The notes beneath the pieces were generated by a model. That model saw only the letters and a program-made list of their open reading frames with translations. It did not search any database and was not told the origin of the DNA. Positions 1 through 64,000 of a stretch of 64,000 nucleotides of DNA are shown in pieces. Positions within the stretch are counted from its first letter, which is position 1. Each line of letters begins with the position of its first letter. This DNA comes from Vreelandella malpeensis (GTDB lineage Bacteria > Pseudomonadota > Gammaproteobacteria > Pseudomonadales > Halomonadaceae), in the NCBI RefSeq assembly GCF_020622355.1, contig NZ_WHVL01000003.1:1-64000 (forward strand), read 5' to 3'. Position numbers and translations under genes: made by a program.

Positions 1-369
<369 letters not shown>

Positions 370-649
370 AAGATCGATGTAATCCTTACGTGTCATCCGA
401 AGACAACAAAAGCGGATCAAACTTGGCTCAAGGTTCAAACGAAGTTACTGTGATACTGATTCCACAGCGCTACTAAAAAGTAGCGCTAGGAAGAGTATCG
501 CCGTGTTCGTCTGCCTTGATATTTGGTGACTTGTCACCCTCATCGGCAAACGCCCACATGAATTACCTGATCATATTTTTAAAGAGCGATTCGCTGAAGC
601 TCGACATTGGCTCGATGACCGGAGCCGCTTGCCTCAGCGAGGAAGGCGT
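370..649 (-). promoter_or_regulatory. rrn leader (transcribed spacer before 16S)
   Basis: This stretch holds no gene. It is the transcribed leader between the rRNA promoter and the 16S 5' end. It contains a boxA element (579-588) and an 8-bp perfect hairpin (466-473 with 480-487, loop of six bases rich in A/T). Transcripts starting near 643 would carry about 270 nt of leader. Short apparent reading frames here lack any coding character. Confidence 0.7.
579..588 (-). promoter_or_regulatory. boxA antitermination element of the rrn leader
   Basis: On the minus strand the sequence CGCTCTTTAA matches the rrn boxA consensus (GCTCTTTA) bound by NusB/NusE. It sits about 60 nt downstream of the predicted start site and 210 nt before the 16S gene, the expected place. 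NusA, another part of the complex, is encoded at 29335-30849. Confidence 0.8.
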
Positions 650-677
650 ATTCTACGCATTCCATGGTGTTTGTCAA
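650..677 (-). promoter_or_regulatory. rRNA operon sigma-70 promoter
   Basis: Minus strand: a perfect -35 TTGACA (672-677), a 16-bp spacer, and -10 TAGAAT (650-655, one mismatch to consensus). The start site is expected near 643, followed by C-rich sequence. This is the best promoter-like match between tyrS and 16S. I did not find an equally good second (P1/P2) promoter upstream. Confidence 0.75.
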
Positions 678-776
678 CCGCTGATTTTCGCGGTGGACGT
701 CAGCCTCGAACATCTCGCTAACCTCCTGACAAACCGAAGGTTTTACCCTTCTTCACCGCTGGCGACGCTGGGCGTC

Positions 777-815
777 CCCGGCAGCGGATGCGTACTTTAC
801 GGATTCGCTGCCGGG
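777..815. repeat. inverted repeat between tyrS stop and the rrn promoter
   Basis: A 10-bp perfect inverted repeat (CCCGGCAGCG at 777-786, complement at 806-815) separated by 19 nt lies about 30 nt after the tyrS stop. Neither side is followed by a T-run, so it is not a typical intrinsic terminator. It may be a 3' mRNA stabiliser or a Rho-assisted end for tyrS. Confidence 0.5.
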
Positions 816-841
816 AGTGCAAGGGGTTTTTCAGAAAAGAA

Positions 842-2041
842 TCACTTCAACGTCACACGGGCGTAACGCTTCTTGCCCGCCTGAATAACGTAGGCCTTGC
901 CGGTGGGCAGCATGGTGCTGGGCGCCACCACCTCGCCATCGACCTTGACGCTGCCGTTCTTGAGCATGTCCTTGGCCTGAGCGCTGTTCTTGGTGAGCTC
1001 GGAGCGATTGAGCACGGTGGCGATCGGCGCGGTCTCGGCGCCCTCGAAATCGACATCGACCTCGGGCAGGTCTTCCGGCAGCTCGCCATCGGCCAGCTGA
1101 TTGCCGGCGGACTTGTGCGCATTAGCCGCTGCTTCCTCGCCGTGGTAGCGGGCGATCAGCTCGCGGGCGAGCTCCATCTTGACGTCGCGCGGGTTGGCGC
1201 CCTGCTCGACGCCTTGCTTGAGTGCATCGATCTCGTCGTTGGATTTCAGCGACAGCAGCTCGAAGTAGCGCCACATGAGGCTGTCCGGCATGGAGACGAG
1301 CTTGTTGAACATCGACCCCGGCGCCTCGTCGACGCCCACATAGTTGCCGAGCGACTTGGACATCTTCTGCACGCCGTCCAGACCCTCGAGCAACGGCATG
1401 GTGATGACCACCTGCGGCTCCTGACCGAAGTGCTTCTGGATTTCGCGCCCCATCAACAGGTTGAACTTCTGATCGGTACCCCCCAGTTCGATATCGGCTT
1501 CCAGGGCCACGGAGTCGTAGCCCTGCACCAGCGGGTAAAGGAACTCGTGAATCGCGATCGGCTGGTTGGCCTTGTAACGCTTCTCGAAGTCGTCACGCTC
1601 GAGCATGCGCGCCACGGTGCTTTTCGCTGCCAACTCGATCATCTTGGCGGCGGTCAGTTCGCCGAACCACTCGGCGTTGAAGCGCACCTCGGTCTTCTCG
1701 GGATCGAGGATCTTGAACACCTGCTCCTTGTAGGTTTCGGCGTTGGCCTTGACGTCGGCTTCGGTGAGCGGTTTGCGGGTGACGTTCTTGCCGGTCGGAT
1801 CACCGATGCGTCCGGTGAAGTCGCCGATCAGAAAGATCACGGTATGGCCCAGATCCTGAAACTGGCGCATCTTGGTGAGCAGTACGCTGTGACCGAGGTG
1901 CAGGTCCGGCGCGGTGGGATCGAAGCCCGCCTTGATGCGCAGCTTGCGCCCGGAGGCGAGCTTCTTTTTCAGCTCGTCTTCCACCAGGATTTCGTGCGTT
2001 CCCCGCGTCAGCAGTGCCAGCGCCTGATCCAGCTCACTCAT
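842..2041 (-). CDS. tyrS: tyrosyl-tRNA synthetase
   Basis: Attaches tyrosine to tRNA-Tyr using ATP, in the cytoplasm; class I synthetase. The 399-aa product has the HIGH-type motif as HLGH at residues 48-51, the KMSKS loop at about 226-230, and a C-terminal S4-like RNA-binding domain from about 335. Length and the HLGH variant suit the shorter TyrZ-like branch rather than the 424-aa E. coli TyrS type (recalled, not searched). It is divergent from anmK with a 112-bp gap, a pairing I recall from pseudomonads. The rRNA operon follows on the same strand with no clear intrinsic terminator between them. Confidence 0.96.
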
Positions 2042-2153
2042 TGCCTCTCTCCACTCTAAGCTTTGCCCGCCCGGGGCACGGATGATACATAGCCGGCAAT
2101 GTTACCATGCCAACCGTTCCCGGTTGAGACTTCACCGTCCTGGATGACGCTTC

Positions 2154-3299
2154 ATGAACAACGCAAACCCCACCTCGCTCTACGTCGGTCTGATGTCCGG
2201 CACCAGCCTCGACGGCATCGATGCCGCCCTGGTCGAAATAACGCCGGAGGCGCCCCCCCGGCTTATCGCCACCCATGCCGAGCCGATGCCGGTGGCTCTT
2301 CGCCAGGCGCTGCTGACTCTTTGCCACGCGGAGCACGCCCGCTTTGCCGAGCTTGCCCACGCCGAGGCCACGTTCTGCGCGCTGCAGGCCCGCGCCGTCA
2401 CTGCGCTGTTGAAAGAGGCGGGCGTGGCGCCGGAGGAGGTTCGTGCCATCGGCAGCCACGGCCAGACCATCGAGCACGCCCCCGAGGGCCACGCCGGTGG
2501 CCCGGCCTACACGCTGCAGCTCGACAACCCGAGCCTGCTGGCGGAACTCACCGGCCTTGCCGTGGTGGCGGACTTTCGCCGTCGCGACCTCGCCGCCGGC
2601 GGCCAGGCTGCGCCGCTCGCCCCGGCGTTTCATCAGGCGCTGTTCGACGGCGAGCACGCCGAACGTCTGATTCTCAACCTCGGCGGTATCGCCAACGTCA
2701 CCTGGTTGCCCGCCGACCCCGCCGCACCGGTACTCGGTTTCGACACCGGCCCCGCCAACGTGTTGATGGATGCCTGGTTCGCGCGTCACGTCGCCACCTC
2801 CACGGCCCGCTTCGATGAGGACGGTGCCTGGGCGAAGCGCGGCCGGGTGGACGAGACGCTGCTTACTCACCTGCTGGAGGAGCCCTTCTTCGCGCTCGCG
2901 CCGCCGCGCAGCACCGGGCGCGAGCTGTTTCACGAGGCGTGGCTCGACGCTCACCTGAGCGGCGAAGAGCGCGCGGTCGATGTGCAGGCAACGCTTGCCG
3001 AGCTGACCGCCGTGAGCGTGGCCCGGGCCATCGATGCACTCCTGCCCGACGCCCCACCCATCACGCTGATCACCGGCGGCGGCGGCGCCCACAACGCGCA
3101 TCTGATGAGCCGGCTGGCCCACCACCTGCCCAACGCCACGCTTACTTCTCCCGCCGCCTTCGGCTGGCCGGAGGACTGGATCGAGGCCGGCGCCTTCGCC
3201 TGGCTCGCCCATCGGCGCCTGGAAGGCCTGCCCGGCAACCTGCCCTCGGTCACCGGCGCGCGCGGCCCCCGGGTGCTCGGCGGCCTCTTCGCCGCCTGA
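2154..3299 (+). CDS. anmK: anhydro-N-acetylmuramic acid kinase
   Basis: Phosphorylates and hydrates 1,6-anhydro-N-acetylmuramic acid released during cell-wall turnover to MurNAc-6-phosphate, a step of peptidoglycan recycling in the cytoplasm. The 381-aa protein opens with GLMSGTSLDG (residues 11-20), the family's ATP-binding signature, and has the second sugar-kinase phosphate loop around FDTGPANVLMD. Length is normal for AnmK. It is divergent from tyrS and convergent with pilT (22-bp gap), so it is probably monocistronic. No terminator is evident in the short gap to pilT. Confidence 0.95.
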   Translation: MNNANPTSLYVGLMSGTSLDGIDAALVEITPEAPPRLIATHAEPMPVALRQALLTLCHAEHARFAELAHAEATFCALQARAVTALLKEAGVAPEEVRAIGSHGQTIEHAPEGHAGGPAYTLQLDNPSLLAELTGLAVVADFRRRDLAAGGQAAPLAPAFHQALFDGEHAERLILNLGGIANVTWLPADPAAPVLGFDTGPANVLMDAWFARHVATSTARFDEDGAWAKRGRVDETLLTHLLEEPFFALAPPRSTGRELFHEAWLDAHLSGEERAVDVQATLAELTAVSVARAIDALLPDAPPITLITGGGGAHNAHLMSRLAHHLPNATLTSPAAFGWPEDWIEAGAFAWLAHRRLEGLPGNLPSVTGARGPRVLGGLFAA

Positions 3300-3320
3300 G
3301 GCACGCTCGCGGCTCGGCCC

Positions 3321-4358
3321 TCAGGGCTTGGTGAGCACGCCGTTGGCGCGAGTCTGGGCCTCCTCGAAACTCACCTTGCCCTGCTTGACCAGCGCCGTCA
3401 GCGAGGCGTTCAGCGTCTGCATCCCTAAGTTCACCCCGGTCTGCATCGCCGAGTAGATCTGGGCGACCTTGTCCTCGCGGATCAGGTTGCGCACCGCCGA
3501 GGTGGCGATCAGGATCTCGTGGGCCGCCACGCGCCCGCCGCCCTGCTGCTTCAACAGCGTCTGTGCCACCACCGCCTGCAGCGACTCCGAGAGCATCGAG
3601 CGCACCATGGACTTCTCCTCGCCAGGGAAGACGTCGATGATCCGATCGATGGTCTTCGCCGCCGAGGTGGTGTGCAGCGTGGCGAACACCAGATGCCCGG
3701 TTTCCGCCGCGGTCAGCGCCAGCCGGATCGTCTCCAGATCGCGAAGCTCGCCCACCATGATCACGTCCGGATCCTCGCGCAGCGCGCTCCTCAAGGCATT
3801 GGTGAAGCTGTGGGTATCGCGGTGCACCTCACGCTGGTTGACCAGACAGCGCTTGCTGTCGTGCACGAACTCGACCGGGTCCTCGATGGTGAGGATATGC
3901 TCGAAGCGGTGCTCGTTGATGAAATCGATCAGCGCCGCGAGCGTGGTGCTCTTGCCCGACCCGGTGGGCCCGGTCACCAGCACCAGGCCGCGTGGCAGCA
4001 TCGCCAGGCGCTCGAACACTTCACCCAGGCCCAGCGCCTGCATCGACAGCACCTCGCTCGGGATGGTGCGAAACACCGCACCAGCGCCGCGCGCCTGGTG
4101 AAAGGCGTTGACCCGAAAGCGTGCCACCTTGGGCAGCGCGTAGGAGAAGTCGGTCTCCAAATGCTCCTCGAACTCGCGGCGCTGGCGCTCGTTCATGACC
4201 GCATGGATCAGCGCGAGCACCTCCTTGTGCGTCATCGCGGGCACGTTGAGGCGGTGGATGTCGCCATCGACCCGGATCATCGGCGCAAGGCCGGCGCTCA
4301 AGTGCAAGTCGGATGCATTCTGCTTTGCCGAGAATGCCAGCAGTTCGGTAATATCCAT
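3321..4358 (-). CDS. pilT: type IV pilus retraction ATPase PilT
   Basis: Cytoplasmic hexameric ATPase that powers depolymerisation of type IV pili, giving twitching motility and DNA uptake. The 345-aa sequence has the PAS-like N-terminal domain, Walker A GPTGSGKS at 130-137, the Asp and His boxes typical of secretion ATPases, and a variant (AVRNLIRE, about residue 290) of the AIRNLIRE motif that distinguishes PilT from PilB and PilU. It is divergent from yggS with a gap of about 30 bp, an arrangement I recall from pseudomonads. No other pilus genes are in the window, so whether a full pilus is built cannot be told here. Confidence 0.95.
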   Translation of the reverse strand: MDITELLAFSAKQNASDLHLSAGLAPMIRVDGDIHRLNVPAMTHKEVLALIHAVMNERQRREFEEHLETDFSYALPKVARFRVNAFHQARGAGAVFRTIPSEVLSMQALGLGEVFERLAMLPRGLVLVTGPTGSGKSTTLAALIDFINEHRFEHILTIEDPVEFVHDSKRCLVNQREVHRDTHSFTNALRSALREDPDVIMVGELRDLETIRLALTAAETGHLVFATLHTTSAAKTIDRIIDVFPGEEKSMVRSMLSESLQAVVAQTLLKQQGGGRVAAHEILIATSAVRNLIREDKVAQIYSAMQTGVNLGMQTLNASLTALVKQGKVSFEEAQTRANGVLTKP

Positions 4359-4390
4359 CTCTCTTCCCCGGCGGTATGAGGACCTTCAGT

Positions 4391-5110
4391 ATGACAGAGA
4401 TCGCGCTAGGCGAATCCTTGGAACAGGCGCGGGCACGTCTTGCCCGCGCCCTCGACGCCGCCGGGCGTCCGGCGAGCGGCGCCCGGCTGCTGGCGGTCAG
4501 CAAGACCAAGCCGGCGTCGATGCTGCGCGACGCGTGGCACCACGGCCAGCGCGCCTTCGGCGAGAACTACCTGCAGGAAGCGCTCGACAAGCAGCAGGCC
4601 CTTACGGATCTTGACGACATCGAGTGGCATTTCATCGGCCCGCTGCAGTCAAACAAGACCCGCGCGGTGGCCGAGCACTTCGCCTGGATGCACAGCATCG
4701 AGCGCGAAAAGATCGCCCGGCGCCTGAGCGAGCAGCGCCCCGCGCACCTGCCGCCGCTCAACGTCTGCCTGCAGGTCAACGTAAGCCGCGAGCCGAGCAA
4801 GTCCGGCGTCGCCCCCGAAGACACCCTGGCGCTGGCCCGGGCAGTCGCCACACTCCCGGGGCTCGCGCTGCGCGGGCTGATGGCGATTCCCGCGCCGGCC
4901 ACGAACATCACAGAGCAGCGCGTGTCCTTCGCCGCGCTGCAGGCGCTTTTGCGCGAGCTCCAGGAGGCACTGCCCGAGGCGCCGCTCGACACGCTCTCGA
5001 TGGGCATGAGCGATGACCTGGAGGCCGCCGTCATGGAGGGCGCCACTCTGGTACGCTTGGGCAGCGCGATCTTCGGCGCGCGCCCGGCCAAGCCTGAAGG
5101 CACTACCTGA
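4391..5110 (+). CDS. yggS: YggS/PLPBP family pyridoxal-phosphate homeostasis protein
   Basis: PLP-binding protein with an alanine-racemase-like TIM barrel and no known catalytic reaction; the family buffers PLP and influences amino-acid and keto-acid pools. The PLP lysine is in the LLAVSKTKP segment (Lys38 of the 239-aa product), and the family segment HFIGPLQSNK is present. I chose ATG 4391 because GAGGA at 4378-4382 lies 8 nt upstream; the in-frame ATG at 4376 overlaps that Shine-Dalgarno sequence. It heads the run yggS-proC-yggT-metX-metW. The yggS-proC pairing recurs widely and links PLP to proline metabolism. Confidence 0.93.
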   Translation: MTEIALGESLEQARARLARALDAAGRPASGARLLAVSKTKPASMLRDAWHHGQRAFGENYLQEALDKQQALTDLDDIEWHFIGPLQSNKTRAVAEHFAWMHSIEREKIARRLSEQRPAHLPPLNVCLQVNVSREPSKSGVAPEDTLALARAVATLPGLALRGLMAIPAPATNITEQRVSFAALQALLRELQEALPEAPLDTLSMGMSDDLEAAVMEGATLVRLGSAIFGARPAKPEGTT

Positions 5111-5164
5111 GCCACGACGCACCCGCCGCCCCGCGCGGCCCATTTTCACGACAAAGGATTTTCC

Positions 5165-5989
5165 ATGGCGAACACCATCACCTTCATCGGCGCGGGCAAC
5201 ATGGCCAAGGCGATCATCGGCGGACTGCTCGACAGCGGCGTAAGCCCCTCGAGCATCACCGCCACCGCGCCGAGCGATGACGGGCTCGCTCCGCTTCGCG
5301 AGCGGCTCGGGATCCACACCCAGACCGACAACGTCGAGGCGGTGAAGGGCGCCGATGTGGTGATCCTCGCGGTCAAGCCGCAGATCATGAAGAGCGTGTG
5401 TGCGCCGCTTGCCGAGGCCGTGCAGGCCTACAAACCGCTGATCGTTTCGATTGCCGCAGGCCTCGAAGCCGCTACAATCGACGGCTGGCTCGGCGGCGGT
5501 ACGGCGCTGGTACGCTGCATGCCCAATACGCCGTCACTGGTCGGCGTCGGCGCCAGCGGCCTCTTCGCCAACCCGGCGGTGTCGGATGCCCAGCGCGCGT
5601 TGGCCACGGAGCTCATGGAAGCGGTGGGCATCGTCGAGTGGGTGGAGCAGGAGTCGCTTCTGGACGCGGTGACGGCGGTTTCGGGCAGTGCGCCGGCCTA
5701 CTTCTTTCTGATGTTCGAGGCGATGGAAGAGGCCGGCGTCGCCCAGGGACTCTCCGCCGCTACCGCGCGGCGCCTGGCGATCCAGACCGCGCTGGGCGCG
5801 GCCACCATGGCCGGCCAGAGCAAGCACGATCCGGCCACGCTCAAGCGCAACGTCATGTCGCCCGGCGGCACCACCGAGCGGGCGATCGCCCACTTGGAAG
5901 ACGCCCAGCTGCGCGACACGATAAAGGGCGCCATGCAGGCCTGCGCCCGGCGCGCCGCCGAGATGGCCAACGAGCTGAGCGCGGACTGA
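5165..5989 (+). CDS. proC: pyrroline-5-carboxylate reductase
   Basis: Last step of proline synthesis: reduces 1-pyrroline-5-carboxylate with NAD(P)H in the cytoplasm. The 274-aa protein starts with the Rossmann motif FIGAGNMAKA and carries the family signature around MSPGGTTERAI near residue 236. Length matches the ProC family. The AAAGGA Shine-Dalgarno sequence lies a few bases before the ATG. In a halophile proline is also a possible compatible solute, but nothing in this locus shows osmotic control. Confidence 0.96.
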   Translation: MANTITFIGAGNMAKAIIGGLLDSGVSPSSITATAPSDDGLAPLRERLGIHTQTDNVEAVKGADVVILAVKPQIMKSVCAPLAEAVQAYKPLIVSIAAGLEAATIDGWLGGGTALVRCMPNTPSLVGVGASGLFANPAVSDAQRALATELMEAVGIVEWVEQESLLDAVTAVSGSAPAYFFLMFEAMEEAGVAQGLSAATARRLAIQTALGAATMAGQSKHDPATLKRNVMSPGGTTERAIAHLEDAQLRDTIKGAMQACARRAAEMANELSAD

Positions 5990-6037
5990 TCCGCACCAGA
6001 ACACCCAGCACGATTCAACGTAACGGAGACGCAAGCA

Positions 6038-6631
6038 ATGGGCAGCCAAGTGGGTAGCGCCGGGTTGATGCTAGTCAACACCCTGATCAACATATATTTA
6101 TTCCTGCTGATGCTGCGCTTTCTGCTGCAAGCCTCGCGCGCGGACTACTACAATCCGCTGAGCCAGTCGGTGGTCAAGATCACCCAGCCGGTGGTCGGCC
6201 CCTTCCAGAGTTTTCTGGGACCGGTCGCCGGACGCTTCGACCTGGCCACGCTCGCCGCGGCCTTCGTGCTCAAGGTCGTGAGCATCGTCGCCATCTTCAT
6301 GCTGTTCGGTATCGGCATGCCGCCGGTGGTGCAACTGGTGATTGCCGGCATCGCGGCACTCGCCAACGCCATCTTGAAGATCTACTTCTTCGCTCTGATC
6401 GTGATGATCATCCTGAGCTGGGTCGCGCCCAACGCCAGCCATCCGGGGGCGCTTCTGGTCATGCAACTGGTGGAGCCGATCATGGCGCCCGTGCGCCGGG
6501 TGATCCCGCCGCTGGGCATGATCGATCTCTCGCCCATCGTGGTGTTCATCGCCATCAACCTGATCGATGGTCTGGTGGTGGGCTCGCTGATTCGCCAGGC
6601 TGGCGCTCCCGGCGCACTGGTGGGGCTTTGA
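6038..6631 (+). CDS. yggT: YggT family integral membrane protein
   Basis: Inner-membrane protein of 197 aa built as two related halves, each with hydrophobic helices followed by a conserved amphipathic stretch (first near residues 40-60 around NPLSQSVVKITQPVVGP, second near 130-160 around LVMQLVEPIMAPVRRVIPP). E. coli yggT was described as relieving osmotic shock when potassium uptake is defective; the biochemical role is unknown. It follows proC by 48 bp, the usual yggS-proC-yggT order, and precedes metX. Confidence 0.9.
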   Translation: MGSQVGSAGLMLVNTLINIYLFLLMLRFLLQASRADYYNPLSQSVVKITQPVVGPFQSFLGPVAGRFDLATLAAAFVLKVVSIVAIFMLFGIGMPPVVQLVIAGIAALANAILKIYFFALIVMIILSWVAPNASHPGALLVMQLVEPIMAPVRRVIPPLGMIDLSPIVVFIAINLIDGLVVGSLIRQAGAPGALVGL

Positions 6632-6700
6632 GCGCGCACCGACCGGGCCGTGTCCGCCGAGCGCCTTCGACACCCATTCACCGCAGGATAGACGCCTTCG

Positions 6701-7897
6701 ATGCCTGATTCAGACACGCGACCCGGCGCGGGCCGGCCGGCGAACTCCGTCGGCCTGGTCACGCCCCACGTCGCCAAGTTCGACACGCCCCTGCCGCTGG
6801 CCTGCGGGCGGGAGCTTCCCGAGTTCGAGCTGATTTTCGAGACCTACGGCACGCTCAATGCCGAGCGCACCAACGCCGTGCTGATCTGCCATGCGCTGTC
6901 GGGGCACCACCACGCCGCCGGCTACCATCATCCGGACGACACCAAGCCCGGCTGGTGGGACGCCCACATCGGCCCGGGCAAGCCGATCGACACCGACCGC
7001 TTCTTCGTCGTCTCGCTCAACAACCTCGGCGGCTGCCATGGAAGCACCGGCCCCGTGAGTCACAACCCGGCGACCGGGCGCCAGTGGGGGCCCGACTTTC
7101 CCCTGGTGACGGTGAGCGACTGGGTGGCAAGCCAGGCGCGCCTCGCCGACCATCTCGGCATCGAGCGCTTCGCTGCCCTCGTCGGCGGAAGCCTTGGCGG
7201 CATGCAGGTGCTGCAGTGGACGATCACCCACCCCGAGCGGGTCGCCAACGCGGTGATCATCGCCGCCACCCCGCGGCTCTCGGCGCAGAACATCGCCTTC
7301 AACGAGGTCGCCCGCCAGGCGATCCGCTCGGACCCGGAGTTTCACGGCGGCTGGTACGCCGAGCACGACACGGTGCCCAAACGGGGCTTGAAGCTTGCGC
7401 GCATGGTGGGCCACATCACCTATCTTTCCGAAGACGCCATGGGCAGCAAGTTCGGCCGCGACCTCAGGGCCGACGACCTGAACTTCGGCTTCGACGTGGA
7501 GTTCCAGGTGGAGTCCTACCTGCGCTATCAGGGCGACACCTTCTCCACCGCGTTTGATGCCAACACTTACCTGTTGATGACCAAGGCGCTGGACTACTTC
7601 GACCCCTCGGCGGCCTGCGACGGCGATCTCGCCTGCGCGCTGGCGCCGGCCCAGTGTCCGTTTCTGATCGTGAGTTTCACCACCGACTGGCGCTTTCCGC
7701 CCTCGCGCTCCAGGGAGCTGGTCGATGCGCTGATCCGCGCCGGCAAGCCGGTCAGCTACGCCAACATCGAATCTCCCCACGGCCACGACGCCTTCTTGCT
7801 GCCCGAGCCACGCTACGAGGCGGTGTTCGACGCCTTCATGACGCGCGCAGCGGGCGATCTCGGCCTGGCCGCCCCCCGCACGGAGACCCAGGCATGA
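6701..7897 (+). CDS. metX: homoserine O-acyltransferase (MetX)
   Basis: Activates the homoserine hydroxyl with an acyl group, committing it to methionine synthesis. Alpha/beta-hydrolase fold with the nucleophile in GGSLGGMQ (Ser164), and the expected Asp (Asp329, in FTTDWRF) and His (His362, in SPHGHDAF). The 398-aa length fits MetX. Family members in gammaproteobacteria may use succinyl-CoA instead of acetyl-CoA; I cannot decide this from sequence. It overlaps metW by ATGA, so the two are translationally coupled, the classic metXW pair. The first 20 or so residues are Pro/Gly-rich and poorly conserved; the start could lie slightly downstream. Confidence 0.95.
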
Positions 7898-8490
7898 TGC
7901 GTACTGACCACGAGCTGATCGTCGACTGGGTGCCACATGACGCCCACGTGCTGGACCTGGCCTGCGGCGACGGCGCGCTGCTCGAACGCCTGGGCCGCGA
8001 GAAGGGCGTGACTGGCTACGGGCTCGAGATCGACCCCGCCGGCATCACCGAGTGCGTGGCGCGCGGGGTCTCGGTGATCGAGCATGACCTCGACGACGGG
8101 CTGGGCAACTTCTGCGACCAGAGCTACGACCAGGTGATCATGACCCAGGCGCTGCAGGCGCTGCGCCGCCCGGACAGAATGCTCGACGAGATGCTCAGAG
8201 TGGCCAACGAAGGGATCATCACCTTCCCCAACTTCGCCTACTGGCGCCACCGGGTGTATCTGGGCCTGCGCGGCTACATGCCGGTCTCGAAGTCGCTGCC
8301 CCACGCCTGGTACGACACGCCCAACATTCACCTCTCCACCTTCAACGACTTCGAGCAGCTGTGCCGCGAGAAGGGCCTGGTGATCGTCGACCGTGCCGTA
8401 GGCGTGGGCGAGCATCGCGGCCACTGGACCTCCCGGTGGTGGCCGAACCTGTTCGGCGAGATCGCTGTGTTTCGCGTGCGCCGTCGCTAG
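7894..8490 (+). CDS. metW: methionine biosynthesis protein MetW
   Basis: Partner of MetX in homoserine acylation; the family has a SAM-methyltransferase fold, with [16 protein letters not shown] at about residues 19-34 as the nucleotide-binding motif. The 198-aa size is typical. I start it at ATG 7894, inside the metX stop (ATGA overlap); ATG 7897 is the only close alternative. It is convergent with sfsA, the two stop codons sharing a CTAG (8487-8490), so the two 3' ends overlap by 4 bp. Confidence 0.94.
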
Positions 8491-9218
8491 AGGCGCACGC
8501 TCACGGGCCGCTCGATGAACACCGACGAGGGTGCGCCCGCCTCCCACCCGACATTGATGGCGTAGGCCAGCACCTCGACCCCGTGGGTCACGGCGGCATG
8601 AAAACCGGCGGCGTAGGCCGGGTCGATGTGGGTGGCGGGGCCAACACTTTCGATGCCCTGGCGCGCCACGCAGAACACCAGCACCGCGCGCTCGCCCTGG
8701 TGGGCAAGCGCTTCGAGAGACTGCAGGTGCTTGAGCCCGCGAGTGCTGACGGAGGCCGGAAAGTAGCCCAGCCCATCGTCCTCCAGGAGCGTGACCTGCT
8801 TGACCTCGAGATAGGCGCGCCGCCCGCTCGCCGTGTCCTCGAGCAGAAAGTCGAGCCGCGAATCATCCACCTTCACCTCGCGGCGCAGCGTATTGTAGCC
8901 CGCTAGCGCGTCGAGCCTGCCGGCGGCCAGCGCCGCCTCGACGATGCGGTTGGCACGCCCGGTGTGAATCGAGGCAAGCGCTATCCCGCCGTTTTCATTC
9001 GGCAGCTCGATCAGCTCCCAGGTCCAGGCGAGCTTGCGCTTGGGATTGTCGCTTGGCGAGAGCCACACCCGGCAGCCCGGCACGTTGACGCTTTTCATCG
9101 AGCCGGTGTTGGGGCAGTGGGCGGTCACCTCGCGCCCGTCATCCAGGCGCACGTCGGCGAAGAAGCGCTTGTAGCGGCGCAGCAGCACACCCGGCACCAG
9201 GCCCTGGTAGGCGATCAT
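8487..9218 (-). CDS. sfsA: sugar fermentation stimulation protein A (SfsA)
   Basis: A 243-aa protein of the SfsA family, which binds DNA and has a PD-(D/E)XK nuclease-like fold; the E. coli protein was found as a multicopy stimulator of maltose genes and its true role is unclear. Recognised segments include AHCPNTGSMKS and the acidic LDFLLEDT...YLEVKQVTL core. The start at 9218 overlaps the stop of the upstream aminotransferase by 4 bp (ATGA), so the pair is coupled. A longer in-frame extension upstream runs inside the aminotransferase gene and looks non-coding. Confidence 0.92.
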   Translation of the reverse strand: MIAYQGLVPGVLLRRYKRFFADVRLDDGREVTAHCPNTGSMKSVNVPGCRVWLSPSDNPKRKLAWTWELIELPNENGGIALASIHTGRANRIVEAALAAGRLDALAGYNTLRREVKVDDSRLDFLLEDTASGRRAYLEVKQVTLLEDDGLGYFPASVSTRGLKHLQSLEALAHQGERAVLVFCVARQGIESVGPATHIDPAYAAGFHAAVTHGVEVLAYAINVGWEAGAPSSVFIERPVSVRL

Positions 9219-10375
9219 GAACGCGCCACGAAGCGAGCCAGGCGCACCAGCGCCTCCTCGAGGCGCGCGACTTCTGCGGTGAAGGCGATGCGCACGAAGC
9301 GCTCGCCGCCCTCGACGGCGAAGTCCACCCCCGGAGTGATCGCCACATTCTCCTCCTCGAGCAGCCGCTGGCAGAACGCCTGGCTGTCGTCGCTGTAGCG
9401 AGAGATGTCGAGCCAGACGTAGAACGCTCCCTGGGGCGCGACGTCCGGGGCGAGCCCCAGCGCCGCGAGGCCATCGAGCAGCACCTGGCGGCGCGCCTTC
9501 AAGGTCGCCCGGCGCGCTTCGAGCTCTTCCCGACACTCCGGCGTGAAGGCGGCGAGCGCGGCGTGCTGGGATGGCGTCGGCGCGGCCAGAAAGACGTTCT
9601 GGGCAAGCCTCGTCAAGGGCTCGACCGCACGCTCCGGCGCTACCAGCCAGCCCAAGCGCCAGCCGGTCATGCCGAAGTACTTGGAGAAGCTGTTGACCAC
9701 GAAGGCATCATGGGAGAGCGCCGCGGTCGAGAGCGGCGCATCGTCGAAGTTGAGCCCTTGGTAGATCTCGTCGACCAGCAGTTCCCCGCCGCGCGCCGCC
9801 ACTGCCTCGCACACGCCGGCAAGCGCGGTCCGGTTCAGGGTGTGGCCGGTCGGGTTCGACGGCGAGGCGAGCATGGCCAGGCGCGTGGCCGGCTGCCAGT
9901 GGCGCTCGATCAGTGTAGCGTCGAGCTGCCAGCCGGTCTCGCGGCCCACCGGGACCGCGTCGATCTCGGCGCCGGCCAGCGCCATGAAGTGGCGGTTGCA
10001 GGGGTAGTTGGGATCGGCCATCAGCACCCGGTCGCCGCCGCTCACCAGAAGTTGACTTGCCAGCAGCAGCGCCCCGGAGGCACCGGGGGTGACGATGATG
10101 CGCGCAGGATCGACGCGGGCGCCGAAGTGATCACGGTAGTGACCGCTGATCGCCTCGCGCAGCGCGGGCAGCCCCGCCGCCGGCGTGTAGCGGGTACGCC
10201 CGTCGGCCAGCGCCTGCTGGCCGGCAGCGACGATCGGCGCCGGCGTGGGGAAGTCGGGCTCGCCCACTTCCAGGTGGATGACATCAAAGCCCAGGGCCTC
10301 GCGGGCCTGGGCCATTTCCAGCAGGTGCATGACGCGAAACGGCGCCACCTGCTCAAGGCGTGGATTCCAACCCAT
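9215..10375 (-). CDS. class I/II PLP-dependent aminotransferase
   Basis: Fold-type I aminotransferase of 386 aa. The PLP lysine is in NSFSKYFGMTGWRLGW (Lys at about residue 230), with PSNPTGH and the C-terminal region around FVRIAFTAE typical of the AspC/AlaT-like group. Substrates cannot be read from sequence; aspartate, aromatic or branched-chain amino acids are all possible. It is translationally coupled to sfsA, and dksA lies divergently 181 bp away. I recall a similar gene near dksA in Pseudomonas, which argues for a conserved position rather than recent acquisition. Confidence 0.85.
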   Translation of the reverse strand: MGWNPRLEQVAPFRVMHLLEMAQAREALGFDVIHLEVGEPDFPTPAPIVAAGQQALADGRTRYTPAAGLPALREAISGHYRDHFGARVDPARIIVTPGASGALLLASQLLVSGGDRVLMADPNYPCNRHFMALAGAEIDAVPVGRETGWQLDATLIERHWQPATRLAMLASPSNPTGHTLNRTALAGVCEAVAARGGELLVDEIYQGLNFDDAPLSTAALSHDAFVVNSFSKYFGMTGWRLGWLVAPERAVEPLTRLAQNVFLAAPTPSQHAALAAFTPECREELEARRATLKARRQVLLDGLAALGLAPDVAPQGAFYVWLDISRYSDDSQAFCQRLLEEENVAITPGVDFAVEGGERFVRIAFTAEVARLEEALVRLARFVARS

Positions 10376-10556
10376 GCGGGCTCCTTGATGATCGAACGGT
10401 TGAAGTGCGCGGCGGCGGCAGGCAGTAGAACTATCGTCTAATGACGACCATTATGCTTGCAAGGTGCGTCGATTTAGGCTAAACAAGCATCCCTTTGGCG
10501 TGACATCGTGGCGTCGTCACGGTCGATCGACAGTCACATAAGTAGGGGGCACTCCC

Positions 10557-10994
10557 ATGCCAGTAGCGGAACAGAAACCGGAAGCGTCCAAATCCTTTAC
10601 TCCGTACCAGCCGGCACCGGGTGAAGAGTACATGAACGACAAGCAGCTTGCGCACTTTCGCCAGCTGCTTCTCGACTGGAAGCAAGACCTCATGGAAGAG
10701 GTGGACCGCACGGTGCGCCACCTGCAGGAAGACGCCAACAACTACGCCGACCCGGCCGACCGCGCGACCCAGGAAGAGGGCTTCAGCCTGGAGCTGCGCA
10801 CCCGGGATCGCGAGCGTAAACTTCTGAAGAAGATCAACGAGACCATCGAGAAGATCGACGAGGACGACTACGGCTTCTGCGAGGCCTGCGGCGTCGAGAT
10901 CGGCATTCGCCGGTTGGAAGCGCGCCCCACCGCTACCCTATGCGTGGACTGCAAGACCCTGGCCGAGCTCAAGGAGAAGCAGCTGGGCGGCTAA
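10557..10994 (+). CDS. dksA: RNA polymerase-binding transcription factor DksA
   Basis: Binds the RNA polymerase secondary channel and, with ppGpp, represses rRNA promoters and activates amino-acid genes. The 145-aa protein has the coiled coil (about residues 30-105) with the tip motif DPADRATQEE, and a four-cysteine zinc finger (FCEAC, then CVDC). A possible -35 TTGCAA near 10459 is the only promoter hint upstream. A clean terminator follows at 11018-11043, so dksA and gluQRS, though adjacent as in E. coli, are partly separated. The rRNA promoter at 650-677 would be one of its targets. Confidence 0.97.
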   Translation: MPVAEQKPEASKSFTPYQPAPGEEYMNDKQLAHFRQLLLDWKQDLMEEVDRTVRHLQEDANNYADPADRATQEEGFSLELRTRDRERKLLKKINETIEKIDEDDYGFCEACGVEIGIRRLEARPTATLCVDCKTLAELKEKQLGG

Positions 10995-11017
10995 TCGACG
11001 TTTGATCGCACTTCTCG

Positions 11018-11043
11018 AACGGGCACCTTCGCGTGCCCGTTTT
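11018..11043 (+). terminator. intrinsic terminator after dksA
   Basis: A 9-bp perfect stem (AACGGGCAC at 11018-11026, complement at 11033-11041) with a 6-nt loop, followed by a short T-run. It lies 23 nt after the dksA stop and probably attenuates read-through into gluQRS. Confidence 0.85.
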
Positions 11044-11076
11044 CGTGGCTTGCCGCCCCCTTCCACCTGACTCATC

Positions 11077-11985
11077 ATGGGCGCCATGGACACCTCCTCT
11101 CGCTATCGTGGCCGCTTTGCACCCACGCCCTCCGGCCCGCTGCACTTCGGTTCGCTGATCGCCGCCCTCGGCAGCTACCTCGACGCCCGCGCCGCCGGCG
11201 GCGAGTGGCACCTGCGGATCGAGGACATCGACCCGCCGCGCTGCCCCGAAGGGGCGGCAGACACCATCCTGGCCCAGCTCGAGGCCTTCGGGCTGCATTG
11301 GGACGGCCCGGTGGTCTACCAAAGCCGGCGCCACGAGGCCTATCAGCACGCCCTCGAGCAACTGATCGAACGGGGCCTTGCCTACCCGTGTAGCTGTTCG
11401 CGCAAGCAGTGGCAGGCGTACGCCGTCTACCCCGGCTGGTGCCGCGAGGGGCTTTGCGAGCCCGGCAAGCCCGTGGCCTGGCGGCTGCGCAGCGATCTCG
11501 CCCGGCGCCCCATCTACTGGCAGGACCGGCTGTTCGGCGAGCAGCGCTTCGACCCTGCCGAGCTTGGCGACGTGGTCCTGAAGCGCAAGGAGGGGCTGTG
11601 GGCCTACCAGCTCGCCGTGGTGGTCGACGACGCCGAGCAGGGCATGAGCGATATCGTGCGCGGGGTCGACCTGCTCGACAACACGCCCTGGCAGGGCCAG
11701 CTCCAGGCAGCGCTCGGCTACCCGGTGCCGCGCTACCTGCATCTGCCGTTGATCGTCACGCGCGAGGGACAGAAGCTCTCCAAGCAGAACCTGGCCCCGG
11801 CGCTCGCGTGCCACCCCGATGCGGTACGCCTGGCGCTGTTCCAGGCAATCACCGCCCTCGACCAGGCGCCGCCTGCGGATCTCGCGGATGCCTCGCCCGC
11901 CCGCCAGCTCGAGTGGGCGGTGGGCCACTGGCGCCCGGAGCACCTTCGCCCGCTCAGAGAGCGGCCCTTGCCCGAGGAAGACTGA
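11077..11985 (+). CDS. gluQ: glutamyl-Q tRNA(Asp) synthetase
   Basis: A paralogue of the GluRS catalytic core that activates glutamate and transfers it to queuosine at the wobble position of tRNA-Asp. The 302-aa protein lacks the GluRS anticodon-binding domain, as expected. Motifs: APTPSGPLHFGS (HIGH equivalent), a cysteine cluster CSCS...GWC for zinc at about 107-130, and KLSKQN (KMSKS equivalent). It follows dksA, the standard dksA-gluQ order. Start may be ATG 11077 or ATG 11086. The 58-aa membrane ORF begins 2 nt after its stop. Confidence 0.94.
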   Translation: MGAMDTSSRYRGRFAPTPSGPLHFGSLIAALGSYLDARAAGGEWHLRIEDIDPPRCPEGAADTILAQLEAFGLHWDGPVVYQSRRHEAYQHALEQLIERGLAYPCSCSRKQWQAYAVYPGWCREGLCEPGKPVAWRLRSDLARRPIYWQDRLFGEQRFDPAELGDVVLKRKEGLWAYQLAVVVDDAEQGMSDIVRGVDLLDNTPWQGQLQAALGYPVPRYLHLPLIVTREGQKLSKQNLAPALACHPDAVRLALFQAITALDQAPPADLADASPARQLEWAVGHWRPEHLRPLRERPLPEED

Positions 11986-11986
11986 C

Positions 11987-12163
11987 ATGTACGTCTATCG
12001 ACTGGTGCTGTTTCTGGTCTTCGGCGGCTACCTGCTCTCGCCGGTGCTGATGGATGGCTGGGGCGAGCCCGGCACCGTCTGGTATCGCCCCTTCGTGATC
12101 TGGGGCGGGCTGATCGCGCTCACCCTGTGGCTCGAACAGAAAAGGAAACTGGATGAGCGTTGA
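11987..12163 (+). CDS. 58-aa single-pass membrane protein, CbrX-like
   Basis: A small protein with a hydrophobic N-terminal segment (about residues 3-20), a second hydrophobic stretch (about 37-49) and a basic tail ending in KRKLDER. It begins 2 nt after the gluQ stop and its 3' end overlaps cbrA by 11 nt, so ribosomes finishing here can start cbrA. In Pseudomonas a small ORF in exactly this place (cbrX) is reported to be translationally coupled to cbrA; I recall this and did not check it. Position and size suggest the same element. No biochemical function is known to me. Confidence 0.75.
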   Translation: MYVYRLVLFLVFGGYLLSPVLMDGWGEPGTVWYRPFVIWGGLIALTLWLEQKRKLDER

Positions 12164-15098
12164 GCTTCTGGGCGTCATCGTGCTCGGCCTTGGTTACTTC
12201 ACCCTGCTGCTGGGGGCGGGACTTGCGGTGGAGCGCGGCCTGATTCCCGTGCGCGTCACCCGCCACCCGCTGGTCTACACCCTGGCGCTGGGGCTCTATG
12301 CCAGCGCCTGGGCGATCTACGGCAGCGTCGAGCTCGCTGCTGAAGCGGGGTTTGGCTATCTTGCCTACTACCTCGGCGCGGCGGGCGTGTTCTTGCTGGC
12401 GCCGGTGCTGCTGGTGCCCGTTCAGCGCATCACCCGCACCTACCAGCTCGCCTCGCTTGCCGATCTGTTCGCGTTTCGCTTTCGCTCGCGCTGGGTAGGA
12501 TCGCTGGTGACGCTTTTGAGTCTGGTGGCGGTGCTGCCGCTGCTGGGCATCCAGGTGAAGACGCTGAGCGAGGCGACCTTTCACCTGACCCACAGCCGCT
12601 ACAGCGAAGTGGCCACGTTCGTCTTCTGCGCCTTCGTCACCCTGGGGGCGATCCTGTTCGGCGCTCGCCACCGCCACCAGCAGCGTCACGACACCCTGCT
12701 CAGCGTCATCGCGCTGGAGTCGCTGATCAAGCTCACCGCCCTGCTCGCCCTCGGCGCCATCGCCCTGTGGGGAGTATTCAGCGGCCCTCAGGATCTGCAG
12801 CAGTGGCTCGACGGGCCGGGAGCGGCGGCCCAGGCGGCGACGCCCAAGCTCGACCCTGCCCAGTGGCGCACCCTGCTCTTGCTGTTCTTTGCCGCCGCCT
12901 TGTTGATGCCGCATCTTTTCCAGCTCACCTTCGCCGAGAACCTGTCGCGCCATACGCTGTTGCAGGCGAGCTGGACGCTGCCACTGTTCCTGCTGCTGAT
13001 GGCGCTGCCGATACCGCTGATCTGGTGGGCCGCCCAGGCCCAGCACGGCGAGATATCGATCACCGCCTACGCGGCGTTTCTGCTCTCGACCAACCCTTGG
13101 GTCGGGGCGCTCGCCTTTCTGGCAGGCCTGGCGGCAGCCAGCGGCACCATGATGGTGATGGCGATCGCGCTGTCGGGCATGGTGCTCAACCACGTGGTGC
13201 TCGTCGCCCGTCCGCCGGAGGCCCGCAGCAACCTCTACGGCTGGCTGTTGTGGCTGCGCCGGGCGCTGATGGTAGGCGTGGTGGCCGGCGGCTGGCTGTT
13301 CGCCGAGGGCGTCAGCCGCCACCATTCGCTCACCGACTTGGGCCTGGCCGCCTTCGTCGGCATTGCCCAGTGCCTGCCCGGCATGCTGGCGCTGCTCTAC
13401 TGGCCCGGCGCCAACCGCAACGGCATGGTGGCGGGGCTTGTCGGCGGGACCCTGGTCTGGTTGTGGGGTCTGTGGCTGCCGCTGCTGCTCGCCACACCTC
13501 TCCCACGCCTGCCGTTTCTCGACATGATGCCCGTCGATGCGCCGAGCTGGTACACCACCACGCTGATTTCGCTTTCGGTGAACATCGTGCTCCTGATCGT
13601 CATGTCGCTGTTCACCCGCACTTCCGGCGGCGAGCACTCCGCCGCCGAGGCGTGCTCGGTGGATGCGGTGATCCGCTCCAAGCGCCTGCCTCTGGAAGCC
13701 GCCACCGCCGGTGACTTCACCCAGCATCTGGCCGGGGCGCTGGGCGACGAGGCCGCCGGCCGCGAGGTCACCCGGGCGCTCAAGGCGCTGAACCTGACGC
13801 TCGACGAGCGCCGCCCCTACGCCCTGCGCCGCCTGCGCGATCGCATCCAGGCGAACCTGTCCGGGTTGATGGGCCCATCGGTGGCCCGCGACATCGTCGA
13901 CCGCTACCTGCCCTACCGCCACGACGAGACCTCGGGCACCGACGACATTCATTTCGTCGAAAGCCGGCTCGAAGCCTACCGGTCGCGGCTGACCGGCCTT
14001 GCCCGCGAGCTCGACGGGTTGCGCCGCCATCACCGTCAGACCCTCGCCCACCTGCCGGTCGGACTCTGCGTGCTCGGTGACGACGGCGAGATCACGCTAT
14101 GGAACCAGGCGCTGGCCGAGCTCTCCGGAATCCCCGGCGACAGCGTGGTCGGCTCGCGCCGCGACAGCCTGCCTGCCCCCTGGCCGGCACTGCTGGCCGG
14201 CGTGCTCGAGGCACCCCATACGCCGCTCTACAAGCAGCCCGCCAGGCTTCACGGCCGGGACTGCTTTCTGACCCTGCAGCAGGCCACCCTGAGCGGGCTC
14301 GACAGCCGCGGCGGCAGCGTGATCCTGGTCGAGGATCACACCGAGATGAAGTGGCTGGAAGAGGAGCTGGTGCACGCCGCGCGGCTCGCCTCGATCGGCC
14401 AGCTCGCCGCCGGGGTCGCCCACGAAATCGGAAACCCGATCACCGGCATCTCGTCGCTGGCCCAGAACCTGCGTTTCGACACCAGCGACCCGGCGCTGCT
14501 GGAAACCGCCGACCATATCCAACAACTCACCCAGCGCGTGACGCGCATCGTCAACGCCTTGGTGGGCTTCGCCCACGGCGGACGCCAGGCGCTGCCGGCA
14601 CCGACCGAGGCGGTGGCGCTCAAGGCGATCGGCGACGATGCGCTACACTTGATCCACCTAGCCCGCTCGGGAGAGGATGTCGGCTTTCTCAACGCAAGCC
14701 CTGGCCATGTTGTCGTCAAGGGCGACGCCCAGCGCCTGACCCAAGTGATGGTCAACCTGCTCGGCAATGCCCGGGACGCCTGCAAGGCGGGCGGCAAGGT
14801 GATCATCGAGGCCGGCGAGCAGGGCGGCTACGCCTGGTGGCGAGTGACCGACGATGGCGAGGGCATCGCGCCCAGCGTGAAGGATCACCTGTTCGAGCCC
14901 TTCACCACTACCAAGCCGCCGGGCGAAGGCACCGGGCTCGGGCTTTCGGTCGCCTACCAGATTATCAACGAGCACCAGGGCCGGATCGAATGCGCCTCCC
15001 CGCCGAGCGGCCGGTCGCGCGGCACTGCCATTACGCTCTGGCTGCCGCTTTACCCACAGGATGATCGCCCCCTACATGGCCAGGATACTGATTGTTGA
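12153..15098 (+). CDS. cbrA: sensor histidine kinase with SLC5-type transporter domain, CbrA
   Basis: Membrane sensor kinase of the CbrAB system that controls carbon/nitrogen balance and amino-acid use. The 981-aa protein has, in order: a sodium/solute symporter (SLC5-like) region with about 13 membrane helices to residue 490, a linker, a PAS domain at about 625-735, and an HK core with H-box [11 protein letters not shown] (phospho-acceptor His757), N-box [10 protein letters not shown]1 DDGEGIA, F-box FEPFTTTK and G2 GTGLGLS. The start overlaps the upstream small ORF by 11 nt, with AAAGGAA at 12141-12147. The 3' end overlaps cbrB. No receiver domain is fused. Whether the transporter half moves histidine, as reported in Pseudomonas, cannot be judged here. 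Confidence 0.93.
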
Positions 15099-16440
15099 AG
15101 ACGAAACGATTATTCGCAGCGCCCTGAAACGTCTTCTGGAGCGCAGCGGCTACGACGTCGTCGAGGCACCGAGCGTCGAGGAGGCCGCGCCACTCGCGCT
15201 CGCCGAGTTCGACCTGATCATCAGCGACCTGCGCCTGCCCGGCGAGCCGGGCACCGTGCTGATCGACGCCGCCGCCCCGGCGCCGGTGCTGATCATGACC
15301 AGCTACGCCAGCATGCGCTCGGCCATCGAGGCGCTCAAGCAGGGCGCGGTGGACTACGTCGCCAAGCCCTTCGATCACACCGAACTGCTCGAGACCGTCG
15401 AGCGCATCCTGCACAAGCGCGCCCAGGCCCGGGACGTCGCCCCGGCGATCACCGATGAGCGCGGCACCCGCCAGACCATGATCGGCGACTGCGCGGCGAT
15501 GCAGCAGGTCTACACGCGCATTCGCAAGACCGCACCGGCGGACGTCAGCGTGCTGATCCAGGGCGAGTCCGGCACCGGCAAGGAACTGGTCGCTCGTGCG
15601 CTGCACCAGCAGAGCAAGCGTGCCAAGGCTCCGTTGATCTGCGTGAACTGCGCGGCGATCCCCGAAACGCTGATCGAATCCGAACTGTTCGGTCATGAGA
15701 AAGGTGCCTTCACCGGCGCGAGTGCGTCCCGTACCGGGCTGGTCGAGGCCGCCGACGGTGGCACGCTGTTTCTCGACGAGATCGGCGAGCTGCCGCTCGA
15801 TGCTCAGGCGCGGCTTCTGCGCGTGCTTCAGGAAGGCGAAATTCGCAAGATCGGCTCGGTCGAGACCCGCCATGTCGACGTGCGCCTGATCACCGCGACC
15901 CACCGCGATCTACGCGCGCTTTCCCGAAGCGGCGAGTTTCGCCTCGACCTTTACTACCGCCTCAACGTCATGCAGATCGCCTTGCCGCCGCTTCGCGAAC
16001 GCGAGCAGGACGTGCTCAAGATCGCCGATATCCTGCTCGAAAAAGCCTGCAAGCGCCACGAGCGCCCCGGTCTCAAGCTCTCACGTGCGGCCCGCCAGGA
16101 CCTTCAGGACTACCCCTGGCCGGGAAACGTGCGCGAACTTGAAAACGCCCTGGAGCGTGGCGTGATCCTGGCCGAAGGCCACCTGATCCACCCGGACGAC
16201 CTGGGCCTAGGGCCGATCGTGCACCGCCCCGCTGCCCTCGCCCCCGAGTCGGTACCGCTTGACGACGATGAAGAGGATCTGTCGCTGGAGGATTATTTCC
16301 AGCATTTCGTGCTCGAGCATCAGGATCAGATGAGCGAGACCGAGCTCGCCCATAAGCTTGGCATCAGCCGCAAGAGCCTGTGGGAAAGGCGCCAGCGCCT
16401 GGGCATACCGCGCAAGAAGACGTCCAAACGCCCCAATTGA
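15076..16440 (+). CDS. cbrB: sigma-54-dependent response regulator CbrB
   Basis: NtrC-type activator partner of CbrA. The 454-aa protein has a receiver domain (phospho-acceptor Asp51 in ISDLRLPG), an AAA+ domain with Walker A GESGTGKE at 163-170 and the sigma-54 contact loop GAFTGA at 210-215, and a C-terminal Fis-type helix-turn-helix (about 418-445). I chose ATG 15076 because the protein then begins [10 protein letters not shown] as receivers do; ATG 15061 would add five residues. It overlaps cbrA by 23 nt. Its likely prime target is the sigma-54 promoter 217 bp downstream of its stop. Confidence 0.93.
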
Positions 16441-16533
16441 GTGCATTCGTCGCCCCCACGCGCACCTTCTACGACCAACGTCCAATAGCCTGATTTGAAT
16501 AAGAAATGTTTATGAAATCGAGGGTTTCGGCGC

Positions 16534-16583
16534 TGTTACCGTCCCACCCACGCGGGTTAAAAAACGGCGTTTTTCGGGTAACA
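16534..16583. promoter_or_regulatory. candidate CbrB upstream activating half-sites
   Basis: Two inverted half-sites, TGTTACC (16534-16540) and GGTAACA (16577-16583), lie about 100-150 bp before the predicted start of the small RNA, the normal distance for a sigma-54 activator. TGTTAC/GTAACA is the half-site type I recall for Pseudomonas CbrB. Spacing here (38 nt between the six-base cores) is wider than one dimer site, so they may belong to separate dimers. A small palindrome AAAACGGCGTTTT-like (16561-16574) lies between them. Confidence 0.55.
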
Positions 16584-16656
16584 CTTTTCGAGCGCACATC
16601 ATCCTGGCACACGCATTAATTCACAAACAGATGAAATAGCTTGTTTTTTTCATAAG

Positions 16657-16672
16657 TGGCACGCGCAGTGCA
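16657..16672 (+). promoter_or_regulatory. sigma-54 promoter of the CrcZ-like RNA
   Basis: TGGCAC-N5-GTGCA: the invariant GG (16658-16659) and GC (16670-16671) are separated by exactly 10 bp, and only one base departs from the TGGCAC-N5-TTGCA core. The transcript should start near 16683. An AT-rich stretch just upstream (16636-16656) could take IHF or ease melting. Confidence 0.8.
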
Positions 16673-16682
16673 GTATTACTGG

Positions 16683-17135
16683 GTAAGAAAAATAGAAAAC
16701 GGGCAGCGGTGGCAACAACAAGAACAACCCACACCGCGAACGCTTCGCCATAACAACAATAAGGTGCGAAGAGTGAGATGAAGCAGAACACAACGATAAC
16801 GGCTTGAGTCTCGCCACTTGCTGACGCCCCAAGTGGGCGTTCGACAAGAACAACAACAGCCAGCAAGAGCCCGAAAAAGGACGCGACGTACACGGGTCGA
16901 GCAGCCAACAAGAACAAACGCTCGAAGTGTACAGCCCGGAGCCAACAACAACTCGCCGGGAGAGAGAAGTTCGCGGTTGGATTATTGTTTTGAATACGAG
17001 GCGGTCGGAGCCAAGTAAGTACAATCTTGCTGACTGCGGTGCGTATTCAGGGCGATGTGCCATCATGAAGAAAAACAGCAGCACGGATGCTGATTTACCC
17101 AATTGACAGGGGAGGCTATCTTAGCCTCCCCTTTC
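16683..17135 (+). ncRNA. crcZ: CrcZ-type Hfq-titrating small RNA (candidate)
   Basis: An ORF-free transcript of about 450 nt between cbrB and pcnB, the place of crcZ in Pseudomonas, framed by a sigma-54 promoter and an intrinsic terminator. It has seven exact AAnAAnAA matches: 16685, 16714, 16752, 16846, 16907, 16944 and 17068. These are the A-rich motifs bound by the Hfq distal face with Crc. By eye, four sit in apical loops of short hairpins: 16706-16737, 16743-16771, 16888-16932 and 16935-16960. A further hairpin without motif is at 16812-16839. By family analogy the RNA would sequester Hfq/Crc and relieve catabolite repression when CbrAB is active. Apparent minus-strand frames here are not credible. 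Boundaries are inferred. Confidence 0.8.
17108..17135 (+). terminator. terminator of the CrcZ-like RNA
   Basis: An 11-bp perfect stem (AGGGGAGGCTA at 17108-17118 with its complement at 17122-17132), a 3-nt loop and a short T-run. It ends the small RNA and insulates pcnB. Confidence 0.9.
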
Positions 17136-17191
17136 CGCGTCCAGAGCATGCCTTTTTCGAACGCACCTCGTACAAACCTTATTGGGACGCT

Positions 17192-17220
17192 TTGCAAGGC
17201 GTATAAGGGTCGGCTACACT
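17192..17220 (+). promoter_or_regulatory. sigma-70 promoter of pcnB-folK-panC
   Basis: TTGCAA (17192-17197), a 17-bp spacer and TACACT (17215-17220, two mismatches to TATAAT) lie about 70 bp before the pcnB start and after the small-RNA terminator, giving pcnB its own promoter. Confidence 0.6.
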
Positions 17221-17291
17221 CAGCGACTTATCATTTATCATTGCCCTTGTGAACCTACTTATTCTGATTAACCGCGAGTCGATATCGACGC

Positions 17292-18680
17292 ATGTTTAGA
17301 GGACTTACCCGCTTTTTTCCTGGTTCGGGAGAGCAAGTGAAGACCCCGCCCGCCTCCCCGCAGAGCCCCGCCAAGGCGCCAGCGCTGCAGATCATCCCTC
17401 GCTCCGAGCATCCCATTTCTCGACAGCAGATCAGCGATGCCGCCTTGAAGGTGCTCTACCGTCTGGACGGCGCAGGCTACGGTGCCTATCTGGTGGGCGG
17501 GTGCATTCGCGATGCGCTGCTCGGCAAGATGCCGAAGGATTTCGACGTGGCCACCGACGCCACGCCCGAGCAGGTGCGCGACCTGTTTCGCAACTCGCGG
17601 TTGATCGGGCGACGCTTTCGCATCGTGCACGTGCGCTTCGGCCGCGAAGTGATCGAGGTGACCACCTTCCGCGGCAAGCCGCAAGACGAGCATGGCGAGA
17701 ATATCGCCCATCAGTCCGACGACGGCCTGTTGCTGCGTGACAACGTCTGGGGCAGCATCGAAGAGGATGCGCTGCGCCGCGACTTCACTGTCAACGCCCT
17801 CTACTACAGCATCGCCGACTTCTCGCTGCACGATTTCGCCGGCGGTATCGGCGACATCAACGCCCGTACCCTGCGCCTGATCGGCGATCCGGCGACCCGC
17901 TACCGCGAGGATCCTGTGCGCATGCTGCGCGCGGTGCGCTTCGCTGCCAAGCTCGATTTCGAGATCGCCCCGGACACCGAAGCGCCGATGTTCGAGCTCG
18001 CGCCGTTGCTTTTGCAGATTCCGCCGGCGCGGCTGTTCGACGAGGCGCTGAAGCTGTTCATGTCCGGGCATGGGCTCGTGACCTTCCAGCTTTTGAGCTA
18101 CTACGGCCTGTTCGGGATGCTGTTCCCCGAGGCCGAAGAGGCCATGGCCGACGAGCCTTGGGTCGAGGCACTGATCGAGCAGGCGCTGATCAATACCGAC
18201 AAGCGCATCGCCGAGGAGCGCCCGGTCACTCCGGCGTTTCTGTTCGCGGCGTTTTTATGGGGCCCGGTGGCTCTGCAAGCAGCGGCGCTCGAAAGCGAAG
18301 GCATGCCTGCCGTACCGGCACTGCAGCTCGCCACGCAGCAGGTCAGCGCTCGCCAGCTCCAGCACGTCTCGATTCCCAAGCGTTTCGGCATGCCGATGCG
18401 CGAAATCTGGGAGCTGCAGGCCCGGCTGCCCATGCGGCGCGGCAAGCGCGCCTTTCAGACCCGCGAGCACCCGCGCTTTCGCGCCGCCTTCGACCTGCTG
18501 CTGCTGCGAGAACAGGCCGGTGAACTGTCGCGCGGTTTGGGCGACTGGTGGGAAACGTTCCAGCACGGCGACGAACACGAGCAGCGCCGCCTGCTGCAGA
18601 AGGTCGGCGGCGACCCGGCAAGCCAGGGCGACCGGCGGCGCAAGAAGCGCCGCAAGCCGCCGCGCAAGTTTGATCAGTGA
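17292..18680 (+). CDS. pcnB: poly(A) polymerase I
   Basis: Adds poly(A) tails to RNA 3' ends, which promotes decay by PNPase and the degradosome. Class II nucleotidyltransferase of 462 aa: catalytic aspartates in KDFDVATDA (Asp83 and Asp85), the YLVGGCIRD motif just before, RNA-binding domains in the middle, and a very basic tail (RRRKKRRKPPRKF) typical of PcnB rather than CCA-adding enzyme. It overlaps folK by 4 nt (GTGA). PNPase is encoded at 22698-24842. Confidence 0.95.
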   Translation: MFRGLTRFFPGSGEQVKTPPASPQSPAKAPALQIIPRSEHPISRQQISDAALKVLYRLDGAGYGAYLVGGCIRDALLGKMPKDFDVATDATPEQVRDLFRNSRLIGRRFRIVHVRFGREVIEVTTFRGKPQDEHGENIAHQSDDGLLLRDNVWGSIEEDALRRDFTVNALYYSIADFSLHDFAGGIGDINARTLRLIGDPATRYREDPVRMLRAVRFAAKLDFEIAPDTEAPMFELAPLLLQIPPARLFDEALKLFMSGHGLVTFQLLSYYGLFGMLFPEAEEAMADEPWVEALIEQALINTDKRIAEERPVTPAFLFAAFLWGPVALQAAALESEGMPAVPALQLATQQVSARQLQHVSIPKRFGMPMREIWELQARLPMRRGKRAFQTREHPRFRAAFDLLLLREQAGELSRGLGDWWETFQHGDEHEQRRLLQKVGGDPASQGDRRRKKRRKPPRKFDQ

Positions 18681-19183
18681 GCTCCCTGCCCCGTGCCCGC
18701 GCCTATATCGGCCTGGGCAGTAACCTCGACGAGCCGCTGGCTCAGGTGCGCCAGGCGATCAAAGAGCTCGGCCAGCTTCCGCTCACCACCCTTCACGGCA
18801 CGTCATCCCTCTACGCCAGCCGCCCGGTCGGTCCTCAGGATCAGCCGGACTTCGTCAATGCGGTGGCCGCGATCGACACGGGCCTTTCACCGCTGGCGCT
18901 GCTCGACCAGCTCCAGGCGCTAGAGCAGCGCCACCGCCGCCGGCGCCTGCGCCACTGGGGCCCGCGCACCCTCGATCTCGACCTGCTGCTGTTCGATGAC
19001 GAAACCATCGTCCATTCTCGCCTGAGCGTACCTCATCTCCACATGCGCGACCGCGCCTTCGTGCTCGTGCCCCTGGCCGAGCTCGATCCAGCATTGTTGC
19101 TTCAGGGCCAGCCCTTGAACCACTGGATTTCACGCATCGCGGACCCGGGTGTTCAACGCCTGGTGGATGATGTCCCAGCCTGA
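18677..19183 (+). CDS. folK: 6-hydroxymethyl-7,8-dihydropterin pyrophosphokinase
   Basis: Transfers pyrophosphate from ATP to hydroxymethyl-dihydropterin in folate synthesis; its product is the substrate of FolP, also in this window at 34556. The 168-aa protein has YIGLGSNL at the start, the RxxRWGPRTLDLDLL-type signature (RHWGPRTLDLDLLLF) at about 92-106, and VPHLHMRDRAFVL. The start codon is GTG at 18677, overlapping the pcnB stop; this follows the usual pcnB-folK coupling. panC comes next; panB, which I would expect between them, is absent. Confidence 0.94.
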   Translation: MSSLPRARAYIGLGSNLDEPLAQVRQAIKELGQLPLTTLHGTSSLYASRPVGPQDQPDFVNAVAAIDTGLSPLALLDQLQALEQRHRRRRLRHWGPRTLDLDLLLFDDETIVHSRLSVPHLHMRDRAFVLVPLAELDPALLLQGQPLNHWISRIADPGVQRLVDDVPA

Positions 19184-19210
19184 AGCCATCTTCGACACGG
19201 ATGAGTGATC

Positions 19211-20056
19211 ATGCGTACCCTGCAAACCACCGCCGACCTTCGAACGACCCTGGCTGACTATCGCCGCGCTCACCAGCGCATCGCCCTGGTGCCCACCATG
19301 GGCAACCTTCACGCCGGCCACATGGCCCTGGTGGAGCGCGCCCGAGCGCGCGCCGACATCCTGGTGGCGAGCTTGTTCGTCAATCCGATGCAGTTCGGCC
19401 CGAACGAGGATCTCGACGCCTACCCGCGCACCCTGGACGCGGATCAGGCCCGGCTGCGTGACACCGGCTGTGACGTCCTTTTCACCCCGACCAGCCAGAT
19501 GCTCTACCCTGCGGGCCTGGAAGCCCATACCCGGGTGCAGGTGCCCGGCGTCGGCGATAACCTTTGCGGTCGCGCCCGCCCCGGGCACTTCGACGGTGTC
19601 TCCACCGTGGTGACAATCCTCTTCAACCTGGTGCAGCCCGATATCGCCTTCTTCGGCGAGAAGGACTATCAGCAGCTCGCGGTGATCCGCAAGCTCGTTG
19701 CGGACCTGCACCTGCCCATCGAGATCGTCGGCGTACCGACCCAGCGCGCCGAAGATGGCTTGGCGCTGTCGTCGCGCAATGGTTACCTGAACGCCAAGCA
19801 GCGCGCCGTGGCGCCCGAACTCTACCGTACCCTGCTGGCGGCCAAGGCGGCGCTGGAGCGCGGCGACCCGGCGCCCGAAGTGATCAATGATGCCACTCGA
19901 CGCCTTACTGAGGCGGGTTTCACGCCGGACTACGTGGAGCTTGCAAGCGTCGACCTCGGCCCCGTCACCCTGGGCACGCGCGAGGCGGTGCTGCTCGCCG
20001 CCGCCCGGCTCGGGCCGGCGCGGCTGATCGACAATATCGCCGTGACGCTCGACTGA
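19211..20056 (+). CDS. panC: pantoate-beta-alanine ligase
   Basis: Condenses pantoate and beta-alanine with ATP to make pantothenate, the precursor of coenzyme A. The 281-aa protein has the HIGH-type motif in PTMGNLHAGH, FVNPMQFGPNEDLDAYPRT, FGEKDYQQL, and LSSRNGYL as the second ATP loop, all standard for PanC. I start at ATG 19211 (MRTLQTTADLR); a GTG at 19205 in frame would add two residues. It lies 27 bp after folK, presumably in the same transcript. Confidence 0.95.
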   Translation: MRTLQTTADLRTTLADYRRAHQRIALVPTMGNLHAGHMALVERARARADILVASLFVNPMQFGPNEDLDAYPRTLDADQARLRDTGCDVLFTPTSQMLYPAGLEAHTRVQVPGVGDNLCGRARPGHFDGVSTVVTILFNLVQPDIAFFGEKDYQQLAVIRKLVADLHLPIEIVGVPTQRAEDGLALSSRNGYLNAKQRAVAPELYRTLLAAKAALERGDPAPEVINDATRRLTEAGFTPDYVELASVDLGPVTLGTREAVLLAAARLGPARLIDNIAVTLD

Positions 20057-20183
20057 GGCCTGGCGGCGCTTTACCAATAGCGTATTGCCGCGATGCGCGA
20101 CTCGCCCTATGCTGATCCGACATGCTTGAGCAGTACGCACTCGTTCCCGGGCATGACGCCCGATCAAATTCAGGAGCCCTCTC

Positions 20184-21362
20184 ATGCAAGAAGTGGTCAT
20201 TGTCGCGGCGCGGCGCACCGCAGTCGGCAGCTTCGGCGGCTCGCTCGCCGGCATTCCCGCAAGCGATCTCGGCGCCTTGGTGATCAAGGACATCCTTGCC
20301 TCCACCGGCGTCTCACCCGACCAGGTCGACGAGGTGCTGCTCGGCCAGGTGCTGACCGCAGGCGTAGGTCAGAACCCGGCACGCCAGGCCTCGATCAAGG
20401 CGGGCCTGCCGGACGCCGTGCCGGCAATGACCATCAACAAGGTGTGCGGCTCCGGCCTCAAGGCGGTCCACCTGGCGACCCAGGCGATTTTGTGCGGCGA
20501 CGCCGAGCTGATCATCGCCGGCGGCCAGGAGAACATGTCCGCCTCGCCCCACGTGCTTCCGCACTCACGCCAGGGCCAGCGCATGGGCGACTGGAAGGCG
20601 ATCGACACCATGGTGCACGACGGCCTGTGGGACGCCTTCAACGACTATCACATGGGCATCACCGCCGAGAACCTGGCCGAAAAGTATGGCATCACCCGTG
20701 AGCAGATGGACGAGTTCGCCGCACAGTCGCAACAGAATGCCGCCCGTGCGATCAAGGAGGGCAAGTTCAAGAGCCAGATCGTGCCGGTCGAGATTCCTCA
20801 GCGTAAGGGCGACCCGATCGTCTTCGATACCGACGAGAACCCGCGCGAAGTCACTGCCGACAAGCTCGCCGGCATGAAGCCCGCATTCAAGAAGGATGGC
20901 ACCGTGACCGCCGGTAATGCCTCCTCGCTCAACGACGGTGCCGCGGTGGTCATGGTCTGCTCCGCCGAGAAGGCGAAAGCGTTGGGCCTTACGCCGCTGG
21001 CGCGCATCAAGGCCTATGCCAACGCCGGGGTGGATCCGGCGATCATGGGTATCGGCCCGGCACCGGCGACCCGGCGCTGCCTGGAAAAGGCGGGCTGGAG
21101 TCTCGACGAGCTGGATCTGGCCGAGGCCAACGAGGCCTTCGCCGCCCAGGCACTGTCGGTCAACAAGGAGCTCGGCTGGGACGTCTCGAAAGTGAACGTC
21201 AACGGCGGCGCCATCGCCCTTGGCCACCCCATCGGGGCCTCGGGCTGTCGCGTGCTGGTCTCGCTGATTCACGAGATGATCGCCCGCGACGCCAAGAAAG
21301 GGCTCGCGACGCTGTGCATCGGTGGCGGCCAGGGCGTGGCGCTGGCGATCGAGCGCCCGTAA
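20184..21362 (+). CDS. acetyl-CoA C-acetyltransferase (thiolase)
   Basis: Condenses two acetyl-CoA to acetoacetyl-CoA or the reverse; biosynthetic thiolase family (PhaA/AtoB). The 392-aa protein has the acyl-binding Cys88 in NKVCGSG, the catalytic His in [15 protein letters not shown] and the second Cys in LCIGGGQG. A good AGGAG Shine-Dalgarno sequence precedes ATG 20184. It stands alone between panC and a strong terminator; no polyhydroxybutyrate or fatty-acid genes are adjacent, so its pathway (PHB synthesis, ketone-body or amino-acid breakdown) is open. Confidence 0.93.
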
Positions 21363-21381
21363 GCCAGTAAGCCTTCTACTG

Positions 21382-21410
21382 AAAAGCCCCGGCGAATGGC
21401 CGGGGCTTTT
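21382..21410. terminator. bidirectional intrinsic terminator
   Basis: A 12-bp perfect stem (AAAAGCCCCGGC, complement at 21399-21410) with a 5-nt loop; flanked by A on the left and T on the right, it can stop the thiolase transcript and the convergent MFS transcript. Confidence 0.92.
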
Positions 21411-21436
21411 GCTTTTGGAGCGCTCAAGCGCGACGT

Positions 21437-22612
21437 TCACGGAAGCTCCCTGATTCGCCCTTTGTTGACCAGCCGTGACGGCGTGCGTCCGACCAGCACG
21501 ACACCGATCAGAAACAGCGCCGCAGCGGCCCACATGGTGGTGGAGAGGCTGGTAGTGTCGACCACCCGCCCGCCGAGCAGCGCGCCGAGGCCGATCGACA
21601 GGTTGAACACGAAGGCCATCAGCGCGGTGGCCGCTTCGGTGTTCGGGGCGGTGCGCAGTATCCAGGTCTGGATGCTCACCGAAATGCTGCCGAAGACCGC
21701 GCCCCACAGCATCAAGAGCCCCACGCCGGTGTGCGGGTTCGTCCCCAGCAGCGGAAAGCTCGCCACGATCACGACCAGCAGCACCGGGATCATCAGCACG
21801 GCGATGTAGGGGTTGCGTGCAGCTTTCATCCCCGCCACCACGTTGCCGATGATGCCCGCCGCGCCGTAGAGCAGCAGCAGCGTACCCACGTGGCGCTGCT
21901 CGACGCCGCTGATGTTCTGCAGGATCGGGCTGATGAAGGTGTAGGCGACGAAGTGGCCCACCACCACGCAGCCAGTGGTGAGCACCGCCACGCGCACGCC
22001 GCGATTGGCGAGCTGGCGAAACAGCACGCCCAGGCGCACCGGCTCGCGCGGGGCCAGCGCCGGCAGCGTCAGCCAGAGCGCGCCGCCGACGAGCAGGCTG
22101 ACGCCGCCGAGCCCGCCGAATACCCAGCGCCAGTTGCTCATGTCGCCCAATAGCGTGCCCAGCGGCACGCCGAGTACTGACGCCGCCGTCACGCCGCCGA
22201 AGATGACCGTCATCGCCTTGGGCACGCTCTGCTCCGGCACCAGGCGCGGGGCAATACCGCCGGCGATCGCCCAGAACCCGCCGATGCTCACGCCGATCAA
22301 GACCCGCGCGGCCAGCAGCGCAACGAAGCTCGACGCCAGCGCCGACAGCACGCTGCCGACCGTCATGGCGACCATCAGCGCGGTGAGCATCACTCGTCGA
22401 TCCATGCGCCCCACCGCCACCGGCAGAAGCGGCGCGGCAAACGCTGCCACCACGCCGGGCACCGTGACCATCAGTCCGGCCGTACCTTCACTGACGCCCA
22501 TTTCGCGGGCGATCTGCGACAGCAGACCGATCGGCAGTTGCTCGGCGGTCACCAGCAAAAAAATGCCGCCCATCACCGCGACCACCGCCCACCATCTTGC
22601 CTGTTGCTCCAT
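21437..22612 (-). CDS. MFS transporter, drug/nucleoside efflux type (DHA1-like)
   Basis: Inner-membrane major-facilitator protein of 391 aa with about 12 hydrophobic helices. The first-half signature GRMDRRVMLTAL follows helix 2, and helix 5 has the exporter-type VFGGVTAASVLGVPLGTLLGD. It resembles the AraJ/YdhP/NepI branch, which exports sugars, drugs or purine nucleosides; the substrate is not readable. It lies downstream of pnp on the same strand, separated by a GC-rich hairpin, and interrupts the gene order I know from pseudomonads, so it may be an accessory insertion. Confidence 0.85.
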   Translation of the reverse strand: MEQQARWWAVVAVMGGIFLLVTAEQLPIGLLSQIAREMGVSEGTAGLMVTVPGVVAAFAAPLLPVAVGRMDRRVMLTALMVAMTVGSVLSALASSFVALLAARVLIGVSIGGFWAIAGGIAPRLVPEQSVPKAMTVIFGGVTAASVLGVPLGTLLGDMSNWRWVFGGLGGVSLLVGGALWLTLPALAPREPVRLGVLFRQLANRGVRVAVLTTGCVVVGHFVAYTFISPILQNISGVEQRHVGTLLLLYGAAGIIGNVVAGMKAARNPYIAVLMIPVLLVVIVASFPLLGTNPHTGVGLLMLWGAVFGSISVSIQTWILRTAPNTEAATALMAFVFNLSIGLGALLGGRVVDTTSLSTTMWAAAALFLIGVVLVGRTPSRLVNKGRIRELP

Positions 22613-22643
22613 GCCTTCTCCTGGCTTTCAGCGTATTCAAACG

Positions 22644-22680
22644 ACGCCGCCCCCGCAGCCGGAAGCTGCGGGGGCGGCGT
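22644..22680 (-). terminator. terminator after pnp
   Basis: A 16-bp perfect GC-rich stem (22644-22659 with 22665-22680) and a 5-nt loop lie 18 nt after the pnp stop. On the minus strand it is followed by CGTTTG, a weak T-run, so some read-through into the MFS gene is possible. Confidence 0.75.
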
Positions 22681-22697
22681 GAGCACCGCGGTCCTGC

Positions 22698-24842
22698 TTA
22701 CTCGGCGGTACTTTCGTTTTCAGCGGCGAAGGCCGCCTTCTCTTCCTCGGTGATCTCCTTGATCGAGAGCTTCACGCGGTTGCGGTTGTCGATGTCGAGC
22801 ACCTTGACCACCACCTCGTCGCCTTCGTTGAGGAAGTCACGTACATCGTTGACCCGCTCCGGCACGATCTGGGAGATGTGCACAAGACCGTCGGTACCTG
22901 GCATGATGTTGACGAACGCGCCGAAGTCGGCAATACGCACCACCTTGCCGTTGTAGAGCTTGCCGATCTCGGCTTCGGCGGTGATCGCCAGTACCGTGTC
23001 GATGGCGGCCTTGGCGGCCTTCTTGTCCTCGGCGTAGATGCGCACGGTGCCGTCGTCGTCGAGATCGATCGAGGCGCCGGTGTCTTCGCAGATCTTGCGG
23101 ATGGTCGCGCCGCCCTTGCCGATGACGTCGCGGATCTTGTCCGGGTCGATCTTGATGGTGGCCATCGACGGCGCGTTCTCGGAGACCTCGGTGCGGCTGT
23201 GGTTGATCACCGCGTTCATCTGCTCGAGGATGGTGATGCGCGCGTGGTGAGCCTGCTGCAGCGCGGTCTCCATGATCTCCTCGTTGATGCCCTCGATCTT
23301 GATATCCATCTGCAGCGCCGTGACGCCCTCTTCGGAGCCCGCGACCTTAAAGTCCATGTCGCCGAGGTGATCCTCGTCGCCCAGGATATCGGTCAGCACC
23401 GCGTAGCCGTCGGCGTCCTTGACCAGACCCATGGCGATCCCGGCGACCGGCGCTTTCAGCGGCACGCCGGCGTCCATCAGCGCCAAGGAGGAGCCGCACA
23501 CCGAGGCCATCGAGCTGGAGCCGTTGGACTCGGTGATCTCGGAGACCACGCGAATGGTGTAGGGGAAGGCATCTTCGGAGGGCAGCATCGCCTGCACGCC
23601 GCGGCGCGCCAGACGACCGTGGCCGATTTCGCGGCGCTTGGGCCCGCCCATGAAGCCCGCTTCGCCCACCGAGTAGGGGGGGAAGTTGTAATGCAGCATG
23701 AAGCGGTCCTTGCGCTCGCCCTCGAGCGACTCGATCAACTGCGAGTCACGCAGCGTGCCGAGGGTCGCCACGGCGATCGCCTGAGTCTCGCCACGCGTGA
23801 ACACTGCCGAACCGTGGGTCTTGGGCAGCACGCCGACCTCGATGGAGAGCGGGCGCACGGTGGTGTTGTCGCGGCCATCGATACGAGGCTCGCCTTTCAC
23901 CACACGCGAGCGCACCACACGCTTCTCGAGGGCAGCAAAAGCGCCTTTCACTGCGTCACGGTCGAACTTGTCGTTGACCGGCTCGCCTTCGACCGCACCC
24001 AGCGCCTCGAGCGCCTGCTCCTTCAAGGCGGCCAGCGCGTCCTGGCGCTCCATCTTGTCGGTGATGCGGTAGGCCTCGCCCACCTTTGCCTCGAACTGTT
24101 CGGCAATGGCGGATTTCAGCGCCTTGTTTTCTTCGGCAGGTTGCCACTCCCAGCGCGGCTTGCCCGCCTGCTCGGCCAGCTCCTTGATGGCGCTGACCGC
24201 GACCTGCATCTCCTGGTGTCCGAACAGCACAGCACCAAGCATCTCGTCCTCAAGCAGCTCCTGGGCTTCGGACTCGACCATAAGCACGGCGTTTTCGGTA
24301 CCGGCGACGACCATGTCGAGCTCGGAGGTCTTGAGCTCCTCGACGGTCGGGTTCAGGAAATAGCCCTGCTCTTCGTTGAAGCCGACGCGCGCCGCGCCGA
24401 TCGGACCGTTGAAGGGCACACCGGAAACGGCGAGTGCCGCCGAGGTGCCGAGCATCGCGGCGATATCCGGGTCATGATTACGGTCGGTAGAGAGAACGGT
24501 ACAGATCACCTGCACTTCGTTCATGAAGCCCTTGGGAAACAGCGGGCGAATCGGGCGGTCGATCAGGCGTGAGGTGAGCGTCTCCTTCTCGGTGGGGCGC
24601 CCTTCGCGCTTGAAGAAGCCGCCGGGAATCTTGCCGACCGCGTAGGTCTTTTCCTGGTAGTGCACCGAGAGCGGGAAGAAGGGCTGGCCGGGGTTGACGT
24701 CTTTCTTCGCCACCACGGTGCACAGCACCACGGTATCGTCCATGGTGACCATGACGGCACCGGTGGCTTGGCGAGCGATGCGCCCGGTCTCGAGGGTGAC
24801 GGTGCTGCGACCGTACTGGAACGTTTTCTTTACCGGATTCAC
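22698..24842 (-). CDS. pnp: polynucleotide phosphorylase
   Basis: 3'-5' phosphorolytic exoribonuclease, trimeric, part of RNA decay complexes. The 714-aa protein has two RNase PH folds (about 1-140 and 320-450) joined by an alpha-helical linker, a KH domain (about 555-610, with the [10 protein letters not shown] loop) and an S1 domain (about 620-690), the standard layout. It follows rpsO with a strong terminator between them, the widespread rpsO-pnp order. The E. coli pnp leader is processed by RNase III and self-repressed; the 140-bp interval upstream here could host the same but I see no clear duplex. Confidence 0.97.
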
Positions 24843-24984
24843 GGCGACTTCCTTTGACTTGAAGAGTTACTTGTCTGATCTTGGGTCGTTTGACTCGCCA
24901 CTATTCTAGGCGCTGTGGCCTTCAAGGGCCACCAGAAACCCGGCATCGCAAAGGTCGGGTGCGATACATGGCAGGCCATGGGCA

Positions 24985-25020
24985 CGAAAAAACGGGCAGC
25001 CCCGAAGGGCTGCCCGTTTT
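24985..25020 (-). terminator. terminator after rpsO
   Basis: A 14-bp perfect stem (24989-25002 with 25007-25020) with a CGAA-type loop; on the minus strand it ends in a run of six T. Strong intrinsic terminator 34 nt after the rpsO stop. Confidence 0.93.
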
Positions 25021-25053
25021 CGTATGCGCCACGCTTGCCCGAAGGCAGGCGTC

Positions 25054-25323
25054 TTAGCGACGCAGGCCCAGACGCTGGATCAGCGACTGGTAGCGCTCGA
25101 AATCCTTGCGCTTGAGGTAGTCCAGCAGCTTACGACGCTGGTTGACCATGCGGATCAGACCACGACGGGAGTGGTGATCCTGCTTGTTGGTCTTGAAATG
25201 GTCCTGCAGGCCGTTGATGTTGGCGCTCAGCAGAGCGACCTGCACCTCGGGGGATCCGGTGTCGTTCTCGCCGCGGCCGTATTCGTTGACGATCTCGGCC
25301 TTTTTCTCAGCGGTTAATGCCAT
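25054..25323 (-). CDS. rpsO: 30S ribosomal protein S15
   Basis: Small-subunit protein that binds 16S rRNA helices 20-22 early in assembly. The 89-aa sequence is the normal length, with [24 protein letters not shown]-type core (about 22-45), HHSRRGL and the C-terminal [12 protein letters not shown]. It sits between truB and pnp as in most gammaproteobacteria, with a strong terminator after it. S15 proteins often repress their own translation through a leader structure; the 118-bp upstream interval was not resolved. Confidence 0.97.
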
Positions 25324-25441
25324 CTGTCTCTCCAGTCAGCAATATGCCTAACAATGAATGGGTGAGACCACGCATATTTGCAGTCTCAAGTGCTATTTTC
25401 GCGTAATTCGCCGCCTCCTTGCAACGTTTTACCGCGATCTA

Positions 25442-26362
25442 TTACGAAATGGCGACCGTACTCAACAGCCGCCTGGGCGCCACTTCCTGCGGGCCCTTCA
25501 CCACGCCAAGGCCGATGAAGACCTCGGCGTGATAGAGTCTTGCCAGCGCCCCGACATCGAGTGCCGATACGTTCGCCGTGGCACTCTGGCCGTGGGCCAG
25601 CCGAGCGTGAGCGGTATCGTCCACGACCAGTACGGGCAGATGCTCGACCAGCACGTCCGCCGGCATCAGCTGCGCCTCGCGGGTGGACGGATCCCCGAGG
25701 GCTTCGAGCGCCTCGAGGGTCCATATCGCAGTACTGTCGAAGGGCCCAGTCTTGAGCCTTCTCAAGGCGCTGATGTGCGCCCCGCAGCCGAGTGCTGCGC
25801 CGATATCCTCGGCCAGCGTGCGGATGTAGGTGCCCTTGCTCACGCTCACCTCGAGCTCGAACGCGGTGCCCTCGAAAGCGATCAGACGCGCCTCATGAAT
25901 GCACACCCGGCGCGCCTTGCGCTCGACCTCCTTGCCTTCCCGGGCAAGCTCGTAGAGCTTCTTGCCCTGGTGCTTGAGGGCCGAGTACATCGGCGGCACC
26001 TGGTCGATCTCGCCGCGAAAGCGCGCGATGGCGGCCTCGACGTCCTGCTCGGTCAGCGCGGGCACCGCGCGACGCTCGATCACTTCACCCTCAGCGTCGC
26101 CGGTGTCGGTGATCACCCCGAGCTCCACTCGGGTGCGATACACCTTGTCGGCTTCGAGAAGGTGCGCCGAGAACTTGGTCGCCTCGCCCAGACAGATCGG
26201 CAGAAGCCCGGTCGCCATGGGATCGAGGGTCCCGGTATGACCCGCCTTTTGCGCCTCGAACAGCCGGCGCACGCGCTGCAGGGCGTGGTTGCTGGAAAGG
26301 CCCTTCGGCTTGTCCAGCAGCACCACGCCGTTGACCGGCAGGCCCTTGCGGCGGCGCGCCAT
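25442..26362 (-). CDS. truB: tRNA pseudouridine(55) synthase
   Basis: Makes pseudouridine 55 in the T-loop of tRNAs. The 306-aa protein has GVVLLDKPKGLSSNHALQ at the start, the catalytic aspartate in GHTGTLDPMATGLLP (about residue 46), the Tyr-containing YSALKHQGKKLYELAREG and the C-terminal PUA-like region. It overlaps rbfA by one base (TGATG), showing coupling within rimP-nusA-infB-rbfA-truB. Confidence 0.96.
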   Translation of the reverse strand: MARRRKGLPVNGVVLLDKPKGLSSNHALQRVRRLFEAQKAGHTGTLDPMATGLLPICLGEATKFSAHLLEADKVYRTRVELGVITDTGDAEGEVIERRAVPALTEQDVEAAIARFRGEIDQVPPMYSALKHQGKKLYELAREGKEVERKARRVCIHEARLIAFEGTAFELEVSVSKGTYIRTLAEDIGAALGCGAHISALRRLKTGPFDSTAIWTLEALEALGDPSTREAQLMPADVLVEHLPVLVVDDTAHARLAHGQSATANVSALDVGALARLYHAEVFIGLGVVKGPQEVAPRRLLSTVAIS

Positions 26363-26772
26363 CAGCGTGACTCTCCGCCCTGCTCGGCGTCATCCTCGTC
26401 GCCGCCCTGGCGGGCGCGGTCACTCGAGACAGCCTCGTCGATCAGCGACGACAGCTGCTGGCCGCGCACCACGCTCTCATCGTAATGAAAGCGCAGCTCC
26501 GGCACGTGGCGCAGCTTGATCCGCTTGGCGATCTGGCTTCTCAGAAACCCGCTGGCGCGCTTGAGCACCTGCAGGTTCTCCTTGATACGCTCGGGCGCCT
26601 GTTCACCCAGGAGGGTGACGTAGATGTCGGCGTAGCCCAGGTCGCGGCTGACGGTCGCGCCGCTTACCGTGATCATGCCCAGGCGCGGGTCCTTGACCTC
26701 GCGCTGGATAAGCACCGCCAGCTCCTTCTGGAGCTGGTCGGCCACTCGGTCGGTACGCTTGAATTCGCGCAT
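26362..26772 (-). CDS. rbfA: 30S ribosome-binding factor A
   Basis: KH-fold protein that helps 16S rRNA 5'-end maturation and late 30S assembly and is needed in the cold. The 136-aa protein has the family segments RVADQLQKELAVLIQ, DPRLGMITVS and LRHVPELRFHYDES. The last 25 residues are highly acidic and variable. It lies between infB (18-bp gap) and truB (1-bp overlap). Confidence 0.95.
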   Translation of the reverse strand: MREFKRTDRVADQLQKELAVLIQREVKDPRLGMITVSGATVSRDLGYADIYVTLLGEQAPERIKENLQVLKRASGFLRSQIAKRIKLRHVPELRFHYDESVVRGQQLSSLIDEAVSSDRARQGGDEDDAEQGGESR

Positions 26773-26790
26773 GATGGCTCCTCGCGCCCC

Positions 26791-29307
26791 TTACAGGGTG
26801 CGCTCGACCTTGACCTGGTCGAAGACTTCGATCTTGTCGCCGACCTGGACGTCGTTGTAGTTCTTTACGCCGATACCGCACTCGATGCCGTTACGCACTT
26901 CCTGAACGTCGTCCTTGAAGCGACGCAGCGACTCGAGCTCGCCCTCGTAGATCACCACGTTCTCGCGCAGCACGCGGATGCGCTTGTTGCGGTGCACGGT
27001 GCCCTCGACGACCATACAGCCGGCCACTGCACCGATCTTCGGCGCGCGGAACACGTCGCGAACCTCAGCCACGCCGACGATCTCTTCTTTCCACTCCGGC
27101 GCGAGCATACCGCTCATCGCCTGCTTGACCTCATCGATCAGGTGGTAGATGACGCTGTAGTAGCGCAGATCCAGCCCTTCACGCTCGATGATCTCGCGGG
27201 CAGCGGCGTCGGCACGCACGTTGAAGCCGACCACGATGGCCTCGGAGGCTAGCGCCAGGTTGGCGTCGGTACCGGTGATGCCGCCCACACCGGAGGAGAC
27301 GACCGCCACCTGCACTTCGTCGGTGGAGAGCTCTTCGAGCGCACCGCGAATCGCCTCTAAAGAGCCCTGCACGTCGGCCTTGAGCACGATGTTGACCTTG
27401 GCGACTTCGTCCTGGCCCATCTGGCTGAACATGTTCTCGAGCTTGGCCTTCTGCTGGCGCGCCAGACGCACTTCGCGGTACTTGCCCTGACGGAAGTTGG
27501 CGACTTCGCGCGCCTTGCGCTCGTCGGCCACGACCATGAAGTCGTCACCGGCATCCGGCGTTCCGTCCAGGCCCTGGATCTCGACGGGCATGGCGGGGCC
27601 GGCCTCATCGACCTGCTTGCCGAGTTCATTGGTCAGCGCACGTACGCGGCCGTAGTGCAGGCCGGCCAGCACGATGTCGCCCTTCTTCAGGGTACCGTTC
27701 TGGACCAGTACGGTCGCGACCGGGCCGCGGCCCTTGTCGAGACGCGATTCGACCACCACGCCCTTGCCCGGCGCTGACGGTACGGCCTTGAGCTCGAGCA
27801 CTTCGGACACCAGCTGGATCGCTTCGAGCAGATCCTCGATGCCTTCACCGCTTTTCGCCGAGACGTGGACGAACTGGGTGTCGCCGCCCCACTCCTCGGA
27901 GATGACGCCGTGCTGGGAGAGCTCGTTCTTGACCCGGTCCGGATCGGCGTCCGGCTTGTCGATCTTGTTCACCGCGACGACCATCGGAACCTCGGCCGCC
28001 TTGGAGTGCTCGATCGCCTCGATGGTCTGGGGCATGACGCCGTCGTCCGCCGCGACCACCAGGATGACCACGTCGGTGGCCTTGGCACCGCGGGCACGCA
28101 TGGCGGTGAACGCCGCGTGGCCGGGGGTATCGAGGAAGGTCACGCCACCGTGCTCGTCTTCCACGTGGTAGGCACCGATGTGCTGTGTGATGCCGCCGGC
28201 TTCGCCGGTGGCCACCTTGGCGCGACGCACGTAGTCGAGAAGCGATGTTTTACCGTGGTCGACGTGCCCCATGACGGTCACGACCGGCGAACGGGTGATC
28301 TCTTCGCCTTCGTAGGAGATGCCCTCGAGCATTTCGGTCTCAAGCGCATCGTCCTTCACCAGCTTGACCTTGTGACCCATCTCCTCGACGACGATCGCTG
28401 CGGTGTCCTGGTCGATGGTCTGGTTGATGGTCACCGCCGCGCCCATGGTGAACATCGCCTTGATCACTTCGTTGGCCTTGATCGACATCTTGTCGGCGAG
28501 CTCGGCCACGCTGATCGACTCGGGGATCGAGACTTCACGCACGATCGGCTGGGTCGGTTTCTGGAAGCCGTGCTTGCCGTTGCCACTGATGCTGCCACGA
28601 CGACCGCCGCGACGCTCGGCACGCTTGGCCTTCTTGCCGGCGCCACCGCGCTTGCGCTCTTCGCGATCACCGCGATCGTCATCGTCGTCACGGCCTTTCT
28701 TCTTGGTGGCCGTCTTCTTGGGCGGCGCGGTACGGCGATCGGTACGACCTTCCTTCGGCGGTGCCGGGGGCAGGTCGTCGGACGCTGGGGTGTCGTCGAT
28801 CTGAAGTTCCGGCACCTCGAGCTTGGCGGCAGCGGCCTTGCCTTCGGTTTCCTTGCGTGCGGCGTCCTCGGCGGCCTTGGCCTTCTCGGTGGCAGCGCGC
28901 TCTTCGGCTTCACGCACCTTGCGCTCGGCTTCCGCCTCGGCCATGTCGCCGACCAGCTGGCGCGGACCTGTGTGTGCAGGCTCCGCTGCCTTGGGCTTCT
29001 CTTCCTCGGCGCGCTTGACGTAGGTCTTTTTCTTGCGAACCTGGACCTCGATGGTCTTGCCGCGCTCGCCGGTCTTGATACGGCTGCGCGTCTTGCGCGT
29101 CAGGGTGATGCGGTTCTTGCCCGCATCCGCGGCGTCGCTTCCGCCGTGGCTCTTCTTGAGAAAGCTCAAGAGCTTCTGCTTGTCCTCTTCGGACACGGCA
29201 TCGCTTTCCGAGGCGTGCGCAAGGCCCGCCTCTTTCATCTGTTCCAGCAGGCGGGGCACATCGCGGCCCACTTTCGCTGCAAAATCCTTAACCGTCATAT
29301 CTGACAT
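26791..29307 (-). CDS. infB: translation initiation factor IF-2
   Basis: GTPase that brings fMet-tRNA to the 30S subunit and promotes subunit joining; its substrate tRNA is encoded nearby at 31697. The 838-aa protein has an IF2-N domain (about 1-50), a long charged Lys/Arg/Glu-rich linker (about 90-260), the G domain with [11 protein letters not shown] (about 348-358), DTPGHAAF and NKIDKP, and the beta-barrel C2 domain. An internal start giving a shorter IF2-beta form is common in the family and possible here but not resolved. Confidence 0.96.
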
Positions 29308-29334
29308 AGTGACCCTCCAAAGCCCGTGACCTGT

Positions 29335-30849
29335 TTACTGTGTGTTCGAAGCCGTTTCACTGTCGTCTTCGAACCAGGGCGCACGGGCAGTCATGATCAG
29401 TGCCGCTGCGCGCGCTTCGTCCAATTCCTCGATATCGATCAGATCATCGACAGACTGCTCGGCGAGATCCTCCATGGTGACGATGCCACGACTGGCCAGG
29501 ATGAAGGCCAGATGGCGCTCCATGCCGTCCATTTCAAGCAAATCAGTCGCCGGCTGAGCGCCGTCGAGTGCTTCTTCAGAGGCGATCGCCATCGTCAGCA
29601 GCTCGTCCTTGGCGCGGGCGCGCAGCTCCTCGACCAGCTCTTCGTCGAACTCCTCGATCTCGAGCATCTCTTCAAGCGGCACGTAGGCCACTTCTTCCAG
29701 GGTGGTGAACCCTTCCTCGACCAGCAGACGCGCGACCTCGTCGTCCACGCCCAGATGTGCCACGAAAGAGTCGACCAGACTGTCGATCTCCTGCTCGCGC
29801 TTGGACTCGGCCTCATCTTCGGTCATGACGTTGATCCGCCAGCCAGTGAGTTCCGAGGCCAGGCGCACGTTCTGACCGCTGCGGCCGATGGCCTGAGCCA
29901 GGTTGTCCTGGGCAACCGCGACGTCCATGGCGTGGGCATCTTCATCGACCAGAATCGAGGCGACGTCCGCCGGAGCCATGGCGTTGATGACCAACTGCGC
30001 CGGGTTGTCGTCCCACAGCACGATGTCGACACGCTCGTTTTGAAGCTCGGAAGAGACCGCCTGAACCCGCGAGCCGCGCATGCCGACACAGGCGCCGACC
30101 GGGTCGATACGCCGGTCGTTGGTCTTGACGGCGATCTTGGCCCGCGAGCCCGGATCGCGCGCCGCGCCCTTGATCTCGATGAGCTGCTCGGCGATCTCCG
30201 GCACCTCGATCTTGAACAGCTCGATGATGAACTGGGGATTAGTGCGCGAAAGCTGCAGCTGGGCGCCACGAGCATCCGCGTCGACCTTGACCAGCAGCGC
30301 CCGCACGCGTTCGTTCATGCGGTAGCGTTCGCCGTGAATCATCTCGTTGCGCGCCAGGAATGCCTCGGCGTTCTCGCCAAGGTCGATGATCAGGCCGTCA
30401 CGGGTCGTCTTCTTGACGATACCGGCGACCAGCTCGCCTTCACGGTCGGCGTACTGGCGAACCACTTCGGCGCGCTCGGCCTCGCGCACCTTCTGCACGA
30501 TGACCTGCTTGGCGGTCTGGGCAGCGATGCGGCCGAACACGGCGTTCTCGATCTTCTGCTCGACCACGTCACCGAGTGCCAGAGGCGGATCGCGCTGCTC
30601 GGCGATGGTCTGCTTGATCTCGTAGTCCGGGGTCTCGAACTCGTCGTCCTCGACCACCGTCCAGTAGCGGAAGGTGTCGTAGTCGCCGGTGCGACGATCG
30701 ATATGCACGCGCACGTTGGCTTCTTCTTGCTCGAAGCGCTTGCGCGAGGCGCTGGCCAGCGCCGCTTCGACCGCCTCGAAGATCACGTCGCGTGAAACGC
30801 CCTTTTCGTTGGAGATCGTGTCAACGACCATCAAGATTTCTTTACTCAT
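29335..30849 (-). CDS. nusA: transcription termination/antitermination protein NusA
   Basis: Binds RNA polymerase and nascent RNA, enhances pausing and intrinsic termination, and takes part in rrn antitermination with boxA. The 504-aa protein has the N-terminal RNAP-binding domain, S1 (about 135-200), two KH domains, and two C-terminal acidic helical repeats (about 370-425 and 450-500, seen as the related segments [18 protein letters not shown] and [20 protein letters not shown]). The two repeats are typical of gammaproteobacteria. It precedes infB by 27 bp. Confidence 0.96.
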
Positions 30850-30914
30850 GCGTATGCCTCGCCAGTAAACCTGTCCTTTTGTGCTTCGCCCCAGCCGTTG
30901 GGGCCGCGCTTTTT

Positions 30915-31376
30915 TTAATCGTCGAACCGCGGGACAATCTGTGCAGCGTCGATGCTTTCGATCGGGAAGCAGTACTCCTCGCCGTCGATCTGAAGCAACA
31001 CCTCGTCGCCCTCGACACCCGCGAGCAGGCCCTGAAACTTGCGACGCCCGTCGAAGGCGGTCCGCAGCTTGAGCGCCACGTCGTGGCCCTGATAGCGGGT
31101 GAAATGATCAAGGGTATAAAGAGGCCGAGCCATGCCCGGCGACGAGACTTCCAGGCGGTACTCGCCGGGAATGGGATCTTCGACATCCATCACCGCACTG
31201 ACCTGGCGGCTGATGTCGGCGCAGTCCTCGACGCTCACGCCGCTTTCGCGCTCGATGTAGATCACCAGACGCGAGTGCTTGCCTTGGGAAAGATGGTCGA
31301 TGCCCCATAGCTCGAAACCCATGGCAGCAACGACAGGCTCGATCAGCGCGTGCAGCGCTGCATGTTTCGTGGCCAC
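30915..31376 (-). CDS. rimP: ribosome maturation factor RimP
   Basis: Needed for maturation of the 30S subunit. The 153-aa protein matches the family length and has [21 protein letters not shown] and the [13 protein letters not shown] motif. The start is GTG at 31376: AGGAGC at 31384-31389 sits 7 nt before it, and the protein then begins [15 protein letters not shown] as RimP does. A longer in-frame extension upstream is unlikely. It is first in rimP-nusA-infB-rbfA-truB, downstream of two tRNA genes and a terminator. Confidence 0.94.
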
Positions 31377-31565
31377 AAACGAAGCTCCTATAGCCGTTGC
31401 ATCAGGCACCTGGCCAGGAGTCATGAGGAAAGCTAGGTGGCTGATTGGCGTTACCTGAAAATGTGCGCCCGACGAGGCTTGCGCCGATATCGAGACACGC
31501 TTGGCTCGCAAAAAGCTACTTCGGTCGTCAGTCCATTTCTCGCTCGAGGCGATAAGCGACTAACA

Positions 31566-31593
31566 AAAAGCCCCTTCACAGGAAGGGGCTTTT
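31566..31593 (-). terminator. terminator between tRNA-fMet and rimP
   Basis: A 12-bp perfect stem (31566-31577 with 31582-31593), 4-nt loop, T-rich on the minus-strand exit side (CTTTTTGTTA). It should end the secG-tRNA transcript, so rimP probably also has a promoter in 31380-31560. Confidence 0.9.
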
Positions 31594-31696
31594 CAAAAGA
31601 AACCTGTAGGCCCATCTCGACAAGCCGGTGCTGTATTCTTGCCAGCAATTCGATCGAAATCGAAACTCAAGCTGCGCATACACCGTTTGTAGAAGA

Positions 31697-31773
<77 letters not shown>

Positions 31774-31882
31774 TCAATCTAGGTGGACGATAATAGCCAC
31801 TCAACCAACTTTCGTCAAGGGCTCTTTTCGTCTCAGGTGCCAATCCTGAACTCTGGGACACAGATCGAAATCTGCTTCAGAA

Positions 31883-31969
31883 TGGTGCCGAAGGCGGGAC
31901 TTGAACCCGCACGACCGTAAGGTCACTACCCCCTCAAGATAGCGTGTCTACCAATTCCACCACTTCGGC
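31883..31969 (-). tRNA. tRNA-Leu (GAG)
   Basis: 87-nt class II tRNA with long variable arm and encoded CCA. The acceptor stem is GCCGAAG/CTTCGGC; the anticodon stem CTATC/GGTAG encloses loop TTGAGGG, giving anticodon GAG for CUC/CUU codons. It lies between secG and tRNA-fMet, the standard gammaproteobacterial order. Confidence 0.96.
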
Positions 31970-32004
31970 ATCAGGGGAGGCTAAACGAAAGCGGCGTCAA
32001 TCAC

Positions 32005-32364
32005 TTACTCGCCGTTTCCCTCTAGCACTGGCGCTGCATTATCCACACTATCGGACCCTTCGTCAAGCGTTGGAACACTTTGTTGTTGCTCGATCACGCG
32101 CGCATCCGGAATACCGGCCTCGGGCGCCTGACCGGCCTGGGTCGCGAAGTAGGCCAGCGTCAGGGATGTGACGAAGAAACCCGCCGCCAGTACGCCGGTG
32201 GTGCGTGACAGGAAGTTGCCGCTGCCGCGCGAGCCGAACACGGTCTGCGAGGCGCCACCGCCGAAGGAGGCACCGGCATCGGCACCCTTGCCCTGCTGAA
32301 GCAGGATAAGTACTACGAGCGCGATCGCGATGACCACGTGAACCATCAATATTGCAACTTGCAT
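32005..32364 (-). CDS. secG: preprotein translocase subunit SecG
   Basis: Small subunit of the SecYEG channel in the inner membrane. The 119-aa protein has two hydrophobic helices (about 3-22 and 52-74) around the conserved cytoplasmic loop LLQQGKGADAGASFGGGASQTVFGS-type (about 21-45), and a short acidic tail. It follows tpiA by 4 bp, and tRNA-Leu follows. Confidence 0.95.
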   Translation of the reverse strand: MQVAILMVHVVIAIALVVLILLQQGKGADAGASFGGGASQTVFGSRGSGNFLSRTTGVLAAGFFVTSLTLAYFATQAGQAPEAGIPDARVIEQQQSVPTLDEGSDSVDNAAPVLEGNGE

Positions 32365-32368
32365 GACG

Positions 32369-33118
32369 TTATCCTGCTGACTGACAAATGGCTAAGAAAT
32401 CGTCGGTTTTGAGCGAAGCGCCGCCCACCAAACCGCCGTCGATATCCGGCTTTGCGAGAAGCTCGGCGGCATTGCCGGCGTTCATGCTTCCACCGTAGAG
32501 AAGTACCATCCCCTCGGCGAGGGTCGTATCCAGACGCGCGAGATAGCCGCGAATGCCGGCCATCACCTCCTGGGCCTGTTCAGGCGTCGCCGTGCGTCCG
32601 GTGCCGATCGCCCAGACGGGCTCATAAGCGATCACCAGGCGCTGACGCGCCGTCGGCGCCAGCGGCGACAGCACCGCCTCGACCTGGGCGAGCACCACGT
32701 CCATGGTGCGCCCGGCCTCGCGCTCTTCAAGCGTTTCGCCCACGCACAGAATCGGCGTGAGATCGTTCTCGAGCGCGGTCTTGGCCCGGGCCAGCACGTC
32801 GGCATCGGTCTCGCCGTAGAGGGCGCGACGCTCGGAGTGACCCACCAGCACGTAGGTGACGCCACACTCGCCCAGCATCGACGCGCTCACCTCGCCGGTA
32901 TGGGCACCGGAGGCCTCGGGATTCAACGTCTGTGCACCCAGCTTGAGCGGCGTGGACTCGAACGCCCGCCGGGCGGCATCCAGGTAGGGAAACGGCACGA
33001 TCATCGCCACCTCCACCCGGTCCGCCAGGGCGGGGGGCGCAAAGGCGCTTGCGAACGCGTCCAGCAGCGCCTTGGAACCGTTCATCTTCCAGTTACCGGC
33101 AATCAGGAGTGTGCGCAT
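32369..33118 (-). CDS. tpiA: triosephosphate isomerase
   Basis: Interconverts dihydroxyacetone phosphate and glyceraldehyde-3-phosphate. The 249-aa TIM barrel has the substrate Lys in GNWKMNG, the electrophilic His in VGHSERR, the catalytic Glu in AYEPVWAIGTG and the phosphate-binding LLYGGSMN. The position between glmM and secG matches Pseudomonas. Start ATG 33118 gives the normal length. Confidence 0.97.
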   Translation of the reverse strand: MRTLLIAGNWKMNGSKALLDAFASAFAPPALADRVEVAMIVPFPYLDAARRAFESTPLKLGAQTLNPEASGAHTGEVSASMLGECGVTYVLVGHSERRALYGETDADVLARAKTALENDLTPILCVGETLEEREAGRTMDVVLAQVEAVLSPLAPTARQRLVIAYEPVWAIGTGRTATPEQAQEVMAGIRGYLARLDTTLAEGMVLLYGGSMNAGNAAELLAKPDIDGGLVGGASLKTDDFLAICQSAG

Positions 33119-33209
33119 TCAGTATCCTCTCTCAAGGTGGAGCGAAATGGTATAGGAGCGGCCTTGTCAAGACAACCGCTGTCAACATGACCGTCAGAGC
33201 TCGCGCCGC

Positions 33210-34559
33210 CTAGGGCAAAAGCGCCTCGACGCGCTGGGCGAGCCCCTGGGCCAGGGCCTGGACATCAAGATGGGCCCGGCCTTCGACCATCACGCGAATC
33301 AAGGGCTCGGTACCGGACGGGCGCAGGAGCACTCGCCCCTGGTCGCCGAGCGTGGCTTCGAGCTCGCCGACCGCCTCATCGAGCGCCGGCGCGGCCATCA
33401 CCTGCCGAGCATCGGTGCCGGCGGGCAGGCGCACGTTGACCAACGCCTGAGGCACCTTCTCGAACCCCTTCAACAGCGCCGCCAGCGTCTGCTGTTCGCG
33501 CATCATCAATGCCAGCACCTGAAGCGCCGACACGATGCCGTCGCCGGTGGTCTGCACGTGGGCGCAGACGATATGCCCGGAGGACTCGCCGCCGAGCTCC
33601 CAACCGTGGGCGGCCATCTTTTCCATCACGAAGCGATCGCCCACCTTGGCACGCTCGAAGGGAATACCGAGCTCCGAAAGCGCCATGGCCAGGCCGAAGT
33701 TGCTCATCTGAGTGCCGACCACCCCGCCTTCCAGCAGGCCCCGGTCGAAGCGGTCGCGGGCGATCAGGTAGAGAATGTCGTCGCCGTCGACCTCGCGGCC
33801 ATCGGCGTCGACCAGCAGTACCCGGTCGCCGTCACCGTCGAAGGCGATGCCGATATCCGCGCCCTGCTGGATCACCGCCGCGCGCAGTGCCGCCGGATGG
33901 GTGGAGCCCACCTGCTGGTTGATGTTGAGCCCGTTGGGGGCGGCGCCGATCACGCTCACCTCGGCGCCCAGCTCGCGAAACACGCTCGGCGCGATGTGGT
34001 AGGTCGCGCCGTGGGCGCAGTCAAGCACCACCGAGAGCCCGTGAAGACTGAGCCGATCCGGCAGTGTCGACTTGCAGAACTCGATATAGCGCCCGGCGGC
34101 GTCGTCGATCCGCGTGGCCTTGCCGAGATGGGCGGCCGCCACGGTCTCGAGCGGCGCGTCCAGCATGGCCTCGATCCGGTCCTCGAACTCGTCGGGAAGC
34201 TTTCGGCCCTCGGCAGAGAAGAACTTGATGCCGTTGTCCTCGAACGGGTTGTGCGAGGCGGAGATGACAATACCGGCGTCGGCACGGAAGGTGCGCGTGA
34301 GATACGCGATACCCGGCGTCGGCATGGGACCCAGAAGCGACACATCCACGCCGGCGGCGGAAAGGCCCGCCTCGAGGGCAGATTCGAACATGTAGCCCGA
34401 AATGCGCGTGTCCTTACCGATCAGCACGCGGGTGCGACCCTTCTCGCGGCGCAGCACCTGCCCTGCCGCCCAGCCGAGTTTGAGCATGAAGTCGGCGGTA
34501 ATGGGCGCCTCGCCCACCGTGCCGCGAATGCCGTCGGTACCGAAATAGCGTCGTGTCAT
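33210..34559 (-). CDS. glmM: phosphoglucosamine mutase
   Basis: Converts glucosamine-6-phosphate to glucosamine-1-phosphate for UDP-GlcNAc, peptidoglycan and LPS synthesis. The 449-aa protein has the phospho-serine loop [11 protein letters not shown] with Ser102, the magnesium loop [11 protein letters not shown] and the C-terminal phosphate-binding [12 protein letters not shown]. The start at 34559 ([13 protein letters not shown]) overlaps the folP stop by 4 bp; a longer frame upstream runs inside folP. Confidence 0.96.
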
Positions 34560-35464
34560 GATAAGGATTCCTTGTGGATCGACGGCTCGCAGCCTTCCTG
34601 GAGGACCGCCCACGCCATGGTAACGGCATCCACGGTGGCGCCGACATCATGCACGCGTACTATTTTCGCCCCCCGCTCCACCGCCAGTGCCGAGAGTGCC
34701 AGCCCCCCGGGCAGGCGCTCCTCGACTGGCCGCCCCAGCACCTTGCCGATCATGCTCTTGCGCGACATGCCGACCAGCAACGGCAAGCCCAGCATGTCGA
34801 GCGAGCGCATCCGATTGAGAAGGCGCAAGTTGTGCTCGACGCTCTTGCCGAAACCGAAACCCGGGTCGAGCAGCAGCTGATGGCGATTGATCCCGGCAGC
34901 GTTGCAGGCGCTGACCCGCGCGGCGAGGTAGTCCGCGACGGCCTGTTCGACGGGCACGTCATAGTGTGGGGCGTGCTGCATGTCCCGCGGCTCACCCTGG
35001 CGATGCATCAGGCACACCGGCAGGCAGCTTTCCGCCGCCGCGGCGAGCGCACCGTCGCGCTCGAGACCACGCACGTCGTTGATCATGCTCGCCCCGCGCG
35101 CCGCGGACTCGCGCATCACCCGTGCGCTGCTGGTATCCACGGAGACCAGCGCATCGAGCTCGCGCACCAGCGCCTCGACCACCGGCGCGACGCGATCCAG
35201 TTCCTGCTGCTCCGGCACGGCATCGGCGCCGGGACGGGTCGACTCGCCGCCGACATCGATCACCGCCGCTCCCTCGGCGAGCATTTGCTCGGCACGGCGC
35301 AGCGCGTCGTCCAGCGCCACATGGCGGCCGCCGTCGGAAAAGGAGTCGGGAGTGACGTTCAATATTCCCATCACGCGAGGAAAGGAGAGATCGAGCCGGT
35401 GGCGGCCGCACTGCAGGAAGGGAGCGTGGCTCGGGGCCTGCTCGGGGTCAACGGTTGAGGTCAT
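34556..35464 (-). CDS. folP: dihydropteroate synthase
   Basis: Joins hydroxymethyl-dihydropterin pyrophosphate (the FolK product) to p-aminobenzoate; the sulfonamide target. The 302-aa TIM barrel has [24 protein letters not shown], the [13 protein letters not shown] loop and a C-terminal [11 protein letters not shown]. The N-terminal 25 residues are extra and variable, so the start may be slightly downstream. It is coupled to glmM by an ATGA overlap and follows ftsH, with a terminator between. Confidence 0.95.
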
Positions 35465-35515
35465 GGGACAGCCCGATAAATGAAAACGTGGAGGCTAATT
35501 GGCCCATAGCATAAC

Positions 35516-35544
35516 AAAAAAGGCGCCCCAGGGTGGGGCGCCTT
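35516..35544 (-). terminator. terminator after ftsH
   Basis: An 11-bp perfect stem (35520-35530 with 35534-35544), 3-nt loop, and a run of six T on the minus strand. It separates ftsH from folP, so folP-glmM likely has its own promoter in the 50 bp before folP. Confidence 0.9.
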
Positions 35545-35562
35545 CGTGACGAGATGCCTGGC

Positions 35563-37557
35563 TCAAGGCCCGGCCGGCCCACCGAGCGGGTCCGAGGGAC
35601 GACGGCGCGGTTCGTCGTCATCTTCCTCGTCATCACCGGGTTCGCCTACCTCCGCATCGTCCTGCTTCGGCTCGACCTTGTCGCCGCCGATGGGCGTACC
35701 GCCGCCGGAGGAGTCGCCGTCGTTCCAGCCTTCCGGCGGGCGCGGATCCTTGCCTTCCATGATGTCCTTGAGCTGAAGTGCATCGATGGTCTCGTACTTC
35801 ATCAGCGCTTCGGTCATGGCGTCGAGCTTGTCGCGGTTGTCGTGCAGGATCTGGCGCGCCTGCTCATAGCACTCATCGATGATCTTGCGCACTTCCTTGT
35901 CCAGGCGAGAGGTGGTCTCGCCGGACTTCAGCTTGCCACCACCCTGGCCCGGGCCGCCGAGGAACTGGTGGGACTCGTCCTCGTCGTACATGATCGGGCC
36001 CATCTCGTCCGACAGGCCCCACTTGGCGACCATGTTGTGGGCCAATTCGGTGGCCCGCTTGATGTCGTTCGAGGCACCGGTGGTCACGCCGTTGGGACCG
36101 AGCGTCATCTCCTCGGCGATACGGCCGCCGAACAGCGAGCAGATCTGGCTCAGGATCTGCTGGCGCGACAGGCTGTAGCGATCCTCTTCCGGCAGGAACA
36201 TCGTGACGCCCAAGGCACGTCCGCGCGGAATGATCGTCACCTTGTAGACCGGGTCGTGCTCCGGCATGACCAGACCGATGATCGCGTGACCGGCTTCGTG
36301 GTAGGCGGTGTTGAGCTTCTCCTTGTCGGTCATGACCATGGACTTGCGCTCGGCGCCCATCATGATCTTGTCCTTGGCGAGCTCGAGCTCCTCCATGCCG
36401 ACCAGGCGCTTGTTGCGCCGCGCGGCAAAGAGTGCGGCCTCGTTGACCAGGTTGGCCAGATCCGCACCGGAGAAGCCGGGCGTACCACGAGCGATGATCA
36501 CCGGCTTGACGTCCTCGGCCAGCGGCACCTTGCGCAGGTGCACGCCAAGGATGTGCTCACGACCACGAATGTCGGGCAGGCCCACGGTAACCTGACGATC
36601 GAAACGGCCCGGGCGCAGAAGCGCGGGGTCGAGCACGTCCGGGCGGTTGGTCGCGGCGATGACGATGATGCCTTCGTTGGCCTCGAAGCCATCCATCTCG
36701 ACCAGCAGCTGGTTCAGCGTCTGCTCACGCTCGTCGTTGCCGCCGCCCATGCCGGCGCCGCGCGAACGACCCACGGCATCGATCTCGTCGATGAAGATGA
36801 TGCAGGGCGCCTGCTTCTTGGCCTGCTCGAACATGTCGCGTACCCGCGAGGCGCCGACACCCACGAACATCTCGACGAAGTCGGAGCCGGAGATCGAGAA
36901 GAACGGCACCTTCGCCTCGCCGGCGATGGATTTCGCCAGCAGCGTCTTGCCGGTACCCGGCGGGCCCACCATCAGCACGCCGCGCGGAATGGTACCGCCC
37001 AGGCGCTGGAACTTGGTCGGGTCACGCAGGAAGTCGACCAGCTCCTCGACCTCCTCTTTCGCCTCGTCGCAGCCGGCGACATCGGCGAAGGTGGTCTTGA
37101 TCTGATCCTGGGACAGCAGCTTGGCCTTGGACTTGCCGAAGCTCATCGGCCCTCCCTTGCCGCCGCCGGCCCCGCCCTGCATCTGGCGCATGAAGAACAT
37201 GAAGATGGCCAGGATCAGCAGGATCGGGAAACTCGCGATCAAGAGTCGCGTCCAGATGCTCTGCTGCTCCGGCTCCTTGCCGACGACAGTGACGTTGTTG
37301 CTCAGAAGGTCATCCATCAGCTTGGGGTCTTCCGCCGCCGGGCGGATGGTCTGGAACTGCGAACCGTCGGTGCGCTCACCGGAAATGGTGTAGCCGTCGA
37401 TGGTGACGCTACGAACCTGTTGATTTTGCACCTGCTGCACGAACTGGGAGTAGTTGGTGGACTGCGGTGCGCTTTCCGTACTGAAATTATTGAACACTGT
37501 CAGCAGCACGGCCGCGATGACCAACCACAGGATCAGGTTCTTCGCCATATCGTTCAA
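35563..37557 (-). CDS. ftsH: ATP-dependent zinc metalloprotease FtsH
   Basis: Membrane-anchored AAA+ protease that degrades misassembled membrane proteins, sigma-32 and LpxC. The 664-aa protein has two N-terminal membrane helices around a periplasmic domain, Walker A GPPGTGKT (about 198-205), the second region of homology, and the zinc motif HEAGH (about 417-421). The acidic tail (residues 620 on) is variable. The start is either TTG 37557, which has GAGGG 7 nt upstream, or ATG 37548 (MAKNLILW); I prefer TTG on spacing. Confidence 0.96.
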
Positions 37558-37770
37558 GGGGCTACCCTCATTACAAGAATCCGTCAGTTAACCGTCGATA
37601 CTCAGACCTTACACTAGAGCACTCCGTTCAACCATTGCCAAAGCACGTTTGACTTTGGGCCATCAATGCCATATGCGCGTTCACCAGGGTGGCAGGCGCT
37701 GCGCCCGCCGGGGCGATGATCGCTTTACTATTGTTTCGGTGCATCTTCTATCGGTACGGCTTTGCACGGG

Positions 37771-38418
37771 TCATCCGCGAAACCCCTGAGCCAGGAAATA
37801 GACCTCGCGGGAGCGTGCGCGCGAGGCGCCGGGCTTGCGCGTCACCACGCGGTCGAACGACCCTTTCAGCTCCTTGAGATAGGCATCGAACCCTTCGCCC
37901 TGGAACACCTTGGCGAGAAACGTGCCGCCCTTGGGCAGGGTTTCCCGGGCAAGCTCGAGCGCGAGCTCGACCAGGTACATCGCCTGGGGCTGGTCGATGG
38001 CGGCCATGCCACTCATATTGGGGGCCATGTCCGACATCACAAGGTCCACCTGCCGATCACCGAGCGTTTCCAAAATCGCGTTTAGGACGCTCTCTTCGGT
38101 GAAATCGCCCTGGATGAAATCGACCCCGGCCAGCGCGTCCATCTCGAGAATGTCCGAGGCGATCACCACGCCATCGATGCCGACCTTCTCGGCAGCCACC
38201 TGGCTCCAGCCGCCGGGGGCGGCGCCGAGATCGATCACCGTCATGCCGGGGCGAAACAGCTTGTCCTTCTCGTCGAGCTCCAGGAGCTTGTAGCTTGCCC
38301 GGGAGCGATAGCCATCCTGCCAGCTCTGCTTGACGTACTGGTCGTCGAAGTGCTCTTTCATCCAGCTGGCGCTGGTCTTGCTGACGGCGTGCTTGCGGCC
38401 TGGGGGCTTTTGCTGCAT
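37771..38418 (-). CDS. rlmE: 23S rRNA 2'-O-ribose U2552 methyltransferase RlmE
   Basis: Methylates U2552 in the A-loop of 23S rRNA, needed for efficient 50S assembly. The 215-aa protein has the SAM motif [13 protein letters not shown] and the [10 protein letters not shown] and KVFQGEGFD segments carrying the K-D-K catalytic residues. I start it at ATG 38418 (MQQKPPGRK), which matches family length; no strong Shine-Dalgarno sequence is seen. Divergent from yhbY and upstream of ftsH, the usual rlmE-ftsH order. Confidence 0.94.
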
Positions 38419-38538
38419 GGGGTGTCTGTCTGGCGTGAAGGCATGGATGTCGGAAACGACCGGGCGGGACGCTTTCACTCGACGACGTTTCGCCGTAAGA
38501 TGGAGCGTTAAGCGCAAACCGGGATACCGCAAGATACC

Positions 38539-38865
38539 ATGAGCTTGTCACAGGCACAAAAGAAAGCATTTCGCAGCATCGGCCACCACCTGAACCCGGT
38601 GGTAACGGTCTCCGAGAACGGCATTTCCGAGACGCTGCTCGCCGAGCTCGGCCGGGCGCTGAACGACCATGAGCTGATCAAGGTCAAGCTGGCCTTGCCT
38701 GAGCGCGACGACCGCGCGGCGATGATCCAGGAGCTGGTCAACGACAGCGGCGCGGAGCTCGTCCAGACCATCGGCAAGATGGCGCTACTGTATCGCAGAA
38801 ACCCAAGCGCCAACCCCAAGCTTTCCAACATCAGCCGCTTCGAGAACCATCACGGCCGGCACTGA
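38539..38865 (+). CDS. yhbY: YhbY family ribosome-assembly RNA-binding protein
   Basis: Small CRM-domain protein (IF3-C-like fold) that associates with pre-50S particles. The 108-aa sequence has [20 protein letters not shown] and the C-terminal [10 protein letters not shown] motif of the family. It is divergent from rlmE, as in many gammaproteobacteria, and shares a bidirectional terminator with greA. Confidence 0.94.
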
Positions 38866-38912
38866 GCGCCGCGCCCGATGCCGCCAAGAGCGCATGAAAG
38901 CCTCGAAACGCC

Positions 38913-38945
38913 AAAAGCCCGGGAGAAGACTCCCGGGCTTTTTTT
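38913..38945. terminator. bidirectional terminator between yhbY and greA
   Basis: A 12-bp perfect stem (AAAAGCCCGGGA, complement at 38931-38942) with a 6-nt loop and a run of nine T on the plus side; A-rich on the other side, so it serves both convergent genes. Confidence 0.93.
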
Positions 38946-38959
38946 GACCTGCCTGACGG

Positions 38960-39432
38960 CTAGAGGTGCTCGACGCTCTCGATCTCGTACTCGACGTCGC
39001 CACCCGGGGTCTTGACCACCACCACGTCACCCTCTTCCTTGCCGATCAGCGCACGCGCGATGGGGGAAGTGACCGAGATGCGCCCGGCCTTGATGTCGGC
39101 TTCGTCCTCGCCGACGATCTTGTAGGTCACTTCAGCGTCGCTATCCAGGTTCAGAAGCGATACCGTCACCCCGAAGATCACCTTGCCGGTCTTCGGCAGC
39201 TTGGTCACATCGATCACCTGGGCGCCGGAGAGCTTGCTCTCGATCTCCTGGATGCGCCCTTCGATGAAGCCCTGCTGCTCGCGAGCGGCGTGGTACTCGG
39301 CGTTCTCCTTGAGATCACCGTGCTCCCGCGCCTCGGCGATGGCTGCAATCACCGTGGGGCGCGCTTCGCCCTTGAGGTGATTGAGCTCTTCGCGAAGGCT
39401 TTGCTCGCCCGCGACGGTCATCGGGACCTTGT

Positions 39433-39436
<4 letters not shown>
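38960..39436 (-). CDS. greA: transcription elongation factor GreA
   Basis: Rescues backtracked RNA polymerase by stimulating transcript cleavage through the secondary channel, the same site DksA uses. The 158-aa protein has the coiled coil with tip [20 protein letters not shown]-type (about 37-57) and the C-terminal FKBP-like domain ([16 protein letters not shown]). Start ATG 39436 has AGGAG 7 nt upstream and overlaps the carB stop (ATGA). Standard carAB-greA order. Confidence 0.96.
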
Positions 39437-42663
<3,227 letters not shown>

Positions 42664-42722
42664 AACGGTTCCCGCAAAAAAGTGACGATGGGCTCGATTG
42701 AACGTTTACAGCACCTGACGAA

Positions 42723-43898
42723 TCAGCGACGTGCCTGCATCATTGAAATGAAGCGGTCGAACAGCGGCGACACATCCTTCGGCCCCGGACTCGCCTCCGG
42801 GTGGCCCTGAAAACTGAACGCCGGGCGGTCGGTACGCTCGATACCCTGCAGGGTGCCGTCGAACAGCGAGCGGTGCGTGGCGCGCAGGTTCGCGGGCAGC
42901 GTCGCCTCATCGGCGGCGAAGCCGTGGTTCTGGCTCGTGATCATCACCGTGCCGGTGTCGAGATCCTGCACCGGGTGGTTGGCGCCGTGGTGGCCATGGC
43001 TCATCTTCACGGTCTTGGCACCGCTTGCCAGCGCCAGCAGTTGATGGCCCAGGCAGATGCCGAACACCGGCGTCTCGGTCTCGAGCACTTCCTGGATTGC
43101 CTTGATGGCGTAGTCGCAGGGCTCCGGGTCGCCGGGGCCGTTGGCCAGGAATACGCCGTCCGGGTTCATCGCCAGTACCTCACTAGCGGGCGTCTGCGCC
43201 GGCACCACCGTCAGGCGGCAGCCGCGGGCGGCCAGCATGCGCAGGATGTTGAACTTCACTCCGTAATCGTACGCCACCACGTGGTAGGGGCGCTCGCCCT
43301 GAGTGGTATCAGCGTAGCCCGCGCCCAGGGTCCACTCGCCTTCGCTCCACTCATAGGCCTCTTTGCAGGAAACCTCCTTGGCCAGATCCATGCCCTTGAG
43401 CCCCGGGAATGCCCGCGCCGCTGCCAGCGCCCGCTCGACGGCGTCGTCGCCTTGCGCCTCAGAGCCTGCCAGGATCGCGCCGTTCTGCGCGCCCTTGTCG
43501 CGCAGAATGCGCGTCAAGCGGCGAGTGTCGATATCGGCGATGCCCAGCACGTTCTGGCTTTCGAGATACTCGGACAGGCTTTGCTGGCTGCGAAAGCTGC
43601 TCGCCATCAGCGGCAGATCGCGAATCACCAGGCCCGCCGCGGCGATGGAGGCGGACTCCACGTCCTCGGCGTTGATGCCGGTGTTGCCGATGTGCGGGTA
43701 GGTGAGGGTGACGATCTGGCGGGTGTAGGAGGGGTCGGTGAGTATTTCCTGGTAGCCGGTCATGGCCGTATTGAACACCACCTCCCCGCTGGTGACGCCT
43801 TCGGCGCCGATGGCGATACCATGGAACACGCTGCCATCTTCCAGGGCCAATATCGCGGGTTTGCTCAATGCGGGGTTATTCAAGGCAAGTTCTCCCAT
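42723..43898 (-). CDS. carA: carbamoyl-phosphate synthase small subunit
   Basis: Glutamine amidotransferase subunit that feeds ammonia to CarB. The 391-aa protein has the N-terminal CPSase domain ([15 protein letters not shown]) and a class I glutaminase domain with the nucleophile in GICLGHQ (Cys about 281) and the His-Glu pair in [12 protein letters not shown] start at ATG 43898; an upstream extension lacks family similarity and runs into the attenuator-like hairpin at 43968-44014. The 296-bp gap to dapB is the longest in this cluster and probably regulatory. Confidence 0.95.
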
Positions 43899-43967
43899 GC
43901 TGGTGGGAGCCTGTGGGCGCAGGCTCGGCGATCCGGTGTCGGCGTTTGCGGGCAAACGTCGGGTCGT

Positions 43968-44014
43968 AAAAAAGCGGGACGAAGCCGACAAGAAAAATCG
44001 GTTTCATCCCGCTT
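43968..44014 (-). terminator. attenuator-like terminator in the carA leader
   Basis: Minus strand: a 17-position stem (43998-44014 with 43972-43988; one mismatch, one G-U pair) with a T-rich loop (TTTTTCTTG) and a run of six T at the exit. It lies about 70 nt before carA and 180 nt after dapB. It may simply end dapB, but the pyrimidine-rich tract within the loop and its place before a pyrimidine-pathway operon suggest attenuation. No convincing leader peptide with a good Shine-Dalgarno sequence was found. Confidence 0.7.
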
Positions 44015-44194
44015 GTTGTTCTCTTCCGTGGCAATGCCATGGTGAAGCGTCAGTGGTGGCGTCGAACAGGGCCGGTGCAACAAGCGAAGCGCTTTCGCCG
44101 TCTTTTGTCACCTCACACACCACCACCCGGCCAAAATTTTTGGAATGTTACAGCATTCCGGCGCATCAGGCCAGCCCGCGATGATGAATCATGC

Positions 44195-45085
<891 letters not shown>

Positions 45086-45376
45086 TCAGTTCTCCCAGAC
45101 GATCTCGAGGGTCTCGTCCTTGGCGGCCATGCGCACCAGGTGGCTTTCGACCACACCCTCGAGCTGATCGAGGGCCTCTTGGTCAAGCGTCTTGATCGAG
45201 ACCGAAAGCTTGTCCGCCTCGGCGTGCAGCAGGCAGGTGCCCTTCTCGTCGGGAAAGACGATTCTGGCGTCCTGATCGGTGTACTCGACCTCGAGCTTGT
45301 GCGACCAGTGCTTGCACAGGCGGTTGATCAGGCGAGTGCCCGATTCGGTAGAAATGTCGGCGCGAGAAATCGGCAT
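45086..45376 (-). CDS. DUF2218 domain-containing protein
   Basis: A 96-aa cytoplasmic protein that I recognise as the DUF2218 family by its pattern SRADISTESGTRLINRLCKHWSHKLEVE and the acidic C-terminus ETLEIVWEN. The function is unknown; members are often found near iron-uptake or heme genes elsewhere. ATG 45376 has AGGAG 7 nt upstream. It lies between the dehydrogenase operon and dapB, and its role cannot be inferred from them. Confidence 0.8.
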   Translation of the reverse strand: MPISRADISTESGTRLINRLCKHWSHKLEVEYTDQDARIVFPDEKGTCLLHAEADKLSVSIKTLDQEALDQLEGVVESHLVRMAAKDETLEIVWEN

Positions 45377-45508
45377 GGAGGTTCTCCTGTAAGCGAGATG
45401 AAGATATTGGCACTTCACAGTAGCGCACACGCTCTGCGCCACGCCAATGAACGAGCTGCAACGCGGCGTTTTGTATCGAGCAACGCCGCGTTGACTGCGC
45501 CGTCACTT

Positions 45509-46735
45509 TCACTCCTCTTCCAGCGCTTCGCGGATATCGGCGACATCGCCGGCCGCGACCGCCGGTGCGGCGTTACCCCAGCTGTTGCGCACGTAGGTCA
45601 GCACGTTCGCCACTTCCTCGTCGCTCAAGTTCCAGGCAAAGGCCGGCATCGCCGGGGCGGTGGGCTTGGCGTCGGTAGCCACCGGGCGGCTGCCCGCCAG
45701 CACCACGCGGATCAGCGACGTGGTGTTGTCGCCGTTGACCAGCGGATTGCTTGCCAGTTGCGGGAAGATGCCCTCCTCTCCGCCGCCACTGGGCGTATGG
45801 CAGCCCGAACAGCGATCGAAGTAGATATGGCTACCGGCGCGTACCTGCGGGTCGTCCTCGCCAAGGGGCTCCGGCGGCTCGCGATCCCAGTCGTCGGACT
45901 CGAGCCCCGCCCCCGAGAGCAGGTAGCGCGCCACCGCGCTCAGGTCGCTGTCGCTCCAGTATTGCGACGAGTGATGTACCTCATCGGCCATCGGCCCGGA
46001 GGCGAAACCGAACCGGTTGCCGCCGGTCTTCAGGTACTCGACGAGCTCCTCCTCGCTCCAGGCGCCGATGCCGACGTGCCGGTTCGGGGTGATGTTCGGC
46101 GCGTACCACCCCTCGATGGTGGCCCCGGCGAACTTGTCGCCGCCGTCGCCGCCCATGAAATTGCGCGGCGTGTGACAGGTGCCGCAGTGGCCCAGGCTCT
46201 CGACCAGATACGCTCCGCGATTGATGTCGTCGGGCTGCTCCGGGTCGGGCTCGAAGCGGCGCTCGTCGAAGTTGAGCCAGTTCCAGCCGCGCATGACGCC
46301 GCGAATGCTGAACGGGAACGGCAACTGGTTGGCCTCGATGTCGTTCTCCACCGGCGTGACGGTCTGCAGGAACGCCCAGAGATCGTGGATGTCCTTGTCG
46401 GTCATCAGGGTGTAGGAGGGGTACGGCATGGCCGGATAGAGATGGTAGCCGCCCTTGCCCACCCCTTCGGTCATCGCTGCCTTGAATTCCTCGAGACTCC
46501 AGCGGCCAAGGCCGGTGGCGTCGTCCGGCGTGATGTTAGGCGCGATCAGCGTGCCGAACGGTGTTTCAAGCGGTACGCCCCCAGCCAGCGGCCGGTCGTC
46601 GTCGACGGTATGGCAGGCAGCGCAATCGCCCAGCACGCTGATGTAGCGACCGCGTTCGATGTCCTGGTACTCGGTGCTGGCGGCCAGCGCCGACAGCGGC
46701 AGCAGCGCGAGTGTGACCCCGGTGAGCGTTTTCAT
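45509..46735 (-). CDS. triheme c-type cytochrome subunit of a membrane-bound dehydrogenase
   Basis: Electron-accepting subunit that passes electrons from the flavoprotein to ubiquinone or the respiratory chain. The 408-aa protein has a Sec signal (MKTLTGVTLALLPLSALAAS) and three CxxCH heme sites: CAACH (38-42), CGTCH (about 184-188) and CSGCH (about 308-312). The three-heme layout is that of the gluconate/sorbitol/alcohol dehydrogenase cytochrome subunits. It overlaps the flavoprotein gene by ATGA, so it is last in a three-gene operon. Confidence 0.9.
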   Translation of the reverse strand: MKTLTGVTLALLPLSALAASTEYQDIERGRYISVLGDCAACHTVDDDRPLAGGVPLETPFGTLIAPNITPDDATGLGRWSLEEFKAAMTEGVGKGGYHLYPAMPYPSYTLMTDKDIHDLWAFLQTVTPVENDIEANQLPFPFSIRGVMRGWNWLNFDERRFEPDPEQPDDINRGAYLVESLGHCGTCHTPRNFMGGDGGDKFAGATIEGWYAPNITPNRHVGIGAWSEEELVEYLKTGGNRFGFASGPMADEVHHSSQYWSDSDLSAVARYLLSGAGLESDDWDREPPEPLGEDDPQVRAGSHIYFDRCSGCHTPSGGGEEGIFPQLASNPLVNGDNTTSLIRVVLAGSRPVATDAKPTAPAMPAFAWNLSDEEVANVLTYVRNSWGNAAPAVAAGDVADIREALEEE

Positions 46736-48495
46736 GACATCATCTCCCCCGGGTTTCTCAGGTAGCGGTTGACGATGCCGTAAGCGGCCTTGAAGGCGAG
46801 TGCCCCGACCGTGCCGGTAGGGTTGTAGCCCGGGTTCTGGGGAAACGCCGAGGCGCCGACCACGAACAGGTTGGGCACGCCCCACACCTGCAAGTGCTTG
46901 TTCACCGAGCTGTTGCTCGGATCCGCCCCCATGACGAAGCCACCCACCACGTGGGAGGACTGGTAGGGCCGCCCGTCCCAAGGGCCGGTGCGCGGGTTGG
47001 CGACGATCTGGCGCGGATTCATCCGCCGGGCGATCTCCGCGGTCTTGTCGGTGACGTACTGGGCCATGCGCAGGTCGTTTTGGGTGAAATCGAAGGTGAT
47101 GCGCAGAAGCGGCCGCCCCAGCCGGTCCCGGTAGGTGGGGTCCAGTGACAGGTAGTTGTTGGGCGAAGAGTAGTTGCTCGCCTCGCAGCCGATCGACATG
47201 GTGCTCTTATAGTTGTCAACGGTGGCACGCTTCCAGTTCGAGCCCCAGCGCGGCGTGCCCGGCGGCGTTGGGCGCGCGTTGATCGGCGCCGCGCCGATCG
47301 GCGTCACCCGGGTGCTGCCGCCGCCGAAAAAGCCCAGCCCCGCGTGGTCGAAGTTGTCATTGTTGAAGTCGTCGATGCCCATGCCCACCGCGCCGGCGCC
47401 GATGAACGGGTTGAAGTTCTTGTCATCGAAAAAAAGCTGCACGTTGTTGGCGGTCTGGTAGGCGTAGTTGCGCCCGGTGGTGCCCTGGCGCGTGGCCGGG
47501 TCATAGGCCTGGCCGATGTTCGAGGTGAGCATCAAACGCACGTTCTCGAAGGTGAAGGCGGCGACGACGACGATCTCGGCGGGCTGCTCCCAGCGCCGCC
47601 CTGCGGAGTCGACGTAGATGATGCCGGTGGCGCGGCGCCCGTCCGAGTCGGTAGTGACCTCGAGCACCTCGCAGTGGGTGCGCGCCTCGAAGTTCTCCTT
47701 GCGGATCAGCGCCGGCAGTACCGTGGTGATCGCACTTGCCTTGGAGTAGTTGGCACAGCCGTAGTTGGTGCAGAAGCCGCAGAAGGTGCACGGTCCCATG
47801 GTCACGCCGAGCGGGTTGGTGTAGGCCTCGGAGACCAGCGACGACGGCACCGGGAACGGGCTGTAGCCCATTTCGCGGGCGGTGTCGGCGAACAGCGTCG
47901 GCGAGTAGGGTTGCTTGAGCGGCGGCGTCGGGTAGTCGCTCGAGCGCGCGCCCTCGAAGGGGTTGCCGCCCGGCTGCTGGCCGCTTTTGAGCTGCCCGGC
48001 CCGGCCGGAGGTGCCGGCCACCTTCTCGAAGGCGTCGTAGAAGGGTTCCATCTCGTCCCAGTCGGTGCCCCAATCCTGCAAGGAGAGTTCGTCGGGAATC
48101 GCATCCGCGCCGTAGCGCTCCTCGAGGTGGCTGCGCAGGCGAAACTCCTCGGGCTGGAAACGAAAGGTGATGCCCGCCCAGTGGTTGCCCGCCCCGCCGG
48201 TGCCGTTGCCCGGGTGAAACGAGCCCCACTTGCGCATCGGCAGCGCCGTCTGCGAAGGCGTATTGCGCATGGTGATGGTGTTCTGGGCGGTGCGCAGCAT
48301 CAGCTCCTGACGCTGAGCGTAGCGCAGCTCATCAGTGACCGAGGCGATGTTGAAATCCTTGGCGGTATCGCGCCAGGGGCCGCGTTCGATGCCGACGACC
48401 TTGAGGCCCGCATCGACGAGTTCGTTGGCGATGATCGCCCCGGCCCAGCCGAGCCCGACCACCACTGCGTCCGTGAGAGGTAGTTTGGTTGCCAT
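46732..48495 (-). CDS. GMC-family FAD dehydrogenase, gluconate 2-dehydrogenase-like large subunit
   Basis: Catalytic flavoprotein of 587 aa that oxidises a sugar, sugar acid or polyol on the periplasmic side. The FAD-binding VVVGLGWAGAIIANEL opens the protein; a cysteine cluster CTFCGFCTNYGC (about 235-246) marks the gluconate-dehydrogenase branch; the catalytic His/Asn pair is in SSHVVGG and NPGYNPTGTVG near the C-terminus. It has no signal of its own and would be carried out with the Tat small subunit, as in the family. Gluconate, 2-ketogluconate, fructose or sorbitol are all possible substrates. Confidence 0.88.
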   Translation of the reverse strand: MATKLPLTDAVVVGLGWAGAIIANELVDAGLKVVGIERGPWRDTAKDFNIASVTDELRYAQRQELMLRTAQNTITMRNTPSQTALPMRKWGSFHPGNGTGGAGNHWAGITFRFQPEEFRLRSHLEERYGADAIPDELSLQDWGTDWDEMEPFYDAFEKVAGTSGRAGQLKSGQQPGGNPFEGARSSDYPTPPLKQPYSPTLFADTAREMGYSPFPVPSSLVSEAYTNPLGVTMGPCTFCGFCTNYGCANYSKASAITTVLPALIRKENFEARTHCEVLEVTTDSDGRRATGIIYVDSAGRRWEQPAEIVVVAAFTFENVRLMLTSNIGQAYDPATRQGTTGRNYAYQTANNVQLFFDDKNFNPFIGAGAVGMGIDDFNNDNFDHAGLGFFGGGSTRVTPIGAAPINARPTPPGTPRWGSNWKRATVDNYKSTMSIGCEASNYSSPNNYLSLDPTYRDRLGRPLLRITFDFTQNDLRMAQYVTDKTAEIARRMNPRQIVANPRTGPWDGRPYQSSHVVGGFVMGADPSNSSVNKHLQVWGVPNLFVVGASAFPQNPGYNPTGTVGALAFKAAYGIVNRYLRNPGEMMS

Positions 48496-48501
48496 GGTCG
48501 C

Positions 48502-49272
48502 TTATCCCTGCGCTTGCCAGTCGGAACGTCCGCCGATACTCACCGGCGTAAACTCCAGGTCTTCGTTGTGTCGCTCGATGTAGTCGCGGTAGTCGTAGCG
48601 GGCGCCGGGAAAACCGAGCATCTTCCAGGAGACCATGTCGCGATTGCCGCCGTACAAGGGGTCGGCGAAGAAGCCTTCCATGGTGTTGGTGAGCACCAGC
48701 TCGAAAAAGAGTTGGCTGTCGATATCGTCGAGCTGGATCTGCTCCTGCTCGAGCTGGGAAAGGATCTGGTCGCGCCGGTCGGCCTCGAGCTCGGCAAAGC
48801 GCGCGTCGTGCTCGCGGCGGCAATGATCATCCAAGGCGGCAAGGCCAATGCGGTAGCGCTGGCCCGGCGTGAGGGGGGACTGGTCGCCCTGCTCGGGCGT
48901 GCCGTCCTGGAAGGGGCCGTGCATGTAGAGGCGCTCGAAGCCGCCGTAGGCACCGGCCAACTGGCGGTCGATGAAGATCGCGCAGCCTGCTTCCTTGCCG
49001 CTGATGCTCAGGTCATCCGCCGGGATCAGCCGCTCGACGATCGCCTCGACGGTCGCCGCCTCCTCCTCGGTGAAGAACTGCCAGCCGGCGCTTTCATCCA
49101 CCGGCTCGACGGCCACGTTGGCCAAAGGCTTCCATTCCGGGGTGCCTTGAAAGGTCAGCGCCTGGGCGGCGCCCGGGGCAGCGGCACCGACCAGCAGCGC
49201 CGCCGACGACCCCAGTAGCTCCCTGCGGGTCAGCCCGCCGGAGGCAGCAGGCTCGTCTCTCTTTTTCATCAC
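48502..49272 (-). CDS. Tat-exported small subunit (gluconate 2-dehydrogenase subunit 3 family)
   Basis: 256-aa chaperone-like subunit with a twin-arginine signal, LTRRELLGSSAALLVG at about 14-29, which would export the folded flavoprotein complex. The body has the family pattern FFTEEEAATVEAIVERLIPADD (about 66-87) and the C-terminal LVLTNTMEGFFADPLYGGNRD. It is first in the operon (subunit 3, flavoprotein, cytochrome c; gaps of 6 bp and an overlap). The 168 bp upstream should hold the promoter, but I could not pick a confident one. Confidence 0.88.
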   Translation of the reverse strand: MMKKRDEPAASGGLTRRELLGSSAALLVGAAAPGAAQALTFQGTPEWKPLANVAVEPVDESAGWQFFTEEEAATVEAIVERLIPADDLSISGKEAGCAIFIDRQLAGAYGGFERLYMHGPFQDGTPEQGDQSPLTPGQRYRIGLAALDDHCRREHDARFAELEADRRDQILSQLEQEQIQLDDIDSQLFFELVLTNTMEGFFADPLYGGNRDMVSWKMLGFPGARYDYRDYIERHNEDLEFTPVSIGGRSDWQAQG

Positions 49273-49440
49273 GGTTCCCTTTTTTCGTTTCAGCCCGCCG
49301 CATGCAAAGGCCGCAACGGATCGATAGATAGCCGGGCAAAACTCATAACCTGCTAACTATTAACCTGAAACATAGGAGACGCGACAATACACCGCAAATA
49401 CAAAGGGCAATTCAGTTCGAAAAAGTGTCTGGCCGTATCT

Positions 49441-50346
49441 CTAGCGCCTTCGGCGACGTCGCCAGCCAAGCCCACGTCCTTCAAGCGAGGCCAGCGCCAC
49501 GCCGGCCAGCATCAGCGGCAGCGCCAGGAGGAAACCGCTGGAGATGGGAATGCCGAACAGCACCCAGTCGGCGGCGATCGGCCACACCAATGCCACGTAC
49601 TCGAAGGGGGCGAGTTTCGACACCTCGGCGTAGCGAAACGCCAGCGTCATGGCGATATGCCCCGCCCCGCCGAAAAGCCCCGAGAGCACCAGCAGCGAAA
49701 GCTCTGTGCCGGTCAGCGGCGCCCACCCCAGCGGCCACGTGGCAAACCCGGCCAGCGCCGACACCACGATGAAGTAGAACGCGATGGAGCCGGCGGTTTC
49801 GGTACGCGAGATATGACGAATGGTGAGCAGGGCGCCGGCGGTCAAAAGCGCCCCTATGGTGCCGAGCGCATAGCCCAGAAGCCGCCCGTCGCCGCTGCCC
49901 GCGCCCAGCTGGGGCACCACCAGCACCGCCATGCCGAGAAGTGCGAGCACGATGGCCCCGGCGCGGTAGAACGAGAACCGCTCGCCCAGCAGCAGCACGC
50001 CGCCCACGGCCATGAAGATCGGCGACAGCTGCACCAGAAGCGTTGCCTCGGCCACCGGCAGAAACGCCACCGACGAGAACGAGAAGAACATCGCCGTCGC
50101 CCCCAACCCCGAGCGCAGCAGATGCCCGAGCGGCCGCCGGGTCGCCAACGCCCCGGGAAACTCGCGGCGCACCAGCAGAAAGATCACGATCGGGATCAGC
50201 GCGAACAGCGAGCGAAAGAAGATCGACTGGCCCACCGGCACCGTCTCGCTCACCGCCTTGATGCACACGAACATGCCGGTGAACATCACCCCCGACAGCA
50301 CGCGAAGAAAAATGCCCAGCCCCGGGCGATCCTGCAATCCAGTCAT
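49441..50346 (-). CDS. DMT-superfamily transporter (EamA family)
   Basis: Inner-membrane protein of 301 aa with about ten hydrophobic helices in two EamA halves (the second opens with GTIGALLTAGALLTIRHI). Families of this kind export amino acids or metabolites; the substrate is unknown. Start ATG 50346 has AAGGA 8 nt upstream; the frame extends further but without support. It lies after the dnaJ terminator and before the dehydrogenase operon on the same strand. Confidence 0.85.
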   Translation of the reverse strand: MTGLQDRPGLGIFLRVLSGVMFTGMFVCIKAVSETVPVGQSIFFRSLFALIPIVIFLLVRREFPGALATRRPLGHLLRSGLGATAMFFSFSSVAFLPVAEATLLVQLSPIFMAVGGVLLLGERFSFYRAGAIVLALLGMAVLVVPQLGAGSGDGRLLGYALGTIGALLTAGALLTIRHISRTETAGSIAFYFIVVSALAGFATWPLGWAPLTGTELSLLVLSGLFGGAGHIAMTLAFRYAEVSKLAPFEYVALVWPIAADWVLFGIPISSGFLLALPLMLAGVALASLEGRGLGWRRRRRR

Positions 50347-50364
50347 GATCGACGTCCTTGAAAA

Positions 50365-50396
50365 CAAAAAGGTCCCCGGTGGGCACCGGGGACCTT
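50365..50396 (-). terminator. terminator of the grpE-dnaK-dnaJ operon
   Basis: A 12-bp perfect stem (50369-50380 with 50385-50396) and 4-nt loop with a T-rich exit on the minus strand, 74 nt after the dnaJ stop and just before the EamA gene. Confidence 0.92.
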
Positions 50397-50469
50397 GTAC
50401 GCTAATGGCTGATGCTCTGTCGCGCTACCGAAACAGTGACGCTAACGCGGCGGGCCGGCCTTGCCGTAT

Positions 50470-51612
50470 CTACGGCTTCATCTCTTCGAAGAACTTCTTC
50501 ACGCTGTCGAAGAAGCCGGTCTTCTTGGGCGAGTGGCTGTGGCTGTTGCTGCCGTCGAAGCTTTTCTGGAGCTGGCGCAGCAGATCCTTTTGCTCGTCGT
50601 TGAGGTTCACCGGGGTCTCGATCACCACCTTGCAGAGCAGATCGCCCGGGGCGCCGCCACGCACGGGCTTCACGCCCTTGCCGCGCAGGCGGAAGAGCTT
50701 GCCGGTCTGGGTCTCCGGCGGGATCTTGAGCTTCACGCGGCCATCCAGCGTCGGCACTTCGAGCTCGCCGCCAAGCGCGGCATCGACGAAGTTGATCGGC
50801 ACTTCGCACTGCAGGTGCTTGCCGTCACGATGGAAGATCGGGTGCGACTTGATCACCACCTGAACGTAGAGATCGCCCGCCGGGCCGCCGTTGATGCCGG
50901 ACTCGCCCTCGCCGTTCAGGCGAATGCGATCGCCGGTATCCACGCCGGGCGGAATCTTGACCGAAAGCGTGCGAGTCTCGCGTACGCGGCCTTCGGCATT
51001 GCACTTGTGACACGGCACCTTGATCTGCACGCCGGTGCCGTGACAGGTCGGACAGGTCTGCTGCACGGCGAAGAAGCCCTGCTGCATGCGCACCTGACCC
51101 ATGCCCTGACAGGTCGGGCAGGTGTCCTTGGTGGTACCGGGCTCGGCGCCATCGCCATCGCAGCGATCACAGGTGATGTGACGCGGCACGCGAATGTCGA
51201 CGGTGGTGCCGGCCACCGCGCTTTCCAGATCGAGCTCGAGGTTGTAGCGCAGGTCAGAGCCGCGCGCCGGGGCGTTGGGCCCGCGACGCCGGCCGCCGCC
51301 TCCACCGAAGATATCGCCGAACACATCGCCGAAGATGTCGCTGAAGTCACCCGCACCGCCGCCGCCGAAGCCGCCACCGCCCTGGCCATCCACACCGGCA
51401 TGGCCGAACTGATCATAAGCGGCGCGCTTCTGCTCGTCGCTGAGTACTTCGTAGGCGTCGGAGACCTCGCGGAATTTCTCTGCGGCGGTCTCGTCGTCCG
51501 GGTTACGGTCAGGGTGGAATTTTTGCGCCAGGCGGCGGTAGGCCTTCTTGATCTCTTTCTGATCGGCCCCTTTTTCAACACCCAGGACTTCGTAGTAATC
51601 GCGCTTGGACAT
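50470..51612 (-). CDS. dnaJ: chaperone DnaJ
   Basis: Co-chaperone that delivers substrates to DnaK and stimulates its ATPase. The 380-aa protein has the J domain with HPD (about 33-35), a Gly/Phe region (about 75-105), four CxxCxGxG zinc repeats ([32 protein letters not shown]) and the C-terminal substrate domains. Start ATG 51612 has AGGAGG 10 nt upstream. It is last in grpE-dnaK-dnaJ. Confidence 0.97.
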
Positions 51613-51718
51613 GGGTCCCACGCCTCCTGGTCAATTCGTTACGTGATGAGGGTCGGCTCGGAAACGCCGACGCGGGAGCTGGCCCCCGCGTCACCGTCTT
51701 CCTTGGCAGAAAGAGGAG

Positions 51719-53650
51719 TTACTGCTTCTTCTGCTCGTCTTTCACTTCTTCGTACTCGGCGTCGACCACGTCGTCCTCGGGCTTGGACGCGGCTTCCTCG
51801 GCGCCTTCACCACCTGCCTGGGCGGCGTCCGCCTGCTCGGCGTACATCTTCTGGGCGAGCTGGCCGGAGGCCTCGGTCAGCGCATCCAGTTTCTTCTGGA
51901 TGTCGTCCTGGTCGTCGGTCTTGACCGCGGCTTCCAGGTCGCCGATGGCGGTTTCGATCGCCTGCTTCTCGTCGTCGGTCGCCTTGTCGCCGGCCTCTTC
52001 CAGAGTCTTGCGGGTGGCGTGGATCATGCCGTCCGCCTGATTGCGCAGTTGGACCAGCGCCTCGAACTTCTTGTCTTCGTCGGCGTGAGCCTCGGCGTCG
52101 CGCACCATCTGATCGATCTCTTCATCGGACAGACCGCTCGAGGCCTTGATGACGATGGACTGCTCCTTGCCGGTCGCCTTGTCCTTCGCGGAGACGTTCA
52201 GGATACCGTTGGCGTCCAGATCGAAGGCGACCTCGATCTGCGGCACGCCGCGCGGGGCCGGCGGAATGTCGCTGAGATCGAAGCGACCCAGCGACTTGTT
52301 CTGCGCGACCTGCTTGCGCTCGCCCTGAGCCACGTGAATGGTCACGGCGGTCTGGTTGTCATCCGCGGTGGAGAAGGTCTGGGTCTTCTTCGTCGGGATG
52401 GTGGTGTTCTTCTCGATCAGCGGGGTCATCACGCCACCCAGGGTTTCGATACCCAGGGTCAGCGGAGTGACGTCCAGAAGCAGCACATCCTTGACGTCGC
52501 CGCCCAGCACGCCGCCCTGGATCGCGGCACCGACGGCCACGGCTTCATCCGGGTTGACGTCCTTGCGCGCGTCCTTGCCGAAAAACTCGGCCGCTTTCTG
52601 CTGCACCATCGGCATGCGGGTCTGGCCGCCGACCAGGATCACTTCGTCGATCTCGGAGGCGGAAAGACCAGCGTCTTTCAGCGCCATCTTGCAAGGCTCG
52701 AGGGAACGCTGCACCAGGTTTTCGACCAGCGATTCAAGCTTGGCGCGGGTCACCTTGACGTTGAGGTGTTTCGGGCCGGTGTTGTCTGCCGTGATGTAGG
52801 GCAGGTTCACGTCGGTCTGCTGGGCACTGGACAGCTCGATCTTGGCCTTCTCGGCGGCTTCCTTCAGGCGCTGCATGGCGAGGTTGTCGCCGGACAGGTC
52901 GATGCCGCTATCGGACTTGAACTGGTCGACCAGGTAGTTGATCAGCGCCAGGTCGAAGTCTTCGCCGCCCAGGAAGGTGTCGCCGTTGGTGGCGAGCACT
53001 TCGAACTGGGTCTCGCCGTCGACATCGGCCACTTCGATGATGGAGATATCGAAGGTACCGCCGCCCAGGTCATAGACCGCGATGGTCTTATCGCCGCGCG
53101 ACTTATCCATGCCGTAGGCGAGTGCCGCAGCGGTCGGCTCGTTGATGATGCGCTTGACGTCGAGACCGGCGATGCGGCCGGCATCCTTGGTCGCCTGGCG
53201 CTGGCTGTCGTTGAAGTAAGCCGGCACGGTGATGACCGCCTCGGTGACCGCTTCACCGAGGTAGTCCTCGGCGGTCTTCTTCATCTTTTTCAGCACTTCG
53301 GCGCTGACCTGGGGCGGGGCCATCTTCTTGCCCTTCACTTCCACCCAGGCGTCGCCGTTGTCGGCTTCGGCGATCTTGTAAGGCACCATCTTGATGTCCT
53401 TCTGAACGACATCGTCCTTGAAACGACGACCGATCAGACGCTTGATGGCGTACAAGGTGTTTTCCGGGTTGGTGACCGCCTGGCGCTTGGCTGCCTGACC
53501 GACCAGCGTCTCGCCGTCGTCGGTGTAGGCGATGATGGACGGCGTGGTGCGGCCGCCCTCGGCGTTTTCGATGACCTTGGCGCTATCGCCGTCGAGAACC
53601 GCCACGCAGGAGTTGGTGGTGCCCAGGTCAATACCAATGATGCGTCCCAT
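51719..53650 (-). CDS. dnaK: chaperone DnaK (Hsp70)
   Basis: ATP-driven chaperone. The 643-aa protein starts [17 protein letters not shown], has the Hsp70 signatures [11 protein letters not shown] and [11 protein letters not shown], the linker [15 protein letters not shown], and ends with the EEV-type acidic tail of bacterial DnaK ([13 protein letters not shown]). Gap of 127 bp to grpE, 106 bp to dnaJ. Confidence 0.98.
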
Positions 53651-53777
53651 AGCAAAAACCTCGAATTCGGTGGTGACAAAAAGTGCAATCGGTCTGCGGC
53701 AGCGCCGCGGGTTGGCCTTTATCTGGGGGCCGCCCGGTACTTTTCAAGGGGCGATATCGCAATATCGCCGGATCGCG

Positions 53778-54422
53778 TCAGCCGGCTTTCTGGCTGACCA
53801 CGACCATCGCCGGACGCACCAGCCGGCCGTTGAGCAGATACCCCTTCTGCATGACGTCCATCACGGTGTTGGGCTCGAGATCCGGGTTGGGCACCATGGC
53901 CATGGCCTCGTGCACCTGCGGGTCGAAGGGCTCGCCGTGGGGCTCGACGCTCTCGACGCCGAACTTCTGGAGCACGTCGAGCTGCATCTTGAGCGTCATG
54001 GACACACCTTCACGATGCGCTTCTGACGCGTCTTCCTGCATGCTCTCGAGTGCCTTCTCGAGGCCATCGACCACTGGCAGGAGCTCCTTGACGAACTTCT
54101 CCAGCGCGAACTTGCGCGCCTTGTCGGCTTCGGCCTCGGCACGGCGGCGCACGTTCTGGGCCTCAGCGGCGGCGCGCAGCGCCTGATCCTTGGCCTCCGC
54201 CAGACTCTGCTCAAGCTCCTCGACCTGAGCGGCCAGCACGTCGGCCTCCGGGTTGCCCGTGCCGTCGCCCATCAGGTCGCCGTCCAGCACCGGGCCGTCG
54301 TCCAGCACGCCGTCGATGTCACCTTCCACCAGGCGCTCCTCGTCGATTTGCTCGGACACGTCGGCTTCCTGCTCCTGGCGGGCCAGCTCGTCATCCAACG
54401 GGGTTTGCGGTTCTTTTGCCAT
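53778..54422 (-). CDS. grpE: nucleotide exchange factor GrpE
   Basis: Releases ADP from DnaK. The 214-aa protein has an acidic N-terminal 45 residues, a long coiled coil (about 60-130, [26 protein letters not shown]-type) and the beta-domain with [25 protein letters not shown]. It is first in the heat-shock operon, under a near-consensus sigma-32 promoter at 54500-54527. Confidence 0.96.
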
Positions 54423-54499
54423 GCCGTGCTCCTAAATGAGGTAGCGGCGCCGCGCGCGGCAGCCTACGTTGAAAAGGGTTGTGAGTTTGCCTGCACGCT

Positions 54500-54527
54500 A
54501 TATGGGGGCCTTCCCGGGCATCTCAAG
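54500..54527 (-). promoter_or_regulatory. sigma-32 heat-shock promoter of grpE-dnaK-dnaJ
   Basis: Minus strand: CTTGAGA (54521-54527), 11-bp spacer, GCCCCCATAT (54500-54509), fitting the E. coli sigma-32 consensus CTTGAAA / GnCCCCATnT with one mismatch in the -35. The start is about 70-75 bp before grpE. Confidence 0.88.
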
Positions 54528-54534
54528 AGGGGCA

Positions 54535-54591
54535 TTGAAGTGAGTTATCGACTACTGTATAAAACACCAATTATTGTATAAGCATCCAGTT
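54535..54591 (+). promoter_or_regulatory. recN promoter with two tandem LexA (SOS) boxes
   Basis: TTGAAG (54535-54540), 17-bp spacer, TATAAA (54558-54563). Two LexA-type sites overlap or follow it: TACTG...CAA (54553-54572; CTG-N10-CAA) and ATTG...CAGT (54572-54591; TTG-N10-CAG), each with one mismatch to CTG-N10-CAG. Tandem boxes at recN are known in E. coli. Confidence 0.75.
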
Positions 54592-54618
54592 TCTATAGAG
54601 CCCTGCCCAGGAGGCCCT

Positions 54619-56292
54619 ATGCTGACCCAGCTAGTGATCCAGGATTACGCGATCGTCGATCGCCTAGAGCTTGATCTGACCCATGGCATGACCGCCATCA
54701 CCGGCGAGACCGGGGCGGGCAAATCCATCTTGCTGGGGGCGCTGGGGCTGTGCCTTGGCGAGCGCGCCGAGGCGGGCAGCGTGCGCCATGGCTGCGAGCG
54801 CACCGATCTATCGGCGAGCTTCGACCTCGCCCACCTGCCTGCGGCCATCGAGTGGCTCGAGGCCCGAGAACTCTGCTCGGAAGAGTGTCTGCTGCGCCGC
54901 GTGGTGAGCGCCAACGGCCGCTCCAAGGCGTGGATCAACGGCCAGCCGGTGACCATCGCCGACCTCAAGGCGCTGGGCGAGCTCTTGATCCAGGTGCACG
55001 GCCAGCACGCCCACCAGGCCTTGATGCGCGAGGAGACTCATCTGGCGCTGCTCGACGACTACGCGGGGCTTCGCGAGCGGCGCCAGCAGCTCGGCGACAC
55101 CTACAAGCAGTGGCGAAGCGCCAGGACGCGGCTCAAGCAGAGCCGCGAGGCGGGCAGTGAAGTGGAGGCCAAGCGCCAGCTGCTGCGCTATCAGGTCGAG
55201 GAGCTCGACCAGTTGGCGCTGGCCGAGGGCGAGCTCAAGACTTTGGAGGAGGAGCAGCACACCCTGGCTCACGCAGAGGAGACGCTGCGCGAGACCCAGT
55301 TCGCCGCAAAGTGCTGCGAAAGCGACGATGGCGGGGCGCTGTCATTGCTCAACCAGGCCCACGCGCGGCTCAGCGCCCTGCCCGGCAGCGACAAGGGCGT
55401 GCTGGCCAATACGCTCGCCATGCTCTCGGACGCCCGCATTCAGGTGGAAGAGGCCGCCGGCGAGCTTGCCCGCTTCGCCGACACCACCGAACTCGACCCG
55501 GAGCGTCTGGCCTGGGTGGACGAGCGCCTGACCGACGTGCACCGCATCGCGCGCAAGCATCACGTCGCACCGGAGGAACTCTGCGCGCTTCACCAGTCGC
55601 TGACCCGCGAGGTCACCCAGCTCGAGGCCAGCGACGAGGATCTCGAGACGTTGAGCAATCGGGTGGCAGAGCTTCGCGAGCGCTATCGCGAGCAGGCCAA
55701 GACCCTCAGCGAGGCGCGCCAGAAGGCCGCCGGGCGCCTGGGCAAGGAAGTCCAGCAGCAGCTGGCGTTTCTGGCCATGGGTAAGGCACACTTCGAGGTG
55801 GCGGTCTCACCGCGGGAGACGCCGAGCCAGGAGGGCCTCGACCAGGTGCAGTTTCTGATCAGCGCCAACCCGGGCCAGCCTGCACGCCCCTTGACCAAGG
55901 TCGCCTCCGGGGGCGAGCTTTCGCGCATCAGCCTGGCGATCCAGGTCGTCGCGGCCAGCCACTCCACCATCCCCAGCCTAGTGTTCGACGAGGTGGACGT
56001 GGGTATCTCCGGCGCCACGGCGGAAATCGTCGGCCAGCTTCTGCGCAAGCTGGGCGAAAACGGCCAGGTGATGACCGTGACCCACCTGCCCCAGGTAGCC
56101 GCGCAAGCCCATCAGCACCTGCATATCGAAAAACGTGCCAAGCGCGACAGCACCTTGACCCACATGGCGCTGCTCGACGAGCAGGGACGAATCAGCGAGC
56201 TGGCCCGCATGCTGGGCGGGGTGACGCTTTCGGAACAGACCCTGGCCCACGCCCGCGAGATGCTCGACGCCAGCCAGCGCCGCCCGCACTGA
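54619..56292 (+). CDS. recN: DNA repair protein RecN
   Basis: SMC-like ATPase for double-strand-break repair. The 557-aa protein has Walker A GETGAGKS near residue 33, long coiled-coil arms in the middle (about 150-380), the ABC signature VASGGELSRISLAI and Walker B LVFDEVDVGISG. Start ATG 54619 has AGGAG 5-6 nt upstream; the frame upstream covers the SOS promoter and is not coding. It ends at a terminator shared with fur. Confidence 0.95.
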   Translation: MLTQLVIQDYAIVDRLELDLTHGMTAITGETGAGKSILLGALGLCLGERAEAGSVRHGCERTDLSASFDLAHLPAAIEWLEARELCSEECLLRRVVSANGRSKAWINGQPVTIADLKALGELLIQVHGQHAHQALMREETHLALLDDYAGLRERRQQLGDTYKQWRSARTRLKQSREAGSEVEAKRQLLRYQVEELDQLALAEGELKTLEEEQHTLAHAEETLRETQFAAKCCESDDGGALSLLNQAHARLSALPGSDKGVLANTLAMLSDARIQVEEAAGELARFADTTELDPERLAWVDERLTDVHRIARKHHVAPEELCALHQSLTREVTQLEASDEDLETLSNRVAELRERYREQAKTLSEARQKAAGRLGKEVQQQLAFLAMGKAHFEVAVSPRETPSQEGLDQVQFLISANPGQPARPLTKVASGGELSRISLAIQVVAASHSTIPSLVFDEVDVGISGATAEIVGQLLRKLGENGQVMTVTHLPQVAAQAHQHLHIEKRAKRDSTLTHMALLDEQGRISELARMLGGVTLSEQTLAHAREMLDASQRRPH

Positions 56293-56315
56293 CACCGCGT
56301 ACTTCTCCAGAAACC

Positions 56316-56351
56316 AAAGCGCCCCCGTCGATCGATCGACGGGGGCGCTTT
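56316..56351. terminator. bidirectional terminator between recN and fur
   Basis: A 16-bp perfect stem (56316-56331 with 56336-56351) and a TCGA loop, flanked by short A and T runs. One of the longest perfect stems in the window, it serves both convergent genes. Confidence 0.92.
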
Positions 56352-56386
56352 CTTGCCGGGGTGCGCATCAAACGGTCAGTCCACCG

Positions 56387-56797
56387 TCACGCCTTGGGCC
56401 GCACGTACAGCACCAGCGCATGATCGATCAGCTCGAACCCATGCTCTTCGGCAATCTCCTGCTGGCGGCGCTCGATGATCTCATCGACGAACTCGATGAT
56501 CTCGCCGCTATCCAGGCACACCATATGGTCGTGATGCTCCTCCTGAGTCATCTCGAACACCGCGTGGCCGCCATCGAAGTTGTGACGGATCACCAGTCCC
56601 GCCGTCTCGAACTGCGTCAGCACGCGATAGACGGTGGCAAGGCCCACGTCCTCGCCCGCATCGATCAGTGTCTTGTACACTTCTTCTGCGCTAAGGTGGT
56701 GCTGACCCGAAGCATTTTCGAGGATCTGCAGGATCTTGACGCGCGGCAGGGTCACTTTCAGCCCGGCTTTGCGCAGTTCATGGTTCTGATCGGCCAT
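56387..56797 (-). CDS. fur: ferric uptake regulator Fur
   Basis: Iron-responsive repressor. The 136-aa protein has the winged helix (LRKAGLKVTLPRVKILQILE, TVYRVLTQFETAGLV) and the metal-site segment EEHHDHMVCLDSGEIIEF. The CxxC zinc pairs of E. coli Fur are missing, leaving a single cysteine, as I recall for Pseudomonas Fur. Start ATG 56797; a long frame upstream runs antisense to bamE and is not real. Divergent from bamE, the usual order. Confidence 0.96.
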   Translation of the reverse strand: MADQNHELRKAGLKVTLPRVKILQILENASGQHHLSAEEVYKTLIDAGEDVGLATVYRVLTQFETAGLVIRHNFDGGHAVFEMTQEEHHDHMVCLDSGEIIEFVDEIIERRQQEIAEEHGFELIDHALVLYVRPKA

Positions 56798-56869
56798 GGT
56801 TGCTCTTCGCAGTAACAGGTTAGGTCGGGTATGATCGACCGAAACCACGATAGTGAAGAACAGGCCCAA

Positions 56870-57373
56870 ATGCAAAAATTGACACGAATCATTACGCTTT
56901 CCGTCGCCCTGACCGTCGTCAGCGGCTGCAGCTACGTCGGCGTCTACAAGCGCGACATCCCCCAGGGCAACCTGGTGACTCAGGAGATGGTCAGCCAGCT
57001 TCAGCCGGGCATGACCCAGGAGCAGGTGACCTACGTCATGGGGCGGCCGCTTCTGGAGGCGCCTTTTGACTCTCGCGAGTGGGATTACGTCTACCGCCTC
57101 GACAAGGCCTACGCCGGCGTCGAGCAGCGCCGCGTCACTCTCACCTTCGATGACGCCGGTCGGCTGGTCAACGTGGAGCAGCAGGGCGATCTCTCGCGGG
57201 CACCTTCGATCAGCACCGATCGCGGCGTGGGCCCGGCCACGGAGTTCGACGATCCGGCGATGCCGCTTCTGACACCGAGCCGCCCGGCAGACACGCAGCC
57301 GACCCCGTCGAACGCGCCGGCGGCCACCCCCGACAACGCGCCGGAGCCGCAGCCGGTACTCCTCTCCGAATAG
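56870..57373 (+). CDS. bamE: outer membrane protein assembly factor BamE (OmlA)
   Basis: Lipoprotein subunit of the BAM complex. The 167-aa protein has a signal peptide with lipobox VVSGC (mature Cys at about 20) and the SmpA/OmlA domain GNLVTQEMVSQLQPGMTQEQV (about 34-54). The last 60 residues are Pro/Thr/Ala-rich and acidic, longer than in E. coli BamE. Start ATG 56870 gives a proper signal peptide; a longer frame does not. Paired with fur as in Pseudomonas (fur-omlA). Confidence 0.94.
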   Translation: MQKLTRIITLSVALTVVSGCSYVGVYKRDIPQGNLVTQEMVSQLQPGMTQEQVTYVMGRPLLEAPFDSREWDYVYRLDKAYAGVEQRRVTLTFDDAGRLVNVEQQGDLSRAPSISTDRGVGPATEFDDPAMPLLTPSRPADTQPTPSNAPAATPDNAPEPQPVLLSE

Positions 57374-57377
57374 CGCG

Positions 57378-57698
57378 CTAGCGCTTCGCCTGGCGCCGGG
57401 CGCGCGCCAGGCGGGCAGCCTTGGGATCGATCTCGAGCGGGCGATACACTTCGATGCGATCGCCCGGCGAAAGCGTCTGGCGCTGCGGCTCGCGCAGCGT
57501 CTTGCCGAAGACGCCGAGCGGCGCCTCGTCGAACAGAGCCGGCGACACCTCGGGGAAGAGCAAGGGGAGCCCGGCAAGGGCAACGGCCTCGCGGGCGGTC
57601 GTCTCGCCCATGACCTCGACACTCACCACACGCTGGCAGGCAGGCGTGGCAAAGGCGACCTCGACGAGAAACGGGGCGTTTTCCGCACTACCGGCCAT
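57378..57698 (-). CDS. rnfH: RnfH family protein
   Basis: A 106-aa beta-grasp (ubiquitin-like) protein of the UPF0125/RnfH family. Recognised by VEVAFATPACQRVVSVEV and GVFGKTLREPQRQTLSPGDRIEVYRPLEIDPK-type C-terminal part. The function is not known; RnfH is encoded with RatA in gammaproteobacteria. The start at 57698 overlaps ratA by 11 bp. Convergent with bamE, with only 4 bp between stops. Confidence 0.92.
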   Translation of the reverse strand: MAGSAENAPFLVEVAFATPACQRVVSVEVMGETTAREAVALAGLPLLFPEVSPALFDEAPLGVFGKTLREPQRQTLSPGDRIEVYRPLEIDPKAARLARARRQAKR

Positions 57699-58122
57699 AC
57701 AGCTCGTCCGCACGTTTGGTGAACGCATCCACCAACTGCCCCGCGATCTGCTGGAAAATCTTGCCGAAGGCCATGCTGAGCAGCCGATTGGCGAACTCGA
57801 ACTCCATCTCCAGGCTGACCTTGCAGGCATCCTCGCCCATCGGGGTGAAAAGCCAGCGCCCCTTCAAGCGCTTGAAAGGCCCATTGACCAGCGAAAGCTC
57901 GATACGCTCCGGCGCCTCCAGCTCGTTGCGGGTGGTGATGGTCTGCTCGACACCGGCGCGGCCCAGGGTCATTTCGCCGACCAGATGCGTCTCGTCGCGC
58001 TCGATCAGCCGGGCACGGCGACAGCCGGGAAGGAACTCGGGGTAGCGTTCGAAGTCATTCACCAAATCGAACATCTGTTGAGGAGTGTGCCGCACCAGGG
58101 CGGTACGATTGACGGTTGGCAT
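57688..58122 (-). CDS. ratA: RatA family START-domain protein
   Basis: A 144-aa START/SRPBCC protein of the RatA/COQ10 family. E. coli RatA was described as a ribosome-association toxin; the family is also linked to ubiquinone binding. Sequence landmarks: [27 protein letters not shown] and the C-terminal [21 protein letters not shown]. Start ATG 58122; divergent from smpB, which is the conserved ratA/smpB arrangement. Confidence 0.93.
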
Positions 58123-58247
58123 TGACCTCTCCGCTGACTTCACAGTGCCCACAGCGTATCATGGGACGCATATTTTCAGACCTTGAATGGTATCACGCCT
58201 ACCCTCATGACGAAGGGGGCTACCGAAAGACTAGACGACGAGGTTCC

Positions 58248-58739
58248 ATGGCCACGAAGAAAGGTAACAGCAAGGGCCCCAGCAGCAGCTCCATTGCCCA
58301 GAACAAGAAGGCGCGCTTCGAGTACCATATCGACGAGACCTTCGAGGCGGGCCTTGCGCTTGCCGGCTGGGAAGTGAAGAGCCTGCGCGCGGGCAATGCC
58401 CAGCTCACCGACACCTACATTCTGATACGCAACGGCGAGGCGTGGCTGCTGGGTAGCCACATCACGCCGCTCAACACGGCCAGCACCCACGAGATCGCCG
58501 ACCCCACCCGCACTCGAAAGCTTCTGCTGCACCGCAAGGAGATCGCCAAGATCTTCTCCGTGACCCAGGACAAGGGCCACACCTGCGTGCCGCTGAAACT
58601 CTACTGGAAGCGCAACAAGGTGAAGTGCGAACTGGCGCTGGTGACCGGCAAGAAGCTTCACGACAAGCGGGCCACCGAGAAAGACCGCGACTGGAGTCGT
58701 CAAAAAGGCCGGATCATGCGGGAACATAACCGCGCCTAG
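58248..58739 (+). CDS. smpB: SsrA-binding protein SmpB
   Basis: Partner of tmRNA in trans-translation. The 163-aa protein has [29 protein letters not shown], and a basic C-terminal tail ([26 protein letters not shown]) that enters the decoding centre. Start ATG 58248 has GAGG 4 nt upstream. It is immediately upstream of ssrA. Confidence 0.96.
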
Positions 58740-58783
58740 CTGGTCAATTGAAGTCGAGCACGTTAGACTAGTGTTCTGACCTA

Positions 58784-59163
58784 GGGGGCGACATGGTTTC
58801 GACGCTGGTAACAAACCCTGAGGTGCATGCCGAGAGCGTGATGTATCTCGTAAATACCACATCACGAAAAATAGTCGCAAACGACGAAAACTACGCTCAA
58901 GGCGCGCTGGCAGCTTAAACCCTGCTAGCTTCTTGTCTGGCCCTGCGGTGATGTGCCTATTCATCGCGAAGGGGATATGAGCTAAAGCTGATAGGACCGC
59001 GGTTGGCGGTGTCTTCTCGTCAACCGTTAAACTTTAGAAGGCTCGCGCGGCCGGATCCTGATCGTCGGAGCCGGTAGCGTCAAAGCAAAAGACGAAATCT
59101 AAGCATGTAGAGCCGATGGGCAAGTGCTGGCGGACGCGGGTTCAATTCCCGCCGCCTCCACCA
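58784..59163 (+). ncRNA. ssrA: transfer-messenger RNA
   Basis: 380-nt tmRNA. The 5' GGGGGCG pairs with the 3' CGCCTCC before ACCA, and the T-arm GGGTTCAATTCCC closes the tRNA-like end (59139-59163). The tag-coding region is 58877-58918: ANDENYAQGALAA then TAA. Directly after smpB. A possible -35 TTGAAG lies at 58748. The terminator is at 59179-59201. Confidence 0.97.
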
Positions 59164-59178
59164 GACACCCCGCAAATC

Positions 59179-59201
59179 AAGCACCTTTGGGTGCTTTTTT
59201 T
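59179..59201 (+). terminator. terminator after ssrA
   Basis: 7-bp stem (59179-59185 with 59190-59196), 4-nt loop and a run of seven T, 16 nt after the tmRNA end. Confidence 0.88.
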
Positions 59202-59271
59202 GTGCCTGTCGTTTGGCGGGCCGCTCTGTAGGCTGGGCTACACTGGAATGACCCACTGCTGGAGCCTGTCC

Positions 59272-59472
59272 ATGGACAAGAAGATCATCGACGTGATTCG
59301 CCAGAACGAAGGCATTCCCGAGAGCGTGAGCGACGAGGCGATCGCCCGGGAGTACAAGGGCACCTATACCGCCGCCCGGGCCGCTATCAGCCTCGACCAC
59401 ACGCCGCTGGATCAGGTCATGGCGGATACGATGGCGAAGGTGCTGCCGTTCATGCGCAAGAACAAGAAGTAG
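59272..59472 (+). CDS. small protein of unknown function (66 aa)
   Basis: Not recognised. 66 aa with no cysteine or membrane segment, mixed helix-forming sequence (KKIIDVIRQNEGIPESVSDEAIAREYKG) and a basic end (MRKNKK). ATG 59272 has GGAG 7 nt upstream; codon use looks like the neighbours (third-position G/C). It lies between ssrA and mgtE, about 100 bp from each. Its sequence could be a small helical DNA- or RNA-binding protein, but that is a guess. Confidence 0.65.
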   Translation: MDKKIIDVIRQNEGIPESVSDEAIAREYKGTYTAARAAISLDHTPLDQVMADTMAKVLPFMRKNKK

Positions 59473-59595
59473 CCATTGCAAGGCCCTGTGCTTTCCTCGT
59501 GCGGGGCTTTTTATTCATACTGTCACTTACTGCACACTGTCACCGCGGCCCGCTTGAGCCTGCCTTTTCCGATTCACTCTCCAAGGATGGCTTTG

Positions 59596-60951
59596 ATGGC
59601 CGACGACGATCAACACCCCGACAACGAAACCCGGCTTCTCTACATCCAGGAGCGCCTCGACGAACAGGACACGCCCGCCCTCGCCGCGCTGTTCAACGCG
59701 CTCGAGACCGTCGAGACCACTCGAATCCTCGAGTCCTTCCCGCAGAAGACCCGCGATCTTCTGTGGCCGCTCATCCCGACGGAGGACATCGGCGAGGTGC
59801 TCGCCGGCGTCGACGAGGAGATCCGCGCCGACTACGTCGAGGATCTCTCGGCAAGCGACCTGGAAACCATCGTGCGTGGGCTCGACGCCCAGGACGTTGC
59901 GGAAGTGCTCGACGTCACCGACGACGAGACCAAGAGCAGCGTCTACGCCAGCCTCGACGACAACATCCGCGCCCAGGTGGAAAACCTGCACGCCTACGAG
60001 GAGGACGTGGTGGGCCGCTACATGGACCCGGAAACCGTCAACGTGAAGCAGGGCGTCTCCCTCGAGGCGGTGCAGCGCTACATCCGCATCCATCACCTGC
60101 TCGACGATCAGTCGCAGCAGATCATGATCACCGACAAGGAGAAGCGCCTGCTCGGCACGCTGACACTGATCGATCTGGTCAAGCAGCCCCAGGAAGCGCG
60201 AGTGGAAGAGTACATGGTCGACTCCTTCACCCTGAACGACCAGATGCGCGTCAACAACGCTGCCGTGCTGCTGCGCTCCAAGGAGCTGTCCTTCGTGCCG
60301 GTGTGCGATGCCGACGGCATCCTGGTCGGCCAGCTCAACGCCGCCGACGTGCTGGAGATCACCCAGGACAACGCGGACATGACGCTCAAGCACATGTCCG
60401 GGGTGAGCGACGAGGAGGAGGTCTTCACCCCCATCCTGCGCAGCGCCAAGAGCCGCGGCCTCTGGCTCGGGCTCAACCTGCTCACCGCCTTCCTGGCAGC
60501 GTTCGTGATCGGCCAGTTCGAGGCCGTGCTTGATCAGATCGTGGCCCTGGCCATCCTCATGCCAGTGGTCGCCAGCATGGGCGGCATCGCCGGTAGCCAG
60601 ACGCTCACGGTAGTGATTCGCGGTCTGGCGCTGGGCCAGCTGGTCGGCGACAACACGCGCTGGCTCTACAACAAGGAACTCATGGTCGGCATGAGCAACG
60701 GCCTGGTATGGTCCCTGGTGGTCGGCGCGATCTCGTACGTATGGTTCGGCCAGGCCCTCATCACCCTGGTCATCACCCTGGCGATCTTCGTCAACATGAG
60801 TCTCGCCAACCTCTCCGGCGTCGTCATTCCGCTGATCCTCAAGCGCCTCAAGATCGACCCGGCGCTCTCCGGTGCGGTCATCCTCACCACCGTGACCGAC
60901 GTGGTGGGCTTTCTGTCATTTCTGGGGCTGGCGACGCTGATTATCTTGTGA
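59596..60951 (+). CDS. mgtE: magnesium transporter MgtE
   Basis: Magnesium channel in the inner membrane. The 451-aa protein has the N domain of helical repeats (1 to about 120), two CBS domains (about 125-245) and five membrane helices (about 275-451). Start ATG 59596 has AAGGA 8 nt upstream; ATG 59587 in frame is unlikely as it overlaps that site. Its 3' end overlaps the gntR gene by 11 bp, convergent. No magnesium leader structure was identified. Confidence 0.93.
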   Translation: MADDDQHPDNETRLLYIQERLDEQDTPALAALFNALETVETTRILESFPQKTRDLLWPLIPTEDIGEVLAGVDEEIRADYVEDLSASDLETIVRGLDAQDVAEVLDVTDDETKSSVYASLDDNIRAQVENLHAYEEDVVGRYMDPETVNVKQGVSLEAVQRYIRIHHLLDDQSQQIMITDKEKRLLGTLTLIDLVKQPQEARVEEYMVDSFTLNDQMRVNNAAVLLRSKELSFVPVCDADGILVGQLNAADVLEITQDNADMTLKHMSGVSDEEEVFTPILRSAKSRGLWLGLNLLTAFLAAFVIGQFEAVLDQIVALAILMPVVASMGGIAGSQTLTVVIRGLALGQLVGDNTRWLYNKELMVGMSNGLVWSLVVGAISYVWFGQALITLVITLAIFVNMSLANLSGVVIPLILKRLKIDPALSGAVILTTVTDVVGFLSFLGLATLIIL

Positions 60952-61606
60952 CGGCCTCGCCATTGGCGTACTTGATCCAGGTCTTGCCTAGATGATTACG
61001 CAACTCGTGGCCTACGCGCTTGCCGTCGCGGGCCTCGAGAGCCGCGAGGATGGCTTCATGCTCCTCCATGGCACTCGCCCACTTGTCGTTCTTCTGGTTC
61101 GAAAGATAGCGAACGCGATAGAGCTGGCGACTCAAGTTGGCATGCATGTCGATCAGTGTGGCGTTACCCGAAAGCGCCACGATCCGGTTGTGGATATCCT
61201 GATTCAAGCGAAAGTAGTTCTGCCGGTCGCGACGTAGAAACGCCGCCTTCATTTCATAGTGGAGTGCCTGGAACTCGGCGATGTCCTCGTCGCTCGCCAC
61301 GGCACAGGTCAACTCGGCGGCGGCCTGCTCGAGGACACTCAGCACATACGCCTTCTCTTTCATGTCCGCCGCACTCACCTCTGCCACGACCGCGCCGCGA
61401 TTCGGGGAGATGACCACCAGCCCCTCGGCAGCGAGGATCTTGAGTGCTTCACGCAAGGGCGTTCGGGACACCTGGAGCTCCAGGGCCAGTGTACGTTCCG
61501 GCAAACGCTGGCCCGGCTGGAAATGGTCCATGACAATGTGCTCGCGCAGGTAATGGGCGACCTTCTCGACCAACCCCGCGTGGGCGTTTTGAACGGTTTC
61601 TTCCAT
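60941..61606 (-). CDS. GntR family transcriptional regulator (FadR/FCD subfamily)
   Basis: DNA-binding repressor or activator of 221 aa. N-terminal winged helix with the recognition segment LPERTLALELQVSRTPLREALKILAAEG (about 34-61) and a C-terminal FCD ligand-binding domain with the metal residues in the pattern Asn-x3-His (LNQDIHNRI) and two later His (VGHELRNHLG region). It is divergent from the oxidoreductase and shares with it a 286-bp AT-rich interval with two matching palindromes, so it probably controls that catabolic operon. Confidence 0.9.
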   Translation of the reverse strand: MEETVQNAHAGLVEKVAHYLREHIVMDHFQPGQRLPERTLALELQVSRTPLREALKILAAEGLVVISPNRGAVVAEVSAADMKEKAYVLSVLEQAAAELTCAVASDEDIAEFQALHYEMKAAFLRRDRQNYFRLNQDIHNRIVALSGNATLIDMHANLSRQLYRVRYLSNQKNDKWASAMEEHEAILAALEARDGKRVGHELRNHLGKTWIKYANGEAVTR

Positions 61607-61640
61607 AGCGTTATTCGCTTTTCATAGTGATGGAGCAGAA

Positions 61641-61650
61641 TGGCATACCA
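61641..61650. promoter_or_regulatory. candidate GntR operator, gntR side
   Basis: TGGCATACCA, 35 bp before the gntR start, differs by one base from the perfect palindrome at 61778. It follows the FadR-subfamily pattern TnGTnnnACnA loosely. Likely autoregulation. Confidence 0.6.
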
Positions 61651-61764
61651 AAAAAAACCTTTCAAACTCGTCATGCCAATTTGCATTTTTATAATAACTT
61701 ATAACTAACAGTTACTTATATAACCATAAATACCATTGTCGACTAAAGTAGCAGGCTCAACCCG

Positions 61765-61794
61765 TTGACCCTATAAATGGTATACCACTACATT
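61765..61794 (+). promoter_or_regulatory. promoter of the oxidoreductase operon with embedded GntR operator
   Basis: TTGACC (61765-61770) and TACATT (61789-61794) with an 18-bp spacer. The perfect palindrome TGGTATACCA (61778-61787) fills the spacer, so a bound repressor would block polymerase. A half-site ATACCA lies at 61730-61735. Confidence 0.65.
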
Positions 61795-61892
61795 TCCACG
61801 GTCTGCATGCCTTGCCTTTACGGCATCGAAGTATGTCTGCATCCGTCGCTGTATCGCAGCATCGTTGGCCTTATCAGGAAATACCCTTCACC

Positions 61893-63275
61893 ATGAATTA
61901 TTTACAGCATTTCGAGCCGACCGCTATCGTGGAAGCCTGCGTGGCCGGTGCGGGAGACTTCGGCCGCGGCGTGCTGCGCCAGGCGCGTCAGATGAAACAG
62001 CTCTCGGCGCGTATCGCCATCGACATCAATCCGGAACGAGCGGCACAAGCCTTCCGGTATGCGGGCGTGGCGGATAGCGACATTATGGTATGCCATTCGG
62101 AAAGCGACGCTCAGCAAGCCTGGGACAAAGGCCTGTTCGTCGCGGCCTCCTCTTTCGATACCATCAAGGCACTGCCTTTCGACATTCTTGTCGAGTCCAC
62201 CGGCATACCGGACGTTGGCGCCCAGTACGCAGAAAGCGCACTGCTGGCCGGCAAGCACGTGGGGATCGCCACCAAGGAGACCGAATCCGTCGTCGGCCCC
62301 TACCTGACCCGCCTGGCCATGGAGCAAGGGCGTCTTTTCACCCCTCTGGACGGCGATCAGCCGAGCCTGTTGGTCGGCCTTCTCACCTGGGCGGAGACCC
62401 TGGGCTTCGAAATCATCGCCGCCGGCAAGAGCAGCGAATACGACTTCATCTGGGACGAGTCGGCAGGGGTCGTGCGTTGCAACGACAGCGAGTACGACGC
62501 CCGGGACCTGGCCCCCTTGTGGGCCTTGGAAGACCAGGATGCCCGCGCCACAGTGAAGGCACGAGGGGAGGTGCTCGCCGCCATCCCCCAGATTTCGGTG
62601 CCGGATCTTTGCGAGATGGTCAACGTCGCCAATGCCACCGGTTTGCAGCCGGATCTGCCGGAATTTCATGCCTTGGTGCTGCGTACCATCGAAGTGCCCA
62701 CCCTGCTGGACACCCAGGCCCACGGGGGAGTGCTCGAGGGCGGCCGCCGTCTGGAGGTCTTCAACTGCCTGCGCCGTCCGGACGAGCTGAGCTTTGCTGG
62801 CGGCGTGTTCGTTGTGGTGCGCTGTGAAGACCCCCACGTGTGGCAACTGCTGCGGGGCAAGGGTCACGTGATGAGCCGCAGCGGTGACAGCGCCATGATC
62901 TACCTGCCGCGTCACCTGCTTGGTCTGGAAGCGCCCATTTCACTGCTCGATGCGGTGCTCAATGGCCTAAGCTCCGGCGGCGGCGAGGCGACTACACCGA
63001 AATTTGACCTGACCGCCCGGGCCACCCTGGCCATCCCGGCGGGGCAGTTGCTCGAGATGAAAGGCCATCACCGTCATATCGACGGCCTGCGCCCGGAGAT
63101 CCACCCCGCCCAGGCCCTGGCCAACGACGCGAGGGTGCCGTTCTACCTGCTGCCCGGTGCGAAGGTGCTGCGCGACATTGCCCCTGGTCAGCTCATCACC
63201 CTGGCGGACGTTGACCTGCCGGACAGCAAGCTCAAGGCGCTGCGCCTGGCCCAGGACGCTCTTTTCTCGATGTAA
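61893..63275 (+). CDS. NAD(P)-dependent oxidoreductase with C-terminal SAF domain (homoserine-dehydrogenase-like)
   Basis: A 460-aa protein: N-terminal Rossmann domain (ACVAGAGDFGRGV at about 14-26) resembling homoserine dehydrogenase, with KETESVVGPYLTRLA and DGDQPSLLVGLL in the catalytic region, and a SAF domain at the C-terminus (LLPGAKVLRDIAPGQLITLADVD). Members of this group (COG4091-like, from memory) are usually in carbohydrate or sugar-acid loci. The true reaction is unknown; homoserine synthesis is unlikely here. I chose ATG 61893 by alignment of the Rossmann start, though AGGAA is rather far (about 13 nt). Confidence 0.8.
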   Translation: MNYLQHFEPTAIVEACVAGAGDFGRGVLRQARQMKQLSARIAIDINPERAAQAFRYAGVADSDIMVCHSESDAQQAWDKGLFVAASSFDTIKALPFDILVESTGIPDVGAQYAESALLAGKHVGIATKETESVVGPYLTRLAMEQGRLFTPLDGDQPSLLVGLLTWAETLGFEIIAAGKSSEYDFIWDESAGVVRCNDSEYDARDLAPLWALEDQDARATVKARGEVLAAIPQISVPDLCEMVNVANATGLQPDLPEFHALVLRTIEVPTLLDTQAHGGVLEGGRRLEVFNCLRRPDELSFAGGVFVVVRCEDPHVWQLLRGKGHVMSRSGDSAMIYLPRHLLGLEAPISLLDAVLNGLSSGGGEATTPKFDLTARATLAIPAGQLLEMKGHHRHIDGLRPEIHPAQALANDARVPFYLLPGAKVLRDIAPGQLITLADVDLPDSKLKALRLAQDALFSM

Positions 63276-63330
63276 CCCGCGAAAGCGATGCCGGGCAACG
63301 TCGTCGTTGTCCGGCAGCATAGCCGAAAGC

Positions 63331-63338
63331 AATAACAA
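63331..63338 (+). promoter_or_regulatory. AAnAAnAA motif at the tctC ribosome-binding site (possible Hfq/Crc site)
   Basis: AATAACAA matches AAnAAnAA exactly, 18 nt before the start codon and 7 nt before the GGAGA ribosome-binding site. It is the same motif type as the seven in the CrcZ-like RNA, which is the reason to note it; such short motifs also occur by chance. Confidence 0.45.
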
Positions 63339-63355
63339 ACACTCTGGAGAACATA

Positions 63356-64000
63356 ATGCCTGCTCACTACTTCAAGTACGCCACCCTCGGTCTGGCCCTG
63401 CTCGGCACCACCACCGGCGCCGTTGCCAGCGACGCCGACGATTTCCCCAGCAAGCCCATCCAGTTTCTGGTGGCCGCTGGCGCCGGCGGCGGTACCGACA
63501 ACTTCGCCCGGGTGGTTCGCCCGATGTTTGAAGAGGCCATTGGCGGTGCCCGCATCACCGTGGTCAACCTGCCCGCCGCCTCTGGAGCGCTGGCCCACCA
63601 GCGTACCGCGAACGGTGAGCCCGACGGCCACACCCTGGACTTCGCCTCCACCACCCTCGTGACCTCTCTGGCGGCCGGTCAGAATCCGGTAGGCCTGGAT
63701 CAGCTGACACCGGTGGCGCGCATGCAGTCTGACGTGATGGCACTGTTCGTCAATCCAGAGCGCTTCGAGGACTTCGACGCCTTCAAGACCTACGCCGAAG
63801 AGAACCCGGGCAAGGTCACCGTGGGCGGTACCCACACAGCGAGCCCGGACCACATGGCGTTTCTGTCGCTGGTGGATGCCTCGGGCCTGGACATGAACTT
63901 CATTCCCTACGACAGCACCGGCAACGCCACCGCCAACGTGCTCGGCGGCAACATCGACGCCACCACCACCTCCCTGAGTCCGCTTCTGAGCTACATCGAT
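63356..64000 (+). CDS. tripartite tricarboxylate transporter substrate-binding protein (TctC/Bug family), 3' end outside window
   Basis: Periplasmic solute-binding protein, read for 215 residues before the window ends. A signal peptide (about 1-24, LGLALLGTTTGAVASDA) precedes FPSKPIQFLVAAGAGGGTDNFAR, the Bug-family opening, and later NATANVLGGNIDATTTS. GGAG precedes ATG 63356. It follows the oxidoreductase by 80 bp, so both likely serve uptake and oxidation of one organic acid. The membrane subunits TctA/TctB are expected just beyond the right edge. Confidence 0.88.
   Translation, partial: MPAHYFKYATLGLALLGTTTGAVASDADDFPSKPIQFLVAAGAGGGTDNFARVVRPMFEEAIGGARITVVNLPAASGALAHQRTANGEPDGHTLDFASTTLVTSLAAGQNPVGLDQLTPVARMQSDVMALFVNPERFEDFDAFKTYAEENPGKVTVGGTHTASPDHMAFLSLVDASGLDMNFIPYDSTGNATANVLGGNIDATTTSLSPLLSYID

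Follow-up and report, generated by a model that had tools for sequence, protein, structure and literature searches.

The window, the whole 64,000-nucleotide stretch analyzed from the 3.6 Mb genome of Vreelandella malpeensis, carries gluQ, cbrA, cbrB and pcnB in that order, with an interval between cbrB and pcnB (Table 1; gluQ was named by eye from the open reading frames). The N-terminal part of CbrA is described as SLC5-like, or transporter-like, in passages of a review (PMC8871633); our Pfam search of CbrA gave no SLC5 match among the domains listed. By inspection, 16441-17291 holds no plausible gene, and its minus-strand frames of 91-150 aa look mechanical. A sequence-only reading of this DNA had described the interval as free of open reading frames, with a GG-N10-GC sigma-54 promoter, seven AAnAAnAA motifs and a strong terminator; each of these was recovered, the motif count when overlapping matches are merged and the terminator with a short U-tract. 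The window opens at the contig start, inside a minus-strand 16S rRNA gene (1-369).

Table 1. Features of the cbrB-pcnB locus, in coordinates of the window.
Feature	Position	Strand	Basis or remark
cbrA, sensor kinase	12153..15098	+	ORF; PAS, HisKA and HATPase domains in Pfam
cbrB, sigma-54-dependent response regulator	15061..16440	+	ORF; receiver and sigma-54-activator domains
CbrB subsite F1, TGTTACC	16534..16540	+	Read in sequence; putative site
CbrB subsite R2, GGTAACA	16577..16583	+	Read in sequence; putative site
Sigma-54 promoter TGGCACGCGCAGTGCA, GG-N10-GC	16657..16672	+	Read in sequence
CrcZ-like small RNA, predicted transcript of ~451 nt	16684..17134	+	Start by analogy with Rfam CrcZ; end is the terminator
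5' A-rich part, six AAnAAnAA sites	16685..16951	+	Motif scan and fold
Conserved 3' part, model R1	16972..17090	+	122.6 bits, single match in genome
Nearly invariant 15-bp helix, 5' strand ATTGTTTTGAATACG	16984..16998	+	0-2 mismatches in 119/119 family loci
Covarying 8-bp helix, 5' strand	17001..17008	+	Alignment fold
Covarying 8-bp helix, 3' strand	17030..17037	+	Alignment fold
Nearly invariant 15-bp helix, 3' strand CGTATTCAGGGCGAT	17042..17056	+	Core CGTATTCA, 0-1 mismatches in 119/119 family loci
Seventh AAnAAnAA site, immediately downstream of the conserved helix	17068..17075	+	Predicted unpaired probability 0.72
Intrinsic terminator, stem 17109-17131 (GGGGAGGC...GCCTCCCC), then TTT	17109..17134	+	-18.6 kcal/mol
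pcnB, poly(A) polymerase, conserved downstream gene	17292..18680	+	TIGR01942 (NCBIfam subfamily model) above cut-off

We place the start of the predicted RNA near 16684, where the earlier reading had also put it, because in five control records the CrcZ called by Rfam begins 27 nt downstream of the first T in TGGCA. The promoter score of the interval was reached by none of 60 shuffles, and the fold of the predicted RNA beats all 100 of its shuffles (z -5.8). The terminator, a strong stem with a U-tract of TTT, was missed both by a consensus scanner and by a separate stem scan. On the plus strand, 16685-17075 contains 12 overlapping AAnAAnAA matches, out of 32 in the whole 64 kb on both strands (5.1 ± 2.25 in shuffles), or seven once overlaps are merged. 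Counted in merged form, the complete cbrB-pcnB interval has 8 motifs, whereas its dinucleotide shuffles give 0.8. Predicted mean unpaired probabilities at the six upstream sites (16685, 16714, 16752, 16846, 16907 and 16944) are 0.82, 0.91, 0.94, 0.58, 1.0 and 0.99, leaving two of the seven sites, the fourth and the seventh, only partly unpaired in the predicted fold. Within the otherwise variable 5' part, a block at 16876-16889 around AGGACGCGACG is conserved family-wide (consensus caGgACGCGAcG). Upstream of the promoter lie the putative CbrB subsites F1 and R2, whose sequences we took from passages of PMC6296734, which reports subsite mutants, and of PMC8871633; the middle subsite of Pseudomonas, R1, is not evident by eye in the window.

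The expectation that standard covariance models would miss this RNA held when the model was run. RF01675 scores 14.0 bits in the window against a gathering cut-off of 95 bits, and under strict filters it exceeds the cut-off in none of the 151 Halomonadaceae genomes; the sole sub-threshold match in the family (22 bits, genome G036) lies just upstream of pcnB. As a positive control, we ran a pattern made of the promoter and the 5' end on a collection of 84,980 species. The pattern returned at least 120 matching stretches; among the matches listed, 101 lie in the cbrB/gluQ-pcnB slot, and the remaining 19, none with more than 4 motifs, appear to be chance matches. Five of the 101 in-slot matches listed are CrcZ RNAs called by Rfam at 329-366 bits, four of them in records titled Pseudomonas. 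The window's own 5' end deviates slightly from the pattern, and beyond its first bases the RNA body in the window has no significant covariance-model match to Pseudomonas CrcZ. Taken together, the pattern and the Rfam control suggest that slot, promoter and 5' end are common to true CrcZ and that the rest has diverged past the model. Matches in the window to the Rfam models purD, on the opposite strand, and Proteo-phage-1 fall below cut-off and were set aside as chance.

CbrB relatives at E <= 1e-100 were found in 114 of the 151 family genomes. We read 90 of these CbrB(+) loci, leaving out 24 genomes; 30 loci came from the CbrB search and 60 of the 84 others were hand-picked to cover all genera. 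pcnB was in reach in 89 of the 90, from 16 genera, and L072, with no pcnB in reach, was dropped. In all 89, a sigma-54 site with a score of 6 or 7 out of 8 (86 start TGG, three AGG or GGG) is combined with 6-11 AAnAAnAA motifs. The motif count averages 8.4, whereas dinucleotide shuffles average 0.83 and the opposite strand 1.08, and in each interval it lies more than two standard deviations above that interval's own shuffles. With one mismatch permitted in each subsite, the F1/R2 pair occurs in 89/89 CbrB(+) loci and in 0/30 loci from genomes lacking CbrB. The gap between F1 and R2 is 37 bases in 75 pairs and 36 in the window; a 37-base gap corresponds to TGTTAC-N39-GTAACA, the upper end of the F1-to-R2 range in the published CbrB pattern, TGTTAC-N12-14-GTAACA-N15-19-GTAACA (passages of PMC8871633). 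Across 119 family loci, 89 with and 30 without CbrB, the motif sites are predicted to be likelier unpaired than other A's in every locus, with probabilities of 0.92 against 0.65 in CbrB(+) and 0.90 against 0.63 in CbrB(-) loci. Terminators at -10 kcal/mol or better follow in 76 of the 89 CbrB(+) loci.

The genome encodes RpoN and an Hfq that differs little from P. aeruginosa Hfq across residues 1-77. It also encodes two exonuclease-III-family proteins, one of which, a Crc homologue (L032:1486-2253), lies between rph and pyrE, both named by eye from the open reading frames. In the PDB this protein matches 2myi, labelled exodeoxyribonuclease III, at 252 bits, P. aeruginosa Crc (4jg3) at 244 bits and then 2jc5, labelled exodeoxyribonuclease, at 220 bits. 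Aligned with 4jg3, it has the motifs QN, GTWH and SEY, which presumably depart from the nuclease catalytic residues and leave a degenerate exonuclease III active site; we assign the protein to Crc on this active site and on its locus beside pyrE/rph. Crc relatives at E <= 1e-40 occur in 151/151 family genomes, five of the listed rows having one stop in the matched frame. Those parts of the proposed CrcZ-type circuit that sequence can reveal (cbrAB, the promoter, F1/R2, RpoN, Hfq and a Crc homologue) are thus all present. The target side of the circuit drew no support from one sequence test: over 464 kb of the same genome, with gene starts called by a crude rule, AAnAAnAA near start codons shows no clear enrichment, at 5/333 genes against 2.85 ± 1.5 in shuffles; one of the five resembles a TRAP-transporter binding protein by eye.

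Three features of the system go beyond the sequence-only reading: a conserved 3' part, a spread across the order, and the loss of cbrAB in relatives. Alignment of the 119 family transcripts, from 21 genera, separates a variable, A-rich 5' part from a strongly conserved 3' part, in which ATTGTTTTGAATACG and CGTATTCA lie 32-99 nt apart. An insert of such variable length between the strands led us to reject a protein-coding function for this region. The 3' model R1 and the covariation analysis were built on alignment A1, which holds 57 of the 119 loci. In these 57 sequences 8 of the 15 pairs of the long helix are constant and its G-U pairs are kept; the 8-bp helix sits on top, and both sides change in 4 of its 8 pairs. 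The paired cells of the 3' part are 98.2% compatible with pairing against 95.6% in shuffles and 29-44% when the strands are slid. Evidence from covariation is mixed: cells with a double change number 28 against 6.4 ± 3.6, a value reached in 0/500 shuffles, and two further statistics fall within the null, namely doubly changed pairs (4 against 2.6 shuffled, 66/500 shuffles as high) and further pair types (21 against 18.9 shuffled, 39/500 as high). The covariation is supplied by the variable 8-bp helix; with no double change in the 15-bp helix, pairing there rests on complementarity. Constraint on its sequence beyond what pairing requires suggests a protein partner.

The 3' part was found only in Halomonadaceae, as far as these sequence searches reach. 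Under strict filters and with 10 candidates scored per genome, model R1 matches once (E <= 0.01, 106-158 bits) in each of the 12 family genomes included in the order draw; among 281 genomes outside the family it gives a single weak match (27 bits). Over 65 loci outside the family R1 produced nothing better than E 0.42, the 3' part is absent by eye from two Pseudomonas CrcZ sequences, and neither motif nor model matched in the Pseudomonas records. Candidate Rfam homologues were rejected: cmscan of 16960-17145 gave 22.2 bits to a microRNA model with a cut-off of 80.5, a hairpin look-alike, and MH_s15 reached 9.3 bits. Elsewhere in the order, downstream of cbrB in L291 (family f38; minus strand, ~33-101), a hairpin ATGTTTTGAATG...CATTCAAAACAT around ACAACAACAATAA resembles the Halomonadaceae 3' helix in other letters; R1 scores it at E 3.5, and it could be a distant form of the 3' module.

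We consider it very probable that the interval encodes a CrcZ-like regulatory RNA some 450 nt long, driven by CbrB and sigma-54 and titrating Hfq/Crc, with a second, 3' part. What supports this explanation is that the sequence elements are present, are conserved and are lost or kept together; from these we infer, by analogy, that the RNA is transcribed and titrates Hfq/Crc, and also what it responds to and what its 3' part does. The slot, the sigma-54 promoter, F1/R2, AAnAAnAA sites predicted to be accessible, and a genome with Hfq and Crc are the features of this functional class found here, and by its anatomy the window RNA is a predicted CrcZ-like Hfq/Crc decoy. As function rests on analogy, we file it as a CrcZ-like working and positional counterpart, outside RF01675 as that family stands. 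When good carbon sources are short, CbrA would activate CbrB, which would bind TGTTACC and GGTAACA some 80-125 bases upstream of, and so drive, the sigma-54 promoter at 16657. The resulting RNA would present its seven A-rich sites, mostly in loops, to the distal face of Hfq, together with Crc, and by analogy this decoy would pull Hfq/Crc off catabolic mRNAs and relieve repression. Put simply, the RNA probably soaks up the protein pair that blocks the use of second-choice foods. The long, nearly invariant 3' helix ahead of the terminator is most likely a protein-binding or stabilising element.

The same stretch might instead act mainly in cis as a leader of pcnB, its 3' helix and terminator forming an attenuator of read-through and the A-rich part being secondary. 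The 3' part is indeed conserved more strongly than the A-rich part, is single-copy in each of the 12 family genomes, and is located upstream of pcnB in the 119 family loci read, mostly just ahead of the terminator. Such a leader would nonetheless leave the 4-10 AAnAAnAA sites per transcript, mostly unpaired by prediction, without a role, and the corresponding slot in Pseudomonas holds CrcZ, an Hfq-titrating RNA according to PMC4063720 and PMC5501646, without the 3' helix; we regard a leader as very unlikely. Near-invariance of both 15-nt strands beyond the needs of pairing would also suit an Hfq-dependent sRNA that uses Hfq for its own stability and pairs with target mRNAs through these strands. 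Both strands are, however, locked in a predicted perfect helix and would make a poor seed, and the number of A-rich sites looks well above what a chaperone site needs, so a base-pairing sRNA appears unlikely here. That the interval is just an A-rich spacer with chance motifs might be argued from its composition, since its G+C content is 50%, lower than that of cbrB and pcnB (65%) and of the window (64%); the dinucleotide shuffles, the opposite strand and conservation across 21 genera refute this, and we give it practically no credence.

The slot extends well beyond the family. CbrB-like proteins at E <= 1e-115 occur in 235 of the 293 genomes of the order, from which we read 58 loci, the best-scoring 22 and a non-random 36 picked by family. 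A sigma-54 site scoring at least 6 was present in 51 of the 58, at least 4 motifs in 44 and pcnB in 45. Of the 27 other families sampled, 19 include one or more loci that combine the promoter with at least 4 motifs. Loci with fewer than 4 motifs came from families f2, f8, f9, f30, f31, f36, f40 and f41. L292 has 7 motifs and no sigma-54 promoter of that type, and six loci (L289, L300, L302, L312, L318 and L325) have 0-2 motifs and lack both that promoter and, in the downstream stretch, pcnB; in L300 this stretch ends at a contig edge. In the other five of these (f6, f8, f29 and f36), neither a pcnB match nor an A-rich RNA was seen within 900 bases after cbrB. Three loci of f9 (L293, L297 and L303) have a cbrB-pcnB gap of 318-383 bases with a sigma-54 site and 2 motifs, a shrunken or different CrcZ. 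With CbrB in 235/293 genomes and RNA-like loci in 19/27 families, carbon control by Hfq/Crc/CrcZ looks ancestral to the order. The order-wide slot looks to contradict a 2022 review, passages of which confine CbrAB to Pseudomonadaceae and name Pseudomonas and Azotobacter as its only hosts (PMC8871633). In the literature pairing CrcZ or CbrA with Halomonas, which includes few subscription papers and was available in part, neither is described there, and the excerpts of the top-ranked matches in the broader literature held nothing on the subject. Transcripts of cbrA/cbrB have been reported in a mesopelagic community (excerpt of PMC5073097).

CbrB is absent at E <= 1e-100, a threshold that a more diverged CbrB could escape, from 37 of the 151 family genomes in eight genera: g4 (Salinicola by PcnB identity), g15 (Kushneria), g8, g10, g16, g17, g18 and, in g20 (the Halomonas/Billgrantia group), genome G105. 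The best CbrA matches in these genomes reach 30-34% identity over the transporter-like part (two extend to residue 662) or 34-36% over the kinase part; since each match covers one part, no full-length CbrA is seen. Most of these genomes keep the CbrA-like transporter part in an open frame of ~1320-1390 aa (for example G116:C19:49871-51175), which we take to be perhaps a CrbS-type sensor. pcnB was found in 36 of the 37, and we read 30 loci (17 from g4, 9 from g15 and one each from g8, g10, g16 and g20), leaving out six, among them all of g17 and g18. Upstream genes were sought with five reference proteins, which a small intervening gene could escape; gluQ stands at the place expected for cbrB in 29 of the 30, and L111 ends at a contig edge. 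An assembly artefact was considered and rejected, given 37 genomes in eight genera and gluQ upstream in 29/30 loci.

These CbrB(-) loci keep the RNA. Their promoters score 6 or 7 in 28/30 and 5 in L095 (G105) and L124, all 30 have a terminator at -10 kcal/mol or better, and 4-9 motifs (mean 7.2) lie downstream of the promoter, against 6-10 (mean 7.9) in CbrB(+) loci by the same count. Single CbrB half-sites occur in four loci. Among the pattern matches listed, at least six named records likewise have gluQ-RNA-pcnB and no cbrB, including Salinicola salarius, S. corii, S. avicenniae, S. acroporae and Kushneria sinocarnis. Because genomes without cbrAB retain the RNA, the CbrB signal is not essential to it everywhere. 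On a PcnB tree made by a quick method, omitting 5 short rows, L217 and L237 (contig edge) and the outgroup L192, and counting L186 as CbrB(-) on only 390 bases upstream, cbrAB loss needs two changes, with a branch support of just 51 for the large group. L095, without cbrAB, and L093, with it, are close neighbours, a recent natural deletion that is useful for following promoter decay.

We scanned the 150 bases upstream of each RNA promoter with an NtrC matrix of 47 boxes, hand-picked among the best matches in glnA promoters of 30 genomes and seeded with what we take to be the NtrC consensus; p values are against mononucleotide shuffles. NtrC-type boxes at p <= 0.05 occur in 28 of the 30 CbrB(-) loci, which are not 28 independent cases because rows of one genus are related, and in 29 of the 89 CbrB(+) loci. 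The latter belong mostly to the Halomonas group (15/19) and Modicisalibacter (5/10), where the box usually lies at -103, nested between the CbrB subsites. In Vreelandella, the genus of the window, 1/25 loci has a box, which is the chance rate. None of 400 column-permuted matrices reached the real score for the CbrB(-) loci, whether on 29 rows (L111, with 88 bases upstream, was omitted) or on six genus means, and the same 0/400 was obtained for the CbrB(+) loci as a whole, Salinicola, Kushneria, Modicisalibacter and the Halomonas group; Vreelandella (243/400), g3 (301) and g5 (103) stand at the null. Outside the family, no box at p <= 0.05 was found in 11 loci that we took as Pseudomonadaceae (7 of f21 and 4 from records titled Pseudomonas) or in 39 other order loci, these being the ones among 51 outside f21 with the promoter, at least 4 motifs and enough upstream sequence. 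NtrC itself is above cut-off in 30/30 genomes tested, including 12 CbrB(-) genomes. In G105, a recent loss, comparison with the neighbour G143 shows both CbrB subsites overwritten and only a partial NtrC-type box (p = 0.07).

This pattern suggests that in part of the family control of the RNA has been rewired from carbon to nitrogen, NtrC being the most likely activator of the RNA in relatives that lack cbrAB. The likeliest course would begin with CbrB control, followed by gain of an NtrC box in part of the family and then loss of cbrAB, leaving NtrC. We tentatively propose, at somewhat less than an even chance, that a CrcZ-type decoy has outlived its own activator and answers to nitrogen in Salinicola, Kushneria and related genera, and that its 3' helix forms a second regulatory module bound by a protein of its own; this covers the separate loss in one Halomonas-group genome, with NtrC boxes claimed for the genera only. 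Alternatively, another sigma-54 activator or read-through from gluQ may drive the RNA in CbrB(-) genomes and the boxes may be coincidental. The matrix is built on 47 hand-picked boxes, its half-sites may be common to other NtrC-family activators, of which each genome has several, the recent loss in G105 reaches just p = 0.07, and a diverged CbrB beyond the search threshold is possible. Against this alternative stand the 28/30 loci detected with a matrix from glnA promoters, the failure of all 400 permuted matrices, also on genus means, the lack of boxes in the 11 loci taken as Pseudomonadaceae and the 39 other order loci, and the presence of NtrC in every genome tested; we consider the alternative rather unlikely.

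Halomonas relatives are used for polyester and ectoine production, for which carbon preference matters, and the Halomonadaceae would have a CrcZ-type system that the present Rfam model misses. Loss of cbrAB and of the CbrB sites, retention of the RNA and the NtrC boxes together amount to a natural rewiring experiment.

Compared with CrcZ of Pseudomonas and Azotobacter (RF01675) and its relatives CrcY and CrcX, the Halomonadaceae RNA shares the cbrB-[RNA]-pcnB slot, a sigma-54 promoter of the form TGGCAY-N6-TGCW, CbrB subsites, a terminator, several AAnAAnAA sites and a genome with Crc and Hfq. Unlike CrcZ, it lacks a covariance-model match at the RF01675 cut-off, has a family-specific invariant 3' helix and no R1 subsite evident by eye, and in part of the family comes with an NtrC-type box or with no cbrAB found; unlike CrcZ/CrcY/CrcX, its 3' part is single-copy in 12/12 family genomes searched. 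RsmY/RsmZ-type RNAs are also protein-titrating RNAs. The RNA predicted here would resemble them in carrying many copies of a short protein-binding motif and sequestering a translational regulator, but the protein, the motif and the promoter control are different. At the hutU promoter of Pseudomonas, CbrB and NtrC sites overlap (passages of PMC8871633), much as the candidate box at -103 is nested between the CbrB subsites at one sigma-54 promoter in Halomonas and Modicisalibacter; the target there is a catabolic operon, whereas here it is a putative decoy RNA.
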